Of a stretch of DNA of 64,000 nucleotides, positions 1-64,000 are shown in pieces (position 1 is the first letter of the stretch; each line of letters opens with the position of its first letter). The position numbers and the translations under genes were made by a program. The notes under the pieces are model-generated. The model had not been told where the DNA came from. It did not search any database and worked only from the letters and a program-made list of their open reading frames with translations. The stretch is taken from the NCBI RefSeq assembly GCF_029323795.1, contig NZ_CP119758.1, positions 1,550,001-1,614,000 of the forward strand, written 5' to 3'. This DNA is from Zobellia alginiliquefaciens (lineage in GTDB: Bacteria > Bacteroidota > Bacteroidia > Flavobacteriales > Flavobacteriaceae).

Positions 1-50
1 CCTTTTAATGCCTCGCGGGCTTGCCCCGAAGTAGTTTACTAATAAATTTT

Positions 51-64
51 ACCGAATGTTCGGT
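51..64. promoter_or_regulatory. Palindromic operator, TetR-like
   Basis: ACCGAA-TG-TTCGGT is a perfect inverted repeat with 6-bp arms, lying 17 bases before the ATG at 81. Short ACCGnnnnnnCGGT-type palindromes just upstream of a small detoxification operon are typical TetR-family operators. The regulator gene would lie left of the window, so the assignment is inferred. Confidence 0.45.
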
Positions 65-80
65 AATAAACGTAGAAGTT

Positions 81-488
81 ATGAAAAAACATCCGCTACC
101 GCCTTTCAATGAAGAAACGGCACAACAGAAAGTACAAATGGCCGAAGATGCCTGGAACAGTAAAGACCCCCTAACCGTATCTATGGCATATACGGAGGAT
201 ACCGAATGGAGAAACAGGACCAGCTTTATTAACGGGCGTACAGAAGTACAAGAATTTTTGAAAGATAAATGGACCCATGAACTCAACTACAAGCTAAAAA
301 AAGAGCTCTGGGGATTTAGAAACAATAGAATTGCCGTACGGTTTGAATATGAATACCAGAATAAAAAGGGGCAATGGTTCAGGGCCTACGGTAATGAAAA
401 TTGGCAGTTTGACGAAAACGGACTTATGCAAAAACGGTACGCCAGCATCAACGATTTAGAAATTAAGAAATCCGATAGAAAGCTTTGA
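81..488 (+). CDS. DUF1348 family NTF2-like protein
   Basis: A 135-residue cytosolic protein of the DUF1348 (nuclear transport factor 2-like, SnoaL fold) family. Diagnostic stretches are [20 protein letters not shown] at the start, [28 protein letters not shown] and [16 protein letters not shown]. The family has a cone-shaped ligand pocket; its substrate is not established. The ATG at 81 is preferred over an upstream TTG at 21 because the family normally begins just before PPF and the longer form would run through the palindrome at 51-64. The next gene follows after 4 bases, so the two are probably co-transcribed. Confidence 0.85.
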
Positions 489-492
489 AACT

Positions 493-1467
493 ATGAAAAA
501 ACTAAATGTATTATACCTATTTGCCTTGGCAACAACAACTTCCTTTCAAGCGCAACAAAACACCATAGAACATAAAGAATCCACAATTAAAAAAGACAAT
601 ACAATGAACGCAGTACAATACAAGAAACTAGACGTTAATGGTATAAAAATTGCCTACAGAGAAGCGGGAACGGACACTAACCCTACCCTAGTGCTCCTAC
701 ACGGTTTTCCGTCTTCATCGCACCAGTACAGAAAAGTATTGAATCAGCTCTCCAACGATTATCATTTAATAGCTCCGGACTATCCCGGTTTTGGAAACAG
801 CGATTTTCCATCGGCGGAGAACTATGTATACACTTTTGACAATATTGCCACAACCATAGATGCATTCCTAGAAAAGAAAGGTATTGCAAGCTATGCCCTA
901 ATGATACAAGACTACGGCGCACCAGTTGGTTTTAGAATTGCCACCGCACACCCGGAAAGGGTTACCGCAATAATAAACCAAAATGGAAATGCATACGAAG
1001 AGGGATTAGGGGATGCCTGGGAAAGCACAAGAAACCTTTGGGCCAATAGAAATGAAAAGACTGAAAATGCCATGTTGCATGCCTTTTCCCTTGAAGGTTT
1101 GGAATGGCAATATACCCATGGCACCAGAAACCCTGAAAATGTAAATCCTGACACTTGGCATTTAGATTATTTGCGTTTATCTAGACCCAATGCTCATGCC
1201 GTTAATATAGACTTGTTCTATGATTATCAAAACAACTTAAAACTCTATCCAAAATGGCAACACTATTTAAGGGAAAATCAACCTCCATTATTAATTGTTT
1301 GGGGTAAGAACGATGCCTTTTTTCCTGAAAGTGGCGCGGAAGCCTTTAAAAAAGATGTAAAGAACATAGATTACAATATTTATGACACGGGCCATTTTGC
1401 ATTAGAAGAAGACGGAGACAAAATCATAGGAAAAATTAGAGACTTTCTCTCCAAAATTGATCTATAA
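493..1467 (+). CDS. Secreted alpha/beta hydrolase, haloalkane dehalogenase/epoxide hydrolase type
   Basis: 324 residues with an N-terminal signal peptide (MKKLNVLYLFALATTTSFQA). The alpha/beta-hydrolase core shows the oxyanion motif HGFPSSS near residue 70, an Asp nucleophile in QDYGAP near 140 rather than the usual Ser, an acidic residue in WGKNDAFFP and the catalytic His in YDTGHFALEEDG. An Asp nucleophile places it among haloalkane dehalogenases and epoxide hydrolases. The exact substrate cannot be read from sequence. It follows the DUF1348 gene by 4 bases, which suggests a two-gene detoxification operon under the operator at 51-64. Confidence 0.85.
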   Translation: MKKLNVLYLFALATTTSFQAQQNTIEHKESTIKKDNTMNAVQYKKLDVNGIKIAYREAGTDTNPTLVLLHGFPSSSHQYRKVLNQLSNDYHLIAPDYPGFGNSDFPSAENYVYTFDNIATTIDAFLEKKGIASYALMIQDYGAPVGFRIATAHPERVTAIINQNGNAYEEGLGDAWESTRNLWANRNEKTENAMLHAFSLEGLEWQYTHGTRNPENVNPDTWHLDYLRLSRPNAHAVNIDLFYDYQNNLKLYPKWQHYLRENQPPLLIVWGKNDAFFPESGAEAFKKDVKNIDYNIYDTGHFALEEDGDKIIGKIRDFLSKIDL

Positions 1468-1574
1468 CAGGTAAAAAAGATACAGAAAACCAAAATAAAG
1501 AATCGTCTAGACCGTTGATTATAAGTGATTACCGAACGGATGCTTTAACCAGCCATCAACTTATTATCAAAACC

Positions 1575-2222
1575 ATGAGAAACCTAGTTCCGATCGCCTT
1601 GCTAATTTTAACCATTGCGGGTTGCGGTGAAACGACGCAAAAAAAGAGCGAAATTGACAAAGCCTCAATTCCCGAAGCAAAAGAAGTAGCTGCTTTTGAA
1701 ATTGATTTTCCTTTGGATAGTTTGTTATCCTTTGATTCCGAGGAAGCGCTAAAAGCAGTTTTTGGTAAACATGTAAAAAGGTCCGTTGGCTACTATCCCG
1801 AAGGGATGGGCGAGTATGCCAATACGTTGATATTTCCGGATTCAAAAAACGAGGTGGAGTTTGTGTGGCAAGATGATACGGTGAACTTTAAAAAACTGGT
1901 TTCTATTAAATTATATGGTAAAAATACAGATTGGAAAACCAGCGAAGGTATTACCATTGGCACGAAGCTTAAGGCGCTTGAAGCTCATAACAAAAAGGCC
2001 TTTACCTTCTATGGCTTAGATTGGGATTATGGCGGAAGCATTGATTGGAACGGTGGACATCTTGATGACCGTAAAATTTATGGTAGCTTGGCCTACCTCA
2101 ACAATGATGTGCCCGTTGAGTTGGACGGTTTAATAGGTGACCATGAGATTGAAAGCTCCTCAGCACTTGCACAAAAATCAGAATTGATACTCAGTGAAAT
2201 AGTAATGAGACCTAACGAATAG
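1575..2222 (+). CDS. Hypothetical lipoprotein
   Basis: 215 residues starting at the ATG at 1575; an upstream in-frame start at 1515 is less likely because the lipoprotein signal begins at MRNLVPIALLILTIAGCGE. The lipobox is IAGC, so the protein should be lipidated at Cys 16 and exported. The mature part is acidic and has no motif I recognise. A rho-independent terminator follows about 50 bases downstream. Confidence 0.7.
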   Translation: MRNLVPIALLILTIAGCGETTQKKSEIDKASIPEAKEVAAFEIDFPLDSLLSFDSEEALKAVFGKHVKRSVGYYPEGMGEYANTLIFPDSKNEVEFVWQDDTVNFKKLVSIKLYGKNTDWKTSEGITIGTKLKALEAHNKKAFTFYGLDWDYGGSIDWNGGHLDDRKIYGSLAYLNNDVPVELDGLIGDHEIESSSALAQKSELILSEIVMRPNE

Positions 2223-2273
2223 CGCATTCACCTGCAACCATAAAATCCTTTCTAAAAATTATAAGAATGATAT

Positions 2274-2300
2274 AAAAAAAGCTCCTTAACGGGGCTTTTT
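2274..2300 (+). terminator. Rho-independent terminator
   Basis: A7, then GCTCC, a TTAAC loop, GGGGC and T5. The stem has one G-T wobble. It lies 50 bases after the stop of the lipoprotein gene. Confidence 0.7.
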
Positions 2301-2392
2301 CCCGTTTTCGCCCCTACCCAAAAGGTTTGCCTATATTTATCAAACAAAAGTTCCCAGTTTTATTCTAGACCGGACAATTCAGATTGAAGGCA

Positions 2393-2815
2393 ATGACAAC
2401 AGTAAACACCTATTTGTATTTTAACGGGGATTGCGAACAAGCATTCAACTTTTACAAATCTGTTTTTAAAAAGGAATTTCAATTTATAGGGCGCTATAAA
2501 GACGTTCCCGAAGCAGCTAGACAGAATTTCTCAAACTGTAAAGATGACCATATTATGCACGTTAGGCTACCCATTAGCAACGAAACAACCCTAATGGGGG
2601 CGGATATAATAGACACTACAAATACGGACAATAATTCGGCAAAATACTTCTCGCTCTATGTGAGTACGGAGAGCAAAGAAGAAGCGGACAGACTGTTCCG
2701 GTCACTCTCTGAACATGGCAAAATAAAACTACCAATGGCCGAGCAATTTTGGGGTTCCTATTATGGCATTTGCTTAGATCAATTTGGCGTAAACTGGAAA
2801 ATCAGTTTTAGTTAA
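2393..2815 (+). CDS. VOC family protein, PhnB-like
   Basis: 140 residues of the vicinal oxygen chelate superfamily, PhnB/3-demethylubiquinone methyltransferase-like subgroup. Typical marks are VNTYLYFNGDCEQAFNFYKS at the N-terminus, DHIMHVRLPI in the middle and WGSYYGICLDQFGVNWKISF at the end. These are small cytosolic dimers; the function of most members is unknown. The ATG at 2393 is preferred over a TTG 9 bases upstream, with GAAGG a few bases before it. Confidence 0.85.
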   Translation: MTTVNTYLYFNGDCEQAFNFYKSVFKKEFQFIGRYKDVPEAARQNFSNCKDDHIMHVRLPISNETTLMGADIIDTTNTDNNSAKYFSLYVSTESKEEADRLFRSLSEHGKIKLPMAEQFWGSYYGICLDQFGVNWKISFS

Positions 2816-2872
2816 TTTAGGGGCATGGTTTAAATACCAAGGAGGTGTATATTTAAAAGAACAAACGCATTT

Positions 2873-3445
2873 ATGACAAATACCTTTCTACTGGAAAATA
2901 TAGATGAAAAAGGTCTGCTTTCCGCCGCGGAGCAGGAGGAATTCTGTGGTTACTTTCACCAAAAATCCATAGAAAAAAAGGCTTTTCTATTAGAGCAAGG
3001 AAAGGTCTGCAAATTTGAAGGATTTGTATTGGAAGGCTGTTTTAGGGTCTTTACAATAAACAAAAAAGGAAACGAAAACACATTGTACTTTGCCGCTAAA
3101 AATTGGTGGTTGATGGACATAGACAGTTTTATGAACCATAACCCATCTGACTTGAACATGCAGGCATTGGAAGACAGTAAGGTGCTTCTTATTTCCCAAA
3201 CGGATAAATCAAAGCTTTACCGTTCCGTTCCGCTGGCAGAGAAACTGTTCCGTATCATGTTTCAAAAATCTATTGTGGCATGGCAACGCAGGCTGGTCAG
3301 AAACCATAGTTTAACGGCAAAAGAGCGGTATGTCCACTTTATGGACCATTACCCGGAAATCGCCGCTAAACTAACGGATAGGCAAACCTCTAGCTACCTA
3401 GGTATCACGCACGAGTTTTTAAGTAAGATCAAAAAGCAGTTCTAA
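2873..3445 (+). CDS. Crp/Fnr family transcriptional regulator
   Basis: 190 residues: a cyclic-nucleotide-binding-type beta-roll (EGFVLEGCFRVFTINKKGNE, then LYFAAKNWWLMDIDSF) followed by a C-terminal helix-turn-helix (LTAKERYVHF ... LTDRQTSSYLGITHEFLSKI). This is the common Bacteroidota form with a short HTH. A TTGAA-N4-TTCAA palindrome lies 21 bases after its stop and before the next operon, so it probably controls the genes from 3521 onward. The effector is unknown; the ligand site lacks the usual cAMP-binding arginine-serine pair as far as can be judged by eye. Confidence 0.85.
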   Translation: MTNTFLLENIDEKGLLSAAEQEEFCGYFHQKSIEKKAFLLEQGKVCKFEGFVLEGCFRVFTINKKGNENTLYFAAKNWWLMDIDSFMNHNPSDLNMQALEDSKVLLISQTDKSKLYRSVPLAEKLFRIMFQKSIVAWQRRLVRNHSLTAKERYVHFMDHYPEIAAKLTDRQTSSYLGITHEFLSKIKKQF

Positions 3446-3465
3446 ATGCAATAAAATTTGTGGCA

Positions 3466-3483
3466 AGTTGAACTTGTTCAACT
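3466..3483. promoter_or_regulatory. Crp/Fnr-type operator palindrome
   Basis: Arms AGTTGAAC and GTTCAACT flank a TT centre, an 18-bp perfect inverted repeat. It contains TTGAA-N4-TTCAA, close to the known Fnr/Crp box TTGAT-N4-ATCAA. It lies between the Crp/Fnr-type gene and the operon starting at 3521, about 38 bases before the ATG, where a promoter is expected. Confidence 0.6.
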
Positions 3484-3520
3484 CTTTTCTCAGCGTAGTT
3501 TATAATTTTTGCATCATAAA

Positions 3521-4021
3521 ATGAAAACGAAAATGATGCCTTTACTCTCGCAAATAAGAACTTTGGTTGCCGTATTCACCCTCATGGGGCTGTCTATGGC
3601 ACATGCACAAATTACCAATGACATAACCCATGACGAGGCTTTTAAAGTCCTTCTGGCCGCTAAGAAAAATGCCGAAGCTTCAGAGGTGTTGGCAAATATC
3701 GCTGTCGTTGATGCAGGTGCCAACCTAAAAGCTTTTATCCGTATGGACGAATCCTTTTTAGGAAGTATTGATGTAGCCATCAAGAAAGCCAAAACGGCAA
3801 GGTATTTTAATATCGATACCGGAGAGCTGGGAGAATTAACACAACCTGGCGGTATAATTTATAACATTGAACATTCTAATGATGGTTTAATAACTTTCCC
3901 TGGGGGAATTCCCATCAAAAATAAAGAAGGTAAAATTATAGGAGCCATTGGTGTAAGCGGGGGAACTATAGAACAAGACCGCGCCATTGCCATTGACGGA
4001 GCAACTGCTATTATAGAATAG
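3521..4021 (+). CDS. Exported GlcG/HbpS-like haem-binding family protein
   Basis: 166 residues with a signal peptide ending near AHAQ. The mature part is a GlcG/HbpS (DUF336) domain: THDEAFKVLLAAKKNA, IAVVDAGANLKAFIRMD, GSIDVAIKKAKTARYF, and GGIPIKNKEGKIIGAIGVSGGT, the family hallmark. Members form octamers that bind haem or cobalamin-type ligands, or are of unknown role. The ATG at 3521 is used; a TTG at 3509 would only add four residues. First gene of a likely three-gene operon. Confidence 0.85.
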   Translation: MKTKMMPLLSQIRTLVAVFTLMGLSMAHAQITNDITHDEAFKVLLAAKKNAEASEVLANIAVVDAGANLKAFIRMDESFLGSIDVAIKKAKTARYFNIDTGELGELTQPGGIIYNIEHSNDGLITFPGGIPIKNKEGKIIGAIGVSGGTIEQDRAIAIDGATAIIE

Positions 4022-4049
4022 TCATAAAAATTAAAAAGGTTAAAAAATC

Positions 4050-5576
4050 ATGAATAGTATAAAAATATCCATTGCTTTCTTCGCATTGCTTCTATCACCC
4101 ATCTGTTGGTCGCAGAATACGGATGACTTAATGCCGTATCTGCAGGACTTTAAAAGTGTTTCCGCCAATAATATCGTAACGGTTACCAGTTATGAAAAAG
4201 ATGGAAATCATTATGCATATGCCGGTGGATTTGGAGGTATAGATATATTTAGTTTAGACAAAGCAGGTAAGTTAACGCCAATAGGTACGCAAGCGCTTTA
4301 TAAAGAAGAAGGGCCAGCTAGGGGAATGGTGGCCGATAATATAAACGGAACGGATTTTCTATTCGTAGCGAACAAGCACGGCAATGCCATTGAAACTTTT
4401 AAGATCTTGGATGATGGATTGCTGGAACAGGTTTCCTTGACCATGGATACCGATGAAACCCATCTTGGTATTGCCATAACCCTTCAGGTGGTTCATATGA
4501 AACAAGGCTCTTATCTGTTTGTGGGCGGCTTGGAAGAAACTCCAGGTCTCAGCAGTTTTAAGATAGAGAATGATGGAAAACTTTCCCATGTACAATCCGT
4601 GAAAGATGATGAAGAAATTTATACCGATGGTATCATTGGCATGTTCATTCATAAAATAAAAGGAAAAACATTTTTATATACCGGAGGGTTTCAAGACAAT
4701 GGTGTAAGTAGTTTTAGAGTGTATGACAATGGCACCTTTAAAAACATTAATAACATAGGTGATAATACTACGGATAGATATTTAACCGGGGCGTATCCCG
4801 TAACCGGAGTACAATTAGGAGATAATTATTATGTGGTGGTCGGTCACAGGCACCATAAATATTACGAGAGAAATGGATTCATTAAACGAACCGACTTTAC
4901 CTATCACGGTGATGGTGTAAGTGTTTTTAAAATAAACCGAAAAGGAGCATTGGTACCACATTTTGTTTTAAAGGATGATGAAAGCACGAAATTGCAAGGA
5001 CAGACAAGAATTGAAATTGTTTCGGTAAAAAACAATGAAGCTGTACTGGCAGTTGGCACAAGAGACGATGCCAGTATTCAACTTATTAAATTAGACATAA
5101 ACGGAACGCTCACTCCATTAAATTATCTAGAAACCGGTTTTTCTATTTATTACGGATTACGATCTCATCAAATAGACGATACCAGCTTCTTGATAGCAGG
5201 TTCTAACAGGTTTGATCTAAAAAAAGTGGCCACTTACAAGGTTGCCCCAAAAATTGATAGAGGCAAAAAAGTATTAAGACATATCGTAAACCTAAAATAT
5301 AAAGACGAGGCAACCGAGGCTCAAGTTGACGAAGCGGTTAAAGCTTTTGAAAATCTAAAAAATGAGATTCCTGAAATCAAACATTTAGAATGGGGTGTTA
5401 ACGACAGTAAGGAAGGCGCAAGCAAAGGGTTGACCCATACGTTTACCCTTACCTTTAATGATGACCATGGCAGGGAAATTTATTTATTTCACGAAGCACA
5501 TATTGCCTTGGTTAACAAAATTGGTCCGATAATAGGCGATGTTCTGGTAATGGACTACTGGACAACTATTGAATAA
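4050..5576 (+). CDS. Exported beta-propeller protein with C-terminal Dabb domain
   Basis: 508 residues with a signal peptide (to about residue 21). Residues about 25-400 contain repeating blade sequences such as YAYAGGFGGIDIFSLDKAGKL, FLFVANKHGNAIETFKIL and YLFVGGLEETPGLSSFKI, as in seven-bladed lactonase-like propellers. The last 100 residues (KKVLRHIVNLKYKDEAT ... HEAHIALVNKIGPIIGDVLV) form a stress-responsive A/B-barrel (Dabb) domain. The combination in one exported protein is unusual. It sits between the HbpS-like gene and an SDR, 28 and 14 bases apart, so the three are probably co-transcribed. Substrate unknown. Confidence 0.75.
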   Translation: MNSIKISIAFFALLLSPICWSQNTDDLMPYLQDFKSVSANNIVTVTSYEKDGNHYAYAGGFGGIDIFSLDKAGKLTPIGTQALYKEEGPARGMVADNINGTDFLFVANKHGNAIETFKILDDGLLEQVSLTMDTDETHLGIAITLQVVHMKQGSYLFVGGLEETPGLSSFKIENDGKLSHVQSVKDDEEIYTDGIIGMFIHKIKGKTFLYTGGFQDNGVSSFRVYDNGTFKNINNIGDNTTDRYLTGAYPVTGVQLGDNYYVVVGHRHHKYYERNGFIKRTDFTYHGDGVSVFKINRKGALVPHFVLKDDESTKLQGQTRIEIVSVKNNEAVLAVGTRDDASIQLIKLDINGTLTPLNYLETGFSIYYGLRSHQIDDTSFLIAGSNRFDLKKVATYKVAPKIDRGKKVLRHIVNLKYKDEATEAQVDEAVKAFENLKNEIPEIKHLEWGVNDSKEGASKGLTHTFTLTFNDDHGREIYLFHEAHIALVNKIGPIIGDVLVMDYWTTIE

Positions 5577-5590
5577 CACAAAAGAATACC

Positions 5591-6307
5591 ATGAAAGATC
5601 TTAAGAATAAAAAGGCCATTATAACCGGAGGTGGCAAAGGGTTGGGAAAAGCAACCGCCATAGCATTTGCTAAAGAGGGAATTGATATTGCCATTACCGG
5701 AAGAACAGAAAGTATTTTAAAAGAAACTGTTGCCGAATTAGAAGCCTTTGGTGTCAAAGCAATATATTCGGTATTTGATGTTGGTAACTATGAAGAGGTA
5801 AAAAGCAGTATAAAGAATATAATTTCAACTTTAGGCACTGTTGATATTTTAGTAAATAATGCCGGGGTAGCAGCCATTGGTTCGTTTAATGAAATGGAAG
5901 TTAGTGTTTGGACTCAAATTATACAGACCAATGTCTTGGGTATGTACCATGTAACCAAAGAAGTTTTACCTCATCTCATCGCTAAGAACGAAGGGGACAT
6001 TGTGAATATTTCCTCTACCGCAGGGCTAAACGGAAATGCGAATGTATCTGCTTATTCGGCATCAAAATTTGCTGTTATTGGCATGTCCGAATCTTTGATG
6101 AAAGAAGTTCGTAAAAACAATATTAGGGTAAATACATTAACACCAAGTACCATAGAGTCTGAGATGACCATAGAGTTGGGCATGCTAACCAAAGGTTCAG
6201 AAAATGTATTACAACCTGAGGATTTTGCGGAATTAATTATTGCAGGCCTAAAATTACCAAGAAGAGCCATGCTAAAAAGTGCTGCGTTATGGTCAACAAA
6301 CCCATAG
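5591..6307 (+). CDS. Short-chain dehydrogenase/reductase, FabG-like
   Basis: 238 residues with the classical SDR signatures: cofactor loop TGGGKGLGKA near residue 12, NNAG near 90, the catalytic Ser in NISSTAG and YSASK near 155. Such enzymes reduce keto groups or oxidise alcohols with NAD(P)H. The cofactor loop and the lack of an acidic residue right after the second strand (ITGRTE) favour NADPH. Last gene of the operon that begins at 3521. It lacks a signal peptide, unlike its two neighbours, so it acts in the cytosol. Confidence 0.85.
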   Translation: MKDLKNKKAIITGGGKGLGKATAIAFAKEGIDIAITGRTESILKETVAELEAFGVKAIYSVFDVGNYEEVKSSIKNIISTLGTVDILVNNAGVAAIGSFNEMEVSVWTQIIQTNVLGMYHVTKEVLPHLIAKNEGDIVNISSTAGLNGNANVSAYSASKFAVIGMSESLMKEVRKNNIRVNTLTPSTIESEMTIELGMLTKGSENVLQPEDFAELIIAGLKLPRRAMLKSAALWSTNP

Positions 6308-6390
6308 TATAACCGACATAAGATAGTAGTCATAGATAAAAAATGAATTTGTTATTTATTTATCTACAACCTCAACAACTCTAGAAACAG

Positions 6391-6433
6391 TATAAAACAA
6401 CAGATTCCCATAAAATATTTTATGGGAATCTGT
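6391..6433 (-). terminator. Terminator after hxlA
   Basis: Perfect 16-bp arms, ACAGATTCCCATAAAA and its complement, around a TA centre at 6416-6417. Read on the minus strand the hairpin is followed by TTGTTTTATA, a usable U-tract, so it ends the hxlBA transcript. It may also stop the converging SDR transcript. Confidence 0.8.
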
Positions 6434-6480
6434 CCTGTACAAATCATTAAAAGAGGCTCTAGCAAAACCTTTCCAATTGC

Positions 6481-7110
6481 TTACGCTATGGCCAATCCTC
6501 TTAATTCCTTAGCTGCTTCTGCAGGGTCTTCTGCTCCGTATATAGCTGCTCCCGCAACTGCTATTATTGCTCCTGAGTTTCTTACCGCATCTATACTACC
6601 TTGGTTTACTCCACCTGCAATAGATACAGGTACACCAGCTCTTGCTGCTTCGTCTATCAAAACTTGAACGGAGTATCCTTCTTCCGCTTGCTCATCCAGA
6701 CCTGCATGTAGTTCAACAAACTCCGCACCTAATGCAATAGCTTCCTGAGCACGTTTAACTCTGTCCTTAACACCAATAGTATCTACAACAACACCTTTAC
6801 CGTGCTCTTTTGCAGCTTTTACCGCTCCTGCTATGGTAGAATCCCCAGTTGCACCTAAAACGGTAATATAATCCGCTCCTGCACCAAAAGCCATATTTGC
6901 TTCCAACTCACCTGCATCTGCAGTTTTAAAATCGGCTAGAACCAATTTATCAGGAAAAGCATCTTTCATCTTTCTAATTCCTGCCAACCCTTCACTTTTA
7001 ATAAGTGGGGTACCTAATTCAATAATATCAATATAAGGAGCCACTTTTGTTGCTAATGCAATTGCATCCTCTATAATCAATAAATCGATCGCTACTTGTA
7101 ACTTTGCCAT
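6481..7110 (-). CDS. hxlA: 3-hexulose-6-phosphate synthase
   Basis: 209 residues, full length for HPS. It condenses formaldehyde with D-ribulose 5-phosphate to D-arabino-3-hexulose 6-phosphate, the first step of the ribulose monophosphate pathway. The OMP decarboxylase-like barrel shows IDIIELGTPLIKSEG, LADFKTADAGE (active-site Lys and Asp), FGAGADYITVLGATGD, ELHAGLDEQA and the phosphate-binding SIAGGVNQ. It lies 54 bases after hxlB and the two should be one transcript. In a heterotroph this more likely detoxifies formaldehyde, or runs backwards to supply pentose phosphates, than supports methylotrophy. Confidence 0.93.
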   Translation of the reverse strand: MAKLQVAIDLLIIEDAIALATKVAPYIDIIELGTPLIKSEGLAGIRKMKDAFPDKLVLADFKTADAGELEANMAFGAGADYITVLGATGDSTIAGAVKAAKEHGKGVVVDTIGVKDRVKRAQEAIALGAEFVELHAGLDEQAEEGYSVQVLIDEAARAGVPVSIAGGVNQGSIDAVRNSGAIIAVAGAAIYGAEDPAEAAKELRGLAIA

Positions 7111-7164
7111 AATTTTATATTTAAAATGTTCTTAACTAATTAATCTCTATTTTCTATTCTTAAT

Positions 7165-7749
7165 TTATTCCATGTTGGCATGACGCTTCCATAGCTCTGA
7201 AGCCGTACTACCATCTAATTCCCAAAGCGTTTGTATTAAAGCATCAAACATTAACAACAGTGATTGCTCAAAAAGACTCCCAGCGTATTGTTTGGAAACA
7301 GTCTCATCTCGCTCCTGTTTTTGTGCAGCAGGTATAACCACTGTATGCTCTGCCAATAAAGCCAATCTAGATTCCTTATTGGTGGTAAAGCATATGATAC
7401 CTGCTCCTACCGTTTTTGCGGTTTCAGCTGCCCGTACAATTCCGCTTGTAGTTCCAGATCCGGATCCCACTATAAGGACATCGCCTTCTTTTATGGCCGG
7501 CGCAGTGATTTCTCCTACAACATGAACATTAAATCCCAAATGCATTAAGCGCATTCCTGCCGCTTTCATCATTAGTCCGGTGCGCCCCGCTCCCATTATA
7601 AAAATATGCTCTGCATTTTCTATGGTTGGAACTAAAGCCGCCAATTCATCATAATGAATGGCACCAACAAGCTTTATATGCTCATTTACTATGGTATTCA
7701 TAGCACTTTCAACCAATTTTCTGTTCCTATTTTCAAGTATATTTTTCAT
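7165..7749 (-). CDS. hxlB: 6-phospho-3-hexuloisomerase
   Basis: 194 residues with one SIS (sugar isomerase) domain: IFIMGAGRTGLMMKAAGMRLMHLG, GDVLIVGSGSGTTSGIVRAAE and the C-terminal DETVSKQYAGSLFEQSLLLMFD with the likely catalytic Glu/His region. It converts 3-hexulose 6-phosphate to fructose 6-phosphate, completing formaldehyde assimilation with HxlA, the next gene downstream. A TACCTTTG promoter-like element lies 43 bases upstream and direct repeats further up probably bind the divergent AraC-type regulator. Confidence 0.92.
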   Translation of the reverse strand: MKNILENRNRKLVESAMNTIVNEHIKLVGAIHYDELAALVPTIENAEHIFIMGAGRTGLMMKAAGMRLMHLGFNVHVVGEITAPAIKEGDVLIVGSGSGTTSGIVRAAETAKTVGAGIICFTTNKESRLALLAEHTVVIPAAQKQERDETVSKQYAGSLFEQSLLLMFDALIQTLWELDGSTASELWKRHANME

Positions 7750-7791
7750 AACTAAATGGGCTTAAATCTCTTACGGCATCAAAACCGAGTA

Positions 7792-7799
7792 CAAAGGTA
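7792..7799 (-). promoter_or_regulatory. hxlBA promoter, -7 element
   Basis: TACCTTTG on the minus strand fits the Bacteroidota -7 consensus TAnnTTTG. It would give a leader of about 35 nt before the hxlB ATG at 7749. No well-spaced -33 TTTG is visible, which fits a promoter needing an activator. Confidence 0.5.
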
Positions 7800-7823
7800 T
7801 GCTGCCATGCTTGCTATACAGTT

Positions 7824-7906
7824 ACACAATTTGATAGATGTATGGTACAATTTGCCCATATTAACTAAAGGTGTGGTGTTAATTGCTATTTTTGTGGTAC
7901 ATTTTG
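7824..7906. promoter_or_regulatory. Phased direct repeats, candidate AraC-type operator
   Basis: ACACAATTTG (7824-7833), GTACAATTTG (7845-7854) and GTACATTTTG (7897-7906) are spaced 21 and 52 bp apart, about two and five helical turns. They lie between divergent hxlB and the AraC-type gene. AraC proteins bind direct repeats with 21-bp spacing, so these are probable sites of the neighbouring regulator. A TATTTTTG element at 7887-7894 could be the regulator's own -7 box. Confidence 0.55.
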
Positions 7907-7963
7907 GAAACCGCAAGTTTTCAAGCGCATACCTATTCTTATATTTCGTTACCATATATAACT

Positions 7964-8821
7964 ATGAAAACAGAAACTATGCTCAGTGATAAAGTTTTAT
8001 ACATTAGAGATTTGGGCAACTGTCCTCCTGCCTATTTGAACGATCCCGCAAGAAGGGATTTCTTTGAAATTGTATGGTTGTATAATGAAGATGCGCTCCA
8101 CGAGCCACAACACGACTTTCAAACTTTAAGAGGAGATTGGATATATCTTATTCCTCCTTACAGGGTACATCAATTAAATAAGGCCGGTAAGAACGGGGTA
8201 TTAATTTCTTTTAAGCAAGAGCTTTTGGAAGGCGACTTAAAAGAATTTTTATTGGATGTCTTTAGAATGTTCAATATTCAAGGTGAGTTTTCTTGTTTAC
8301 AGGTTAATGAGGAAACATCAAAAGGGTTGGCTTCCGTGCTCCAACTTTTAGAGGAGGATTACAACAAGGAGAGCATAAACCTTATTATGATCAAAGCGCT
8401 TTTAAAAGTATTCCTATTAAAACTAATTCACCTAAAAGAGCAGCATTTTACTATGCACGATATTAATGAAAAGCGGGTGTATGAATTTATGCTTCTGCTC
8501 GAAAATAATTATAAAGATGAGCGAAACGCCGATTTTTACGCCAGTGAATTGGGGATTAGCGCAAAGCGACTTAATCAAATATTAAAGGAGAAGCTAGACA
8601 AAACCGGTGTACAACTTATTCACGACCGTCTTATACTGGAAGCGAAACGGCAGATCATACATAGCGAAAATACCATTAAGGAAATAGCCTACAACCTTGG
8701 TTTTAAGGACCACTCTTATTTCAGTCGTTTTTTTAAACTTCATGCAGAGCAAACACCACAAGAGTTTCAAAGCGATGTAAAAAGACATGTTATTTCGCAT
8801 GAGAATACCCTTTACAACTAG
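7964..8821 (+). CDS. AraC family transcriptional regulator
   Basis: 285 residues: an N-terminal cupin-like sensing domain (FEIVWLYNED, GDWIYLIPPYRVHQL) and a C-terminal double helix-turn-helix (YASELGISAKRLNQILKEKL, then TIKEIAYNLGFKDHSYFSRF, typical AraC/XylS signature). The ATG at 7964 is preferred; an upstream in-frame start at 7883 lies inside the promoter region. It is divergent from hxlBA over a 214-bp gap with phased repeats, and its stop is 2 bases before the CAT-like gene, so it is probably an activator of hxlBA in an operon with that gene. Confidence 0.88.
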   Translation: MKTETMLSDKVLYIRDLGNCPPAYLNDPARRDFFEIVWLYNEDALHEPQHDFQTLRGDWIYLIPPYRVHQLNKAGKNGVLISFKQELLEGDLKEFLLDVFRMFNIQGEFSCLQVNEETSKGLASVLQLLEEDYNKESINLIMIKALLKVFLLKLIHLKEQHFTMHDINEKRVYEFMLLLENNYKDERNADFYASELGISAKRLNQILKEKLDKTGVQLIHDRLILEAKRQIIHSENTIKEIAYNLGFKDHSYFSRFFKLHAEQTPQEFQSDVKRHVISHENTLYN

Positions 8822-8823
8822 AA

Positions 8824-9483
8824 ATGTTTTCACAACCGAATACTACATCCCCTTCCAAAAAAGTTATGCGTAAAGAAATAGATATTGAGACGTGGTACAG
8901 AAAAGACCACTTTGAATTCTTTTCAAAATTTGACGAACCTTTTTACGGTATTACCGCTAAAGTAGACTGTACGGAAACCTATCATACGGCAAAAGAAAAA
9001 GGTCATTCTTTCTTTTTGTCCTACTTGCACAAAGCTTTGGTAGCGGTTAACAAAACCGTAGAGTTCAGATACCGAATTGTTGATGGAAAATTATATGAAT
9101 ACGAGACAGTTAATGCCTCACCTACTATTAATAGGGAAAATGGAACTTTTGGATTTTCTCATTTAACGTACCGTGAAAACTTTGAAGACTTCCTAGCTTT
9201 GGCCCTTCCTGCGATAGAAAAAGTACGGAATTCAAACCGACTCATGCCCGATGAATCCGGTGAAAATGTGATACACTGCTCCGCTATTCCGTGGATTGAT
9301 TTTACTTCAATTTCACATGCCAGGCATTATGCTCGCCCAGATAGCTGTCCAAAAATCGCCTTTGGAAAAATGACCGCTGAAGGTGATCGGTTATTTATGC
9401 CCGTTTCAGTTCATGTGCACCATGCACTTGTAGATGGCTATCATGTAGGACAGTTTATGGAAAGGCTTAAAAAACTGATGTAA
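8824..9483 (+). CDS. Chloramphenicol acetyltransferase-like acyltransferase
   Basis: 219 residues of the CAT family, which transfers acetyl from acetyl-CoA to a hydroxyl. Near residue 199 stands HHALVDGYH, the catalytic HHxxxDGxH motif, and near 155 AIPWIDFTSISH, the conserved WxxFTS-type region. Length is the family norm. The ATG at 8824 is 2 bases after the AraC gene stop; an internal ATG at 8866 (MRKEIDIETWYRK) fits the family start even better. Whether it acts on chloramphenicol or a sugar-type acceptor cannot be seen; the link to the hxl regulator makes a metabolic substrate plausible. Confidence 0.8.
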   Translation: MFSQPNTTSPSKKVMRKEIDIETWYRKDHFEFFSKFDEPFYGITAKVDCTETYHTAKEKGHSFFLSYLHKALVAVNKTVEFRYRIVDGKLYEYETVNASPTINRENGTFGFSHLTYRENFEDFLALALPAIEKVRNSNRLMPDESGENVIHCSAIPWIDFTSISHARHYARPDSCPKIAFGKMTAEGDRLFMPVSVHVHHALVDGYHVGQFMERLKKLM

Positions 9484-9535
9484 AGAAAAGGTCTAACCGT
9501 TACAGGAATGAAATTACAGCATAGGATTGCTTCGC

Positions 9536-10084
9536 TTAAAAAGCAATGTTCACAAAAGGAAGTATAGGACTTGTATAAACACTTTCATCCTTATCATATA
9601 AAACATTATACTTTGCCCCAATTGCAATGTTCTTGGTAATGTTTAAACCTGCTCCAATAAATAATGCTGAGTCCCAATAGTCGGTTTCAATATCCCCAGT
9701 AACCGCCTCCGTTGTTGTATTTACCTTAAGTTGCGCAAACTCTAACAATAGCATTAGTTTCTCAATTGGTTGATATTGACTTATTATATTACCGCCAAAA
9801 GTTGTAGTTTTCTGTAAATCTTTGATGGAGGTATAACTTCCTTGAAGTCCTAAACCAAGACTAACTTTATTACTAAGGCTATACATTAAATTTGGAGATA
9901 GAGCTATGTTTGTCCCGCCAACAAAACTTAGCCCAAAACCACAGCCAAATCTTAAGCGTTTGTTAACAACGGCCATACTATCCTGCACAGCAACTTCTGT
10001 AACCTGTGCTGATGTGTTTATTGAAAAAAATAATGCTCCGATTACCAGTGCAAGCTGAATACCAAGTAGTTTCATTTTAATCAT
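9536..10084 (-). CDS. Outer-membrane beta-barrel protein
   Basis: 182 residues with a signal peptide ending near NTSAQ. The mature part alternates hydrophobic and polar residues (FGCGFGLSFVGGTNIALSPN, KVSLGLGLQGSY, NIAIGAKYNVLYD) and ends in Phe (FVNIAF), as outer-membrane barrels do; about eight strands fit. No specific role can be given. An alternative start 9 bases downstream (MKLLG) exists. Confidence 0.7.
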   Translation of the reverse strand: MIKMKLLGIQLALVIGALFFSINTSAQVTEVAVQDSMAVVNKRLRFGCGFGLSFVGGTNIALSPNLMYSLSNKVSLGLGLQGSYTSIKDLQKTTTFGGNIISQYQPIEKLMLLLEFAQLKVNTTTEAVTGDIETDYWDSALFIGAGLNITKNIAIGAKYNVLYDKDESVYTSPILPFVNIAF

Positions 10085-10273
10085 TTAATATAGAATGAGT
10101 TTTACGACTTCCCCTCTTGGCGATAAATATAAAGTTTTTATAATAAATTTTAACATTTTATTTGCATTCATTGCCCGGTGCTTTTCAGGCGTACTCATTA
10201 GATTATAATTTTTTCTTTCTAGATGCATGAATCTGCTGTATTTTTTCTTTTTTGAAACCTTAATACTAAAAAG

Positions 10274-10486
10274 ATGATTAGAAAAGGAACAGAAGTAAAA
10301 TGGAAATGGGGCTCAGGCAGCGCTACAGGAACAGTAGAGAACACCTACAACAAGAAAATAACCCGGAAAATTGAAGGGAATGAAATTACACGCAAAGGTT
10401 CAAAAGATAACAAAGCCCTATTAATTAAGCAAGAGGATGGCAGTGAAGTATTGAAACTGGAGAGCGAAGTAGAGCGAGCGGATTAA
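10274..10486 (+). CDS. DUF2945 (HVA1 TUDOR-like) protein
   Basis: 70 residues: KGTEVKWKWGSGSATGTVEN, KITRKIEGNEITRKGSKDNKA and LLIKQEDGSEVLKLESEV are the marks of the DUF2945/hypervirulence-associated TUDOR-like family, small basic cytosolic proteins of unknown role. Stands alone with its own start after a short leader. Confidence 0.85.
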   Translation: MIRKGTEVKWKWGSGSATGTVENTYNKKITRKIEGNEITRKGSKDNKALLIKQEDGSEVLKLESEVERAD

Positions 10487-10569
10487 CAGGTTAGTGCAGA
10501 TAGATAAAATTGGGGTTAAAATTTTTCATAAGAAATTGCTTTCAATCTCAAAATTCAGTTTATTCGTTT

Positions 10570-11145
10570 ATGGACAAACCTTTTATCACGGACCAAACCT
10601 TCTCTTCCCAAGACTTTACAGGAAACAACCTGGCTAAAGGAGATTATGAGAACTGCATTTTTGAGGGATGTAATTTTTCTGATGGTTATTTGGACAACCA
10701 AAATTTTATGGAGTGTGAGTTTATAGATTGTAATCTCAGCAACGCAAATATTAGACATACTACATTTAAAGAAGTAACCTTCTCTCACTGCAAAATGATG
10801 GGTCTAAAATTTGAAGACTGTAATACCTTTTTAATCGACTTTAGTTTTCACAATTGTAATCTAGATTATTCCTCTTTTTATGGTTTGACCTTACTGAAAC
10901 AACAGTTCGTTTCTTGCAAAATGGTTGAAACGGATTTCACGGAAGCTGTTCTTAAAAATGCCACTTTTGACGACTGTGATTTGCAAGGCGCTATTTTTAG
11001 CCGAACGAACCTAGAAAAAGCCGATTTACGAACCGCCCTTAACTTCACTATAGACCCGGAGCAAAATAAAGTTACAAAAGCACGATTTTCAAAAAACGGT
11101 GTCATCGGCCTACTAAAGAAATACAACCTTTCTATTGAAGCCTAA
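10570..11145 (+). CDS. Pentapeptide repeat protein, Qnr/McbG-like
   Basis: 191 residues built almost entirely of A(D/N)LXX-type repeats: FTGNNLAKGDYENCIFEGCN, FMECEFIDCNLSNANIRHTTF and so on to ADLRTALNF, forming a right-handed quadrilateral helix. Length and the central break resemble the Qnr/McbG group, some of which mimic DNA and protect gyrase from inhibitors. This activity is not shown by sequence alone. The ATG at 10570 is preferred over a TTG at 10510. Confidence 0.8.
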   Translation: MDKPFITDQTFSSQDFTGNNLAKGDYENCIFEGCNFSDGYLDNQNFMECEFIDCNLSNANIRHTTFKEVTFSHCKMMGLKFEDCNTFLIDFSFHNCNLDYSSFYGLTLLKQQFVSCKMVETDFTEAVLKNATFDDCDLQGAIFSRTNLEKADLRTALNFTIDPEQNKVTKARFSKNGVIGLLKKYNLSIEA

Positions 11146-11207
11146 ACGGTTTTATGCGTTTGCAAACGGATAAATCTGTATCTTACAGACCACTAACCGT
11201 ATATAAA

Positions 11208-11696
11208 ATGAAATACTTCCTTTATACCTTTTTTCTGGTCTCGCTACATATTAACGCTCAGAACACTACTACCCTACCCGAAGGCTCAAACTCTCCAAGC
11301 GCAACTCTAGCGGACATTTCTTGGATGCAAGGCAACTGGTCCGGTGAAGCTTTTGGAGGTAAAACCGAAGAGTTTTGGGGAGCCCCATCAGGTGGATCTA
11401 TGCTTTTTTCCTTTAAACTAATATCAGATGGGAAAGTCTCTTTTTATGAACTTGGACACATTCGTGAGCTTGATGAAACCTTGGTATATGAACTCAAACA
11501 TTTTCATGGGGATTTAAAAGGATGGGAAGAAAAAGATGAGGTACAACAGTTTAAATTGGTTAAAGTAGATGGTAACCGTGTCTATTTTGAAGGTTTTACT
11601 TTTGAAAAAGTGAGTGGCAACGAAATTAATATTTACGCTCAAATAGGTAACGAAGATGGTTCCTCCGAAGAGGTGACTTTCAACTTTAAAAAGTAA
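11208..11696 (+). CDS. Exported DUF6265 family protein
   Basis: 162 residues with a signal peptide (MKYFLYTFFLVSLHINAQ). The mature part holds the DUF6265 marks SWMQGNWSGEAFGGKTEEFW, GGSMLFSFKLISDGKVSFYE and LKHFHGDLKGWEEKDE, a lipocalin-like fold of unknown ligand. The ATG at 11208 rather than the one at 11154 gives a proper signal peptide. 62 bases separate it from the pentapeptide gene. Confidence 0.8.
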   Translation: MKYFLYTFFLVSLHINAQNTTTLPEGSNSPSATLADISWMQGNWSGEAFGGKTEEFWGAPSGGSMLFSFKLISDGKVSFYELGHIRELDETLVYELKHFHGDLKGWEEKDEVQQFKLVKVDGNRVYFEGFTFEKVSGNEINIYAQIGNEDGSSEEVTFNFKK

Positions 11697-11700
11697 TAGA

Positions 11701-12051
11701 TTGAAGAAAAAGTGTTTAGATTGTGGTACTGAGATTATGGGTAGGGCAGATAAAAAATTCTGCTCTGATTACTGTCGTAACGCATATCATAATAATGCGA
11801 ACAAGGACAGTAACAACCTTATCCGTAATACGAACAATCGCCTTAGAAAAAATTACAGAATTTTAGATAGCTACAAACTAAAAGAAGGAAAAACCACGAC
11901 TACCAAAGCCAAACTACAGGACAAAGGTTTTGATTTTGATTTTATAACAAACCTCTACACTACCAAAAAAGGTACAGTGTACTTTTTTGTATATGACTTG
12001 GGTTACCTACCTCTAGACAATGATTTTTACATGATTGTGAAACGTGAATAA
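11701..12051 (+). CDS. Small zinc-ribbon protein
   Basis: 116 residues starting with TTG at 11701. The N-terminus carries CLDCG then FCSDYCRNAYH, a four-Cys treble-clef zinc ribbon like that in other short Bacteroidota proteins. The rest is basic in the middle and ends in a beta-rich FDFITNLYTTKKGTVYFFVYDLGYLP. Probably cytosolic and nucleic-acid or protein binding; role unknown. It follows the DUF6265 gene by 4 bases. Confidence 0.75.
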   Translation: MKKKCLDCGTEIMGRADKKFCSDYCRNAYHNNANKDSNNLIRNTNNRLRKNYRILDSYKLKEGKTTTTKAKLQDKGFDFDFITNLYTTKKGTVYFFVYDLGYLPLDNDFYMIVKRE

Positions 12052-12061
12052 TCAATAATAA

Positions 12062-12105
12062 GAGCATAAAAAAATGCTCCCCTTACTAGGAAAGCATTTT
12101 ACGTT
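12062..12105 (+). terminator. Terminator region
   Basis: GAGCAT-A7-ATGCTC forms one hairpin at 12062-12079, and AAAATGCT (12071-12078) can alternatively pair with AGCATTTT about 15 bases on. It lies between convergent genes and is probably a bidirectional stop. Confidence 0.5.
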
Positions 12106-12139
12106 CATTTTAAGTAATGCGTTTAGGGCTAAAGTGACA

Positions 12140-12607
12140 TTACCAACTATGGCCCGTCAATTTTAGAGCGGCAATAACAATGTCTTTTCGGCTTATTTGG
12201 CCCACTAGAATACCGTCTTTCATAACAGGCAACCTTCTTCTATTGTGTTTGTCAAAGATACCTGCAGCGTCAAAAATTGAGATATCATGGGGAATGGTCT
12301 CAACTTCTTTAGTCATAAATTTCTCTACACTTTTATCAAGTATAGGTTGGTTAAAATATCGACTTTCAGAAATCTGTTTCATACAATCGGCCTCAGAGAT
12401 AATACCTACTAAAAAACCGTTGTCATCCATGACGGGGCCACCCGAAATACTGTATTTGGCAAACTGCTCCATGACCTCCAGAATAGACTGGTCCGGAGTA
12501 AAAGTCACCAGTTTTTTGGTCATATAGTCAGACACCAATATGGGCGCATTGTATTCTTTCTTAACATCTACTTTTGCCCTTGGGCCTTGAAAACTCTTTA
12601 TTCCCAT
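12140..12607 (-). CDS. CBS-domain pair protein
   Basis: 155 residues with two CBS domains: VSDYMTKKLVTFTPDQSILE ... ISGGPVMDDNGFLVGIISEAD and VEKFMTKEVETIPHDISIFD ... RRRLPVMKDGILVGQISRKD. Such pairs sense adenosyl nucleotides and regulate partners. Stand-alone form, cytosolic; the partner is unknown. Confidence 0.88.
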   Translation of the reverse strand: MGIKSFQGPRAKVDVKKEYNAPILVSDYMTKKLVTFTPDQSILEVMEQFAKYSISGGPVMDDNGFLVGIISEADCMKQISESRYFNQPILDKSVEKFMTKEVETIPHDISIFDAAGIFDKHNRRRLPVMKDGILVGQISRKDIVIAALKLTGHSW

Positions 12608-12813
12608 ATAATTTAGTTTTTATTGCCTAGCGGCGGGTTAGGTTAATTACTAAAGATAGTAAATTTTTTAATGGAATATTCACTTATTCGACGAATTACT
12701 AGTCACATTCTTACTATTTTCATTAAAAATATGTCGATTGTTGTTTTACATCTACCCGTAATAAAACACAATCTCCATTAGAATTTCATATTTTTATTCA
12801 AGAACTTTAACGT

Positions 12814-15099
12814 ATGAAAAGATTTTCCTCGTCCCTTTCCTTTCTTCTTCTATTGGCTGCCATTTATTGGGGTTTCCATTCATCCATGCCGGTGTATGAA
12901 GAAGGTACCTCCACCCCCGAAAGCTCGTTTTCTACAGATCGTGCATTACAACATGTAAAGGAAATTTCAAAAGAACCACATGGCATAGGCTTTCCAGGAC
13001 ATAAAAAAGTCAAAAATTACATTGTTGGCGAGTTGGAAAAGCTGGGTCTACCAACTTCCATACAAACAGGGTACACTATTGGTGATTGGGGAAATATGAG
13101 CAAACCTGAAAATATTATAGCAAAAATTAAAGGTAGTGGCCCAGGTAAAGCACTTCTTTTACTTTCTCACTATGATAGTCACCCACATTCATCCTTGGGC
13201 GCTAGCGATGCCGGTAGCGGTGTTGCTACTATTTTAGAAAGTGTAAGGGCTTTTTTATCCGAAGAAAAGCAACCTAAAAATGATATTATTATTCTATTTA
13301 CGGATGGGGAAGAGTTAGGACTAAATGGCGCCGACCTCTTTGTAAACCAACATGAATGGGCAAAAGACGTAGGCCTGGTGCTCAATTTTGAAGCTCGTGG
13401 AAGTGGTGGCCCAAGTTATACCTTCGTTGAGACCAATACAGGAAATCAGCATTTAATAAGTGAATTTATAAAGGCCAACCCAAAGTACCCCATGGCAAAT
13501 TCCCTTTACTATAGTATATATAAAATGCTCCCCAATGACACTGACCTGACCATTTTTAGAGAGGACCGCGATATCCAAGGGTTCAATTTTGCTTTTATAG
13601 ACGACCATTTTGATTACCACACCGCTCAGGACTCTTATAAACGATTAGACAAAAAAACTTTAGCGCACCAGGGCAGCTATCTTATGCCCCTCCTGAAACA
13701 TTTTAGCGCTACCGAACTGGACCAGCTGCAAAGCCCAAATGATTATGTGTATTTCAATATGCCGCTTTTTGGAGTCGTGTCCTATCCGTTTGATTGGATT
13801 TGGCCTATGCTAGGTCTAGCCGCGCTCCTATTTCTTTGTGTTCTGGTTTACGGATTCAAGGAAAAATTATTGACCGCTAAGGGCGTTTTCATCGGTTTTG
13901 TTCCGTTACTACTTTCATTGATTATAAACGGACTTTTTGGATACTTCAGTTGGTCTACCTTAAAATGGGCGTACCCTGCTTATAATGACATTTTACATGG
14001 CTTCACCTATAACGGATATGCTTATATTTTAGCTTTTGTATTCCTTTCCTTAACTATTTGTTTTGGGATATATCATAAATTTAAAAGCCTATCTACAAAA
14101 GATTTAGTGGTAGCCCCTTTATTTTTATGGCTGATACTTTGTACTGCAATTGCCCAATATTTGCCTGGTGCCAGTTTCTTTACCATACCGGTATTTGCTC
14201 TTCTTGCGTCTTGGTACGTAGTTCTACATCAAAAAGCGCCCAACGTACTTTTAATGGTCTTTTTAGGGTTACCGGCCATTTGGCTTTACGCACCGTTCGT
14301 AAAAGGATTCCCAGTTGGTCTTGGTCTTAAAATGATGGTAGGCTGTACGCTTTTGGTCACCCTTACTTTCTTTTTATTACTTCCCATCTTCGGCATGTAT
14401 AAACGCAAAAAGAAATGGGCTTATGTAGGGTTACTGGCTTTTGGAATAACTATGGTGTATGTCCATGTCCGCTCCGGTTTTGATTCTGAAAACGGAAAAC
14501 CAAGTAGTTTGGTATATCTTCTTGATACGGATACAAATACGGCACAATGGGCAAGTTATGACCACCTACCTATTGAATGGAACCAAGCCTTTTTAGGAAA
14601 CGAAAAAGGACTATCCGAACCATTAAACAAGAATATCATTAGCAGCAAGTACAACACACTTTTTACCCAAGCTGCAGATGCCCCATTAAAACCGTTAAAA
14701 GGACCTAAAATTGAAACCACAAGAGATACCTTAATTGGCAACAATAGAGTCATTGAATTATGTATAACACCGCAACGTAATATAAACCGTTTGGATATTT
14801 TTACAGAAAGTACCAGTTTCAAAAATGTAAAAGTTAATGGGCAAGAACTCTCTCCCTTCTATTTAAACGCAAGGAAGACGAACAAGTTGCTCACCCATTA
14901 TATTACGGACAATGCCTATACCGAACTTGAAATAAGCATCCCAAAAGACAATGTTCTTGAGCTCACTTTCTCTGAGGCTTCCAATGACCTTTTGACCCAT
15001 CCTCTCTTTGAGGTACCCAAAAGACCAGAAACCAGCATTCCCATGCCATTTGTGCTAAATGATGCAATTATAACTACTAAAACTATCAGATTTGAATAA
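12814..15099 (+). CDS. Membrane M28 family zinc peptidase
   Basis: 761 residues. One N-terminal hydrophobic helix, then an M28 aminopeptidase domain (about 50-300) with zinc ligands in LLLSHYDSHPH, GASDAGSGVATILE, FTDGEELGLNGA, NFEARGSGG and DDHFDYHTAQDSY. Then about eight to nine hydrophobic segments (about 335-560) and a C-terminal extracytoplasmic domain. The layout resembles ER metallopeptidase 1 relatives found in bacteria. It should cleave N-terminal residues of peptides outside the membrane. Its end overlaps the next gene by 8 bases. Confidence 0.85.
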   Translation: MKRFSSSLSFLLLLAAIYWGFHSSMPVYEEGTSTPESSFSTDRALQHVKEISKEPHGIGFPGHKKVKNYIVGELEKLGLPTSIQTGYTIGDWGNMSKPENIIAKIKGSGPGKALLLLSHYDSHPHSSLGASDAGSGVATILESVRAFLSEEKQPKNDIIILFTDGEELGLNGADLFVNQHEWAKDVGLVLNFEARGSGGPSYTFVETNTGNQHLISEFIKANPKYPMANSLYYSIYKMLPNDTDLTIFREDRDIQGFNFAFIDDHFDYHTAQDSYKRLDKKTLAHQGSYLMPLLKHFSATELDQLQSPNDYVYFNMPLFGVVSYPFDWIWPMLGLAALLFLCVLVYGFKEKLLTAKGVFIGFVPLLLSLIINGLFGYFSWSTLKWAYPAYNDILHGFTYNGYAYILAFVFLSLTICFGIYHKFKSLSTKDLVVAPLFLWLILCTAIAQYLPGASFFTIPVFALLASWYVVLHQKAPNVLLMVFLGLPAIWLYAPFVKGFPVGLGLKMMVGCTLLVTLTFFLLLPIFGMYKRKKKWAYVGLLAFGITMVYVHVRSGFDSENGKPSSLVYLLDTDTNTAQWASYDHLPIEWNQAFLGNEKGLSEPLNKNIISSKYNTLFTQAADAPLKPLKGPKIETTRDTLIGNNRVIELCITPQRNINRLDIFTESTSFKNVKVNGQELSPFYLNARKTNKLLTHYITDNAYTELEISIPKDNVLELTFSEASNDLLTHPLFEVPKRPETSIPMPFVLNDAIITTKTIRFE

Positions 15100-15895
15100 G
15101 AACATAGCTATTATGGGCTGCGGTTGGCTAGGACTACCATTGGCCAAAAAGTTTATTGAAAAGGGGTACACCGTAAATGGAAGCACCACTGCAGAAGGAA
15201 AACTAGACCTATTATCAGCTGAAGGCATTCAACCTTTTATAATTTCACTTTCGGAAACAAAAATCACGGGAGATATCGATTCATTTTTAAGTGATATGGA
15301 TGTTCTAATTATAAACGTACCTCCTAAATTACGTGGCGACCATAAAGAAAATTATGTCAAGAAAATGCTATTGGTATTGCATGCACTTGAATCTTCTACA
15401 GTTGAAAATGTAATTTTCGTCAGTAGTACATCGGTTTACGGAAATATTAATGGCGAGGTAACGGAAGAAACTACGCCTCAACCTTCCACAGAATCCGGAA
15501 GACAACTGTTAGAATGCGAGCAGCTATTTCAAAATGAACCTCAACTTAAAACCACTATCATAAGATTTGGCGGATTGATCGGTCCAAATAGAAACCCGGT
15601 TACGATGCTATCTAAGCGAAAAAATCTCAAAAACGGAAATGCACCTATTAATCTCATTCATCTAAATGATTGCGTACGCATAATCTATAAATCCGTTCAT
15701 GAAAATTGGACACCAGGGTTGTTTAACGGCGTATTTCCCTACCATCCTACCAAAAAGGAATATTACACATTACAGGCTATTAAAAATAAGTTACAAATAC
15801 CTGAATATGATACCGATAAAGAAAAAAAAGGCAAGCTAATACACTCCTACACCCTTACAAACGTTAAGAAATTCAAGTTTACTACAACGTTATAG
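15092..15895 (+). CDS. NAD(P)-binding sugar-nucleotide epimerase-like oxidoreductase
   Basis: 267 residues starting at TTG 15092, inside the end of the peptidase gene. Rossmann start IAIMGCGWLGLPLAKKFIEKG, then LIINVPPKLRGDH, VIFVSSTSVYG and IIRFGGLIGPNRNP. This is the YeeZ-like SDR type e branch, lacking a clear YxxxK. Probably a cytosolic reductase; substrate unknown. Coupled translation with the peptidase is likely. Confidence 0.75.
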   Translation: MNKNIAIMGCGWLGLPLAKKFIEKGYTVNGSTTAEGKLDLLSAEGIQPFIISLSETKITGDIDSFLSDMDVLIINVPPKLRGDHKENYVKKMLLVLHALESSTVENVIFVSSTSVYGNINGEVTEETTPQPSTESGRQLLECEQLFQNEPQLKTTIIRFGGLIGPNRNPVTMLSKRKNLKNGNAPINLIHLNDCVRIIYKSVHENWTPGLFNGVFPYHPTKKEYYTLQAIKNKLQIPEYDTDKEKKGKLIHSYTLTNVKKFKFTTTL

Positions 15896-15980
15896 TTAAT
15901 TTTCACCACAGCTATTTACCGTTTCACAACAAACTAATTGGATAGTTGTTAATACACCATGCATTTCATCGATTTAGAAC

Positions 15981-15988
15981 TAACTTTG
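15981..15988 (+). promoter_or_regulatory. Promoter -7 element
   Basis: TAACTTTG fits TAnnTTTG exactly, 24 bases before the ATG at 16013. It rules against the in-frame upstream start at 15959, which would precede the promoter. Confidence 0.5.
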
Positions 15989-16012
15989 GCATATAATTTA
16001 AAACTATTTGCC

Positions 16013-16384
16013 ATGGAAAATTCGGGTTTAAGAAGCAGGATTCTTGAGGACATCGAGACTCTTATAGCTTCGAGCTGCACCAAGCAAAAAGTTCCCCCAA
16101 AATTAAAAAAGTTGCATATAGCGATATTAAAAAATCACTATAATGCCGCAAATGTGTCTATAGATTATCATAGACGAAGGGTTGAAATGGACATTGTTAT
16201 GGATGATAAAGATTACGACCCTAAAAAGGTAAATCTGTCTATTCCAACGTTGCACACCAACCTATGGTTTAAGAATTTATATGATTTTTTAATGTCATGT
16301 ATTGATCAAGACCCTAAAAGCCTGGCCTTTTACGCCATGCTTTTAAAATCGTATCAAAACAACGAGATTTCTCTTGTTGCCTAG
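16013..16384 (+). CDS. Conserved hypothetical protein
   Basis: 123 residues, start chosen at ATG 16013 because a TAACTTTG promoter element lies just upstream. Largely helical, basic in the middle (KQKVPPKLKKLHIAILKNHY) with no signal peptide or membrane segment. I recognise no family. A strong terminator follows. Confidence 0.6.
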   Translation: MENSGLRSRILEDIETLIASSCTKQKVPPKLKKLHIAILKNHYNAANVSIDYHRRRVEMDIVMDDKDYDPKKVNLSIPTLHTNLWFKNLYDFLMSCIDQDPKSLAFYAMLLKSYQNNEISLVA

Positions 16385-16405
16385 AACAAACAACCAAACC
16401 GACAT

Positions 16406-16440
16406 AAAAAAGGATGCCCTAGGGCATCCTTTTTTCTTTT
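16406..16440 (+). terminator. Rho-independent terminator
   Basis: AAAAAAGGATGCCC pairs with GGGCATCCTTTTTT around a two-base TA centre. Strong 9-bp GC-containing stem with a T-rich tail, 20 bases after the preceding stop. Confidence 0.9.
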
Positions 16441-16489
16441 GCTCCCTTTCATTATGCTTTTATTCACAGTTACATACCAATTATATTGC

Positions 16490-16497
16490 TAATTTTG
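16490..16497 (+). promoter_or_regulatory. Promoter -7 element
   Basis: TAATTTTG fits TAnnTTTG, 41 bases before the ATG at 16539. No convincing -33 element is seen. Confidence 0.4.
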
Positions 16498-16538
16498 CCA
16501 ACCGCAACCAAAACGAGAGAATCGTAAAATAGCAACAC

Positions 16539-17246
16539 ATGAAAAAATTAATTGTCGTACTGCTTTTAAGCATCAGTTTTTCGGCCACTGCACAATCCAA
16601 AGGCGATTTGCAAAAGCATTATGAAGCATTTTATCAAGAAATGAGACTTCAAGGAGATGTTAATGGTGTAATAAACGCATTGACCCACCTTAACGTAATT
16701 ACCCCTTCTAAACAACGAAAAGACACTTTAGCCTTTGTATATGCGAACAACAACCAGCATATGCAAGCATTGAACACTATTGGTATTGAAAAGGAATCAT
16801 CGGATTCTGACATGGCCGTTCAGGTAAAAGCCATTTCTTTAAAAGCGCTAAACCAACCAAAACGTGCCCTAGAGCAGTTTGAAGAACTTTTTAAAAGAAC
16901 ACCCAACCCTTATTTAGCATATGAAATTGCGGACCTAAAGATACAGACCGGAGCAACCCAAGATGCTATTACCAACATTGATTACGGTATTGCCAATGCT
17001 AAAGATGACATGAAGTATGCTTTCTACGAAAGACAACAGCCTTACGAGGTTCCTTTAAAAGCTGCTTTCTTCCACTTAAAAGCACTTACTATATATAATA
17101 ATGACAAGGCAAATATTGATGCCGCAATTGCCAAAATAGATGAAGCTCTTGCCTTGGACCCCAATTTTAATTTAGCAAGTCTGAGCAAGCAAGCTCTACT
17201 ATCTAGAAAAAACCCACCCGCAGAAGAAGCTGAACCAAAGCAATAA
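16539..17246 (+). CDS. Exported TPR-like protein
   Basis: 235 residues with a signal peptide ending at ATAQ. Helical repeat pairs such as AVQVKAISLKALNQPKRALE, FEELFKRTPNPYLAYEIADL and IDEALALDPNFNLASLSKQA fit tetratricopeptide repeats. The C-terminus is acidic (PAEEAEPKQ). Probably periplasmic with a scaffold role. A strong terminator follows. Confidence 0.7.
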   Translation: MKKLIVVLLLSISFSATAQSKGDLQKHYEAFYQEMRLQGDVNGVINALTHLNVITPSKQRKDTLAFVYANNNQHMQALNTIGIEKESSDSDMAVQVKAISLKALNQPKRALEQFEELFKRTPNPYLAYEIADLKIQTGATQDAITNIDYGIANAKDDMKYAFYERQQPYEVPLKAAFFHLKALTIYNNDKANIDAAIAKIDEALALDPNFNLASLSKQALLSRKNPPAEEAEPKQ

Positions 17247-17273
17247 GATTTTTGCATTTTCTACATAGAATTT

Positions 17274-17313
17274 TGCCGCACATTCCTTAATGGAATGTGC
17301 GGCATATTTTTTT
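17274..17313 (+). terminator. Rho-independent terminator
   Basis: TGCCGCACATTCC pairs fully with GGAATGTGCGGCA around a TTAAT loop, followed by TATTTTTTTT. Confidence 0.92.
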
Positions 17314-17407
17314 CATAACTATCTGTTTATCCAGACTTAACAATAGGCCTGTATTATTATTGGAACTTTAAGGCTACCAGAAATAACCTTTAATCCAATT
17401 GAACACA

Positions 17408-18709
17408 ATGAAAAAATTAGTATTTCTATTTGTAAGCGTTTGCCTTCTAAATTCTTGCGATCACATTGATGATTTTATAGGTGGCGGTCCCACACCCGTT
17501 GCCGTATCCCCCACCAAAGTGCTTGAGATGAACACCCAATACCCCTTACCCTATAATGTCCTATCTACTATAAACGGGAATGTTGAGGTTAGAAACGGAG
17601 GTTTTGGATCAGGAGCAACGGCTCACCCTACCAAAGAAAATGAATTCTACGCTATCACTGATCGCGGCCCTAACACAAACTACTTAGATGGAAAAAAATT
17701 TCCAGTTGCCGAGTATACACCACGTATTGGTCATTATGCCGTAACCGCCGAAGGGAAAATAGAACTCTTAGAAGAAATTCTTTTAAAAGACCCAATGGGA
17801 AAACTGATTTCCGGCATACCTAATCCAGAAGGAAAAGGAGCCACAGGTGAGATTCCTTATGATGATGCTGGAAATGCTATAGGTTTTGATGACTATGGAT
17901 TAGACTCGGAAGGAATAGTTGCGCTTAAAGACGGTACTTTTTGGGTATCCGATGAATATGGTCCACATATAGTACATTACGATGCTAACGGTACGCAACT
18001 AGAGCGAATATCTCCTATTGGAGTAAATGAAGGCACCGGAGATCGTAAGTTGCCCGCCGTTTTTGCAAGCCGAAGAGCTAATAGAGGTATGGAAGGTTTA
18101 GCCATTACCCCAGACGAAAAGACTTTGGTAGGCATTATGCAATCTACATTGTACAATCCTGAGAAAATTCAATCCAACATTACCCGTATCGTAACTTTTG
18201 ATTTAGAAACTGACTACACAAGACAATACGTTTATGTTCAAGAGGCCGCCAATCTGTCAAACTCAGAAATTACCGCTATTTCTAATACCGAGTTTTTAGT
18301 AGTAGAGCGCGATGGAAAATTTGCGGGTGCAGGTGCTGCGCAAAAACACATTTACAAAATAAATTTAATGGGTGCTACGGATATTTCCGGTACTAACCCC
18401 AAAGATGAGTTTGGATTAATGATCAATGATAAAACTATTGAGCAATCTACAGCCGAAGAATTGGCCGCAGCCAATATTATTCCTGTCCAAAAAGAATTGG
18501 TAGTCGATTTAGTTGCCGAACTAGGATACCCCCATGATAAATTGGAAGGTGTTTGGCTTGTTGATGACCACACGCTAGGTTTTATAAACGATGACGACTT
18601 TACCGTATCCGATAACGATGGAGATGGTGTAATAGAACAAAAGATATTGCCAGGCAGTACGGATATAGATGCTAGTTCGCTTTACTTGGTTAAAGCCAAC
18701 TATAAATAG
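17408..18709 (+). CDS. Esterase-like/phytase-like lipoprotein
   Basis: 433 residues from the ATG at 17408, with a lipoprotein signal (MKKLVFLFVSVCLLNSC). The mature part matches the esterase-like activity of phytase family: GGFGSGATAHPTKENEFYAI, TDRGPNTNY, DSEGIVALKDGTFWVSDEYG, MEGLAITPDEKTLVG, and KLEGVWLVDDHTLGFINDDD. A beta-propeller in the periplasm or outer membrane. Proposed to be a phosphoesterase, but no catalytic test is implied by sequence. Confidence 0.8.
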   Translation: MKKLVFLFVSVCLLNSCDHIDDFIGGGPTPVAVSPTKVLEMNTQYPLPYNVLSTINGNVEVRNGGFGSGATAHPTKENEFYAITDRGPNTNYLDGKKFPVAEYTPRIGHYAVTAEGKIELLEEILLKDPMGKLISGIPNPEGKGATGEIPYDDAGNAIGFDDYGLDSEGIVALKDGTFWVSDEYGPHIVHYDANGTQLERISPIGVNEGTGDRKLPAVFASRRANRGMEGLAITPDEKTLVGIMQSTLYNPEKIQSNITRIVTFDLETDYTRQYVYVQEAANLSNSEITAISNTEFLVVERDGKFAGAGAAQKHIYKINLMGATDISGTNPKDEFGLMINDKTIEQSTAEELAAANIIPVQKELVVDLVAELGYPHDKLEGVWLVDDHTLGFINDDDFTVSDNDGDGVIEQKILPGSTDIDASSLYLVKANYK

Positions 18710-18732
18710 ACCATTCTTACCAAGTTCATATA

Positions 18733-18772
18733 TAAAAGCGGCTTACCTATTCTGGTGTAGGTCGCTTTATTT
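18733..18772. terminator. Bidirectional terminator between convergent genes
   Basis: AAAGCG (18748) pairs with CGCTTT, and inside it ACCTA pairs with TAGGT, with an internal GCTT bulge. T- and A-rich flanks on both sides suit both strands. Confidence 0.6.
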
Positions 18773-18774
18773 TA

Positions 18775-19269
18775 TTAGAATTCCAGAATTAAATCGGTAT
18801 CCAACGTGTTGCTCACAACCACATTGAACTGGTTCCGAAAATCGTTATAAGCCTCTATCATTTGTGCTAGCGATTCCTGAGGATCTGTTCTATAAAACAA
18901 ATCGCCCTTTACCTTAAGCATATAGGTCTTAAATACTTTTTGCCTACTTTTTATCTGCGGAATATCAAATTCCTTAGGGTAAGTTGATTCTTCCAACTGC
19001 TTTTGTTTGGTAAGCATATCTTCAATTACCAAGCTTAAGTCCTCCCTATTGGCAACCGTGTGAAGTGCATCAAAACTAGTTTCTAGAGATGAAAACTCTA
19101 TCCAATCTTTCAGCATATCTTCCGCTTTAGGCTTTATAGGAAGTTTCTTGGCCCATTTTTCCCTGCTTATTTCGCGGGCATTTACATCCTCTACGACCAG
19201 TTCTTGTTTCTGTTCTTTACAAGCTATTGCCAATAATAGCATCAGACTAAAAAAGAAGATTCTTTTCAT
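18775..19269 (-). CDS. Hypothetical lipoprotein
   Basis: 164 residues; ATG at 19269 gives a lipoprotein signal (MKRIFFFSLMLLLAIACKE). The rest is charged and helical with no recognised domain. Divergent from the dehydrogenase gene over 64 bases. Confidence 0.65.
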   Translation of the reverse strand: MKRIFFFSLMLLLAIACKEQKQELVVEDVNAREISREKWAKKLPIKPKAEDMLKDWIEFSSLETSFDALHTVANREDLSLVIEDMLTKQKQLEESTYPKEFDIPQIKSRQKVFKTYMLKVKGDLFYRTDPQESLAQMIEAYNDFRNQFNVVVSNTLDTDLILEF

Positions 19270-19333
19270 AAAGCGAATGTACAAATTTTAAGAAGCGTTA
19301 CCTTTATTCCCGAATTCATTTAACGCGACATTA

Positions 19334-20275
19334 ATGGAAAAATCGATTCTAATCATAGGTGCTTGTGGCCAAATTGGTACGGAGCTAACATTTGCATTAC
19401 GTACCATGCACGGAAATGAAAGTGTAATTGCGAGTGATATTCGTGAGGGTAATGAACATTTAATGGATTCCGGTCCGTTTGAGATTCTAGACGCTACCGA
19501 TTATGATGCACTGGAAGAAGTGGTGGCTTATTACGAAATTACGGAAGTCTATTTAATGGCCGCTATGCTTAGCGCCACAGCAGAAAAATTTCCTATGCGC
19601 GCTTGGAACCTGAATATGAATTCGCTTTTTAATGTGCTCAATCTGGCCAAAGAGAAGAAAATAGACAAAATATTCTGGCCTTCCAGTATTGCCGTTTTTG
19701 GTCCCAACACTCCAAAAGAAAACACATCGCAAAGCACCATTATGGAGCCTAGTACCGTGTATGGAATAAGCAAACAATCTGGGGAACGCTGGTGCGATTA
19801 CTACCATAATAAATACGGGGTTGATGTGCGCAGTATTCGGTATCCTGGACTAATTAGCTGGAAAACCATGCCTGGTGGAGGTACAACGGATTATGCGGTA
19901 GAAATTTACCACAAAGCACTTGCCGAAAGCGCATATACTTGCTTTTTAAAAGAAGATACGGAACTACCCATGATGTTTATGGATGATGCTATAAAGGCCA
20001 CATTACAACTCATGGAAACCGATACTGAAAACGTGCAGGTACGTTCTTCATACAATCTGTCCGCCATGAATTTCACCCCTGCCCAAATGGCAAAAAGCAT
20101 TCAAAAACACATTCCTGATTTTAAGATTTCCTATGAACCCGATTTTAGACAAGCCATAGCCGATTCTTGGCCTGCGAGCATTGATGACCAACAGGCAAGA
20201 CAAGATTGGAATTGGCAAGCAGAATTTGATTTGGAAAAAACAACGAAAGAAATGTTGGGAAATTTGGCTCCCTAG
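19334..20275 (+). CDS. L-threonine 3-dehydrogenase, SDR type
   Basis: 313 residues of the UDP-galactose-4-epimerase-like SDR branch. Rossmann start ILIIGACGQIGTELTFALR, WPSSIAVFGP, catalytic YGISKQSGE and the signature PGGGTTDYAVEI that marks the short-chain L-threonine dehydrogenases known from flavobacteria and archaea. It oxidises threonine to 2-amino-3-ketobutyrate, which a ligase turns into glycine. No ligase gene is adjacent. Confidence 0.85.
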   Translation: MEKSILIIGACGQIGTELTFALRTMHGNESVIASDIREGNEHLMDSGPFEILDATDYDALEEVVAYYEITEVYLMAAMLSATAEKFPMRAWNLNMNSLFNVLNLAKEKKIDKIFWPSSIAVFGPNTPKENTSQSTIMEPSTVYGISKQSGERWCDYYHNKYGVDVRSIRYPGLISWKTMPGGGTTDYAVEIYHKALAESAYTCFLKEDTELPMMFMDDAIKATLQLMETDTENVQVRSSYNLSAMNFTPAQMAKSIQKHIPDFKISYEPDFRQAIADSWPASIDDQQARQDWNWQAEFDLEKTTKEMLGNLAP

Positions 20276-20342
20276 TCAAATGACCCAACACCCTACCGTA
20301 AACTTATATACCCTACGCAAAGTAGTTTTTCCAAACTTTAAG

Positions 20343-22295
20343 TTATTTTTTTGCGTTTCTGGTTTCATACATCTGTTTGGATACGATGATAAAATCTGAC
20401 CGACGGTTCTCAAAGTGTTTTTGATTGCTACATTTTACACCATTGGAACATTCGTTTTTTAAGCGGTATTCCCCATAGCCATAAGCGCTCTCAATTCTAT
20501 CTGCATCAATACCTTTTGAAAGCAGGTACCTTCTTGTAGATTTTGCCCGGTTATCGGACAACTCCAAATTATACGCATCAGAACCTCTAGCATCTGTATG
20601 CGACTCTATTTTAATTTTAATTTCGGGGAATTTCTCCATGGCAAATAGCACCTTTTCAAGTTCTATTTCCGCCCTCTCGGTTACAGCATACTTGTCATAT
20701 TCAAAATAAATAGGGTCTACCTTAATTTTCTCAATATCACCTTCTTTCTCCACCAAGCTATCAAAAGGGGTTAAATACACTTTATTATTCTTGGAAGGCT
20801 CTTCAGGGTTTTCTCCTGTTTCAATTACCACAGTTTCTTTAGAAAATCCTGCTCTAGAAAAAACAAGCACGTTTTTTTTATTACAAGGAAGAATCACATT
20901 GAAATAACCAAACTCATCAGTTCTATAAATGGCAACCAATTCATCAACTACATTTTTGATTTCTACATTGGCATTGGCTATAGGCTCTCCTGTTTGCTCG
21001 TTCAATACATACCCAGAATACTCTAGACAATCTACAGCTTTCACCTTTTCAAATTGATAAATATCATCATCTCCTTTTCCTCCCGACCGGTTAGAGGCAA
21101 AATAACCATTCCCTTTTTTATCCATTCTAATGAATGAAAAATCATCCATATTACTGTTTAAAGGTTTGCCCATATTAAGAGGTAAAGAATGATCTGTCTT
21201 AGACGTAATCACGGACCCGAATATATCTAACCCGCCCAGCCCATAATGACTGTCCGAAGAAAAATACAATACCTCATTGCTCACAAAAGGAAACATTTCC
21301 CTACCTCGCGTATTGATAGCAGGCCCCAAGTTCATAGGGTCTGAAAGTACATCGCCATCATTATTCAAATCCACCACGTAAATATCACTCTCACCAAATC
21401 CACCTGGCATATTAGAGGTAAAATACAAGTGTCTACCATCTGGACTCAAAGCAGGGTGCCCACAAGAGTATTCTTTACTATTAAAGCTCAAAGAAGTTAC
21501 ATCTACCAATTGGTTATTACGTATGGTTCCGCGTAAAATCTGCATATTGGACAATCCATCTTCATTAGCGCTCAGCTTATTTTTCTTCTTAAGATAATTA
21601 CGGGTAAAATATACCGTCTGCCCATCCCAAGAAAAGCTCAAGGTAGCATCATGATAGGAAGATTCTAAATTCTCTAAATATTTCTCCGGAATAAAGTTAG
21701 GGTCATCTGGTCTTGTAATATACAAGTCTAAATAAGGCTGCTTGTTCCATGGATATAGTTCCCCGTTAGCCTTTATAGTATCTCTGGCGGAAGCAAAAAT
21801 TAAGCCGTCATTAAAAAGCATAGGCCCAAAATCTGACTTCTTACTATTGAATGCTAAGTTAGTTGTGGCATATTTTTCTTTTTCCCCAAGTATACTGTCC
21901 AAATATTTCTTTTGAGCCAGCATCATATTCAACCTATCCTCATCTGTATAAAAATCACGAAGTACTTGGTCGGCTCTTTCATTTTGCATGCTAGCCTTAA
22001 GGCTTTGTACCAGTTTAATAATGTTACCTTCACCAACGTCTTTACCTTTGATCAGATACAATTTATCATACCACTTTACGGCCTCTTGATATCTGTTCAT
22101 ATTAAAATAGCTATCTGCTAAATGCTGAATAACATCAAGAGAAGGTCTCTTTTTCTCCGCTGCCAAATCGCTATACAACTCAACTGCCTTATCGAACTTA
22201 AAATCTGAGAAATAAGCCTTGGCTCTTTCTTCCTTACTTTGCGCAGTAACCATAAGGCACGTACCCATAAAAATATATAGTACAATTTTTTTCAT
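20343..22295 (-). CDS. OmpA family protein with TPR, PD40 and carboxypeptidase-like domains (PorE-like)
   Basis: 650 residues. Signal peptide to about residue 18, N-terminal TPR units (EERAKAYFSDFKFDKAVELY), PD40/WD40-like blades (GHPALSPDGRHLYFTSNMPG, GYFASNRSGGKGDDDIYQFE), a carboxypeptidase-regulatory-like fold (GYVLNEQTGEPIANANVEIK) and a C-terminal OmpA domain (IKIESHTDARGSDAYNLELS, NRAKSTRRYLL) that binds peptidoglycan. The same order occurs in PorE of the type IX secretion system. It is the last gene of a three-gene operon; 11 bases separate it from the PorP/SprF gene. Confidence 0.85.
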   Translation of the reverse strand: MKKIVLYIFMGTCLMVTAQSKEERAKAYFSDFKFDKAVELYSDLAAEKKRPSLDVIQHLADSYFNMNRYQEAVKWYDKLYLIKGKDVGEGNIIKLVQSLKASMQNERADQVLRDFYTDEDRLNMMLAQKKYLDSILGEKEKYATTNLAFNSKKSDFGPMLFNDGLIFASARDTIKANGELYPWNKQPYLDLYITRPDDPNFIPEKYLENLESSYHDATLSFSWDGQTVYFTRNYLKKKNKLSANEDGLSNMQILRGTIRNNQLVDVTSLSFNSKEYSCGHPALSPDGRHLYFTSNMPGGFGESDIYVVDLNNDGDVLSDPMNLGPAINTRGREMFPFVSNEVLYFSSDSHYGLGGLDIFGSVITSKTDHSLPLNMGKPLNSNMDDFSFIRMDKKGNGYFASNRSGGKGDDDIYQFEKVKAVDCLEYSGYVLNEQTGEPIANANVEIKNVVDELVAIYRTDEFGYFNVILPCNKKNVLVFSRAGFSKETVVIETGENPEEPSKNNKVYLTPFDSLVEKEGDIEKIKVDPIYFEYDKYAVTERAEIELEKVLFAMEKFPEIKIKIESHTDARGSDAYNLELSDNRAKSTRRYLLSKGIDADRIESAYGYGEYRLKNECSNGVKCSNQKHFENRRSDFIIVSKQMYETRNAKK

Positions 22296-22306
22296 GATGG
22301 TCTGTT

Positions 22307-23230
22307 TTAGAAAAATCTAGGTGACAACGCTCTTTTTGAAGCATCGAATAAATTGTATTTAAGAATGATCTCGTGTGAACCATCATTATAACTTTGAAGG
22401 CCAGTTACGGAGTAATCGTATGAATACCCCAAAAAGAAACTCTTAGAAATATGCAGACCCGCTAATGCACTAATAGCATCATCATAACGATATGCCAAGC
22501 CCAATGCCAAAGTTTCTTTTATTAAAAAATTACCTGATATATCTACTGTTATGGGAGCTCCGGCCACATGCTTTGTTAAAATAGCCGGTTTAAATTTTAA
22601 GTTATCAGAAAGTTCCATAACATAACCTGCCATTAGGTAATATTGGCTTTTTCTATCTGTTACTTCTAGTTCATTATCATTGTAGATTTGAGAATTCAAA
22701 AAATTGTGAGTAGAAACACCTATGTACCAATTGCTGCTATGAAAGTATGCGCCGGCTCCAAAAACGGGGCGCAATTTATTTACATTTTCAGCAAAAATAG
22801 GGTCCTGACCATCTTGATACGTTCCTTTGGACCAATCTACTTTAAGGACATCAACACCAGCATTGATTCCCAATGATAATTTGGTGAAATACCCTGTTGG
22901 TATCTCATACGAAAAAGTACCGTTTATATCAAGGTCGTTTGCAGCACCAATGTTATCATTAATGACCGTTAACCCTACACCAACTCTTTCTCGCAATCTT
23001 CCTTGTACTGAAAGCGATTGTGTCTCTGGAGCTCCATCTATACCAACCCATTGCGAACGATGCAAAAGAGTAGCCTCTAGAATTCCTCTAGCGGAATAGC
23101 CTGAGTTCAATACCGCTGTATTATACATATATTGTGTGTATTGCGGTGCTTGTTGACCGTATGCCGTGCTCATATTAAATGTGAGATAGCAGAGCATAAC
23201 TATATTTATAATAGTATAAACTGATTTCAT
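22307..23230 (-). CDS. PorP/SprF family type IX secretion membrane protein
   Basis: 307 residues with a signal peptide ending near TAYGQQ and the PorP/SprF start APQYTQYMYNTAVLNSGYSA. Repeated beta strands and the ending HEIILKYNLF fit a barrel. Such proteins bind or anchor the long surface protein encoded next to them. It lies 42 bases downstream of such a gene and 11 bases upstream of the OmpA gene. Confidence 0.9.
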   Translation of the reverse strand: MKSVYTIINIVMLCYLTFNMSTAYGQQAPQYTQYMYNTAVLNSGYSARGILEATLLHRSQWVGIDGAPETQSLSVQGRLRERVGVGLTVINDNIGAANDLDINGTFSYEIPTGYFTKLSLGINAGVDVLKVDWSKGTYQDGQDPIFAENVNKLRPVFGAGAYFHSSNWYIGVSTHNFLNSQIYNDNELEVTDRKSQYYLMAGYVMELSDNLKFKPAILTKHVAGAPITVDISGNFLIKETLALGLAYRYDDAISALAGLHISKSFFLGYSYDYSVTGLQSYNDGSHEIILKYNLFDASKRALSPRFF

Positions 23231-23272
23231 GATAAGTAAAGGTTTGGTGTGAATAGTTTAAAGAACAACTTG

Positions 23273-26200
23273 TTATCTGGCCAATTGTAACCAGCCCACT
23301 AGGTTTCTTTCTAATTCAGGTATCTTAATAGCGTAGTAGTAAGTTCCTGACGGCAAATGGTCTCCACTGCTTAAAACTCCGTTTACATTTGCTAGACCGT
23401 TCCAAGTATTACGATAGTCCGCTGTTTTATAAACAAGGTTTCCATTACGATTATAGATTTCTACTGTGTTAGAATAATCTTCTATACACTGTACGGTAAA
23501 AAAGTCGTTAAAACCGTCATTATTAGGCGAGAATTCATTGAATACTTTTAGACAGAATTCCTCTCCTAAAACCATTCCGCAGGTACCTACCTCTACATCT
23601 AAAGTGAGCATCTTACTTGGGCTGCATATAGAATCATCTGTATATGAAACACTAATTTGGGTATCAATTAACTCCGTCCAACGAACGGTTACCATGTTAT
23701 CTGTAGAAGTTCCTCCTTCTGTAATAGTACCACCTACTATTGTCCAAACATAATCTTCTTTATCAGCATTGGTTTCATATGTATATGAACGCCCTCGACA
23801 TACTTCTTCGGATTCACCAATTATAGTAATAGGAGAAATACCATCGGCAAAAATATTTGTCATAATTCTTAACCGTTCACTACTTTCACAACCGTTTTCG
23901 ACTGCGGCAACATAGTACCAACGACCATCTTCTACGGGTGTAGAAGGGTCAATTGCATTTCCACGTAAACGACTATCGTAAAACACAACATTGGGTTGAT
24001 CAACCTGAATATCCCCAACTGTGGGACCATCACTCTCACAAAATACTTGACTTCTAGAATTTGTAGTTGGCATTGGAACATCATTAACCTGTACTGTTAT
24101 CCGTACCCTAGCCAATACGGATGCAGGTATACCCGCAATCCCTGCAAAATAAACCTCGCCATCAACCAAAGGTGTATATGCACTTAGTTCCACCCCTGCT
24201 GTAATGTCATTAAACAAAGCAATGTCATTTAGGCCAACTTCCAAATCTGCTATGGTAGCAAAATCCGAGGCACAAAAAACTTGAAAAATATCATCTATAA
24301 TTAAGTCCGGTAAATCTACCAGTATCTCGTCAGACACAGAACACAAGGCACCTTGTACAAAAGCTTCGATTGTATTATCTACGTCCGAAACTAAATCTAT
24401 TGCGTTTACAGAAATATTAAAAGATGAATCTGCAGCTACGACACCGTCAAAAACTTTTCCATTTATATTTAAGGATATAGGCTCACCAACCATAACATCT
24501 CCAGAAACAGTTCCGGTTACGTTTATTATATCGTTCCCGCTAAAAATATCAATTAGACCATTTAGATTAATCATTGGATTAGAATCAATAGATATTGCTT
24601 TTGAAAAGTCAACTATATCAACTTCAACCAATTGTAAATCCCCAGGGGCATTCTCGCAACCAGCCAAATCATGTTTTACCGATACAAAATAAGTATATGG
24701 GCCACCAGCTTCAGTAAGACCTGCTACGGTCATCACTCCATTAGAATCTATTTCATAGGCAGCGCCTCCAGAAACCATTCCGTCTGTGATTTTATTAGTT
24801 TTATTAGTATCAAAATACCACGAAAACGTACCATCTATAGAACTGGTTGGAACAAGGGATACATTATCTGAAGAACAAATAGGATTCTCATTTCCTAAAA
24901 CAGTTATATCACTTGCTGTTGGAATAGGTTCTACAGTAATTAACACCTTAGTTCTAGGGGATTCATTAAGACAGCCAATTTCTGCAGCTGCCACATAATA
25001 CGTAGTATCCGTATTCAGCACAGGCGTAACAAAAGCTTCACCTGAATTTAAAGTTGCCAATAGATTACCATCTTCTTGGGCATCATACCATCTTAGTTCA
25101 ACATTAGTATCATTCTCTACTTCTGCAACTACGCTTGTACTAAAACCAGCGCAGATATTCAAATCATCTGCTGTAGAAGTTACAACTGGACTGGCAGGAG
25201 CTCTGAATACATCAAAAATCTTAAGTTCCTGATCAATGCCCACACCAAGTAAGGATGATAGACGCACAGTTACCCGATCAATAGGAGCTGTAGGATTTAA
25301 ACCAACAATAGCAGTTTGTCCACTTTCTAATAGCCCCAATACATCTAAATCTAATAGACTTGATAAGTTTTCCGTAAATATGGGAATCTCCGCACCATTT
25401 TGACCAATTACACCAATAGAATTAGCAATACCCAATTGAAGTAAAGAAGGATCCATAGCCATTTTTATATAATAATTATCGCTGGTGCCTTCCTGGCTAT
25501 CAAAATAGAAGGTTTGTTCAATACTGGCTAAAGCATCAACAAGCCCTAAACCTAATTCAGAAAAAGTATCGTCATCATCATCTATGGCTAATTTAGGATC
25601 AGTAACTCCTGCCCCGCCCAAACCTAAAAAATCTAGTGATAGACCATCTCCACTAAAAGAAGTATAGTTGGAATCACCACATGTAGCGTCTCCCTCTCCG
25701 TAATAGGCCCCAGATACATTCAAGTCCCTTTCTTGACCTAACCCTATTAAAGACCCAACACTGTTTGTTATACGAACTCTATCGTAAGGACTAGATGGGG
25801 TTAGAGCAAGAAAATAATCGCCGTTCATATCTGTTACAACACGGGCTTCATCCGTAGAAAACGCGTCAACTAGACCTGAATGGGTTAGAAGTACACTATC
25901 ATCAATATTAAATGCTTCTGCGGAAAATTCTTGATTTCCGGCAAGGAGCGTACCAACAATATCAGAAAGTAAACCACCAAGGCTACCTCCTAATAAACTG
26001 GACAATATATCATCTTCAGTGGCAATCTTTATGAAACTTGTTGTATTTGCAGGTAGTGTATTTGGGTAAGCCAGTTCTAAATGACCTGCATAAGCACCCA
26101 CACCTAAAAGGATACCCGAACTGGAACGTACGATTGAGTTGGTTGACAAATCTGAATCAATAGCATTATCTGGCTGGTATACTTCACTTTCACTTGTGAT

Positions 26201-26296
26201 GGCATCAGCGTAAACCCTGTTCTGTGCGTAAGAGATAGCACTAAGAAATAACACCAAACATAAAAAAAATTGTTTTAGAGTAGTTTTATGTATCAT
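23273..26296 (-). CDS. Large surface protein with gliding-type C-terminal sorting domain
   Basis: 1007 residues starting at the ATG at 26296. Signal peptide to about residue 25, then Ig-like and SprB-type repeats (NICAGFSTSVVAEVENDT, YVAAAEIGCLNESPRTKVLI, YYVAAVENGCESSERLRIM) and a type B type-IX sorting domain at the end (VFNEFSPNNDGFNDFFTVQC, EIYNRNGNLVYKTADYRNTWNG). It should pass the outer membrane by T9SS and sit on the surface, as with SprB-like adhesins. Forms an operon with PorP/SprF and the OmpA protein. The N-terminal half is aspartate-rich and shows a two-fold repeat (PSSPYDRVRI and PTAPIDRVTV). Confidence 0.85.
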   Translation of the reverse strand: MIHKTTLKQFFLCLVLFLSAISYAQNRVYADAITSESEVYQPDNAIDSDLSTNSIVRSSSGILLGVGAYAGHLELAYPNTLPANTTSFIKIATEDDILSSLLGGSLGGLLSDIVGTLLAGNQEFSAEAFNIDDSVLLTHSGLVDAFSTDEARVVTDMNGDYFLALTPSSPYDRVRITNSVGSLIGLGQERDLNVSGAYYGEGDATCGDSNYTSFSGDGLSLDFLGLGGAGVTDPKLAIDDDDDTFSELGLGLVDALASIEQTFYFDSQEGTSDNYYIKMAMDPSLLQLGIANSIGVIGQNGAEIPIFTENLSSLLDLDVLGLLESGQTAIVGLNPTAPIDRVTVRLSSLLGVGIDQELKIFDVFRAPASPVVTSTADDLNICAGFSTSVVAEVENDTNVELRWYDAQEDGNLLATLNSGEAFVTPVLNTDTTYYVAAAEIGCLNESPRTKVLITVEPIPTASDITVLGNENPICSSDNVSLVPTSSIDGTFSWYFDTNKTNKITDGMVSGGAAYEIDSNGVMTVAGLTEAGGPYTYFVSVKHDLAGCENAPGDLQLVEVDIVDFSKAISIDSNPMINLNGLIDIFSGNDIINVTGTVSGDVMVGEPISLNINGKVFDGVVAADSSFNISVNAIDLVSDVDNTIEAFVQGALCSVSDEILVDLPDLIIDDIFQVFCASDFATIADLEVGLNDIALFNDITAGVELSAYTPLVDGEVYFAGIAGIPASVLARVRITVQVNDVPMPTTNSRSQVFCESDGPTVGDIQVDQPNVVFYDSRLRGNAIDPSTPVEDGRWYYVAAVENGCESSERLRIMTNIFADGISPITIIGESEEVCRGRSYTYETNADKEDYVWTIVGGTITEGGTSTDNMVTVRWTELIDTQISVSYTDDSICSPSKMLTLDVEVGTCGMVLGEEFCLKVFNEFSPNNDGFNDFFTVQCIEDYSNTVEIYNRNGNLVYKTADYRNTWNGLANVNGVLSSGDHLPSGTYYYAIKIPELERNLVGWLQLAR

Positions 26297-26540
26297 AGGC
26301 AAAATAACTGTAGGTTAAGTCCTATAAAAAACAGTGTTTTCCCACACCTTATTGCCTATGCTATTATATACCATCGATAAAGTGTTAATTTTTTCGACAA
26401 ACGGTTACTAAATCGACAAAATACAGTTTAATACTACATTTAATCGAATAAAAGTAATACAGTATCATATAGTTATAACCTACACGAATATCCTTATTGT
26501 TTATTCCTAATAAAAGCTATGGCATACAGAAACTATTTCA

Positions 26541-26575
26541 AAAAATAGGCCTCCTATTCCATAGGAAATAGGAGG
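26541..26575 (-). terminator. Terminator after the first CAP gene
   Basis: CCTCCTATT (26550-26558) pairs with AATAGGAGG (26567-26575). On the minus strand the hairpin is followed by CCTATTTTTTG. The rest of 26297-26619 is AT-rich with nothing else recognised. Confidence 0.75.
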
Positions 26576-26613
26576 TTACAAAATTGCAAGAAACTCTATA
26601 ACAGACCAATTCA

Positions 26614-27392
26614 ATTATCTTATTGAAAAAACAACTGAGTAAAGTAAAGAACACCGTTCTCATCTGCAGTAACACTAACCGCTGTATACTTAAAATTACC
26701 TTCCATTACTTTCTTGTGTGTTGGGCTATTTTTCCAAGCTTCAAGAACATCATCGGCATTTGTAAAATCCATACCTAAATTCTCAGAAACAAAATCGGCA
26801 TTAGCTTTAACAGATAAATCAGAAGCTCTTTTATCAAAATTATCATGGCTGATTACCCCTTCGGAAATCATATACTTATTATGTGCATTTGCAAAATCGT
26901 AAGCTACACTGTTAAACTCAACTGCATTAAGACCAACGGAAACTCTATACGCATTAACAACATCCATAACCTCTTGTTCTATAGTAGAGATTTCTACTTC
27001 TTCAGTTGCTGTGGCAACCGCTTTATACAATTCATCCTCTTCCGTTGTTGAAGAAGTAGAACATGAAGTCATTAAAGTTGCAAGAGCGATAAGAAGTAAA
27101 ATATTGAATCGTAACATAGCTTAAGAGTTTATTTTTGTAATTCGTTTCCTCCATTTATGAACGGTACATTGTAGGGTGCCTGAGGAAATTCTCTTAAACG
27201 GTAAGTTTTACTCGTTAAAGTGTAAAAAATTGTAAGTCAACTAGTTACAACCAAAAATTGTTAGATTTACATCGAAGATATAATACACTATACCGATGAT
27301 TTGACACTTAAACGGAGAAAGAAATTAGTTGAACGATAGCCTCGTTTTGTCAAAATCGGTGAGGCACTAAAAAATGAGGATAAAAACACTTT
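26614..27392. repeat. Tandem duplication unit 1 (CAP gene plus leader)
   Basis: A roughly 780-bp unit, repeated at 27694-28470 with an offset of about 1080 bp. It holds a CAP-domain gene and about 275 bases upstream of its start codon. Conservation of the non-coding leader is as clear as that of the gene. In each copy CGTTAAAGTGT (here 27213-27223) and its complement (27304-27314, one mismatch here) lie about 80 bases apart. Confidence 0.8.
26620..27117 (-). CDS. CAP-domain (SCP-like) lipoprotein, copy 1
   Basis: 165 residues, lipoprotein signal MLRFNILLLIALATLMTSC. CAP superfamily marks: IEQEVMDVVNAYRVSVGLNA, AHNKYM (first His), SENLG (Glu), LEAWKNSPTHKKVMEGNFKY (second His) and YFTQLFF. 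Bacterial CAP proteins are small and exported; their activity is mostly unknown. It is 3 residues off from its neighbour only by small changes and one extra Ser (CSTSSTTEEDE). Confidence 0.85.
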   Translation of the reverse strand: MLRFNILLLIALATLMTSCSTSSTTEEDELYKAVATATEEVEISTIEQEVMDVVNAYRVSVGLNAVEFNSVAYDFANAHNKYMISEGVISHDNFDKRASDLSVKANADFVSENLGMDFTNADDVLEAWKNSPTHKKVMEGNFKYTAVSVTADENGVLYFTQLFFQ

Positions 27393-27693
27393 CTTTCAAA
27401 AATCAGGCAGTATTGACTTGTAGAAAAGAAATCTTCTAAAAGGATGAAAATGACTCGAACTTTGGGTAACATATAGATATATTGAAAAGCAATTCATAAA
27501 TATCATTTCATGTACAGTGGTTTTTAAATTTATAATTAAACATTCTTTTAGTTCTAAAATCAGTTATGGAAACTATGTGGATAGGAAACGTACTTAGTTT
27601 TAATGTTTGTATTCTAGTTCTACTTTAAGTTCATAATCATTATTATATAGTTAGGTTACTTTTTATTAATTGACTTAAACCAAATTAAATACC

Positions 27694-28470
27694 CTTATCC
27701 TATTGAAAAAACAACTGAGTAAAATAAAGAACACCGTTCTCATCTGCAGTAACACTAACCGCAGTATACTTAAAATTACCTTCCATTACTTTCTTGTGTG
27801 TTGGGCTATTTTTCCAAGCTTCAAGAATATCATCGGCATTTGTGAAATCCATACCCAAGTTTTCGGAAACGAAATCGGCATTAGCATCTATGGATAAGTC
27901 AGAAGCTCTTTTATCAAAATTATCATGGCTGATTACTCCTTCAGAAATCATATACTCGTTATGCGCATTTGCATAACCGTAAGCTACACCGTTAAACACT
28001 ACTTCGTTTAAACCAACAGAAACTCTATATTCGTTAACAACATCTATAACTTCTTGCTCTATAGAAGAAATTTCTACTTCTTCAGTTGTTGTTGCAACTG
28101 CCTTGTACAATTCATCTTCTTCAGTAGTAGAAGTTGAACATGATGTCATTAAGGTTGCAAAAGCGATAAGAAGTAAAATGTTGAATCGTAACATAGCTTA
28201 AGAGTTTGTTTTTGTAATTCGTTTCCTCCATTTATGAACGGCACATTGTAGGCTGCCTGAGGAAATTCTCTTAAGTGGTACGTTTTACTCGTTAAAGTGT
28301 AAAAAATTGTAAATCAATTAGTTACAATGCGAAATAGTTAGATTTACATCGAAGATATAATACACTATACCGATGATTTGACACTTTAACGGAGAAAGAA
28401 ATTAGTTGAACGATAGCCTCGTTCTATCAATATCGGTGAGGCACTAAAAAATGAAGATGAAAAACACTTT
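27694..28470. repeat. Tandem duplication unit 2 (CAP gene plus leader)
   Basis: Second copy of the unit at 26614-27392. Leader arms CGTTAAAGTGT (28290-28300) and ACACTTTAACG (28381-28391) are fully complementary here. The 300 bases between the units (27393-27693) are AT-rich with no recognised feature. Confidence 0.8.
27700..28194 (-). CDS. CAP-domain (SCP-like) lipoprotein, copy 2
   Basis: 164 residues, nearly identical in layout to copy 1 about 1 kb away: lipoprotein signal MLRFNILLLIAFATLMTSC, CAP marks AHNEYM, SENLG and SPTHKKVMEGNF. Most differences between copies lie in the middle (SVKANADF against SIDANADF, NAVEFNSVAYDF against NEVVFNGVAYGY), suggesting some time since duplication and retained function. 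A separate transcript is likely because the leader is duplicated too. Confidence 0.85.
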   Translation of the reverse strand: MLRFNILLLIAFATLMTSCSTSTTEEDELYKAVATTTEEVEISSIEQEVIDVVNEYRVSVGLNEVVFNGVAYGYANAHNEYMISEGVISHDNFDKRASDLSIDANADFVSENLGMDFTNADDILEAWKNSPTHKKVMEGNFKYTAVSVTADENGVLYFTQLFFQ

Positions 28471-28594
28471 TAGCTTAAAAACGATGTTTTATTAGTTGTA
28501 AGAATAAATTTTCTGGAATTCCTGAAATCAGCGTTCCCCTTAACTATTTAAAATTCTATAGTATTTTGTAGATGGATTTCTAAATGCAAAATGA

Positions 28595-28625
28595 GGTTGT
28601 CATCTACTTCTAAGTAGCGACAACC
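28595..28625 (-). terminator. Hairpin downstream of the RimK-type gene
   Basis: GGTTGTC pairs with GACAACC and inside it CTACTT pairs with AAGTAG around CT. Stem is strong but the tail on the minus strand (TCATTTTGC) is a weak U-tract. Rest of 28471-28672 shows nothing. Confidence 0.5.
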
Positions 28626-28672
28626 GCATCATACATTTAACATCGGTTAAATTGTTAGTCTTATATATAAGG

Positions 28673-30067
28673 CTAAATACTAAACCTCAACTTTTTCTCA
28701 ATAGCCACAATCATTTCGTTGGCAATATCTTTGCCGGTAGCATTTTCAATACCTTCAAGACCTGGTGAAGAGTTTACTTCTAATAATAACGGTCCTTTGT
28801 TGGAGCGGATGATATCTACACCAGCCACGGCAAGGTTCAATACTTTGGCCGCCTTTTGGGCTAATTTACGCTCTTCCGAGGTAATTTTTATTATAGAAGC
28901 TTTACCACCTTGGTGTATGTTCGCCCTAAATTCTCCTTTCTCTGCCTGACGTTGCATTGAGGCCACTACTTTTCCGTTTACAACAAAGCAGCGAATATCC
29001 TGACCATTGGCTTCCTTAATGAACTCTTGTACCAAAATGTTGGTGTTTACACTTTTGAATGCGTTAATTACACTCTCGGCCGCTTTATTGGTCTCAGCAA
29101 GTACAACACCTTTACCCTGGGTACTTTCTAATAATTTTATAATTAATGGAGCACCGTTAACCATTTTAATCAGGTCTTTGGTATCCATTGGAGATTTTGC
29201 AAAACCAGTAATAGGTATGTGTATATCGTTCTTAGAGAATAATTGCGATGCAAAAAGCTTATCCCTAGATTGGGTAATCGCTTCCGCACTATTTTGGCAA
29301 TACACGCCCAAATTATCAAATTGTCTGATTAGCGCACAACCATAAAAAGTTACCGATGGTTTTATTCTGGGAATGACCGCATCAAAAGCATTTAGAATAT
29401 TACCGCCCCTATAACGTATCTCAGGTGAACGTGCATCCAGCTTCATATAGGCATGTTCAACATTAAGAAAGACAATCTCATGCCCGCGTGCTTCCGCTGC
29501 TTCAATAATACGTTTGTTACTATACAGGTTGGGATTGCTAGCCAACAACGCTATTTTCAATCCGGATTTTTCCTTAAAATAGGGCGCATACATCTTAGTA
29601 ATGGCCGCATCGTCAAAATCTTGTATTTGGTAGTTTACCGCCGAGTTTACAATATATCTATCATTTATAGCTTCTCTACCTAACAGCATACGAAACTCCA
29701 TTGTATCACGGTTTGCCAAGGTAAGCTCTACCTCAAAAGTATCTTCACCCATTGTAATAGGCGTACGTACTACCAAGCGTTCTTCTGATATACCGGAAGA
29801 GCTTTTTACCATTCTACGATCTACCAATCTGGCTTGGCAGGGTATGGCAATACTTCGGTTTTCCTGTAAAGGACTCACCTCAAACTTTACCCATTCTTGG
29901 GTACCTTTCATGATAATTTTAATATTGGTGGCTTGTATGGATGATGTTTTAGCCCCTGAATCCACCCTCGCTTTTATAGCGGGAATACCCAAGTTTTCAA
30001 AAACACACCATTCTTCACTACCTATAATCTTTAAATCAGTCAAACTATACTTTTTTTCTAAGTTCAA
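28673..30067 (-). CDS. RimK-type ATP-grasp ligase fused to retropepsin-like domain
   Basis: 464 residues. Residues about 15-155 form a RimB/RLAP retropepsin-like (PF05618) domain with [10 protein letters not shown], the D-S-G active motif, and LLGREAI. Residues about 165-464 are a RimK-type ATP-grasp ligase: [58 protein letters not shown] and [19 protein letters not shown]. The ligase adds an amino acid to a carboxylate; substrate unknown. The start (TTG at 30067) lies inside the preceding gene; another TTG at 30043 is possible. Confidence 0.82.
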
Positions 30068-31574
30068 AAATATCTTTCCTTCTATCTTTTAAATTGCGAA
30101 CGGCCCCAAATTGATTGAGTTCGCGTAACAAATCGATATCAACATCTGCAATCAATATCATTTCTGTATTGGGTGTGGCCTCTGCTTTTATTCCGTTTGT
30201 GGGGAACGAGAAATCACAAGGCGTGAACACCATGGACTGTGCAAACTGAATGTCCATATTCTGTACGTTGGGCAAGTTGCCCACACTACCAGCAATGGCT
30301 ACGTAGCATTCATTTTCAATGGCTCTTGCCTGCGCACAATGCCGTACTCTGGAATACCCGTTCTGCGTATCCGTCAAAAAGGGAACGAACAAAATATCCA
30401 TACCTTCTTCTGCCAATAAACGGCTTAGTTCCGGAAATTCCGAATCATAACAGATTAAAATTCCGATTTTACCACAATCTGTGTCAAATGCTTTTAACTG
30501 GTTTCCACCCTGCATCCCCCAAACTTTAGCTTCATCTGGAGTTACATGTAGCTTTTCATAACGTTCCATACTTCCGTCACGCCTGCACAGGTAACCTACG
30601 TTGTACAAACGTCCATCAATCATTTCGGGCATACTACCTGTAATGATATTGATGTTGTACGAAATAGAAAACTCCGAAAACTTCTGTACGATAGCATCTG
30701 TATGCTTTGCAAGCTCACGAATGGCATCCGGCGTGGACAAGTGATTGTCCTTCGCCATTAAGGGTGCATTAAAAAACTCAGGAAACAGAGCAAAATCCGA
30801 CCTATATCCGGATACGGCATCAATAAAATATTCGGCCTGCTGCAACAGCTCCTCCAAGTCTTTGTACGGCCGCATTTGCCATTGAATAAGGCCTAAGCGA
30901 ATAACTGTTTTCTTGGCGGATGCTTTTTTAGAGGGTTTTTGATAATAGATATTATCCCATTCCATCAAAATCGCAAAATCGCTAGAATCTTTATCCCCTT
31001 CCAAATAACCTTTCATCACTTTGGCAGGATGAAAATCGTTGCTGATCTGAAAGTTCAAAACCGGATCGGCTATTTCTTTTCTACGCACCTTGGCAATATA
31101 TTCTTTTGGTGTAAGCTCATCCATGTATTTATGGAAATTGGGCATTCTACCACCAAAAGCAATACTCTTTAGGTTTAATTTTTCGCACAACTCCTTTCGG
31201 TAATCATACAATCGCCTACCTAAACGAAGACCTCGAAACTGGGGCTTTATAAAGATTTCAATGCCATATAGTACATCACCTTCATCATTATGTGTCGCAA
31301 AGGTATAATTGCCAGTAATCTGCTCGTAAGTATGTTCGTCATCAAACCTATCATAATCTACGATAATGGACAGTGCCACACCGGCCAACTGTCCATTAAT
31401 CTTTATAACGACCTGCCCTTCAGGAAATTTATCGATCAGCGATTTTATGTGCTTCTCTTTCCAGTAAGAGCCTGGCATATTGGTATACACAGATATCATG
31501 GCCGTTTTAAGCTCCTGATAATCATCAAGGTCCAAAAACTTCAACTCTATATTTTCTATTTCCTCTATTTTCAT
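30045..31574 (-). CDS. GNAT acetyltransferase-nitrilase fusion
   Basis: 509 residues from the ATG at 31574. N-terminal GNAT domain (about 1-200) with [22 protein letters not shown], the acetyl-CoA loop. C-terminal carbon-nitrogen hydrolase (about 220-505) with Glu in [12 protein letters not shown], Lys in [10 protein letters not shown] and Cys in [11 protein letters not shown], the full E-K-C triad. Nitrilases hydrolyse amides; the GNAT half may acetylate the same molecule. It sits just after the polyamine genes, so an acylated amine substrate is plausible (inference). It overlaps the RimK gene by 23 bases. Confidence 0.82.
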
Positions 31575-31687
31575 CGAATAGACATTAAATACATTTTTTG
31601 CTATCAATAAAACCTCGGGATAGAACAAGGGGATTCTCCGCTTGAACGACAAGCGCAGACAGGTTCGTTACAAACCCAATTATGATG

Positions 31688-32020
31688 TTATTCATCGTCT
31701 TCGTCGTCAGCCATGTCTTCTGGGGCTGGCTCAACCACTGCTTCTGGATCATTATCTTCAAAATCTTCGTAATCATCCTCATCATAATTCTCCATGGTAT
31801 ACTCTAGCTTCGCGCTGATTTTTACCAAATATTTGGTATCCTCAGTTAACACTTCAACAGCTTCTATACGTTCACCATTAGCATTTTTGAATGAAATAAT
31901 ATTTCGGTCATCATACCCATCAGGGTATGCCTCTACTAATAGTTTTAGGACTTCTGGTGTCAGCTTTTTAAAATCTACGATGACACGTTTTAAATTTGCA
32001 TTTTCTTTTTTAGGGCTCAT
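31688..32020 (-). CDS. Acidic-tailed small protein
   Basis: 110 residues. N-terminal half is basic and beta-rich (NLKRVIVDFKKLTPEVLKLL, YDDRNIISFKNANGERIEAV); the last 40 are nearly all Asp/Glu (YDEDDYEDFEDNDPEAVVEP). Its ATGA start overlaps the stop of the DHS-like gene, so translation is coupled. No family recognised. Confidence 0.7.
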   Translation of the reverse strand: MSPKKENANLKRVIVDFKKLTPEVLKLLVEAYPDGYDDRNIISFKNANGERIEAVEVLTEDTKYLVKISAKLEYTMENYDEDDYEDFEDNDPEAVVEPAPEDMADDEDDE

Positions 32021-32994
32021 AAGTCTAGAAGATAAGCAAAAATTAACGGCGCAACAATGGTCGCGTCACTCTCTATTATAAACTTGGGCGTATCTATATC
32101 TAATTTACCCCAAGTGATTTTTTCATTGGGCACCGCACCGGAGTACGACCCATAACTTGTTGTAGAATCACTGATCTGGCAGAAGTAACTCCAAAACGGT
32201 GTATCTGTTCTTTCCATATCTTGGTACAGCATAGGCACCACACAGATAGGAAAATCTCCCGCGATTCCACCACCAATTTGGAAAAACCCAATTCCGTTTT
32301 CAGAATTATCGGTATACCAATCTGCCAAAAAGGTCATATACTCAATACCGGATTTCATGGTACTGGCTTTCAATTCGCCTTTCAACACATAGGAGGCAAA
32401 AATGTTACCCATAGTACTGTCTTCCCAACCTGGGCAAACAATAGGAAGGTTTTTTTCCGCGGCAGCGTACATCCAAGAATCTTTTAAATCAATCTCATAA
32501 TGCTCTTCAAGAACACCGGAAAGTAACATTTTATACATGTACTCATGCGGCAAATAACGCTCTCCTTTTGCCTCGGCATCTTTCCAAATTTTGAAAATAT
32601 GCTCTTGCAACCTTCTGAAAGCTTCTTCTTCCGGTATACACGTATCCGTAACACGGTTCAATCCTTTTTCAAGCAAAGCCCATTCATCTTTTGGGGTCAA
32701 ATCGCGGTAGTTAGGTACACGCTTGTAATGTGAATGTGCTACCAAGTTCATGATATCTTCCTCAAGATTGGCACCTGTACAAGATATAATCTGCACTTTA
32801 TCTTGGCGAATCATTTCGGCAAAAATCTTACCTAATTCAGCAGTACTCATAGCTCCTGCTAACGAAACAAGCATTTTAGAACCTTTGTTCAATTGCTCTT
32901 CGTACCCTTTTGCAGCATCTACCAGAGCCGCAGCATTAAAATGCAAATAATATTTTTCAATAAATTCGGAAATCGCTCCCTTAGTCTTCGTCAT
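32017..32994 (-). CDS. Deoxyhypusine synthase-like protein
   Basis: 325 residues from the ATG at 32994. Marks: MLVSLAGAMSTAELGKIFAE, IISCTGANLEEDI, IPEEEAF, GIGFFQIGGGIAGDFPI, and WGKLDIDTPKFIIESDATIV, whose Lys matches the active-site Lys of eukaryotic deoxyhypusine synthase. Bacteria lack eIF5A; relatives make homospermidine from putrescine and spermidine or modify unknown targets. It follows speB with a 14-base overlap, so its likely substrate is the putrescine made by speA-speB. Confidence 0.85.
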   Translation of the reverse strand: MTKTKGAISEFIEKYYLHFNAAALVDAAKGYEEQLNKGSKMLVSLAGAMSTAELGKIFAEMIRQDKVQIISCTGANLEEDIMNLVAHSHYKRVPNYRDLTPKDEWALLEKGLNRVTDTCIPEEEAFRRLQEHIFKIWKDAEAKGERYLPHEYMYKMLLSGVLEEHYEIDLKDSWMYAAAEKNLPIVCPGWEDSTMGNIFASYVLKGELKASTMKSGIEYMTFLADWYTDNSENGIGFFQIGGGIAGDFPICVVPMLYQDMERTDTPFWSYFCQISDSTTSYGSYSGAVPNEKITWGKLDIDTPKFIIESDATIVAPLIFAYLLDL

Positions 32995-33922
32995 CTTCAA
33001 ATTTTAATCCGTTAGTGTTTACTTTACTATCTACATCATAGGTATTGTCATACTCGTCATCTGCCGCTTCACCCATAAATTTATAGCTAAGCATTTTATA
33101 ATACAATTTTGCAGCAAGAAAATCTGAAGATTTTTCTGACGGATTAGGGCATAGCTCAACAATATCAAAACCAACTACGTTTTTCTCTTCGAACACCTTT
33201 CTTAAAAACTCCAAAGTCTCGTACCAGAACAAACCACCTGGTTCCGGGGTTCCGGTAGACGGCATGATGGACGGGTCAAAAGCATCAAGATCGAAAGTAA
33301 TTAAAACGTTGTCCGTCATAGCCTCTATAACCTTATCCATCCAATACTCATCTTGGGCCATATCATGAGCGAAGAATGTTTTTTCTTCATCCATAAACGA
33401 CTTTTCAATACTATCCATTGAACGAATACCAACCTGAATCAAATTCGTAGTTTGGCTAGCTTCATGAACTGCACAGGCATGATTGTACTTCGTTCCCTCA
33501 TACGACTCACGTAGGTCTGCATGGGCATCTATCTGAAGAACCGTTAAATTATCAAAACACTCATTAAAGGCACGAATGGTACCAATTGAAATAGAATGTT
33601 CACCTCCAAACAACGTAACAAATTTGTTACGTTTTATGTACTTTTTAGTTCTCTTATGAACCGCATTTACCACTGCTTCCGGCGAACTATTTTCTGTGAT
33701 AGCTTCAGCCAAATGAATGCCTTGTTCATAGACTTCTGTATTGGTTTCAATATCATAAAGCTCCATATTTTCAGAAGCTTCCAAAAATGCCTGAGGGCCT
33801 TTATCGGCTCCTTTTCCCCAGGTACTTGTTCCATCATAAGGCACAGGTATTAAAATAACCTTTGCCGTTTCTAATTGTGCGAATTTATCGGGAATACCCG
33901 CGTAATTCTTTGTTGTGCTCAT
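32981..33922 (-). CDS. speB: Agmatinase
   Basis: 313 residues of the ureohydrolase family: GGEHSIS, DAHADLR, and ITFDLDAFDPSIMPSTGTPE carry the two-manganese ligands. It cleaves agmatine to putrescine and urea, the second step after speA, which starts 15 bases upstream. The last 25 residues are an acidic extension (AADDEYDNTYDVDS ... FEDDED). The stop overlaps the next gene. Confidence 0.92.
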   Translation of the reverse strand: MSTTKNYAGIPDKFAQLETAKVILIPVPYDGTSTWGKGADKGPQAFLEASENMELYDIETNTEVYEQGIHLAEAITENSSPEAVVNAVHKRTKKYIKRNKFVTLFGGEHSISIGTIRAFNECFDNLTVLQIDAHADLRESYEGTKYNHACAVHEASQTTNLIQVGIRSMDSIEKSFMDEEKTFFAHDMAQDEYWMDKVIEAMTDNVLITFDLDAFDPSIMPSTGTPEPGGLFWYETLEFLRKVFEEKNVVGFDIVELCPNPSEKSSDFLAAKLYYKMLSYKFMGEAADDEYDNTYDVDSKVNTNGLKFEDDED

Positions 33923-33937
33923 CTTGATTAAATGAAT

Positions 33938-35395
33938 TTATAGGTTTGATGTAATTTTATTTTCAATACCAGCTTCACTGCCCTTATTTGCAGATTTCCC
34001 AGTTTCGTAACCTAAGATACTAAGTAAATCCTCCGCTTTTTGTTGCGGACTAAAAAGCTCATAGGTAAAGTTGCCCTCGGCATCTTTATCTATCAATATA
34101 TGTTTAGGCTGTGGAATCAGACAGTGTTGCAAACCACCATAACCTCCTATAGTCTCTTGGTAAGCCCCTGTGTTAAAAAAGCCTATATACAAAGGCTTAT
34201 CCCTTCTATATTTTGGAAGATAAATAGCGTTCATGTTTTGCTCACTGTTGTAATAGTCATCACTATCACACGTTAGCCCGCCTAAAAGCACACGCTCATA
34301 TTCATCGTTCCAACGGTTAATAGGCAACATGATGAAACGTTTGTTAATAGCCCATGTATCTGGCAAAGTGGTAATGAAAGATGAATCTATCATATTCCAT
34401 TTTTCACGGTCGTTCTGTTGTTTCTGGTAAAGAATTTCATAAATAGCTCCACCACTCTCACCTACGGTAAAACTCCCGAACTCTGTAAAAATATGAGGTA
34501 CGGGCACATCTGCTTCTTGGCAAGTAATATTGATTTGATTTAAAATCTCATCGATCATATATTGATAATCGTACTCAAAAGCCAAGGAATTTTTAATTGG
34601 GAAACCGCCCCCTATGTTTAAACTATCTAAAGACGGACAGATCTTTTTTAATCTGGTGTACACCTTTAAACATTTAACCAATTCGTTCCAATAATACGCA
34701 TTATCACGAATACCGGTGTTGATGAAAAAGTGAAGCATCTTCAGCTCCACCTTGTCATTATCTTTAATCTGGTTTTCATAAAAAGGCACAATATTTTTGT
34801 AGCCAATGCCTAAACGGGACGTGTAGAACTCAAATTTGGGCTCTTCTTCCGAAGCTATACGAATACCTATTTTAAAAGTATCATCAATTGCATCCGATAG
34901 CAAATCGATTTCTTCATAATTATCGATTATCGGTATACAGTTTTTGTGTCCATTATTAATAAGTCTAGCAATATTATCAATATACTGCTCGCGTTTAAAA
35001 CCGTTACAGATAACGTATGCACTATCTTTTAGTTTGCCATCTTTTTTTAGTTGCTCAACTATATTAATATCAAAAGCAGAAGACGTTTCAATATGTATAT
35101 CATTTTTAAGCGCCTCATGCAAAACATGTTGAAAATGAGAACTTTTAGTACAGTAGCAATAATGGTATTTACCTTTGTACGCGTTCTTTTCAATAGCCTT
35201 TGCAAACCAATTTTTAGCCTTATTGATATTGTCGGATATTTTAGGCAAATAGGTGAATTTTAACGGGCTACCATATTTCTCAACCAACTCTTGGAGTGGT
35301 ATATTGTGAAATTTTAAATGCTCGTTCTCAAGTGTAAACTCTTCTTGAGGGAAAAAGTAAGTCTGATCGATTAGATCGATATATTTATTGTTCAT
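33938..35395 (-). CDS. speA: Biosynthetic arginine decarboxylase
   Basis: 485 residues, fold III PLP decarboxylase, shorter than E. coli SpeA. Lys in YHYCYCTKSSH should hold PLP; HFFINTGI, LNIGGGFPI and GLTCDSDDYYN are the family marks. It decarboxylates arginine to agmatine. First gene of the polyamine operon; its 450-bp upstream gap contains several hairpins. Confidence 0.9.
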   Translation of the reverse strand: MNNKYIDLIDQTYFFPQEEFTLENEHLKFHNIPLQELVEKYGSPLKFTYLPKISDNINKAKNWFAKAIEKNAYKGKYHYCYCTKSSHFQHVLHEALKNDIHIETSSAFDINIVEQLKKDGKLKDSAYVICNGFKREQYIDNIARLINNGHKNCIPIIDNYEEIDLLSDAIDDTFKIGIRIASEEEPKFEFYTSRLGIGYKNIVPFYENQIKDNDKVELKMLHFFINTGIRDNAYYWNELVKCLKVYTRLKKICPSLDSLNIGGGFPIKNSLAFEYDYQYMIDEILNQINITCQEADVPVPHIFTEFGSFTVGESGGAIYEILYQKQQNDREKWNMIDSSFITTLPDTWAINKRFIMLPINRWNDEYERVLLGGLTCDSDDYYNSEQNMNAIYLPKYRRDKPLYIGFFNTGAYQETIGGYGGLQHCLIPQPKHILIDKDAEGNFTYELFSPQQKAEDLLSILGYETGKSANKGSEAGIENKITSNL

Positions 35396-35518
35396 TGTGA
35401 ATTCTTGTGAATGAAAATCGGGATATTTTTTAACTAATGTGTGCTATATAAGTTATGAAATTGTTACCGATGGTATCATATAAGAATTTGTTCCTGAGTA
35501 GTAGGAATAAAAAAATAG

Positions 35519-35626
35519 TTGTGCTGGCTTTGCACAATTGAAGTGAAGAAATCGGAAGTTAGCTTTAAAATTCGGCCGCCCATCTGATGGGTTGCTATGA
35601 GATTTGACTTCCTAATCTCCCATAGC
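35519..35626 (-). other. Structured leader candidate upstream of speA
   Basis: Three hairpins in a row within the 452-base gap 35396-35847: TTGTGC/GCACAA (35519-35537), CCCATC/GATGGG (35579-35591) and GCTATG-AGATT/AATCT-CATAGC (35594-35626). Transcribed from the minus strand they would lie 120-230 nt before the speA start. No known riboswitch class matches by eye. The right part of the gap is AT-rich promoter-like DNA. Confidence 0.35.
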
Positions 35627-35847
35627 CCGAACATAGAAACACATTGCATGTTGTTCAGCTAAAAGCTCAAAATGCCTTCAGTTTTAACTCGCTAAAGACA
35701 GGACAAATGAAAACAAAAAAAATGTAAAAACAAGCGTTTTCGAAGAAATTACGATAAAACGATAAAAAAAGTTTTTACAGCTTAAAAAATGTTATGAAAT
35801 ACAGTGCAAATCCCTTATTTTTAAGTCTTTAAAACACCATAAGAAAA

Positions 35848-36579
35848 ATGAAAAATAGCATAAAAAAACACGTTACCGGTATCATTTTAGGTCTTCTTTT
35901 GACCTCAATGAGCATACTACATGCCCAAGTACCGTCAAAAACCTACTTTTCTGAAGAGAAAATAGATGAAAAAACAATTACTCATGAGCTTCATTGGGAT
36001 GGTGATTATTTTATACATACTGCGTATGAAAAGAACCCTGCTCATTTTAGAATGACCCGTGGCGGTTTTGCCAAGATTGAAGGGAACCGACTCGTGGTTT
36101 TGTTAGAATTCAATTCCAATTACCAAAATGATGAACTCCGAAAGCTGAGCATCCCTTTTAGACAAGATGGGGAGAAGCTAGTTCTGGACATGAAATCAGA
36201 AAAGGTGTTTACCCCAATCCCTTCCCAGTCCCAAGATTTAGACGGGCAATGGTTGTTTGCTACCCGTGGGCCGGATGAAGGACAAGAGCGAAGAGGAGAG
36301 GAAAACCCCAGAAAGACACTAAAAGTTTTAACTAACGGCCGTTTTCAATGGATTGCCTACCAAACCGAAACTATGAAATTTTCCGGCACAGGCGGTGGTT
36401 CTTTTACATCAAAAGATGGTAAATACACGGAGCATATTGAATTTTTCTCCAAAGATGATTCACGGGTTGGAGCCACTTTAAAATTTGACTATAACCTAAA
36501 AGAAAACGACTGGCATCATACCGGAAACAATAGCAAAGGAGAACCTATGTATGAGATTTGGGCAAAGAGAAAAAGCTAA
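35848..36579 (+). CDS. Exported hypothetical protein
   Basis: 243 residues with a signal peptide ending near LHAQ. Beta-rich, two similar halves (HELHWDGDYFIHTAYEKNPA; RFQWIAYQTETMKFSGTGGG) with WAKRKS at the end. Resembles secreted lipocalin-like proteins common in marine flavobacteria; role unknown. Confidence 0.65.
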   Translation: MKNSIKKHVTGIILGLLLTSMSILHAQVPSKTYFSEEKIDEKTITHELHWDGDYFIHTAYEKNPAHFRMTRGGFAKIEGNRLVVLLEFNSNYQNDELRKLSIPFRQDGEKLVLDMKSEKVFTPIPSQSQDLDGQWLFATRGPDEGQERRGEENPRKTLKVLTNGRFQWIAYQTETMKFSGTGGGSFTSKDGKYTEHIEFFSKDDSRVGATLKFDYNLKENDWHHTGNNSKGEPMYEIWAKRKS

Positions 36580-36703
36580 AATTATATAATACGAAAACAA
36601 GTTATCAACAATTCTTATGATAAAAATATCGTAATTGATAAAAATAAAACACAATGTAAGCCTTCATGCGCCGTTATAAACGGACAATCATAATAATGAT
36701 GGT

Positions 36704-36811
36704 ATGAACCCCCTTACGAAAGAACAGATTAAAGAACTTGAGGAAAAGCTAGAAGAAAATAAAAAGAGGATAGACGAATTGGTGAAAAAATTCGATGTCT
36801 ATGAAATTTAG
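36704..36811 (+). CDS. Small coiled-coil protein, 35 residues
   Basis: ATG at 36704, TAG at 36809-36811. MNPLTKEQIKELEEKLEENK then KRIDELVKKFDVYEI: a strongly amphipathic helix with Leu/Ile heptads. No ribosome binding site is obvious. Codon pattern and lack of low-complexity DNA support translation only weakly. Confidence 0.4.
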   Translation: MNPLTKEQIKELEEKLEENKKRIDELVKKFDVYEI

Positions 36812-37228
36812 TAATCTTTAAAGCTACTGACCTTGGCAACAACAGCACTTTAGTTGCTACCGCTATTTTTGAGGTATTACCAAAACGTACTGATTACAAT
36901 ATTTTCCATTTGTAATTTTAGTTCCGCTATAGCCAACGTGTACATTGCATCTAAAGAAAAGTGTATAAAGCACATAAGAAACTGCTTCGTTAGATTAAAC
37001 CGGTATTCTATTTCTATTATATGTTCGGCCCAAAACTTTCCTACATATAATCTCACCAAGTAATCCTCACCTATTTTCTCCGTCTTGCTTTATTATAGTT
37101 GGTGCAGGTCAATCGTTACCAAGAGAATTTACACTCATGTGGCAGAAACCTCGTTTAAAAGCATAAAAGATCTCTTATCTTAGTTCCGCATATATAATAT
37201 ATATAGATCATATGATCTATATTCCTAC
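36812..37228. other. Intergenic region before the cassette array
   Basis: AT-rich DNA with no supported gene. It holds a 22-bp perfect palindrome at 37201-37222 (half ATATAGATCAT), 6 bases before the first cassette core at 37229. This may be a promoter, an operator or part of a recombination site. A short open frame on the minus strand (36877-37059) starts with GTG and is not supported. Confidence 0.4.
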
Positions 37229-37249
37229 GTTGTAAACAATTATCATTAA

Positions 37250-37765
37250 ATGAGTTTTAAAGAAGTAAAAATGAATCAAAAAGAATTGAAAAAAATCTAT
37301 AATAAATGGATTAGTTCAATATTTGGAATGCTTTTTTTTGGTACTATATTCTCTTTCATTTTTTACCTCGTTTATGATAGTCACTCCAAACCCTTTCAAA
37401 TAGGTACATTGATGTTTTTAATAATTCTTGGATTTTTTCTTTTTATGGGTCTATTAAATCTCTTAGGATTATTTTTTAGTCCTAACAGCCTGATAAGAGA
37501 TCTTAATCAAAAGAAGAAAATAATAACTAAACTTAAAATTGAAAATAAAAAGTTGACTAAAAAAGCTGGTTCGTATTTTATTTCGGGGTATGCAATATAT
37601 TTTAATGACAATGAGTTTTTAACTACTTATGCGGTTAGTAAAAATACTTTTGAAAAAGTAAACATTGGAGATGAAATTTATCTAGAATGCTCAAAATTTG
37701 GAAAATGGATTATTGATATTCAATGGAACTCTGAAAGCATAGAAAATAGAAGCTATGTAAAATAA
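37250..37765 (+). CDS. Cassette 1: two-helix membrane protein
   Basis: 171 residues; alternative start at 37271 (MNQKELKK). Two transmembrane segments (about 20-43 and 50-75) are followed by a basic stretch (NQKKKIITKLKIENKKLTKK) and a beta-rich soluble domain (GDEIYLECSKFGKWIIDIQW). No family recognised. It starts 21 bases after the cassette core at 37229 and ends just before its attC-like site, which carries an intron. Confidence 0.6.
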   Translation: MSFKEVKMNQKELKKIYNKWISSIFGMLFFGTIFSFIFYLVYDSHSKPFQIGTLMFLIILGFFLFMGLLNLLGLFFSPNSLIRDLNQKKKIITKLKIENKKLTKKAGSYFISGYAIYFNDNEFLTTYAVSKNTFEKVNIGDEIYLECSKFGKWIIDIQWNSESIENRSYVK

Positions 37766-38559
37766 CTGTTTACAATCGAGTGGATGGCTCCGCCATCAAA
37801 TGACGGAGTGCACCCCTCACACCACCGTACGTACGGGTCTCGTATACGGCGGTTCGTAAATCATCAAACCAAGGCTCTTTTCACCCTTGGCACTATCTTC
37901 TAATTTAGGCATAGGCTACAACATGTGCTCCTATGCGAATTTTGAAGAGAATTACGTTCGGTCCTTCCTTGTTTGTGAGACCTCTAGGGTACTGCCCTAG
38001 CTCGTTTCCCGTAAGTACTATGACCTCTGCTGACTTCTCCATGTAGCTACACGTAACTTTGGAGACCTCCCCAGGTAAGAACATCTTCTTTCGCTCGATC
38101 CCTGCCGTATCTACATATCTACCCTTTTGATGTTCTTAGGGCGTTACAATGATGTGCTTGCTTACCCCAAGTAAATATGCCTCTGTATACGGTTCCTGTT
38201 CGTCAGTACCGAGTTTTGTAGTCTCGCTTTCTTCAGATGTAACCTCACGGTTACCACCCTTGCGACTTACTAATGCTTCCAGACGTTACTCCAGCGCATA
38301 AGGGACTTGCACCCTCTAGATTAATTAACTACTTTTCTGTAGTTAAAAGATGCCCATACTGGGCACACACAAAACCTATAAACAATACGGGCTTTGGGCT
38401 TAAACGAAAGGTTTGAGTATTTTTATGAGGTCGCGAAATCTTTGGGATTTCGTATTAATAAATAAAAAAGAAAAAACAAAACCAAAAGATTTCCCTATGT
38501 ACGTGGCGGAAAGCAAACGCCAGTTTGCTCCCGTACTGTTCATAGCTAAAACGTTAGGC
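37762..38559 (+). repeat. attC-like site A, interrupted by an intron
   Basis: Left end ATAACTGTTTACA then, after the intron at 37775-38368, ACAAAACC; right end GTTAGGC at 38553-38559. With the intron removed, TTTACAACAAAACC reads like the left end of site C (ATTACAACAATACC). ACCTATAAACAATACGGG (38374-38391) pairs with CCCGTACTGTTCATAGCT (38530-38547) at 15 of 18 positions. Inner hairpins are AGCAAAC/GTTTGCT and CGAAATC/GATTTCG. Confidence 0.65.
37775..38368 (-). mobile_element. ORF-less group IIC intron
   Basis: 594 nt, minus strand. 5' end GTGTGCCCAGTATGGGC (38368 down) is the class start, with hairpins TGCCCA/TGGGCA and TTAACTAC/GTAGTTAA next. Domain V lies at 37816-37855: ACCGCCGTA pairs with TACGGTGGT, a TACG/CGTA upper stem and a two-base CG bulge, with a CGC-type triad as in group IIC. 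Domain VI: CTCCGTCA/TGGCGGAG (37788-37808). Domain IV is a small GCATAGG/CCTATGC hairpin (37909-37936), with no maturase gene. The 3' end is CGAT, so the intron ends in AY. Insertion is TTGT/TGTAA, the site reported for attC-targeting group IIC introns. Splicing would need a maturase in trans. Confidence 0.85.
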
Positions 38560-38571
38560 AACATTTAAAGA

Positions 38572-39690
38572 ATGGCAAATTATGTAGTTTTAGATACTTC
38601 AATTTATAGAGAACTTGGTCTTAAGTTTAATGAAAACTTGGATTACAAAAATCTTTGCGCATTTACAATGAATACAGATGGCGAAGTCTTGCTATCTGAC
38701 ATAGTGCTGGAAGAATTCAGTAACTATTATGAATCGGTATTGAATTACAAAACAAGTGCTTATATAAAAGCTAATAAAGATTTAGTACGCGACCCATATT
38801 TTAATTCACCTAATGAAATTGAAAGTGGTGTAAAAAAGGAATTAGACAAAGCAATTAAAAATTTTAGAGACACTTTACAAAAAGACCCCATTCATAATCA
38901 CAATATATCTGTTTTAAGACCTACTTTAATTAGTGGTTTAGTACTTACAAAATTCATATTAGATAGTAAAGAAACAAAAGATAGTAATATTCAGATAAGA
39001 GATTATTTAATATGGGATTCTGTTTTAAACTTTGCAAAAGAAGAAAACGAAGATAGGATAACTAAGATTGGTTGTAGAAAAATTACATTCAATAAAAGCA
39101 TTGTCACTTTCATAACTAAAGACAAAGGTTTTGGGAAAAATGAAATATTCCAAAACCTCCTTAGGGAATACAAAATTGATAATTTGGAGGTAATAAATTC
39201 AATTCCAGAATTCTTAGAAAGAAAAGGGTTCTATTTTGATTTTGTAACATCTGAACTAATTAAAGAAAAAATTACTTTTAATCGCATTCTGAAGGATTTA
39301 AGCAAAGATATCGGAGCACTTTTGAGCTATGTTAGCGAAAGGTATAATTCAAATTGCTATGACAAAAAAATTGAAGAATCTGAAATTGAAAAAGTAGAAG
39401 TGCTAGAACATTATACTTATATCGATTCAAATGACAATAAACATAAATTTACCGCTAACTTAAAAGTATGGGTTAGAGTTGTTTTTGAGAAAGATGAAAA
39501 TGGATATAAGGAAAGTTTAAAAATAGAAGAAAGTAGATGGAGAAGTTTAGAAACATATGATGAACAAAAAAGACCCTATTTTCAAAAACCTATAATGTTC
39601 TTTTATGGTGGATTAGTTAATCTAGACCGTAAATCAATTAAAAGTATTAGATTTTTAGATTATATACCAGATATGTATTTAGATGAATAA
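38572..39690 (+). CDS. Cassette 2: PIN-domain (DUF4935-like) protein
   Basis: 372 residues. The N-terminal half is a PIN-like nuclease: VVLDTSIY (first Asp), IVLEEFSNYY (Glu), IRDYLIWDSVLNFA (Asp) and VTFITKDKGFG (Asp). The C-terminal half (about 220-372) is an unknown domain with DSNDNKHKFTANLKVWVRVV. PIN proteins cleave RNA; stand-alone long forms are linked to defence or toxin roles. It starts 13 bases after the core GTTAGGC at 38553. No antitoxin is adjacent. Confidence 0.7.
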   Translation: MANYVVLDTSIYRELGLKFNENLDYKNLCAFTMNTDGEVLLSDIVLEEFSNYYESVLNYKTSAYIKANKDLVRDPYFNSPNEIESGVKKELDKAIKNFRDTLQKDPIHNHNISVLRPTLISGLVLTKFILDSKETKDSNIQIRDYLIWDSVLNFAKEENEDRITKIGCRKITFNKSIVTFITKDKGFGKNEIFQNLLREYKIDNLEVINSIPEFLERKGFYFDFVTSELIKEKITFNRILKDLSKDIGALLSYVSERYNSNCYDKKIEESEIEKVEVLEHYTYIDSNDNKHKFTANLKVWVRVVFEKDENGYKESLKIEESRWRSLETYDEQKRPYFQKPIMFFYGGLVNLDRKSIKSIRFLDYIPDMYLDE

Positions 39691-39888
39691 AAACGTTGCC
39701 TAACACTATATAGCAAATTGGGCGATAAGTGCTTAATCAAAAGGTTGTTGTCTATTTGCAAAGTCGCCAAATCTTTTGATTTGGTATTAAAAGAAAAAAT
39801 TAAAACAAATTACAAAAGATTTAGCTTGTGGCTAAACCGAGAATAATCATTTATTTTCTGCCCAACTTGCCATATATTTAATGTTGGC
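39691..39888 (+). repeat. attC-like site B
   Basis: Left AAACGTTGCCTAAC (R'' = GCCTAAC at 39698-39704), right GTTGGC (39883-39888). GCAAATTGGGC on the left pairs with GCCCAACTTGC at 39860-39870. Inner hairpin CCAAATC/GATTTGG at 39767-39784. About 190 bases long, like site A. Its left end is complementary to the start of cassette 2 (13/14). Confidence 0.65.
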
Positions 39889-39900
39889 AATAATTATAGA

Positions 39901-40521
39901 ATGCGACCTAGAAGTCTTAGAATATTTCAAAAAAGAAAAGGTATTTATATTTCTCCTGAAAAATTGGTCGGTATTTTTTGGACAGCCTTGGTATTTTTAA
40001 CGGCATATTTAAAGCAATCTCGCGGATATGATTATAATGGTTGGGACACTATTCTATTAATTCTATGGCTAGTTTATGTAATCGGACTTATGATTAGCAC
40101 CTTCTTTCGCTATGAACGAGAAATAGGTAAATATTGCGGTAAATTGACTTTTTGGGAAGACAGAATACAAGTGGACGAGACAAATTATAACCTATCTCAA
40201 ATATCAAAATTGGACTTTACTCAAGCATATGATATTAGAGGAATGTTTGTTAATTCTATGCTGGAATTCACTCCACACTTGTCCAATGGATTAAACAACG
40301 TAATGACTCTTGAACTGAAAAATGGACAAAAAATAAAATGTAATTTTTTACAAACCGAATCTGAAAGGCTGAGTCATTTTAAAGAAGTACTGACGCACTA
40401 TCATAAAAATGGAATTCTTGGATGGTTACCACTTATTGACATATTAGGAATCGAAGATTATAATAAAATTCAGGACTTTAAAAAAGAAATAACGCATTAC
40501 AACAATACCTATAGCAAATAG
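39901..40521 (+). CDS. Cassette 3: two-helix membrane protein with PH-like domain
   Basis: 206 residues. Basic start, two hydrophobic helices (KLVGIFWTALVFLTAYL and ILLILWLVYVIGLMISTFF), then a beta-rich part (LTFWEDRIQVDETNYNLSQI) like bacterial PH-type domains, and a helical tail. Starts 12 bases after the core GTTGGC. Family not recognised. Confidence 0.6.
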   Translation: MRPRSLRIFQKRKGIYISPEKLVGIFWTALVFLTAYLKQSRGYDYNGWDTILLILWLVYVIGLMISTFFRYEREIGKYCGKLTFWEDRIQVDETNYNLSQISKLDFTQAYDIRGMFVNSMLEFTPHLSNGLNNVMTLELKNGQKIKCNFLQTESERLSHFKEVLTHYHKNGILGWLPLIDILGIEDYNKIQDFKKEITHYNNTYSK

Positions 40522-40694
40522 GGCATAAAGTGCTAAATTTAATGGCTTGGGTTTATTTACTAAGCCCGCCAAATCTTATGGATTTAGCTTTCGAACAAAA
40601 AAAATAAACAATAAGCTTTAGCTTCGTGCGTAGACGGAAACGAAAAGTTTCCTTGCCTCCGCACTACGCATAGCTAAACCGTTATGTGTAATTT
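40490..40694 (+). repeat. attC-like site C
   Basis: Left ATTACAACAATACC and CTATAGCAAATAGGGC, right GTTATGTGTAATTT at 40681-40694. Shares with site B the CCAAATC...GATTTAG core and with site A the CATAGCTAAA just before the right core (40675). Inner hairpin GGAAAC/GTTTCC and outer GTGCG/CGCAC. Confidence 0.6.
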
Positions 40695-40715
40695 GACAAA
40701 ACCGAGACGAAACTA

Positions 40716-41144
40716 ATGAACGAAATAAGTTTACCATATCACTTAATAATTCCAAGCCTGATTTCAATATTGGCTTTGGGAATAATATTTCTGAAAAGAA
40801 AAAAGTTATTCGCGAATGGAAAATGGAAATGGTTTTGGATAAGCACAACTGTATTTTTCGGAATTTATCTTCTGATTGTTGGAGGAGCGACTTATTCTGA
40901 CATTACATCGGAACTGACTCTACAAAAATTTGACTTGAATGGAGAGGAAATCACGACTGAACAAAAAGAAGCGATGCAAAAAATGATTTCAGATACAGGA
41001 CGGAATTTTTCATTTATAACTGGACTTATTTTTTCTGGAATTATATCATTGTTTGTTTTTATTTGTGGAAAAATAATTGAATATGCAAGTATGAAAAGAA
41101 TAAAAACTACACACAACAAAGGTAACCGTTGCACAAGCCGTTGA
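40716..41144 (+). CDS. Cassette 4: three-helix membrane protein
   Basis: 142 residues, three hydrophobic helices (LIIPSLISILALGIIFL, WFWISTTVFFGIYLLIVGGA, FITGLIFSGIISLFVFICG) with an acidic middle loop (GEEITTEQKEAMQKMISD). The last codons (HNKGNRCTSR) are read from the attC-like end of the cassette. No family recognised. Confidence 0.6.
   Translation: MNEISLPYHLIIPSLISILALGIIFLKRKKLFANGKWKWFWISTTVFFGIYLLIVGGATYSDITSELTLQKFDLNGEEITTEQKEAMQKMISDTGRNFSFITGLIFSGIISLFVFICGKIIEYASMKRIKTTHNKGNRCTSR
41104..41138 (+). repeat. attC-like site D, left arm only
   Basis: AAACTACACACAAC is complementary to the start of cassette 4 (GTTATGTGTAATTT) at 12 of 14 positions; the two differences are G-U compatible. 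It is followed by GTAACCGTTGCACAAGC, repeated at 41517-41533. The right half is replaced by transposase DNA. Confidence 0.5.
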
Positions 41145-41199
41145 TTCTCCACGGACCGTATTCACATAAGCCTCTTTACTGAGCTTTTTTTATCTCGGG

Positions 41200-41379
41200 T
41201 CAGAATCGAGGCACGAAATTTCGATGTTTTATGCAAGTCCCGAACAAGTATTGAAGGGCACTTTTTACCAAGGCTGCCAAATTAAGCCGTCCCGCCCCAC
41301 TTTTGGAACTTTTTTGTTCGAACTTCAGGTACTTCTTCAGATTATAGGCAATCGCCGAGAGGTGCATTGTAAGCTTCCC
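41200..41379 (-). pseudogene. Transposase C-terminal remnant, IS1182-like
   Basis: About 60 codons ending in TGA at 41200-41202: GKLTMHLSAIAYNLKKYLKF then EQKSSKSGAGRLNLAALVKS, the tail of DDE transposases of the IS1182 kind. A stop (TAA at 41380-41382) lies in frame just upstream, so the rest of the gene is missing. Terminal repeats are not seen. Confidence 0.65.
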
Positions 41380-41507
41380 TTACAACCGAACTGATTTTAA
41401 AACGTGTCAATCTGCGCAATCAAAAAAGAATCGTTCTCGAATCTTTGCGGAATCGAATCCTAATCTACTTAGTGGAAAGTGTTTACTCCAACGTGTCGCT
41501 ACTAATG

Positions 41508-41533
41508 ACAACAAAAGTAACCGTTGCACAAGC
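41508..41533 (+). repeat. 26-bp direct repeat, second copy
   Basis: Matches 41113-41138 at 25 of 26 positions (begins ACAACAAA, ends GTAACCGTTGCACAAGC). The two copies are 395 bp apart and flank the transposase remnant. Possibly a second attC-like left arm. The rest of 41145-41658 has no supported gene. Confidence 0.6.
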
Positions 41534-41562
41534 ACGTAATGATTAAAACAATGACCTCCATA

Positions 41563-41590
41563 ACCGCTTTTTAAGGCGGTCTTGTTTTTT
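41563..41590 (+). terminator. Possible terminator
   Basis: ACCGC pairs with GCGGT (41576-41580) and is followed by CTTGTTTTTT. Short stem. Confidence 0.45.
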
Positions 41591-41658
41591 AAATACATTG
41601 CTTTTACAGGGCATGGAAACCAACTTTGGAGCTTGTGAAGTCCAGTTTTTACAAAAAG

Positions 41659-41730
41659 TGACCCCGGCAAGAATCGAACTTGCATCTAAAGTTTAGGAAA
41701 CTTCTATTCTATCCATTGAACTACGGGGCC
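41659..41730 (-). tRNA. tRNA-Arg (CCT)
   Basis: Minus strand, acceptor GGCCCCG pairs with CGGGGTC; D-stem GTTC/GAAT; anticodon stem GAAGT/ACTTT with loop TTCCTAA, anticodon CCT; T-arm GCAAG TTCGATT CTTGC. CCA is not encoded; a T-run follows the 3' end. It borders the cassette array. Confidence 0.93.
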
Positions 41731-41826
41731 CATAAAACAAGAGGGCAAAAATAAAGTTTTTTTAGAAGTGTTGAAACAACCGGACAACTAATTTTTAAAC
41801 CCTTTCAGGTAAAAAAGCCTTTGTAA

Positions 41827-42642
41827 CTACTCTGTTATTTCCTTTACAAAATTAACGATCAATGGCAATGCCGGATAGACCATGATATGGTCATAACCAT
41901 CAAGCTCCATGAGCTGAACATTTGTGTGTCCCAAAACCTTCATCATCCTATAAAAATAGGCTACCTCTTCATAACGCCCTAGCAATTCCAACTCACGATT
42001 GCCAGTTACCAACAACATTGGAGGGGCATCTTTACGAACGTGAAACAAGGGTGCATATTTGTCAACAATAGGTTGGGTGCCTTCTATTCCCATTTCCTTA
42101 CGAATGGTCATATGGGTTATGGTATGCCCACTTAACGGAGCCAGACCTGCAATTTTATTGGCATCTATACTATGTTTTTTCAAGTAGGATTTATCCAGCC
42201 CTACCATACTGGCCAAATACCCTCCAGCAGAATGACCAGAAACAAAAATCTTATTGGCACTGCCATTATACTCCGAGATATTCTTAAAAACCCAGGCCAC
42301 TGCCGCTGCAGCATCTTCTATATAAACAGGATGTTTTACCTTAGGATGCATCCTATAATTAACGGCTACAACAACAATACCTTTTTCCTCCAGGCCCTCT
42401 GGAATATTCTTCTCTCCATTTTCCAATCCTCCGCCATGAAACCAAACTACAACGGGAGCACTAACATTATCCTTAGGATAGTAAACATCTAACTTGCAGC
42501 GCTCTTTTAAGTATGTATCCTGTGATTGAGCGTCTTCTGGGTAATAGGCTATATTCTCTTTTAAAATGTACCCCTCCTGACCAAAGGAAGTAGTGACTAC
42601 CATTAACAAACTGAAAAAAATAAACCTCGCCATACATGCCAT
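41827..42642 (-). CDS. Exported alpha/beta-hydrolase esterase (BD-FAE-like)
   Basis: 271 residues with a signal peptide ending near SFGQ. Oxyanion motif WFHGGGLENG, nucleophile SGHSAGGYL, acid in LLVTGNRELELL, His in DGYDHIMVYP. These resemble carbohydrate-linked ester hydrolases (deacetylase or feruloyl esterase type). Last gene of the operon; 11 bases after the TRAP large permease. Confidence 0.82.
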   Translation of the reverse strand: MACMARFIFFSLLMVVTTSFGQEGYILKENIAYYPEDAQSQDTYLKERCKLDVYYPKDNVSAPVVVWFHGGGLENGEKNIPEGLEEKGIVVVAVNYRMHPKVKHPVYIEDAAAAVAWVFKNISEYNGSANKIFVSGHSAGGYLASMVGLDKSYLKKHSIDANKIAGLAPLSGHTITHMTIRKEMGIEGTQPIVDKYAPLFHVRKDAPPMLLVTGNRELELLGRYEEVAYFYRMMKVLGHTNVQLMELDGYDHIMVYPALPLIVNFVKEITE

Positions 42643-42653
42643 ACACCGTATTT

Positions 42654-43928
42654 TTAGTCTAAAAACAGATTAGGTAAAGCTAACGAAAACCAAGGAAATA
42701 AGGTTACCAAAATCAACACAACAAAACTGACCAACAAAAATGGAAGTCCTGCCTTACTGACTTCGCCAATAGAAATTTTACCAATACTGGATGCAACAAA
42801 TAGACAGACGCCAACCGGTGGGGTTGTCAGACCTATAATTAAGTTTAAGACCGCTATCACCGCAAAATGAATTGGATCTACATCTACCGCCAAAGCCACT
42901 TTCAATAGAATAGGAAACAGAATCAGAAGTGCGGCAATGGTTTCCATAAACGTACCCACTATTATTAGAAGCAGGTTGATAAGTAAAAGCACCACATATT
43001 TGTTATCCGTAAAGCCTAAAATTTCGTTTGAGATGCTTTGGGGAATCTGTTCCGTAATTAAAATATATCCGAACAAATTAGCGAAACCCACCAGCACCAT
43101 CAATGAGGCGGAAGTTTTCATACTATCTAAAAAGACTACCTGAATCTTTTTAAAATTCAATCGTCTGTAAACGAACTTTCCAATAATCAAAGCATACACA
43201 ACGGCTATTATAGATGCCTCCGTAGGGGTGAATATTCCTCCAATAATGCCATACAGTATAATAAAGGTCATCAATAAGGACCAAAACGTATCAATAAAAC
43301 CACGCCCCACCTGCTTAAGGGTACTTCGCTTATGTTTAGGGTAATTTTTCTTTACAGATATCACATAGGCCGTAATCAACAATCCTAAAGCCAAAAGCAA
43401 ACCAGGTACGGCTCCTGCCAAAAATAGTTTACCAACAGAAAGTCCGCTTAAGGTAGCGGCAATAATCATTGGTACACTAGGAGGCACAATAGGGCCTATG
43501 GTAGACGAAGCTGCCGTTACCGCACATGAAAAACCGGTATCATAACCTTCCTTTTTCATCGCGGGAATCATGATGGACCCCATACTTGCCGTATCTGAGA
43601 TAGCCGTACCGGAAATACCGGCAAATAGCATTGATGCCCCAATGTTCACCAATGAAAGCCCACCTCTAATATGTCCTAATAAATGATTACAAAAAGCGAT
43701 GATTTTTTCCGTTAGGCCTCCTTGATTCATAAGGTTTCCCGCCATAATAAAACCGGGAACACTCAAAAGCACGAACACATCTATGCCCGCATACATTTTC
43801 ATAGGTACAATAATCATTGGAATACCCTTTACTAAAATATAACTCAAACAAGACAGTCCGAGCGCAAAGGCTATAGGAAAACGCAACACAAGACAGACTA
43901 CAAACACAAGAACGAGAATCCAAATCAT
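42654..43928 (-). CDS. dctM: TRAP transporter large permease
   Basis: 424 residues, about eleven to twelve membrane helices, DctM marks PGFIMAGNLMNQGG, FAGISGTAISDTASMGSIMI, PSVPMIIAATLSGLSVGKLF and NLIIGLTTPPVGVCLFVASS. Sodium-driven uptake of a carboxylate-type solute with the small permease and binding protein. ATGA overlap with dctQ. Confidence 0.93.
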   Translation of the reverse strand: MIWILVLVFVVCLVLRFPIAFALGLSCLSYILVKGIPMIIVPMKMYAGIDVFVLLSVPGFIMAGNLMNQGGLTEKIIAFCNHLLGHIRGGLSLVNIGASMLFAGISGTAISDTASMGSIMIPAMKKEGYDTGFSCAVTAASSTIGPIVPPSVPMIIAATLSGLSVGKLFLAGAVPGLLLALGLLITAYVISVKKNYPKHKRSTLKQVGRGFIDTFWSLLMTFIILYGIIGGIFTPTEASIIAVVYALIIGKFVYRRLNFKKIQVVFLDSMKTSASLMVLVGFANLFGYILITEQIPQSISNEILGFTDNKYVVLLLINLLLIIVGTFMETIAALLILFPILLKVALAVDVDPIHFAVIAVLNLIIGLTTPPVGVCLFVASSIGKISIGEVSKAGLPFLLVSFVVLILVTLFPWFSLALPNLFLD

Positions 43929-44389
43929 GCTTTAGAATTTTTATAATTTTTCTGAATTCCTTTCCACAAGTAATAACTAATAGAAGCCGACATAATAAAC
44001 ATGCTAAAAAACGCAATGCCCATATTAAAACCCATACTGGGAGACTTCTCAGGAATACCCAACACCACAAAATGGATAGAGTAAATAGCCATAACGATAA
44101 ACAAAAACAACACGATTACGGGAATAATCTTAACCAATGTACGCTGCATACGCACAGGGAACCGGCTAAAGAACATATCCAAATGAACATAATAGTCACT
44201 TTTCATGGCCAGACCGGCACCAAAAGAAGTTGCATAGATAAAAAAGAGCCTTGAGGCTTCTTCCGTCCAAGATGGGGTGGCAAGCGGTGTAAACCTGCAA
44301 AAAATTTGTAATAATACAGTAGCAATTAGCCCCCATGTACTTAACAACGCACCCACTTTTAAAATACGTCCAATAGCTTTATGAAGCAT
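43925..44389 (-). CDS. dctQ: TRAP transporter small permease
   Basis: 154 residues with four helices and the DctQ loop RFTPLATPSWTEEASRLFFI. It completes the membrane part with DctM. Its start overlaps the end of the binding-protein gene by 11 bases. Confidence 0.9.
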   Translation of the reverse strand: MLHKAIGRILKVGALLSTWGLIATVLLQIFCRFTPLATPSWTEEASRLFFIYATSFGAGLAMKSDYYVHLDMFFSRFPVRMQRTLVKIIPVIVLFLFIVMAIYSIHFVVLGIPEKSPSMGFNMGIAFFSMFIMSASISYYLWKGIQKNYKNSKA

Positions 44390-45389
44390 CCTTTTCTGTT
44401 TTCAGTTGACGGTAAATTTTTTGCATTTCCGGCGAAAGGCTATTGTAAATGGCTTCCTCACATTTTTGTTGAAAAGCATCTTTATCCACCTCTATGAATT
44501 CCATGCCTTTTGCTTTTAATTCTTCTTGAACACTTTTCTCATTCTCTAGAAAAAGATGGTGCTCGTACGCCTGCATATCCCTTGCGGCTTCCATGAAAAT
44601 TTTCTTTAAATCCGGAGGCAGCCTTTGAAACTGCTTTTCGCCTATAACAGGATATACCCAACTTACAACATGGCTTGTTAGGTTCAAGTATTTCTGTACT
44701 TCGGAAAAACCTGCATTATTAATTAATGCAAACGGATTTTCCTGTGCTTCTATAGTGCCTTGTTGCAGAGAAGTAAAAACTTCCGAAAAGGCCATGGGCG
44801 TAGGTTTTGCCCCAAGAGCTTTCCAAAGCGTAACAAAAGAAGGAACGTTGGGTATTCTTACGATGAGTCCGTTTAAATCATCCGGATGTCGGATTGGACG
44901 GTTGGATGTTAAATACCTAGGGCCACGCTCAAAATGGCCTAGTGAACGCAAACCGGCCTTGTTTATCATTTCCTCCTCCATCAATTTACCAATTGGGCCA
45001 TTGATGTATCTATTCATATCCGTAGAATCCTGCATTAAAAAGGGAAGCTCACAGAAGGTGGCCACCTCAAACCAATTGGTTAGGATAGAACCCGTAGTGG
45101 TCATATCTATAACATCTGCCTGAATGAGCCTGATGGCCTCAACTTCTTTGGCCAACTGCTCGGAAGGATAAATCTCTACCTTGATTCGCCCTTCGGTTCG
45201 TTCTTCAAGAATTTGTCCAAAATACACGAAAGCCTTAAACCACGTGTGTTCTTCGTTCACCAAAAGAGCGGTTCGCAACAAAAATTCCGGTTCCGGTTTA
45301 TCGGATTTACAACTATTAAAGCTGAAGAGAATGAGAATACAAAGAATGGTCTTTTGAAAAAGAGAGTTGGCTAACAATTGTCTGTACAT
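44379..45389 (-). CDS. dctP: TRAP transporter substrate-binding lipoprotein
   Basis: 336 residues. N-terminal signal with Cys in LFSFNSCKS, so lipid-anchored; DctP fold with GRIKVEIYPSEQLAKEVEAI, VIDMTTTGSI, and SLQQGTIEAQENPFALINNA (the conserved Arg/Glu binding region precedes it as LNGLIVRIPNVPSF). Binds organic acids such as uronates or sugar acids. Confidence 0.9.
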   Translation of the reverse strand: MYRQLLANSLFQKTILCILILFSFNSCKSDKPEPEFLLRTALLVNEEHTWFKAFVYFGQILEERTEGRIKVEIYPSEQLAKEVEAIRLIQADVIDMTTTGSILTNWFEVATFCELPFLMQDSTDMNRYINGPIGKLMEEEMINKAGLRSLGHFERGPRYLTSNRPIRHPDDLNGLIVRIPNVPSFVTLWKALGAKPTPMAFSEVFTSLQQGTIEAQENPFALINNAGFSEVQKYLNLTSHVVSWVYPVIGEKQFQRLPPDLKKIFMEAARDMQAYEHHLFLENEKSVQEELKAKGMEFIEVDKDAFQQKCEEAIYNSLSPEMQKIYRQLKTEKDAS

Positions 45390-45392
45390 GGT

Positions 45393-45929
45393 CTAGTCTT
45401 CTACTTCAACAACCATTTCAATTTCTACAGCAATATTACCGGGCAAAGAACCCATACCTACTGCAGCTCTAGCATGTTTGCCGCGTTCACCAAAAACCTG
45501 GACCATTAAGTCTGAACATCCGTTGATAACTTTAGGTTGATCCGTAAAATCAGAAACGGCATTTACCATACCGCGAACCTTAACAATACGCTTTACCTTT
45601 TTAAGGTCTCCCAATTCCGATTTTAAGACGGAAATTTGATTGATAGCCGTAATTCTAGCGGCTTCATACCCTTCCTCAATAGTAAGGTCCGCACCTAGTT
45701 TACCGGTTATATTTTCACCATTAGCTTTAGTTGGGCCTTTACCCGCCAAAAAAATTAAATTTCCCGTACGTACCGCATTTACATAATTGGCCATAGGGGC
45801 CGAAGGTTTTGAAAGTTCTATTCCCAACTCTAAAAGTTTGGCTTCGGGATTATATTCGGTTTCCTCTTGAGTGAATCCGCTAAACGAAGCAAAAACGGAA
45901 ATACATACAACTAAAAACAGTCCTTTCAT
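45393..45929 (-). CDS. Exported RidA family protein
   Basis: 178 residues, signal peptide to about residue 20 (FSGFTQ). RidA/YjgF marks: SAPMANYVNAVRTGNLIFLA, GKGPTKANGENITGKLGADL, RIVKVRGMVNAV and HARAAVGMGSLPGNIAVEIE. Cytosolic members hydrolyse enamines and imines; this one is exported, which is unusual. 3 bases before dctP. Confidence 0.85.
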   Translation of the reverse strand: MKGLFLVVCISVFASFSGFTQEETEYNPEAKLLELGIELSKPSAPMANYVNAVRTGNLIFLAGKGPTKANGENITGKLGADLTIEEGYEAARITAINQISVLKSELGDLKKVKRIVKVRGMVNAVSDFTDQPKVINGCSDLMVQVFGERGKHARAAVGMGSLPGNIAVEIEMVVEVED

Positions 45930-46021
45930 AAAGTTTGAGTTCAATCTTAGAGCTACAATATAAGGATTTCTTACATTTCTTAACACCCTAAAAAACAGAA
46001 AACAAACTTTTAATGGGTTTC

Positions 46022-46047
46022 AACTAGTTTCATATATGAAACTAGTT
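46022..46047. promoter_or_regulatory. 26-bp perfect palindrome
   Basis: Half site AACTAGTTTCATA, repeated as its complement. It starts 1 base after the stop of the propeller gene and is 93 bases before the RidA gene. It could be an operator or a hairpin; the minus-strand tail is not T-rich, so an operator or attenuator is favoured. Confidence 0.5.
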
Positions 46048-46048
46048 T

Positions 46049-47116
46049 CTAAATCCTATGTAGTTTATAAGGATAGACTCCACCCGCATTCCATTGGCAA
46101 ACGTATAGATTCTTATCATTGTCTACACACACATCATGACAATGCTTAAAAATGGGTTTTTCTTGGAACATTAACTTTAATTTTCCGTTCTCGTAAACCG
46201 GCTCAGTACCACCCGGATTAGAGATTACTTTATTATCCTTGTCCAGAATGGTTACAAAGCCCTTGTTCGCATGCATATTGAAATTACCGTCTTCCATTCC
46301 AAAGCAAACCCCGGAATATACATTTTCACCATCTATTACCGGTCTACTTACGAAAAGTCCGGGCATATAATAATCCTCAATATAATCACCCTCCAAAGAA
46401 AATCTTTTGAAAGAATTTTTTATCCGCGCGGTACATAATAAAGTGGGATTGGAAGGGTCTCTATAATCTACGACAACCCCATGTGCTTGTTTGAATTTTT
46501 CCGGAGAAAGAAAACTATCACCCCCAAATTTACGAATGAAATTTCCTTTAGAATCGTATTGCAAGATAAATTGAGAACCATACCCATCTGCCACATAAAT
46601 ATTTCCGTTTGGACCAATAGCGGTTTCCGTTGGTTTAAAAGGCGCATGCAGATCATAAGCTCCAATTTTAGTAGGTGATGCAATTTCTAAAAGAACCCTA
46701 CCATCTAAATTGGTCTTTATAACCCTTCCTAGAGAAGGGTCCGTGATATATAAAAATTCAGCTCCACCTTCCTCATGAATGGTAAGGCCATGTGCACCCG
46801 GCAAATTGAGTGTCCAGCTATGCAAAAGCCCTCCAGATTTGTCATAGATTAACACATTGTTCTTAGCATGATCGGTAAGCATAATTAGCCTACCTTTTTT
46901 ATCCATCACCATTTCATGGCAATTGTTAACCGGATATTTTTTAGGATCTAAATCTCCCCAACCCACTTCAACCCTATATTTAAAATCACCGTGACCAATT
47001 ATTTCTTCACTCAGATTTACTTTTGAATTATTAATATAGAACGGCACAGTGGACATTGCTAAAAGCCCTCCTGTACCCATGGTTGTTTTTTTCATGAATT
47101 CTCTTCTTGTTGACAT
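46049..47116 (-). CDS. Tat-exported NHL-type beta-propeller protein
   Basis: 355 residues. N-terminal twin-arginine signal (STRREFMKKTTMGTGGLLAM). Blades: CHEMVMDKKGRLIMLTDHAK, GAHGLTIHEEGGAEFLYITD, TETAIGPNGNIYVADGYGSQ, KHCHDVCVDNDKNLYVCQWN, as in NHL/peptidylglycine-lyase-like six-bladed propellers. 6 bases after the DUF1501 gene. Confidence 0.8.
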   Translation of the reverse strand: MSTRREFMKKTTMGTGGLLAMSTVPFYINNSKVNLSEEIIGHGDFKYRVEVGWGDLDPKKYPVNNCHEMVMDKKGRLIMLTDHAKNNVLIYDKSGGLLHSWTLNLPGAHGLTIHEEGGAEFLYITDPSLGRVIKTNLDGRVLLEIASPTKIGAYDLHAPFKPTETAIGPNGNIYVADGYGSQFILQYDSKGNFIRKFGGDSFLSPEKFKQAHGVVVDYRDPSNPTLLCTARIKNSFKRFSLEGDYIEDYYMPGLFVSRPVIDGENVYSGVCFGMEDGNFNMHANKGFVTILDKDNKVISNPGGTEPVYENGKLKLMFQEKPIFKHCHDVCVDNDKNLYVCQWNAGGVYPYKLHRI

Positions 47117-47121
47117 GCTAA

Positions 47122-48600
47122 CTAGGCTAAAATATCTTTTACTACATGACCATGAACATCGGTCAAACGGTATCTTCTCCCTTGGTGTTTAAAGGTAAGC
47201 TTTTCATGATCTATACCCAATAAATGCATTAGGGTAGCCTGAAAATCATGTACATGTACCCCGTTGCGAGAAACATTATAACTAAAATCATCGGTTTCGC
47301 CGTAGACCATCCCCGCCTTCACTCCTGCACCCGCCATCCACATGGTAAAACAACCCGGGTGATGGTCCCTGCCATAACTTTCCGCAGTTAGTCTACCTTG
47401 CGAGAAACTAGTGCGCCCGAACTCTCCGCCCCAAACTACCAAAGTATCCTCTAGAAGTCCACGTTGTTTTAAATCCGTAATTAAACCAGCTGTTGCTTGA
47501 TCCGTACTCAATGCCTGTCTTTTTATACCATTGGGAAGACCACCATGTTGATCCCACCCCATGTGATACAACTGAATGAATTTTACATCCTTCTCAGCAA
47601 GTCGTCTTGCCTGAATACAATTTGCAGCATAGGTTCCCGGAATTTTAGCATCCTCACCATATAATTCATAAACATGGTCCGGCTCATTGGAAGTGTCTAC
47701 AGCATCCGGCACCGAATTCTGCATACGGTACGCCATTTCATATTGATTTATTTTAGATTGAATTTCCGGATCTTTCCAGATATCATACTGTTGGTTGTTC
47801 AATTCGGAAATATAGTCCAATGCACGCCTACGGTCATGATCATGCACCCCATGCGGATTGTTCAAATACAACACCGGATCTTTCCCAGAACGAAACTGAA
47901 CTCCTTGGTGATGAGAAGGCAAAAATCCATTGCCCCATGCCGCCGAGCTTAAGGGTTGGGCGCCTCCTCCTTTGGAAAGCATAACTACAAAATTGGGTAA
48001 ATCCTTATTATCACTCCCCAAACCATAACTTAACCACGACCCAATTGAAGGCCTCCCGCTTAACTGGGACCCCGTTTGCATAAACATAACTGCCGGCTCA
48101 TGGTTAATGGCTTCGGTATACATTGATTTTATTATACATAGGTCATCTACAACACCAGCAGTATGGGGGAAAAGTTCACTCACCCAAGCTCCGGATTGAC
48201 CATGTTGTTTAAAATCGAAAATGGACTGCACCAAGGGAAAAGTACTTTGCGAAGTTACCATTCCAGAATTACGCTGTGTTCCCCTAACCGAATCAGGTAT
48301 TTCCTGACCATGCCATTTTGCCAAGGAAGGTTTATAGTCAAACGTTTCTATTTGAGACGGACCACCACTTTGAAATAAATAAATAATGCGCTTTGCCTTG
48401 GCGGGAAAATGGGTTCCGCCCAATGCCCCTCCATTGGCATTTACTAGCGAAGGCCTTTTGGAAACCAACAAATCGTTGGCAAAGGATTCCGTTGGTCCTA
48501 AAAGACTGGATAGTGCAATAGACCCAAACCCCAAGGATGCCTTCTTTAAAAACCCCCTACGGGTATCTTCAAACTTTTTTTGTTCATGAATATCTCTCAT
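47122..48600 (-). CDS. DUF1501 family protein, Tat-exported
   Basis: 492 residues, Tat signal (TRRGFLKKASLGFGSIALSS). DUF1501 marks: IYLFQSGGPSQIETFDYKPS, YTEAINHEPAVMFMQTGSQL, LYHMGWDQHGGLPNGIKRQA, VVWGGEFGRTSFSQG and GRDHHPGCFTMWMAGAG. Sulfatase-like fold with an alkaline-phosphatase-type metal site. Almost always next to DUF1553 proteins, as here (11 bases). Confidence 0.88.
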   Translation of the reverse strand: MRDIHEQKKFEDTRRGFLKKASLGFGSIALSSLLGPTESFANDLLVSKRPSLVNANGGALGGTHFPAKAKRIIYLFQSGGPSQIETFDYKPSLAKWHGQEIPDSVRGTQRNSGMVTSQSTFPLVQSIFDFKQHGQSGAWVSELFPHTAGVVDDLCIIKSMYTEAINHEPAVMFMQTGSQLSGRPSIGSWLSYGLGSDNKDLPNFVVMLSKGGGAQPLSSAAWGNGFLPSHHQGVQFRSGKDPVLYLNNPHGVHDHDRRRALDYISELNNQQYDIWKDPEIQSKINQYEMAYRMQNSVPDAVDTSNEPDHVYELYGEDAKIPGTYAANCIQARRLAEKDVKFIQLYHMGWDQHGGLPNGIKRQALSTDQATAGLITDLKQRGLLEDTLVVWGGEFGRTSFSQGRLTAESYGRDHHPGCFTMWMAGAGVKAGMVYGETDDFSYNVSRNGVHVHDFQATLMHLLGIDHEKLTFKHQGRRYRLTDVHGHVVKDILA

Positions 48601-48610
48601 AATCTTCTTC

Positions 48611-51600
48611 TTATCGTATGGTGAATCCTTCGGTAGTATTCATAATTCCGTTAATAACCGTTGCCAATGCTGCTACTTTAACAGGATCGGAGGTGTTTTT
48701 AATTTTGGTTTCGCCCATATTCAAATAGGCGATCGCATCTTCTTTATTGTTCGAAAAGCGCTCTAACTCTTCGTCAAGAAATTTCTTTAAAATCGATAAT
48801 TCCTCTTTTGAGGTCTTTCGTCCTATACTCAACTGAAATGCCTTCTTTAACTGTAGTTCTTTATTTTCTTCAACCTCATCAATCAAACTTTCGGCAAGGA
48901 CATATGAAGCTTCTATATATTGGGGATCGTTCAAAAGCACTAATGCTTGTAATGGCGTACTGGTCTCCCTTCTCTTAACCGTACAAACACTACGGTCTCC
49001 GCCATCAAAAATTTGCATAGACGGTGGTGCCGAGGTTCGCTTCCAAATCGTATAAAGACTTCTTCGGTACAAACCCTCCCCTGGCTGCTGTTTGTATTTG
49101 TAACGCCAAGGTTTGTTACTAATTTCGTCCCAAAGCCCTTCTGGCTGATAGGGGTAAACACTTGTTCCTCCAATTTTTGAAACTAATAGCCCACTGATAG
49201 CCAATGCATTGTCCCTTACCATTTCCGCAGTCATTCGCATACTAGGTCCTCGCGCCAATAGAATATTGTCCGTATCGATCTCCAACAATTCCGGGGTTAG
49301 TTCAGAGCTTTGCCGGTAGGTAGCAGACATAACGATTAACTTTTGTATTTTCTTGATATCCCAACCGGACTCCATAAACGCTACGGCAAGCCAATCCAAT
49401 AGCTCAGGATGCGAGGGCAAACTACCCTGGTTGCCAAAATCATCAGAAGTGGCCACCAACCCTTGTCCAAAATGCATTTGCCATAAACGGTTCACAAAAA
49501 CTCTGGCTGTTAACGGATTGTTCTTATCGAACAACCATTTGGTCAACCCTAATCTATTTCTTGGCAAATCTTCACTAAAAGGCATTACCGCTTCGGGCAC
49601 GTCTGGCTGCACTTCTTCCGTAGGAGCATCGTACATCCCACGATCAAGAATATAAGTAGGTCTGGGCTTTGGCAAATCTCCCAAAACCATAATCTCTTTT
49701 ATAGGTTCCAGTTCATCCATCTGTTTTTCTCTTTGTTCCTTCAGTTTAATCCTTGTCCTTTCCGTTTCCTTGTCTATACTCAGATAATAGAAATCCGTAA
49801 TTAATTCCTTTTCACTACTTTTTACTCTATCCATTGCCGTTTTTGGGGCTATGCTGTAAAGCACTTCCAAATCCGATAGTTGCCGGTTATAAATCCTGAG
49901 ATTATCCACACCGCCATCCTTAAAAGATTTAAACTTGCCACTTACCCCTACAGTGAAACCGTTAAATGCGTAGTTATGCGCATTTTTCTTGAACAGTATA
50001 GATTTATACAGGTTGTCTATTTCAATTTCTACCGGCACCTCTTTTCCGTTTACGTAAATATTGACCCCATCCGCTTTGCCCAACCCATCATAGGACACGG
50101 TTACGGAGCTCCATTCTTTCTCAGGTATAGATTCCTCCGTTTTTACTTGAATGGCATTGGATGGCCAGGAACGCGCAATTATAAACTTAAGCCTGTTATC
50201 CTCTAGATGCATGGAATACCCTTTTAGCCCTTGCCTAACTTCTTCGGAATGCGTGAAAATTGCGGCCTCTTCATAGTTTCTATCCGGCTTAACGGCTATG
50301 GAAACGGTGAAAGGATCGGATTGATCAAACCATCCTACTTTTCCGGGCATCCTCATAGTGGTATAATCACCAAGAAACACAGCTTTTCCGTTTATCCCAT
50401 TCTCAATTATAGGCTCTTTGATGGTTACCGACCGTCCATCACCCCCACTATTTTCGGTACTGAACGATTTCTTATCTTCTGATGAAAACGAATCAAAATT
50501 TAAACTGGCCTGCAATCCTTTTTTTAAGCTTTTTTGCAACACTGTCTCCAGAACCAATGGTTTTTTAGACCAAGTACGTACCTCCTCAGGTGTTTCCTTT
50601 TCAACAGATATCAATTGTTTTTGTGTTAGATTGATATCCCTATCAATGAACTCCAACACCTCTTTTTGCTCGTCATTGGTCAATAAAAGTGAAGGTCCAG
50701 GTACTTGACCCGGCCCATACACTGGTGTCCCAATCTCATTTGTACTATTGAAAAATGCAAAAAGCTCATAATGGTCTTTTTGGCTGATCGGGTCATACTT
50801 ATGGTCATGGCATCTGGCACATTCCACACTCAATCCTAAAAATGCTTTACCAACAGACAAGGTACGATCCGCCACATACTCTACCCGGTACTCCTCAAAA
50901 ACAATTCCCGCTTCAGAGTTCTTTTTATGTAACCGATTAAAGGCCGTTGCTAAAATACTATCCTGCGATGGGTTTTCTATAAGGTCTCCCGCTAATTGCC
51001 ATGTTACGAACTGCTCGTACGACATATTTTCATTAAACGCCTTTATGACCCAATCCCGATACGGACTAAAATCGCGATGTTTATCATCCAAATACCCATC
51101 ACTATCCGCATAACGAGCAACGTCCATCCACTCGGCAGCCATGCGTTCTCCATAGGCAGGTGAAGCCAAAAGGCGATCTACCACTTTTTCATAAGCATCC
51201 GGCAATGTATCATTTACGAAATCCTGAATTTGCAACAAAGTTGGTGGCAACCCTATTAAGTTGAAACTGAGGCGGCGAATGAGATGTTCCTTTGAACCTT
51301 TTTGTGAAGGACTTAAGCCTTTACCTTCCAATTTGGCCAAAACAAATTGGTCAACAGTATTATTTGGCCATTCCTTATTCACTATGTTCGGAACGCCTTC
51401 TTTTTGGGGATTTATAAAAGACCAATGCGGCTTGTACTCCGCTCCTTGCTCAATCCACTTTGTGATGGTGGCTATTTCATTTTTGCTAAGTGTAATATTA
51501 AACTCTGGAGGCGGCATTGTGATGTCCGGATCAGTAGATAAAATACGTGTAACAACTTCGCTCTTTTCCGGTTTATTAGGAACAATAGGATGCTTTCCCG

Positions 51601-51865
51601 AACCTTCTAAAGCCTCATATGCACTTTCTGCAATATCTAAACGAAGGCCCGCTTTTTGATTTGCCATATCCGGTCCATGACAAGCAAAACACTTATCGGA
51701 CAAAATAGGTTTAACATGGTAATTGAAATCTATTTTCTCTGGCAATCTAGCCATTGCCTCTTCAATTTCGTCAGGTGCATTCCATCCACAACTGTGTAAT
51801 AACATGATGCAGAGTACAGAAAAAAATCTCGATAAGAATCGCATTGGTTTTGGAATTTTCTTCAA
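48611..51865 (-). CDS. PSD1-type protein: cytochrome c, DUF1549, LamG, DUF1553
   Basis: 1084 residues, lipobox in LLHSC near 26. Cytochrome c-like domain with CFACH at 59-63; DUF1549 with RRLSFNLIGLPPT and VARYADSDGYLDD; a second CARCH near residue 350; a LamG/concanavalin-like insert (about 460-690, DNLRIYNRQLSDLEVLYSIA); DUF1553 with NRLWQMHFGQGLV and STPLQALVLLNDPQY. This Planctomycete-type architecture is believed to act in sugar breakdown outside the membrane. First gene of the operon. Confidence 0.85.
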   Translation of the reverse strand: MKKIPKPMRFLSRFFSVLCIMLLHSCGWNAPDEIEEAMARLPEKIDFNYHVKPILSDKCFACHGPDMANQKAGLRLDIAESAYEALEGSGKHPIVPNKPEKSEVVTRILSTDPDITMPPPEFNITLSKNEIATITKWIEQGAEYKPHWSFINPQKEGVPNIVNKEWPNNTVDQFVLAKLEGKGLSPSQKGSKEHLIRRLSFNLIGLPPTLLQIQDFVNDTLPDAYEKVVDRLLASPAYGERMAAEWMDVARYADSDGYLDDKHRDFSPYRDWVIKAFNENMSYEQFVTWQLAGDLIENPSQDSILATAFNRLHKKNSEAGIVFEEYRVEYVADRTLSVGKAFLGLSVECARCHDHKYDPISQKDHYELFAFFNSTNEIGTPVYGPGQVPGPSLLLTNDEQKEVLEFIDRDINLTQKQLISVEKETPEEVRTWSKKPLVLETVLQKSLKKGLQASLNFDSFSSEDKKSFSTENSGGDGRSVTIKEPIIENGINGKAVFLGDYTTMRMPGKVGWFDQSDPFTVSIAVKPDRNYEEAAIFTHSEEVRQGLKGYSMHLEDNRLKFIIARSWPSNAIQVKTEESIPEKEWSSVTVSYDGLGKADGVNIYVNGKEVPVEIEIDNLYKSILFKKNAHNYAFNGFTVGVSGKFKSFKDGGVDNLRIYNRQLSDLEVLYSIAPKTAMDRVKSSEKELITDFYYLSIDKETERTRIKLKEQREKQMDELEPIKEIMVLGDLPKPRPTYILDRGMYDAPTEEVQPDVPEAVMPFSEDLPRNRLGLTKWLFDKNNPLTARVFVNRLWQMHFGQGLVATSDDFGNQGSLPSHPELLDWLAVAFMESGWDIKKIQKLIVMSATYRQSSELTPELLEIDTDNILLARGPSMRMTAEMVRDNALAISGLLVSKIGGTSVYPYQPEGLWDEISNKPWRYKYKQQPGEGLYRRSLYTIWKRTSAPPSMQIFDGGDRSVCTVKRRETSTPLQALVLLNDPQYIEASYVLAESLIDEVEENKELQLKKAFQLSIGRKTSKEELSILKKFLDEELERFSNNKEDAIAYLNMGETKIKNTSDPVKVAALATVINGIMNTTEGFTIR

Positions 51866-51879
51866 TATACGACCGCATT

Positions 51880-51922
51880 TTAACTGTTAATGAGTTAAAA
51901 AACAGTTTCATTAACTGTTAAT
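51880..51922. promoter_or_regulatory. Direct repeats, candidate operator
   Basis: TTAACTGTTAAT at 51880-51891 and 51911-51922, 31 bp apart (three helical turns). Each half is a near-palindrome TTAAC-T-GTTAA. They lie in the 95-base gap between the divergent DUF1553 operon and the membrane-anchored regulator and are its probable site. Confidence 0.5.
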
Positions 51923-51960
51923 AATTTTAATTATCTTTAAAAAATTCCTTCTTTGAGGCT

Positions 51961-53145
51961 ATGAATACCAAGGATTACCATACGTATGTCAATAAAATAA
52001 TTTCCAGCAAATCTTTTGGCAATTCAACCACTTATGCCAATTTGCTCAGGTACCTCGTTCAATGCACTATAGAGGAAGACGTGCCAAAAGAAACCACAAT
52101 TGCCACAGAAATATTTGGGAAAAAGGAATTTGACCCTTCTCAGAGTACACTCATTAGGGTTTACATTTATAATCTTAGAAAAAAACTGAGAACATACTAC
52201 CAAAAGGAAGGGATAGAAGACCAGATTATTCTGCGCATTCCAAAGGGGAGTTACAAAGTAGAGTTTGATAGTAGAAAAAAAGAGCCCAAACCATCAAATA
52301 AAATCATAACCAAAAAACAGCTTCTATTTTTAGTCTCATCAGTTCTCCTTTTATCAATTATCGGAAATTGGTTTCTCTGGACAAAAAATAGGCAGCCAAA
52401 CCCCTTTTCAGAGTCTGTCCTATGGACCGAAATTTTCAATTCAAAAAAACCAATGATATTGGTATTGGGGGACCTCTTTATTTATCGTGAAATTAATACC
52501 ACTACCCATAAAGAAAAGGTTATTCGTAATCCCTTTATTAATTCAGAAACTCAACTCTACGACTCCCTTCCTTCCTCGTTGAAAAATGAGTATGAACCTA
52601 TGGAGTATAGTTTTCTAATTAGAAATAGTACTGAATGGGTAAAGGACGTAGGTAAAGTTTTGACTTCAAAAGATAAAGACTTTAACGTGCGTACAGTTTT
52701 ACGTTTTAGCCCTAAAGAACTTCCTGAAAACGACTTTATGGTTGTTGGAATGGCAAAGACCCTAGGTATTTTCAAAGATTACATCAACAAGACCAGCATA
52801 AATTACAATGCGGATACGGATAACTTTAATTTCAAGAACACCTCAACCTTTTTTAAACCCAGTGGAGATGCTGAAACCTACCATAAGGACTACGCTTTAA
52901 TCATAAAGGCGCCGGGACCAAACAATAATTCCATCTATGTTTTTGCGGGTTTGTGGGATACTGGCGCATCACAGAGCCTGAAAAATTTCACCAACCCTAT
53001 ATTGGTCCAGCAATTGGAAAACCGAATGAAAGCCGACTTAGGAAAAATACCTGCCTATTTTGAGGTCTTTATGGAAGTAAACGGTATTGACAGAATGGAA
53101 CTGAGTTCAAAGATTCTTCACGTGAAAGAATTGGAATTGGATTAA
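51961..53145 (+). CDS. Membrane-anchored winged-helix regulator
   Basis: 394 residues. N-terminal DNA-binding-like domain (about 1-100) with TYANLLRYLVQCTIEEDVPK, KKEFDPSQSTLIRVYIYNLRK and RIPKGSYKVEF, seen in other one-component regulators; one transmembrane helix (about 120-140, LLFLVSSVLLLSIIGNWFLW); then an outside domain of unknown fold (about 145-394) that would sense the signal. Layout is as in CadC/ToxR. Divergent from the catabolic operon. Confidence 0.7.
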   Translation: MNTKDYHTYVNKIISSKSFGNSTTYANLLRYLVQCTIEEDVPKETTIATEIFGKKEFDPSQSTLIRVYIYNLRKKLRTYYQKEGIEDQIILRIPKGSYKVEFDSRKKEPKPSNKIITKKQLLFLVSSVLLLSIIGNWFLWTKNRQPNPFSESVLWTEIFNSKKPMILVLGDLFIYREINTTTHKEKVIRNPFINSETQLYDSLPSSLKNEYEPMEYSFLIRNSTEWVKDVGKVLTSKDKDFNVRTVLRFSPKELPENDFMVVGMAKTLGIFKDYINKTSINYNADTDNFNFKNTSTFFKPSGDAETYHKDYALIIKAPGPNNNSIYVFAGLWDTGASQSLKNFTNPILVQQLENRMKADLGKIPAYFEVFMEVNGIDRMELSSKILHVKELELD

Positions 53146-53165
53146 TTTTTTTTTGTCCAATACCT

Positions 53166-53747
53166 TTATTTGCTAGATTCTTCCATTTTTTCTCTCATTA
53201 TTTTCTCCGATTCCGCATTCCAATATTTACAATCAAGTTCAAAAAAAACAGAAGTATAAGGTATAGTAAAATCAGTTTTTACTACGAGAATATTAAATTG
53301 CTTAGAAGCTCTATCCAACATGCCAATAATATCTTCATGAATTATCTTTTTGGCTTCATTTGCACCAATTACATCCTTTAAAGATTCACGATATTCGGTT
53401 ATTCCCTTGGCCATGTTTTCATCAATATAATCGATTTCCTTATCCAAATAAACAATCGGTTTTATATGCCCCTGCCGATCAAGAACTTTCTTAACTGTCT
53501 CTAAGGTCTGGACATGCCCAGAAGTACTTCTAACCATAGTAATACCCGGACTGCTTTGTAACGGGTAGGCCTCATCAACCACTACAATCCAATTTCTATG
53601 TCCTAAGAATTTTATCTGACCCTGAAGAACGTCTTCCCAGGTTGAGCCATTTTCTCTAATTGACTCTAATTTTGGCGAATTAGGATTGGTATCTACACAT
53701 CCAACAACCAAACAAAGCATGAGGGATAGAACTATATATTTTTTCAT
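53166..53747 (-). CDS. RbsD/FucU-like lipoprotein
   Basis: 193 residues, lipoprotein signal (LSLMLCLVVGC). LGHRNWIVVVDEAYPLQSSP resembles the pyranase/mutarotase motif GHxxxIVVxDxxYP, and TIPYTSVFFELDCKYW fits the C-terminal strand. RbsD/FucU interconvert sugar anomers; an exported, lipidated form is odd. Last gene of the locus, 6 bases after GH116-1. Assignment by motif only. Confidence 0.5.
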   Translation of the reverse strand: MKKYIVLSLMLCLVVGCVDTNPNSPKLESIRENGSTWEDVLQGQIKFLGHRNWIVVVDEAYPLQSSPGITMVRSTSGHVQTLETVKKVLDRQGHIKPIVYLDKEIDYIDENMAKGITEYRESLKDVIGANEAKKIIHEDIIGMLDRASKQFNILVVKTDFTIPYTSVFFELDCKYWNAESEKIMREKMEESSK

Positions 53748-53753
53748 TTTAAT

Positions 53754-56498
53754 TTACTTTAAATTGATGTCTAATATATCTTTTGCCCGAAGTAAAATAG
53801 CATTATCGATTAAAATTTTAATTTTTTGACCATCTTGCTCATAGGTGGATCTTATAGTTTTTCCATTCAACTTTAGCGCTATATTATTTACATGTAATCT
53901 ATCATCTATATTAATCGTAATTGCGTTGAGTTTTAGTTTACCATAGCTTAGCTCTATTGTATTTGTCTGCCCCTTAACATCTCTATTCTGGGAGAAACTC
54001 CCCCAACCTTCAGCAGCGGAAAAGAAACTTTTAAAATCATCAGGACGTAATCTAGGGTTAAAACCGATATTTCCTTGAGGACCATCATAAGTAAATCCGC
54101 TAAGAGACAACAATACGTTCCATGAGTGCATGGCGCGTGAGTAGTGATTTGATCCTTCCACCTCGTTCCACGGACTTCTTTTTGCTCCGTCATATCTATC
54201 GTCAATGGACTTTAGTGCTACCAGTGCTTCGTCTAAAAGACTTTCGTTGATCATATCACAAGATGCTTCGTATTCAAGCCCGGTCCAAACATTGGTTTTG
54301 TCATGGGTATTCTCAAACTCTTTGGGTCTCTCATTAGACCATCCCCCATTTATCATAGCCGCCTCTCCGGTAGCTGCCAACGTTCTGGCATTTGGTTTTT
54401 CGAAATTATAGATGGTAGCTATGTCTGGTGTCCAATTATACTTAAAAATGTTTTGTGCGGCTTTTTTTACCTTTTCAGGTTCAAGAATATAACCCAAACC
54501 AAGTTGATGTGCCCAATTCTGACCGAACAATTGTTGAGCATCACAAGCGGTACCTTTATAATAGCCCGATTGGCCTGCATTGAACGCCTTTATGTAGCTC
54601 TCTGCATTATCATCTATTTCCGAAGGTAATTTAAATCCGTTTTTTACGCCAACATTTCCGTTAAGGCCCACAGGGTAGAGGTGGACATAAAACTGACCGT
54701 TCCACATTTCTTCGTTCATAAACTTTTGTCCAGATTCAAATAGTTTATGGTAACGACTGGCCAGTTCAGGTTCTCCTTTTACCTTGGCCATCTCTTCGGC
54801 CGCCCGTAATGCGGCAAGGTATAAAGTGTTGTTATACGGATTGGGGCCGTACCACATGGGATCCCAAAAGGTCTGTTCACCTTCCAATACCCCATTTGGT
54901 TCTAGACCGATTTCTGCACCATCTTTAAAAATATGATATCCGATTGCCATTTTTACTTTCTCCCAAACCGTATCCAAGAATTCATTGTTCGGAGAATTTA
55001 AATGTTCACGATAAGCCTTTAATACATACCCACTCTGGGCATCTGAGGCGTAACTATGGGGAACTTCTGGCTTGTTTACTCCGTACCCTCTAAAATTGAT
55101 TCTACCGGACGGACTAAAACCACTGTATTTTTCGGTACTATTGAAGTCTTGTAACAAACGTACCGAACGTTCCAATTCTGGGAACAGTTTAGAGATAGCA
55201 GTTACAAAATTGTACACATGACCGCAAGTGCCTTGGCAGAAACCGATACCCTCGTAACCATATAAGCGCCCATTTTCCCAAATAGAAATGTTACCCGCGG
55301 CCAAGGTTGAGACTGGCATAGTAATTCGGTTGGCCAGCCAATATGGTAAAGTGGTATTAAAATACGTTTTGTTAAATCGCTCGGTTTCCTCATATAAACG
55401 ATCAAAGTTTAGGGCAATATATTCAGCAACTTCGAAGGAATTTGAATACCAGTTGTTGTAAATGTGACCTACCCAACCCGGTGCCTCTGCCATGGCATCT
55501 TTATATCTTTTCCCATTTTCATATTTATTAGGAAAGTACCAACTCACTAAAAAAGTAATTTCTTTGGCCTGACCAGGTTTTAAATTGACGGTCGACCCTA
55601 CTTTTCCCCATTCTGGGCTATCTGAAACATAAACTTTCAAATTACCTGCATTAGGGTCTTCACTCACCAATAACTGAGCCTTATGATCTAAGACACTTAA
55701 GGAAAAACCTCCCAATTGAGGATGCTTGGCCAAAGCACTATCTTTCACTTTCGGTTGCATTTCAAAAGAAACTCCGGATAAGTTCTTTTTTCTAAAGACC
55801 GAGTTAACATGAGACACTTTTGACGCATCAGGAAATTCGATATTTTTCAGAAATCCATCAACGGAAACTTTTAGTTTTTCGCTGCTTTTATTTTCAACAG
55901 TGTATTTAATTACGGTGACCGGGTTTGCAGAACTACGGACGCTCAAGGGCACAAAAGGGGAAAAAACTTCTGCATTTACCTGCAAAGGAATATCACTGTT
56001 TTTACTTCTGTATTGAATTTGGGCCATTGGGTACTCGCCAATAAAACGAATATCGTCAAAATCACTGTTATTCAATTCAAAGGTGCTTTCAGAACCCTTT
56101 TCAGTCTCAATTTTTAGGGAAAAGGAGTTTTCTATTTTGGATGTGGGCATCTCAGGATGCAGGTAATTGTACCCTGTTGATAAACCATGACCACTATTCG
56201 GTCGTTCTAAAACATTATAGACCGATTCGGTAAAGGCTAGCCTTCCATCGGAGGTTACATTGACTTGTCCAGCGCCGATTCCACCACAAGGCATGTAAAT
56301 ATAATTAAGCTCATCGCCCGTATATATTTTACGTTCCCCTTTTTCGTATAGCGATTTCACCCAGATTGAATCGAGGTTCTTTTCTAAAGGAATATAAGGT
56401 ACTTGCTCTTGAGCAAAACTTTTAAGAAAACCGGATATAAAAATCAGGATTAGCCAATAACGGACACACATCTGAACTTCGCTTTTTTCAATATTCAT
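53754..56498 (-). CDS. GH116 family glycoside hydrolase, copy 1
   Basis: 914 residues; alternative start at 56471 (MCVRYWLILIF). Signal peptide to about residue 29. N-terminal GBA2-type beta-sandwich (YMPCGGIGAGQVNVTSDGRL) then an (alpha/alpha)6 domain with QGTCGHVYNFVTAISKLFPE, WDPMWYGPNPYNN (Asp in the acid/base position) and SPWNEVEGSNHYSRAMHSWN. GH116 enzymes cleave beta-glucosides or beta-xylosides. The second copy is next upstream (75 bases); the pair is diverged. Confidence 0.82.
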   Translation of the reverse strand: MNIEKSEVQMCVRYWLILIFISGFLKSFAQEQVPYIPLEKNLDSIWVKSLYEKGERKIYTGDELNYIYMPCGGIGAGQVNVTSDGRLAFTESVYNVLERPNSGHGLSTGYNYLHPEMPTSKIENSFSLKIETEKGSESTFELNNSDFDDIRFIGEYPMAQIQYRSKNSDIPLQVNAEVFSPFVPLSVRSSANPVTVIKYTVENKSSEKLKVSVDGFLKNIEFPDASKVSHVNSVFRKKNLSGVSFEMQPKVKDSALAKHPQLGGFSLSVLDHKAQLLVSEDPNAGNLKVYVSDSPEWGKVGSTVNLKPGQAKEITFLVSWYFPNKYENGKRYKDAMAEAPGWVGHIYNNWYSNSFEVAEYIALNFDRLYEETERFNKTYFNTTLPYWLANRITMPVSTLAAGNISIWENGRLYGYEGIGFCQGTCGHVYNFVTAISKLFPELERSVRLLQDFNSTEKYSGFSPSGRINFRGYGVNKPEVPHSYASDAQSGYVLKAYREHLNSPNNEFLDTVWEKVKMAIGYHIFKDGAEIGLEPNGVLEGEQTFWDPMWYGPNPYNNTLYLAALRAAEEMAKVKGEPELASRYHKLFESGQKFMNEEMWNGQFYVHLYPVGLNGNVGVKNGFKLPSEIDDNAESYIKAFNAGQSGYYKGTACDAQQLFGQNWAHQLGLGYILEPEKVKKAAQNIFKYNWTPDIATIYNFEKPNARTLAATGEAAMINGGWSNERPKEFENTHDKTNVWTGLEYEASCDMINESLLDEALVALKSIDDRYDGAKRSPWNEVEGSNHYSRAMHSWNVLLSLSGFTYDGPQGNIGFNPRLRPDDFKSFFSAAEGWGSFSQNRDVKGQTNTIELSYGKLKLNAITINIDDRLHVNNIALKLNGKTIRSTYEQDGQKIKILIDNAILLRAKDILDINLK

Positions 56499-56572
56499 GT
56501 AAATACGGTACTTCTATTTTAAATATGGATTAAATCAAATTTTAGTTGATCGCAAAAACTATACGCTGAAGC

Positions 56573-59278
56573 CTAATTGGCATTTTTAAAGTGTATTTGC
56601 AGCGATTGATTTTCCTCAAGTAGAATATCATCTTGCAACGTTACCACTACCTTATCTAGACTCTGATTGAACTCAAAGTTTTTCAATTCTCTCCCATTGA
56701 CATTTAACACGGCCTGAGCGACCCCAAAATTGACCGGTACCTCAAACGCGAGCATTTTCAATTTTACTTGACCGTGTTTTATGCCGATTTGTACCTGCTG
56801 TTCTTTTTTAGCTATTTTTTGCTCAAAAGTGCCCCAACCTTGTGCTGTAGTGAAAGGTGCTTTAAAATCCGTAGGTGTGATTTTTGGTGCAAAACCAATG
56901 TAACCTTTAGGTCCGTGGTATTCAAACCCGGTGGCCGCAATAAATACACCGTAACTGGCCATAGACCGCGAATAATGTATTCCCCATTCTACTTCACACC
57001 ACGGGTTTCTTTTTGAACCATGATATCTATTATTATGCATATACCAAGTATGTGCCAATGAACGCAACGGCATCTCATGTGACATCATCAAATGAGAGAG
57101 GGCATATTCGTATCCGTTTTGACTTTCGTTATTGTAAGCTGCAAATCTAGGATTGCCTTTTTCCAACACCTCAGACCCGCCATTAGGCCAAGTACAGGCA
57201 ACGAATCCTCCTTCACCTGTCATGGCATACCATCTGCCTGCCGGTTTAATTTCACGGTATGGGCCTACATCAGTGGTAAAGTTAAATTTCCACAAACTAT
57301 TTAGCGCCTCGGTTACTTTACTTGAATCGATAATTTGGCCAAGACCTAATTGATAGGCCCAGCTTTGACCGTATAATTGACTGTATTCACATCCGTTATA
57401 AACCCCCGGTGAGTGAGGGTGTTCTGGATCGCCTTTTTGAATAAAATATTCACCATTGAACAAATTATTTTCAATAAAATGCTTTCCCTTATCGGCAAGA
57501 GAAATACAAAATTGGGCATACGCCTCATCTTTCATTTCTTGTGCCATAACGGCCATTGCACGTAAGGCTGACTGGTATTGTAAACTCAACCATGTAATTT
57601 CTCCGTACCAATCAGCATCTAGAGTATTGTGCTGGGGGCCACTTAGAATACCATCATGATTATCATCATTGGCATTTATAAGTCCGTTCATTACCGTCTT
57701 AATTCCATCGTAATTATTCTTTAAAAACTGATTATCGACGGAAGATTGATGGGTCAAGAGCGACCTTTGCACCAAACCAGATTGGCCATCAACGGCCATA
57801 CCGTTACCCCAGCCTTCTCCCATTTTGGTTCGCCCCCTAAAATTAACAACACCGGAGGGGAACAGACCACCATCAGGGAAAGAGGAAAAATCAGTATGTT
57901 CTCTCAAACTAATCTCTAATTCCGGAAATAAGCGACCCATTGCCTGAACATAGCTCCAAACATGGGTACAGGTTCCTAAACCTTGATACCCGCCTTCAAA
58001 ACCATAAAATTGACCATTCTCAAAAATATGGCTTGTACTACTGGCAAGAATGGAAGTATTTAAAAACGTTCTGTCTAAAAACCAGTAAGGTAAAGTTGAG
58101 TCATACCAGGTATCTCGCCAAAGTTTGGTTTTCGCGGATAGTCTTTTGAAATCAGACACAATGCCAGTTGCCACCTCATCAGCGTCATTGAAGGCATTAT
58201 TATAAGACTTACCCTTTTTATCAATTATTTGGGCTACTTGACTATTGGGAAAATACCAAGTTAAAACAAAACTTACCTTTTTAGATTCTTCAGGTTTTAA
58301 AGTCAGCTTCTTAATCAATGCACCTACTAAAGGTTTCTGGTTATTTTTACTGGAAGCGCTGAGTTTACCATTTTCAACGAAGAGACTTTCGTCAAGTCTG
58401 GTTACGTCAATAGCACTAACCGCATAACTATTGGCACCACCTTCAAGTAAGGTCAAACCCATAGACCCGTAGTCATATTTATTCACCAATGTATCACTTT
58501 CATTCTCGATTACCGAGCTACAGTTCAACCGCAAAGTTTTATCTGAACTTTTAGCTATTTTATTTTGAAGCTCAATGGTGTGACTACCACGAGTCTCAAT
58601 AAATACTGCATTTTCTAACCACCCTCCAAGTTCAACATCCAAATCATGATCGGATTCATTGGTAATGGTAAAATTGAATATCGTAGCCGGAAAACTAGAC
58701 GATTCGACATCTAATGGCAGATAGGGCGAAAAGGCCTCTAAGCTCAATGTTACTGGCAGTTCATTGTCTGCATACTTGACTTCACCAATGGGATACTGAC
58801 CCTTAAACTGAATATCGGAAATATGGTCACGATCAAGTTTTTTTATGATTGCCTTAGCCCCATTTCTTTTGACCTTTACGGCAAAACCCTGCTCAACTTC
58901 GTGCGTGCCATACTCGCCTTCTTCACTTCTTTTGTAGGGATGTTCATAGGCTTCCTCACCTTTTAATTGTCCTTTTTTGTAATTGGTATTGAAAATATCC
59001 CAAAACCAAAGTTTTCCATCTCCACCCAAATACAGCTGCCCAGCACCTATACCTCCTATGGGCATGCCTATAAACTCAAAGTTGTTTGAGTTTTCTTTGG
59101 TATAAATTAGAGGCTCTCCCCTTTCTACCAATTGTGCCTCGAAATTTTCAGGAAAATTTTTGACCACAGGAGTTTTATCAGAATTCAACTCTAATTGATC
59201 CTTCGTTATGGTACTTTGTGAACGAACGCACAAGGCGCAGCAAAATAAAACACCTAGTACTAAAATTTTATGTTTCAT
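56573..59278 (-). CDS. GH116 family glycoside hydrolase, copy 2
   Basis: 901 residues, signal peptide to about residue 20. FIGMPIGGIGAGQLYLGGDG and GLGTCTHVWSYVQAMGRLFP match copy 1; the acid/base region reads HNTLDADWYGEI and the late region NPWCEVEWGIHYSRSMASYG. The different acceptor region suggests another substrate or linkage. It lies 75 bases after SusD. Confidence 0.85.
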   Translation of the reverse strand: MKHKILVLGVLFCCALCVRSQSTITKDQLELNSDKTPVVKNFPENFEAQLVERGEPLIYTKENSNNFEFIGMPIGGIGAGQLYLGGDGKLWFWDIFNTNYKKGQLKGEEAYEHPYKRSEEGEYGTHEVEQGFAVKVKRNGAKAIIKKLDRDHISDIQFKGQYPIGEVKYADNELPVTLSLEAFSPYLPLDVESSSFPATIFNFTITNESDHDLDVELGGWLENAVFIETRGSHTIELQNKIAKSSDKTLRLNCSSVIENESDTLVNKYDYGSMGLTLLEGGANSYAVSAIDVTRLDESLFVENGKLSASSKNNQKPLVGALIKKLTLKPEESKKVSFVLTWYFPNSQVAQIIDKKGKSYNNAFNDADEVATGIVSDFKRLSAKTKLWRDTWYDSTLPYWFLDRTFLNTSILASSTSHIFENGQFYGFEGGYQGLGTCTHVWSYVQAMGRLFPELEISLREHTDFSSFPDGGLFPSGVVNFRGRTKMGEGWGNGMAVDGQSGLVQRSLLTHQSSVDNQFLKNNYDGIKTVMNGLINANDDNHDGILSGPQHNTLDADWYGEITWLSLQYQSALRAMAVMAQEMKDEAYAQFCISLADKGKHFIENNLFNGEYFIQKGDPEHPHSPGVYNGCEYSQLYGQSWAYQLGLGQIIDSSKVTEALNSLWKFNFTTDVGPYREIKPAGRWYAMTGEGGFVACTWPNGGSEVLEKGNPRFAAYNNESQNGYEYALSHLMMSHEMPLRSLAHTWYMHNNRYHGSKRNPWCEVEWGIHYSRSMASYGVFIAATGFEYHGPKGYIGFAPKITPTDFKAPFTTAQGWGTFEQKIAKKEQQVQIGIKHGQVKLKMLAFEVPVNFGVAQAVLNVNGRELKNFEFNQSLDKVVVTLQDDILLEENQSLQIHFKNAN

Positions 59279-59353
59279 AATAATTTTTTCTTGATTTTAT
59301 GACTTTTGATAGATAGGAATTAAAGGCAGTCCGCCGTTTTTTCAATCACTAAT

Positions 59354-61084
59354 TTACCACCCCGGATTCTGCTCTATGCCCATTAATTCTACCTGTTGTG
59401 TGGGTAGAGGGAATAAATAGTGTTTTTCTTCAAACCTTCTATTTGCGGAAAATTGCCATACATAAAAACCATTTTCGTCGAAACGTTCCAGCTTATCATA
59501 ATCAGGATCATCCGCATAGGCCGTATTATCGTACAGAATTCCCCTGAGCGACTTTGGCAATTCGGTTTCGGCAGTTTTCCACCTCTTTAAATCTTCTAAC
59601 CTAAAACCTTCCATAAATAATTCAACAGTACGTTCCCTTCTAATTTCTTCACGCATATCAAGGGCATTAGACTCTACGAAAGCATTCGTCAAACTGGGCA
59701 GTTTGGCCCTATTTCTCAATAAGTTGATCGATCTATTCAATTCTTCGTCCGTTATACTACCGTTTAACTCATATTTGGCTTCGGCAAAAATCAAGAGAAC
59801 CTCAGAATAGCGCAAAACAGGGTAATCAGTTTCTTCTTGCCCTAAGCTAATGTCTTTTTTTTCTGTAGTAAACTTAATTAAAGTATAACCGGTACAGGTG
59901 TTTTCTCCAAAGTTAGCTTTGTGGATTCCTGTGCCCTCCCCAGGGTTTTCAGAATTATCAAAATCCCTACCTAACGCACCATAACTGTAATAACGAATAC
60001 CTGGAATGGCCAAAGAGTTACGCATTCTATTATCACGGTTCTCAAACTCGGAGGTAAATGTTGACCTACCCTGAAACAAAGGTGATTTGTCAATAGGAAG
60101 CCCATCGGAGCACAAATAAAAATCCGCCATTTTTTTGGTTGGCGCATTCTCTTGTGTCACTCCGTGAGAATGGCCATTTGTAATGCCAAATTCAAAGGAA
60201 TACTTTCTGGTAATGATAAATTCGTTTATATCGGATTTGTTGAGATTAAGAGGATTAGATTTGGCCACGGCATTATTATCTATTAAAAACAAGTACCTGT
60301 AACTGTCATCTCCGAGTTGGTCAAAAATTCCATAGGCACCACTATTGATGACATTATTGGCCGCATCGGCAGCTATTTTTAAATATTCCGCTGCATCTGA
60401 ACCATTATTTCTAAATTTCTGCCAAGTACCCTCGAAAAGGGCCACTCTTGCCATAAATGACTCTGCTGCCTCGCTACTAATTCTCCCTTCTTCTTCATCT
60501 GCCAGGTTAGCTGCCGAAGGCAGCATGTTTATGGCTTCTTGAAGGTCTTCAAGCAATTGGGCCACAACCTCTTTTCTATCCGCTCTCTTTGCAAAGAGTT
60601 CTTCGGAATCAATGTCCAAAGGTTTCAAAATCAAAGGAACTCCCCCAAAATTCTTCAATAGCCTAAAATACAGATAGGCTCTAAAAAATTTAGCCTCTCC
60701 TACGTACTGCTGAATTTCAGAAACCTCCCCTTCATATTCTTGGGCTTTGGAAATTAAATTGTTGACACCCCTAATCTCATTGTATGTATTGTTCCAGACC
60801 GAGCTTTGCTCGGAGGGTATGTAACTACCGTCACTTACCGTATTATAAGTTTCACAAGATGTTACTATATCTGAATTGGCATCAGGTTCATTTGAATAGG
60901 TCTTTAACGAAAAATAGAAATTATTGGCGGCCAATTCAAAATCATTGGCATTTTTCCAAAAAGACACATCTGAAATACTATCTTCTGGTAACAATTCTAA
61001 ATCATCGTTACAAGAAAGGGTGCCTAGTAAAAGCATAAAAAGGCCATATATTTTTATGCTTTTGTATGTATTATGTTTTTTCAT
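59354..61084 (-). CDS. SusD/RagB outer-membrane lipoprotein
   Basis: 576 residues, lipobox in LLLGTLSCNDD. SusD marks: YNEIRGVNNLISKAQEY, EAKFFRAYLYFRLLKNFGGV, VLRYSEVLLIFAEAKYELNG, IRRERTVELFMEGFRLEDLK. Binds oligosaccharide over SusC. It follows SusC by 10 bases. Confidence 0.95.
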   Translation of the reverse strand: MKKHNTYKSIKIYGLFMLLLGTLSCNDDLELLPEDSISDVSFWKNANDFELAANNFYFSLKTYSNEPDANSDIVTSCETYNTVSDGSYIPSEQSSVWNNTYNEIRGVNNLISKAQEYEGEVSEIQQYVGEAKFFRAYLYFRLLKNFGGVPLILKPLDIDSEELFAKRADRKEVVAQLLEDLQEAINMLPSAANLADEEEGRISSEAAESFMARVALFEGTWQKFRNNGSDAAEYLKIAADAANNVINSGAYGIFDQLGDDSYRYLFLIDNNAVAKSNPLNLNKSDINEFIITRKYSFEFGITNGHSHGVTQENAPTKKMADFYLCSDGLPIDKSPLFQGRSTFTSEFENRDNRMRNSLAIPGIRYYSYGALGRDFDNSENPGEGTGIHKANFGENTCTGYTLIKFTTEKKDISLGQEETDYPVLRYSEVLLIFAEAKYELNGSITDEELNRSINLLRNRAKLPSLTNAFVESNALDMREEIRRERTVELFMEGFRLEDLKRWKTAETELPKSLRGILYDNTAYADDPDYDKLERFDENGFYVWQFSANRRFEEKHYLFPLPTQQVELMGIEQNPGW

Positions 61085-61094
61085 TTTTATTCTC

Positions 61095-64000
61095 TTAAAA
61101 ATTAATATCCACTCCTACAGTCACTCTTCTGGTGAACGGTATACCACCGGCCCAGTTATAAGGTCTTTCAGGATCTTTAGCCTTATCAGGAGCATTAATA
61201 AACTCAAATAGATCATCTCCACTAATAAAAGCTCTAATACTAGTAGCTCTCAATTGTTTGGATAGGTATTCGGGAAGTGTATATCCTAAGTTGATATTTT
61301 TTAACCTAATGAAACTGTTATTATACACTCTCCAATCAGCAAAGCGATAATTCCAATTAACAATACTGCCGTTAACACTAAGGGATGGTAATTCTTTCTC
61401 AGGTCTTAATTCTGAGTGGTAAGTATTATTATAGAAATAAGAATCTTGATTATGCCACCATTGATTAAAGGGTATTGAAGAGGTACCCATGCGAATCATA
61501 TCATCTTTCAGCCATCCACTAAAATAAGCTGAGAAATCAAAATTTTTCCACATAAAACTCGTGTTGAAAAAGTAGTTGTACCGGGGATTATTGCTTCCCA
61601 AATACTTAACATCCGCCAAATTACCGCTATCATCATAGACACTAATTCTACCGTCGTTGTTCAAATCGGCAAATTTGACATCGCCGATTCTAAGACCTTG
61701 AGGTACACCATCTAATTGTTTATATGCCTCTAATTCTTCTTGGCTCGTCAATAGTTTTTCTCGGCTATACCCAAATAGTGAATTCATTGGATACCCCTCA
61801 ACAGCTCCCATTCTACTAGCAGAAATCACATTTGATCCAGCTAAAGAGACAATCTTGTTCTTATTGTCACTTACCCCGACATCGAATTGATATTTAAATT
61901 CTTTATCATGGTTTTTATAGACCAAAGATGCTTCCCACCCGGTAGTTTCCAACTCACCGAAATTACTAGTAGGCGGTGTCGCTCCCAAAACCGACGGAAG
62001 GGTTATACCCACTAGCATATTTTTGTTCCGTTTTTTAAAATAATCGAACGAACCTGTAATCTTAGAATCGAACAAACCAAAGTCTACACCGAAATTTGTG
62101 GTCGATATTCGCTCCCATGTTCTGTTTTCACTTGCCAATGCTCCAAGTGAGGCTGCCAAATTTCTAGATTGGGTGGTACCAAAGGGATAAATACCACTAT
62201 TTACATTTATTGATTGAATATAGTCGTACAAACCAATACTACTCTGGTTACCTACCACACCATAGGAAACCCTCAACTTAAGCCTATCTAAAGATTTGAC
62301 GTCAAAAAATTTCTCTTCAGAGATGTTCCAACCTGCTGAAACTCCTCCGAAATTATCCCAACGATTGTCTTTTGTAAAGCGTGAACTTCCATCGCGTCTA
62401 GCAGTAATCTCTATAAGATATTTGGAATCAAAAGAGTAGTTCAATCTACCAAAAAAAGACCCTAAAGCCCAAGCATTAGCGGAACTATCATTATACTGCT
62501 CGTCAACATCACCCAATTGCAGCGATTGCAATTCTTCTGTTAGCAAGTCTCTTCTATAAGCTGAGAACCCATCAAATTCGCTCTTTTCGTAAGACCCACC
62601 TAATAAAACACTTACGTTATGAATCTGGTTGAAGCTTTCATTGTAATTGGCAAAAGCTGAATAATTTTGAAAAATTCTTTGATTATAACTCTTGCTCACC
62701 CGATTTCTATCAGGACTTCTCTTATTGACCTGCTCGCCAGTCCAATCATAATAGGTGATAATTTTGGTGATTCCGTCACTAAAATTCTTATCAACATTAA
62801 TTCCTCCAATGACATTTATATCAAGATTGTGTAAAATATCGTAACTCAATTTCACCCTAGAATTCAATCTATTACTAACATCTTTTGTTCTTCCTCCCAA
62901 TTCAAGCATTGATATGGGGTCTGTGGTGCCTCCAAACCCATAATTTTCTCCTTGTGAATTCAAGTAGGCCATATTTGGTAGCGTATACCAATACACATCG
63001 TTTCCTCCATGAAAAACGCTATTCAATAAAGTGGGACGATCTTTAACACCTCTTTCAATATAAAAAGACAAACCCAAGTTCAATTTATCGGAAAACTTCA
63101 GATTATTATTTAGTCTTATATTAAAGCGATTGTAACTGTTTTCGGCTGGTGCCTGTAAACCTTCGGTATCAATATAACCTAGAGAATAATTATAGGTATG
63201 CTTCTCAGACCCTCCTGATACGGTTAGGTTATGAATCTGACCCAACGCATAATCTTTCCACATCTCGTCTACAAAATTTCTATCTGCATATGTGAAATCG
63301 ATAGCATCGAAAAAGGGTGAGGGACCAGTTCCCTCGGCACCGTTTAGCCAAAACTCTTCTCCTGCCTTATATCGATGATTTGAAATGCCGTCTAGCACAC
63401 TGGCCTCATCGTACATTTGATAATATTGGGATTGAGTAGCCGGTTGCACCTCTCGACCGAGAAACTCAAAGGTTGACTTACCTGAATAGCTAATTTTAGG
63501 CTTTCCTAGTTTTCCATTTTTGGTAGTTACCAATATGACCCCTCCTGCAGCTCTAGCGCCGTAAAGCGAAGCAGCAGCAGCATCTTTTAATACAGAAAAT
63601 TGGGCAATATCATTTTGGTTAAGTGAAGATAAAACGGATAAGTTATCATAGGGAACATCATCAATAATCAACAGAGGTTTCGTAGCATTTATACTTGAAG
63701 CACCTCTAATCTGTATATCTGCCCGTTCATCTCCGGGATCTCCCTGACCGCGTGACACCACTAATCCAGGAATTGCCCCCTGTAAGTTTACGATAAGGTT
63801 GGAACTTGACCTTTTTTGTATGGGTCCGACATCTACATTTTCAATAGCTCCTGTTAATGATTTTTTTCCTCTTGTTCCAAAACCCACTACCACTACCTCA
63901 TCAAGGCCGGCAGCACTTTCCTCTAAGGTGATAGTCAAATTGGTTTGATTATTTAACGGTATTTCTTTCGATGCAAAACCGATATAGCTCACATCGAGAA
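61095..64000 (-). CDS. SusC/RagA TonB-dependent transporter (cut by window end)
   Basis: At least 968 codons; the true start lies beyond the window. Visible: end of the carboxypeptidase-like domain (MSYIGFASKEIPLNNQTNLT), the SusC motif ESAAGLDEVVVVGFGTRGKK, the plug (KPLLIIDDVPYDNLSVLSS) and the barrel to VTVGVDINF at the end. Imports oligosaccharides with SusD. Confidence 0.95.
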   Translation of the reverse strand, partial: LDVSYIGFASKEIPLNNQTNLTITLEESAAGLDEVVVVGFGTRGKKSLTGAIENVDVGPIQKRSSSNLIVNLQGAIPGLVVSRGQGDPGDERADIQIRGASSINATKPLLIIDDVPYDNLSVLSSLNQNDIAQFSVLKDAAAASLYGARAAGGVILVTTKNGKLGKPKISYSGKSTFEFLGREVQPATQSQYYQMYDEASVLDGISNHRYKAGEEFWLNGAEGTGPSPFFDAIDFTYADRNFVDEMWKDYALGQIHNLTVSGGSEKHTYNYSLGYIDTEGLQAPAENSYNRFNIRLNNNLKFSDKLNLGLSFYIERGVKDRPTLLNSVFHGGNDVYWYTLPNMAYLNSQGENYGFGGTTDPISMLELGGRTKDVSNRLNSRVKLSYDILHNLDINVIGGINVDKNFSDGITKIITYYDWTGEQVNKRSPDRNRVSKSYNQRIFQNYSAFANYNESFNQIHNVSVLLGGSYEKSEFDGFSAYRRDLLTEELQSLQLGDVDEQYNDSSANAWALGSFFGRLNYSFDSKYLIEITARRDGSSRFTKDNRWDNFGGVSAGWNISEEKFFDVKSLDRLKLRVSYGVVGNQSSIGLYDYIQSINVNSGIYPFGTTQSRNLAASLGALASENRTWERISTTNFGVDFGLFDSKITGSFDYFKKRNKNMLVGITLPSVLGATPPTSNFGELETTGWEASLVYKNHDKEFKYQFDVGVSDNKNKIVSLAGSNVISASRMGAVEGYPMNSLFGYSREKLLTSQEELEAYKQLDGVPQGLRIGDVKFADLNNDGRISVYDDSGNLADVKYLGSNNPRYNYFFNTSFMWKNFDFSAYFSGWLKDDMIRMGTSSIPFNQWWHNQDSYFYNNTYHSELRPEKELPSLSVNGSIVNWNYRFADWRVYNNSFIRLKNINLGYTLPEYLSKQLRATSIRAFISGDDLFEFINAPDKAKDPERPYNWAGGIPFTRRVTVGVDINF

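Follow-up and report, generated by a model that had tools for sequence, protein, structure and literature searches.

How does an intron without a reverse transcriptase (RT) gene come to occupy an attC-like site in a genome where no group II RT can be found? The question is posed by Zobellia alginiliquefaciens, in which an earlier note, made from the sequence alone, had placed an ORF-less group IIC intron inside such a site. The window that we analyzed is the whole stretch of 64,000 nucleotides containing this locus, and coordinates refer to it unless stated otherwise. The intron coordinates in the earlier note, 37775-38368, proved exact. The RNA is encoded on the minus strand and is 594 nt long, with its 5′ end GTGTGCCC at 38368 and its 3′ end ..CCACTCGAT at 37775, as indicated by Rfam, the ends of other copies and empty sites. 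Copies in the same genome and elsewhere likewise start with GTGTGCCC and end with ..ACTCGAT, and their flanks differ; therefore, the intron ends are fixed.

The covariance search that had been proposed as a check recovered group II domains in order along the intron. A default Rfam scan of the whole window returned RF02001 (group-II-D1D4-3) alone among intron models, at the domain I core (38254-38080, minus strand; 125.8 bits, E 1.8e-25), and permissive thresholds were needed for RF01998 at 38057-37961 (minus strand; 37.7 bits), probably the region of domains II-III, and for RF00029, which covers domains V and VI at 37854-37775 (minus strand) with 38.9 bits, just below the gathering score of 40. 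In the RF00029 alignment and the fold, domain V (37819-37854, minus strand) has CGC at the place of the model's AGC triad; a CGC-type triad in domain V is a group IIC feature. Domain VI (37775-37818, minus strand) has a bulged A in the folded intron, and the 3′ end is GAT, an AY end. The position of the putative EBS1 loop, CACATCA at 38150-38156 (minus strand), was taken from the folded RNA. The longest stop-free stretch on the intron strand is 76 codons and neither strand has an ORF of 80 aa or more within the intron, so the earlier description of an ORF-less, group IIC-type intron with intact domains holds. It was wrong about domain IV, which had been called one short hairpin: by folding, this domain spans about 95 nt and forms two, D4a (UAGGA..UAGCCUA, 37909-37936, minus strand, from alignment and fold) and D4b (37868-37891, minus strand), the latter with a 7-bp covarying stem and a 10-nt loop, GUGAAAAGAG, at 37884-37875. 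Judged from sequence, 38368→37775 is a complete ORF-less group IIC-type intron, confirmed to the base. Because it carries no RT/maturase ORF and no group II RT was found in the genome, we file it as a non-autonomous relative and not as a standard group IIC-attC member.

The site that holds the intron belongs to a cassette ORF at 37250-37765 (plus strand; 171 aa, no Pfam match). One end of the interrupted attC-like site lies at 37765-37774 (plus strand), with the 3′ exon TGTAAACAG on the minus strand, and the remainder lies at 38369-38568 (plus strand) and ends GTTAGGCAAC; the rejoined site folds with a z of -3.01. The protein encoded by the next cassette (38572-39690) is 372 aa long and has a PIN_12 domain. 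A second attC-like element of the array occupies 39691-39895 and a third, probably the neighbor that the earlier reader called site C, occupies 40489-40700 (both plus strand). Excision of 37775-38368 in silico yields CTGTTTACA|ACAAAACC, resembling the ATTACAACAATACC of the third element, as had been claimed. To search for empty sites, 300 nt of each flank were joined and compared with 60 genomes, including its own. Twenty rows of the resulting table extend at least from query base 291 to base 440, spanning the junction, which indicates that the attC-like element is common and normally empty. A genome of another genus (G011) matched bases 1-316 of the joined query at 90%, across the junction at 300, and differs at the base adjoining it. 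Five of six empty-site alignments cross the junction free of indels at that place but show point differences; one attC-like element among the alignments (L239:1982-2200) has small indels beside the junction, and the Z. alginiliquefaciens array elsewhere carries ACTGCTTACAACAAAACCTATA. An empty relative that differed at the predicted ends had been sought as a refutation; the empty elements run on through the junction with small differences, and the reading of an insertion inside an attC-like site stands.

According to passages of a published account, group IIC-attC introns insert at TTGT/T on the bottom strand, opposite to the cassettes (PMC7923331). At the window's insertion the exons are TTTTGT|TGTAA and the intron is antisense to the cassette genes, in agreement with the fit to this rule proposed earlier. 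Across 89 distinct sites, in which ORF-less, RT-bearing and short copies were pooled, T,G,T|T is near-universal (T at -3 in 85/89, G at -2 in 85/89, T at -1 in 88/89 and T at +1 in 87/89). The longest ORF of at least 90 aa was antisense to the intron by 58:1 downstream (30/89 sites had no such ORF) and by 64:5 upstream (20/89 sites had none). GTTR was present at 81/89 sites and the full GTTRRRY box at merely 4/89, for which reason "attC-like" is the right word. Upstream of the sites RYYYAAC was not enriched (16/89 vs 13.2 in shuffles), and AACG occurred in 79/87 vs 31.7 in shuffles. At the 87 sites whose flanks were long enough, pairing of the junction arm with its own upstream arm had a mean of -13.2 kcal/mol compared with -8.6 to -9.3 kcal/mol when arms were swapped, and own-arm pairing beat the control median at 72/87 sites and all ten controls at 51. 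The sites therefore present both a short IBS1, with TGT|T conserved, and an upstream hairpin in the place of IBS2, as the published rule requires (PMC7923331). Taken together, they follow the group IIC-attC rule, but at attC-like elements that mostly lack the full box.

With respect to the arrays themselves, no IntI integrase passed the 265-bit cut-off of TIGR02249 in the four Zobellia genomes searched. An ORF of 368-375 aa is located close to cassette arrays or to lone attC-like elements in Z. alginiliquefaciens (at 4.207 and 4.268-4.297 Mb) and in two other genomes, G236 and G388 (array loci L236:8962-11596, L235, L238:1769-11393, L240 and L004:7339-9078). In Z. alginiliquefaciens, the recombinase ORF at 4.295 Mb is accepted by the XerA model NF040815 (226 bits) and rejected by that for integron integrases, which would fit an integron-like array served by a recombinase other than IntI.

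We considered whether the intron might be an isolated oddity, which was ruled out by matches across the family, copies in the genus and the wide occurrence of D4b. Intron DNA was matched in 58/397 genomes of the family sample and in six of the nine Zobellia genomes. The Z. alginiliquefaciens genome (G000; one contig of 5,066,785 bases) has three full-length copies that are 96.1-98.5% alike with gap columns excluded. It also has two remnants (L005:3761-3850 and L221:1598-1688), one consisting of a decayed 5′ part followed by intact D5-D6 and the other of a 91-nt 5′ fragment. One copy, G000a, is identical to a copy in another species, G388a, at 584/593 aligned positions (98.5%) and occupies a different site, compared with 83% identity between the two species over a 3375-nt core region, which argues for recent movement between species. 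Exact intron ends are joined to different flanks in G000, G388, G001 and others.

Some copies depart from the common form. A third Z. alginiliquefaciens copy, G000c (L102), and a copy in G400 (L093), both full-length, share about 26 extra nt in domain I beside GAACAGG, which suggests that movement involved the longer form itself. The genome G001 has three copies of 356-357 nt (L104 at C13:42746, L108 at C13:40379 and L111 at C6:495261) with one common internal deletion from later domain I to domain III; they keep both intron ends and occupy three different sites. We rejected these as proof of mini-intron mobility, since they are 93.6-95.0% alike with mosaic differences, which gene conversion would fit too. 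No part of a group II intron is normally more conserved than domain V; extra sequence was seen at its tip in L091:9225-9841 (G001a), L103 (G388), L025 (G212), L022 (G329) and L016 (G346).

The two hairpins of domain IV are distributed differently among intron forms. By eye, D4a stands at the start of domain IV both in ORF-less copies and in RT-bearing relatives, which are 1842-1915 nt long. The D4b loop was present with at most two mismatches in 24/27 ORF-less rows of a BLAST-found set; two rows from G346 have a variant D4b, and an ORF-less copy in G050 lacks D4b and looks like a separate ORF loss. D4b was found near 0/22 RT ORFs (16 distinct, as loci overlap). The sequence GTGTAAAG occurs shortly before domain V in two of ten RT-bearing rows (G080 and G289), with no matching stem by eye, and D4b may accordingly be built on an ORF remnant. 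Loop conservation is partly built into the pattern used for searching; the BLAST-found set and the test of the stem are free of this. Over 56 distinct strings, 94.6% of stem cells were paired vs 60.4% in shuffled strings and at most 49.1% in slid controls, and covariation was 0.897 vs 0.226 (0/500). A covariance model (R1), which holds the D4b stem alone (9 pairs) and includes the window's copy as one of its 58 rows, scored 114.9 bits in the window and no more than 17.1 bits in 38 other, mostly RT-bearing loci. We suggest that the D4b hairpin is characteristic of ORF-less copies, though not universal among them. Domain VI was also found to covary. Ten ORF-less copies were compared, all from genomes in which no group II RT passed the cut-off (the distinct 49-nt rows of 21 collected, the rest being duplicates, of other length or mis-cut); two-sided changes occurred in 10/18 pairs, and 0/500 shuffles were as high. 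We read this as suggesting selection on the ribozyme in such genomes.

A strict D4b pattern was present in 16/397 family-sample genomes and the reversed control gave 0. A scan of a genome contig collection with the D4b pattern returned 91 stretches, and the 80 titles listed are nearly all Bacteroidota, many of them Flavobacteriaceae; further hosts among the 80 are Epilithonimonas, Carboxylicivirga, Sunxiuqinia, Flammeovirgaceae and Cytophagales, along with one Balneolaceae. D4b introns also occur in two metagenome-assembled genomes named after Proteobacteria, Saccharospirillaceae and Sneathiella (L130 and L200), which are possibly misbinned contigs or a transfer out of Bacteroidota. The 80 listed stretches of the 91 (L122-L201) contain 74 distinct D4b matches, and a D3 core lies 50-221 nt upstream of D4b in 49 of them, the remainder being near a contig end or having a diverged core. 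In the 1.6 kb preceding each of the 74 matches, no open frame exceeds 270 codons. Viral contigs gave 0 matches to the D4b pattern. ORF-less D4b introns are carried by the Tenacibaculum finnmarkense plasmid CP116298 (L120:4001-4595 and 6476-6596), with two D4b matches within 3 kb, and by the Chryseobacterium plasmid NZ_CP041688 (L121:3401-3995); the gene table, which is incomplete, has no annotated feature at these places. In our reading, plasmid-borne D4b introns may offer a route for transfer.

The earlier note had advised looking for a group IIC maturase elsewhere in the genome. None was found in Z. alginiliquefaciens with PF00078 (RVT_1), PF08388 (GIIM) or TIGR04416, each of which gave 0 matches and matched its controls; PF01348 gave 0 matches in genomes and controls alike and is hence uninformative. 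None of the nine Zobellia genomes has a TIGR04416 match over the cut-off, and the best sub-threshold matches, in G001, G236, G397 and G400, scored 50-83 bits. We rejected weak matches as group II RTs where they were typed, G400 having a DRT of type UG19, G001 a retron RT and G307 a DRT of type UG17; typing covered these three and left G236, G397, G212 and G335 untyped. Among the 58 intron-matching genomes plus G236, 19/59 passed the TIGR04416 cut-off. The 16 D4b hosts in the family sample include four over the cut-off (G013, G072, G323 and G346), one with a 298-bit match in pieces (G286) and eleven without a group II RT over the cut-off, from which G286 is excluded. Seven have no RT match at E 1e-3 (G000, G388, G019, G203, G225, G311 and G364) and four have weak matches only (G001, retron; G307, UG17; G212 and G335, both untyped). 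Among 37 named hosts, picked from the 80 listed D4b loci and partly repeating family-sample genomes (G414 is G001 and G436 is G072), 15 have an RT over the cut-off, leaving 22 without. It is important to note that RT absence in draft genomes may reflect incompleteness; G000, G388 and G335 are single contigs. Across D4b hosts, cases with a group II RT and cases in which none was found are both frequent, and a driver RT in the host's own genome was found in some other D4b hosts and not in Zobellia.

In a tree of domains I-III, 54 D4b and 14 RT-bearing rows are intermixed, with 10 changes, of which at least 8 are forced. Descent of the ORF-less copies as whole introns in one clade was rejected (AU p 7.4e-57) in a test that omitted, from 90 rows, 17 labelled "other" and five that were odd or sat on long branches. 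Among the five is L189, which is labelled as ORF in the 90-row tree despite its D4b, yielded no 3′ end and has a 238-codon frame downstream. In that tree, in which the ORF-less G296 rows and a 1850-nt Formosa row are labelled "other", four of the five genomes that have both forms show an ORF-less copy grouped with their own RT-bearing intron (G286, support 92/94; G296, 100/99; G053, 100/82; Formosa sp. L2A11, 99/99), and in Maribacter sp. 4G9 the two do not cluster. The last 82 nt of the window's intron are 98% identical to an RT-bearing intron in G144, compared with 77% for the first 427 nt of that intron. This contrast and the clustering within genomes suggest that intron parts have been swapped, as would befit a satellite that depends on drivers resident in the genome. 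Recombination of entire 3′ halves could also account for the occurrence of D4b on many cores.

From these results we propose that the element is probably a non-autonomous, attC-targeting group IIC satellite intron that is marked by D4b and moved in trans by RTs that are often absent from the host. The RNA would splice either unaided or with the help of a maturase from elsewhere that binds D4a, and the excised intron would then reverse-splice into single-stranded attC-like hairpins, with the ACA of EBS1 pairing with the conserved 5′-exon TGT and EBS3 with T. Copying would be performed by the trans-acting RT of an RT-bearing relative, which may reside in some genomes but be transient, carried on a plasmid or lost in the rest. 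D4b would take the place of the ORF, pass between cores by recombination and mark the satellite form. Its loop is a putative binding site, probably for an RT or a host protein; D4a may recruit the RT, and D4b may serve as a recognition element.

Other explanations can be offered for the same locus. The intron could be a dead relic, degenerating where it stands after loss of its ORF and no longer spliced or mobile. Its antisense position in an intergenic site imposes no need to splice, there are copies that have decayed or carry internal deletions, and the genome has no RT, yet the ends and domains are intact, a copy at another site is 98.5% identical where the species' core region is at 83%, D4b and domain VI have compensatory changes and the same D4b form recurs in many genera; we consider a relic unlikely. 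The position within a cassette's attC-like site would also be expected if the intron were passenger DNA, carried by a cassette recombinase without retrotransposition, and tyrosine recombinases, one typed as XerA-like, do lie beside cassette arrays in the genus. However, the joining of exact intron ends to different flanks (G000, G388, G001 and others) requires insertion at the level of the intron at some point, and a relative of the same cassette in another genus is intron-free, which makes the passenger explanation quite unlikely.

A further alternative is that D4b introns dispense with a group II RT, reverse-splicing into DNA that is then repaired by host enzymes or by a DRT or retron RT. 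That 11/16 D4b genomes lack a group II RT over the cut-off would agree with this, as would the DRT or retron RTs of G400, G001 and G307. We know of no pathway that couples reverse splicing to repair without a group II RT. Z. alginiliquefaciens is without any PF00078 match, D4a, the presumed RT-binding hairpin, is retained and a group II RT is present in 15/37 named D4b hosts, and we regard movement of this kind as highly improbable. We thus favor the D4b-marked satellite moved in trans. More tentatively, and as a possibility that we would not call probable, these introns may constitute a phylum-wide Bacteroidota class of non-autonomous group II introns in which a portable D4b replaces the RT gene and moves between intron cores, and which persists and spreads into attC-like sites even in RT-free lineages, as a SINE-like satellite using transient or foreign RTs or a novel route.

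A family with its own conserved domain IV module, and hosts in which no group II RT was detected, offers a clean test of what an ORF-less intron needs for splicing and mobility. If the proposal is true, bacteria would have in the D4b satellite a counterpart of SINE-type parasitism and of the loss of the intron-encoded protein (IEP) presumed en route to spliceosomal introns. We know of no report of a D4b intron family, and a search of titles in the open-access literature found none, which is weak evidence of absence. ORF-less introns are not so rare in general, given that a 2022 survey counted 281 introns without an IEP among 2,381 from 1,790 representative genomes; in the sections of the survey available to us, no conserved domain IV replacing the ORF is described (PMC8919778).

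The Zobellia intron can be compared with three known systems. Like group IIC-attC introns such as S.ma.I2, which are described in part in PMC7923331, it has a group IIC-type RNA inserted at TTGT/T after the attC bottom-strand hairpin and opposite to cassette transcription. Those introns, as described there, come with an RT/maturase, whereas the Zobellia intron has a conserved D4b and no ORF, D4b hosts are often without a group II RT over the cut-off and the sites mostly lack the full GTTRRRY. C.te.I1 of Clostridium tetani, which provides the precedent for an IEP-free host, is likewise ORF-less in a genome without an IEP-related gene, and is called the sole known exception in the portion of PMC4424553 consulted; that portion does not describe it as attC-inserted or as a member of a family, whereas D4b introns are multi-copy and spread between species. 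In Thermosynechococcus elongatus, according to parts of PMC2882425, ORF-less TeI3 introns have multiplied via driver IEPs of RT-bearing introns, and their domain IV has been remodelled with covarying loops. TeI3 is confined to one genome and derives from one ORF deletion that left remnants, with the driver present, whereas the D4b family occupies many genera and many cores, is attC-targeted and has a driver that is often not found. Of the three, the closest precedent is T. elongatus, where the drivers are present (PMC2882425).
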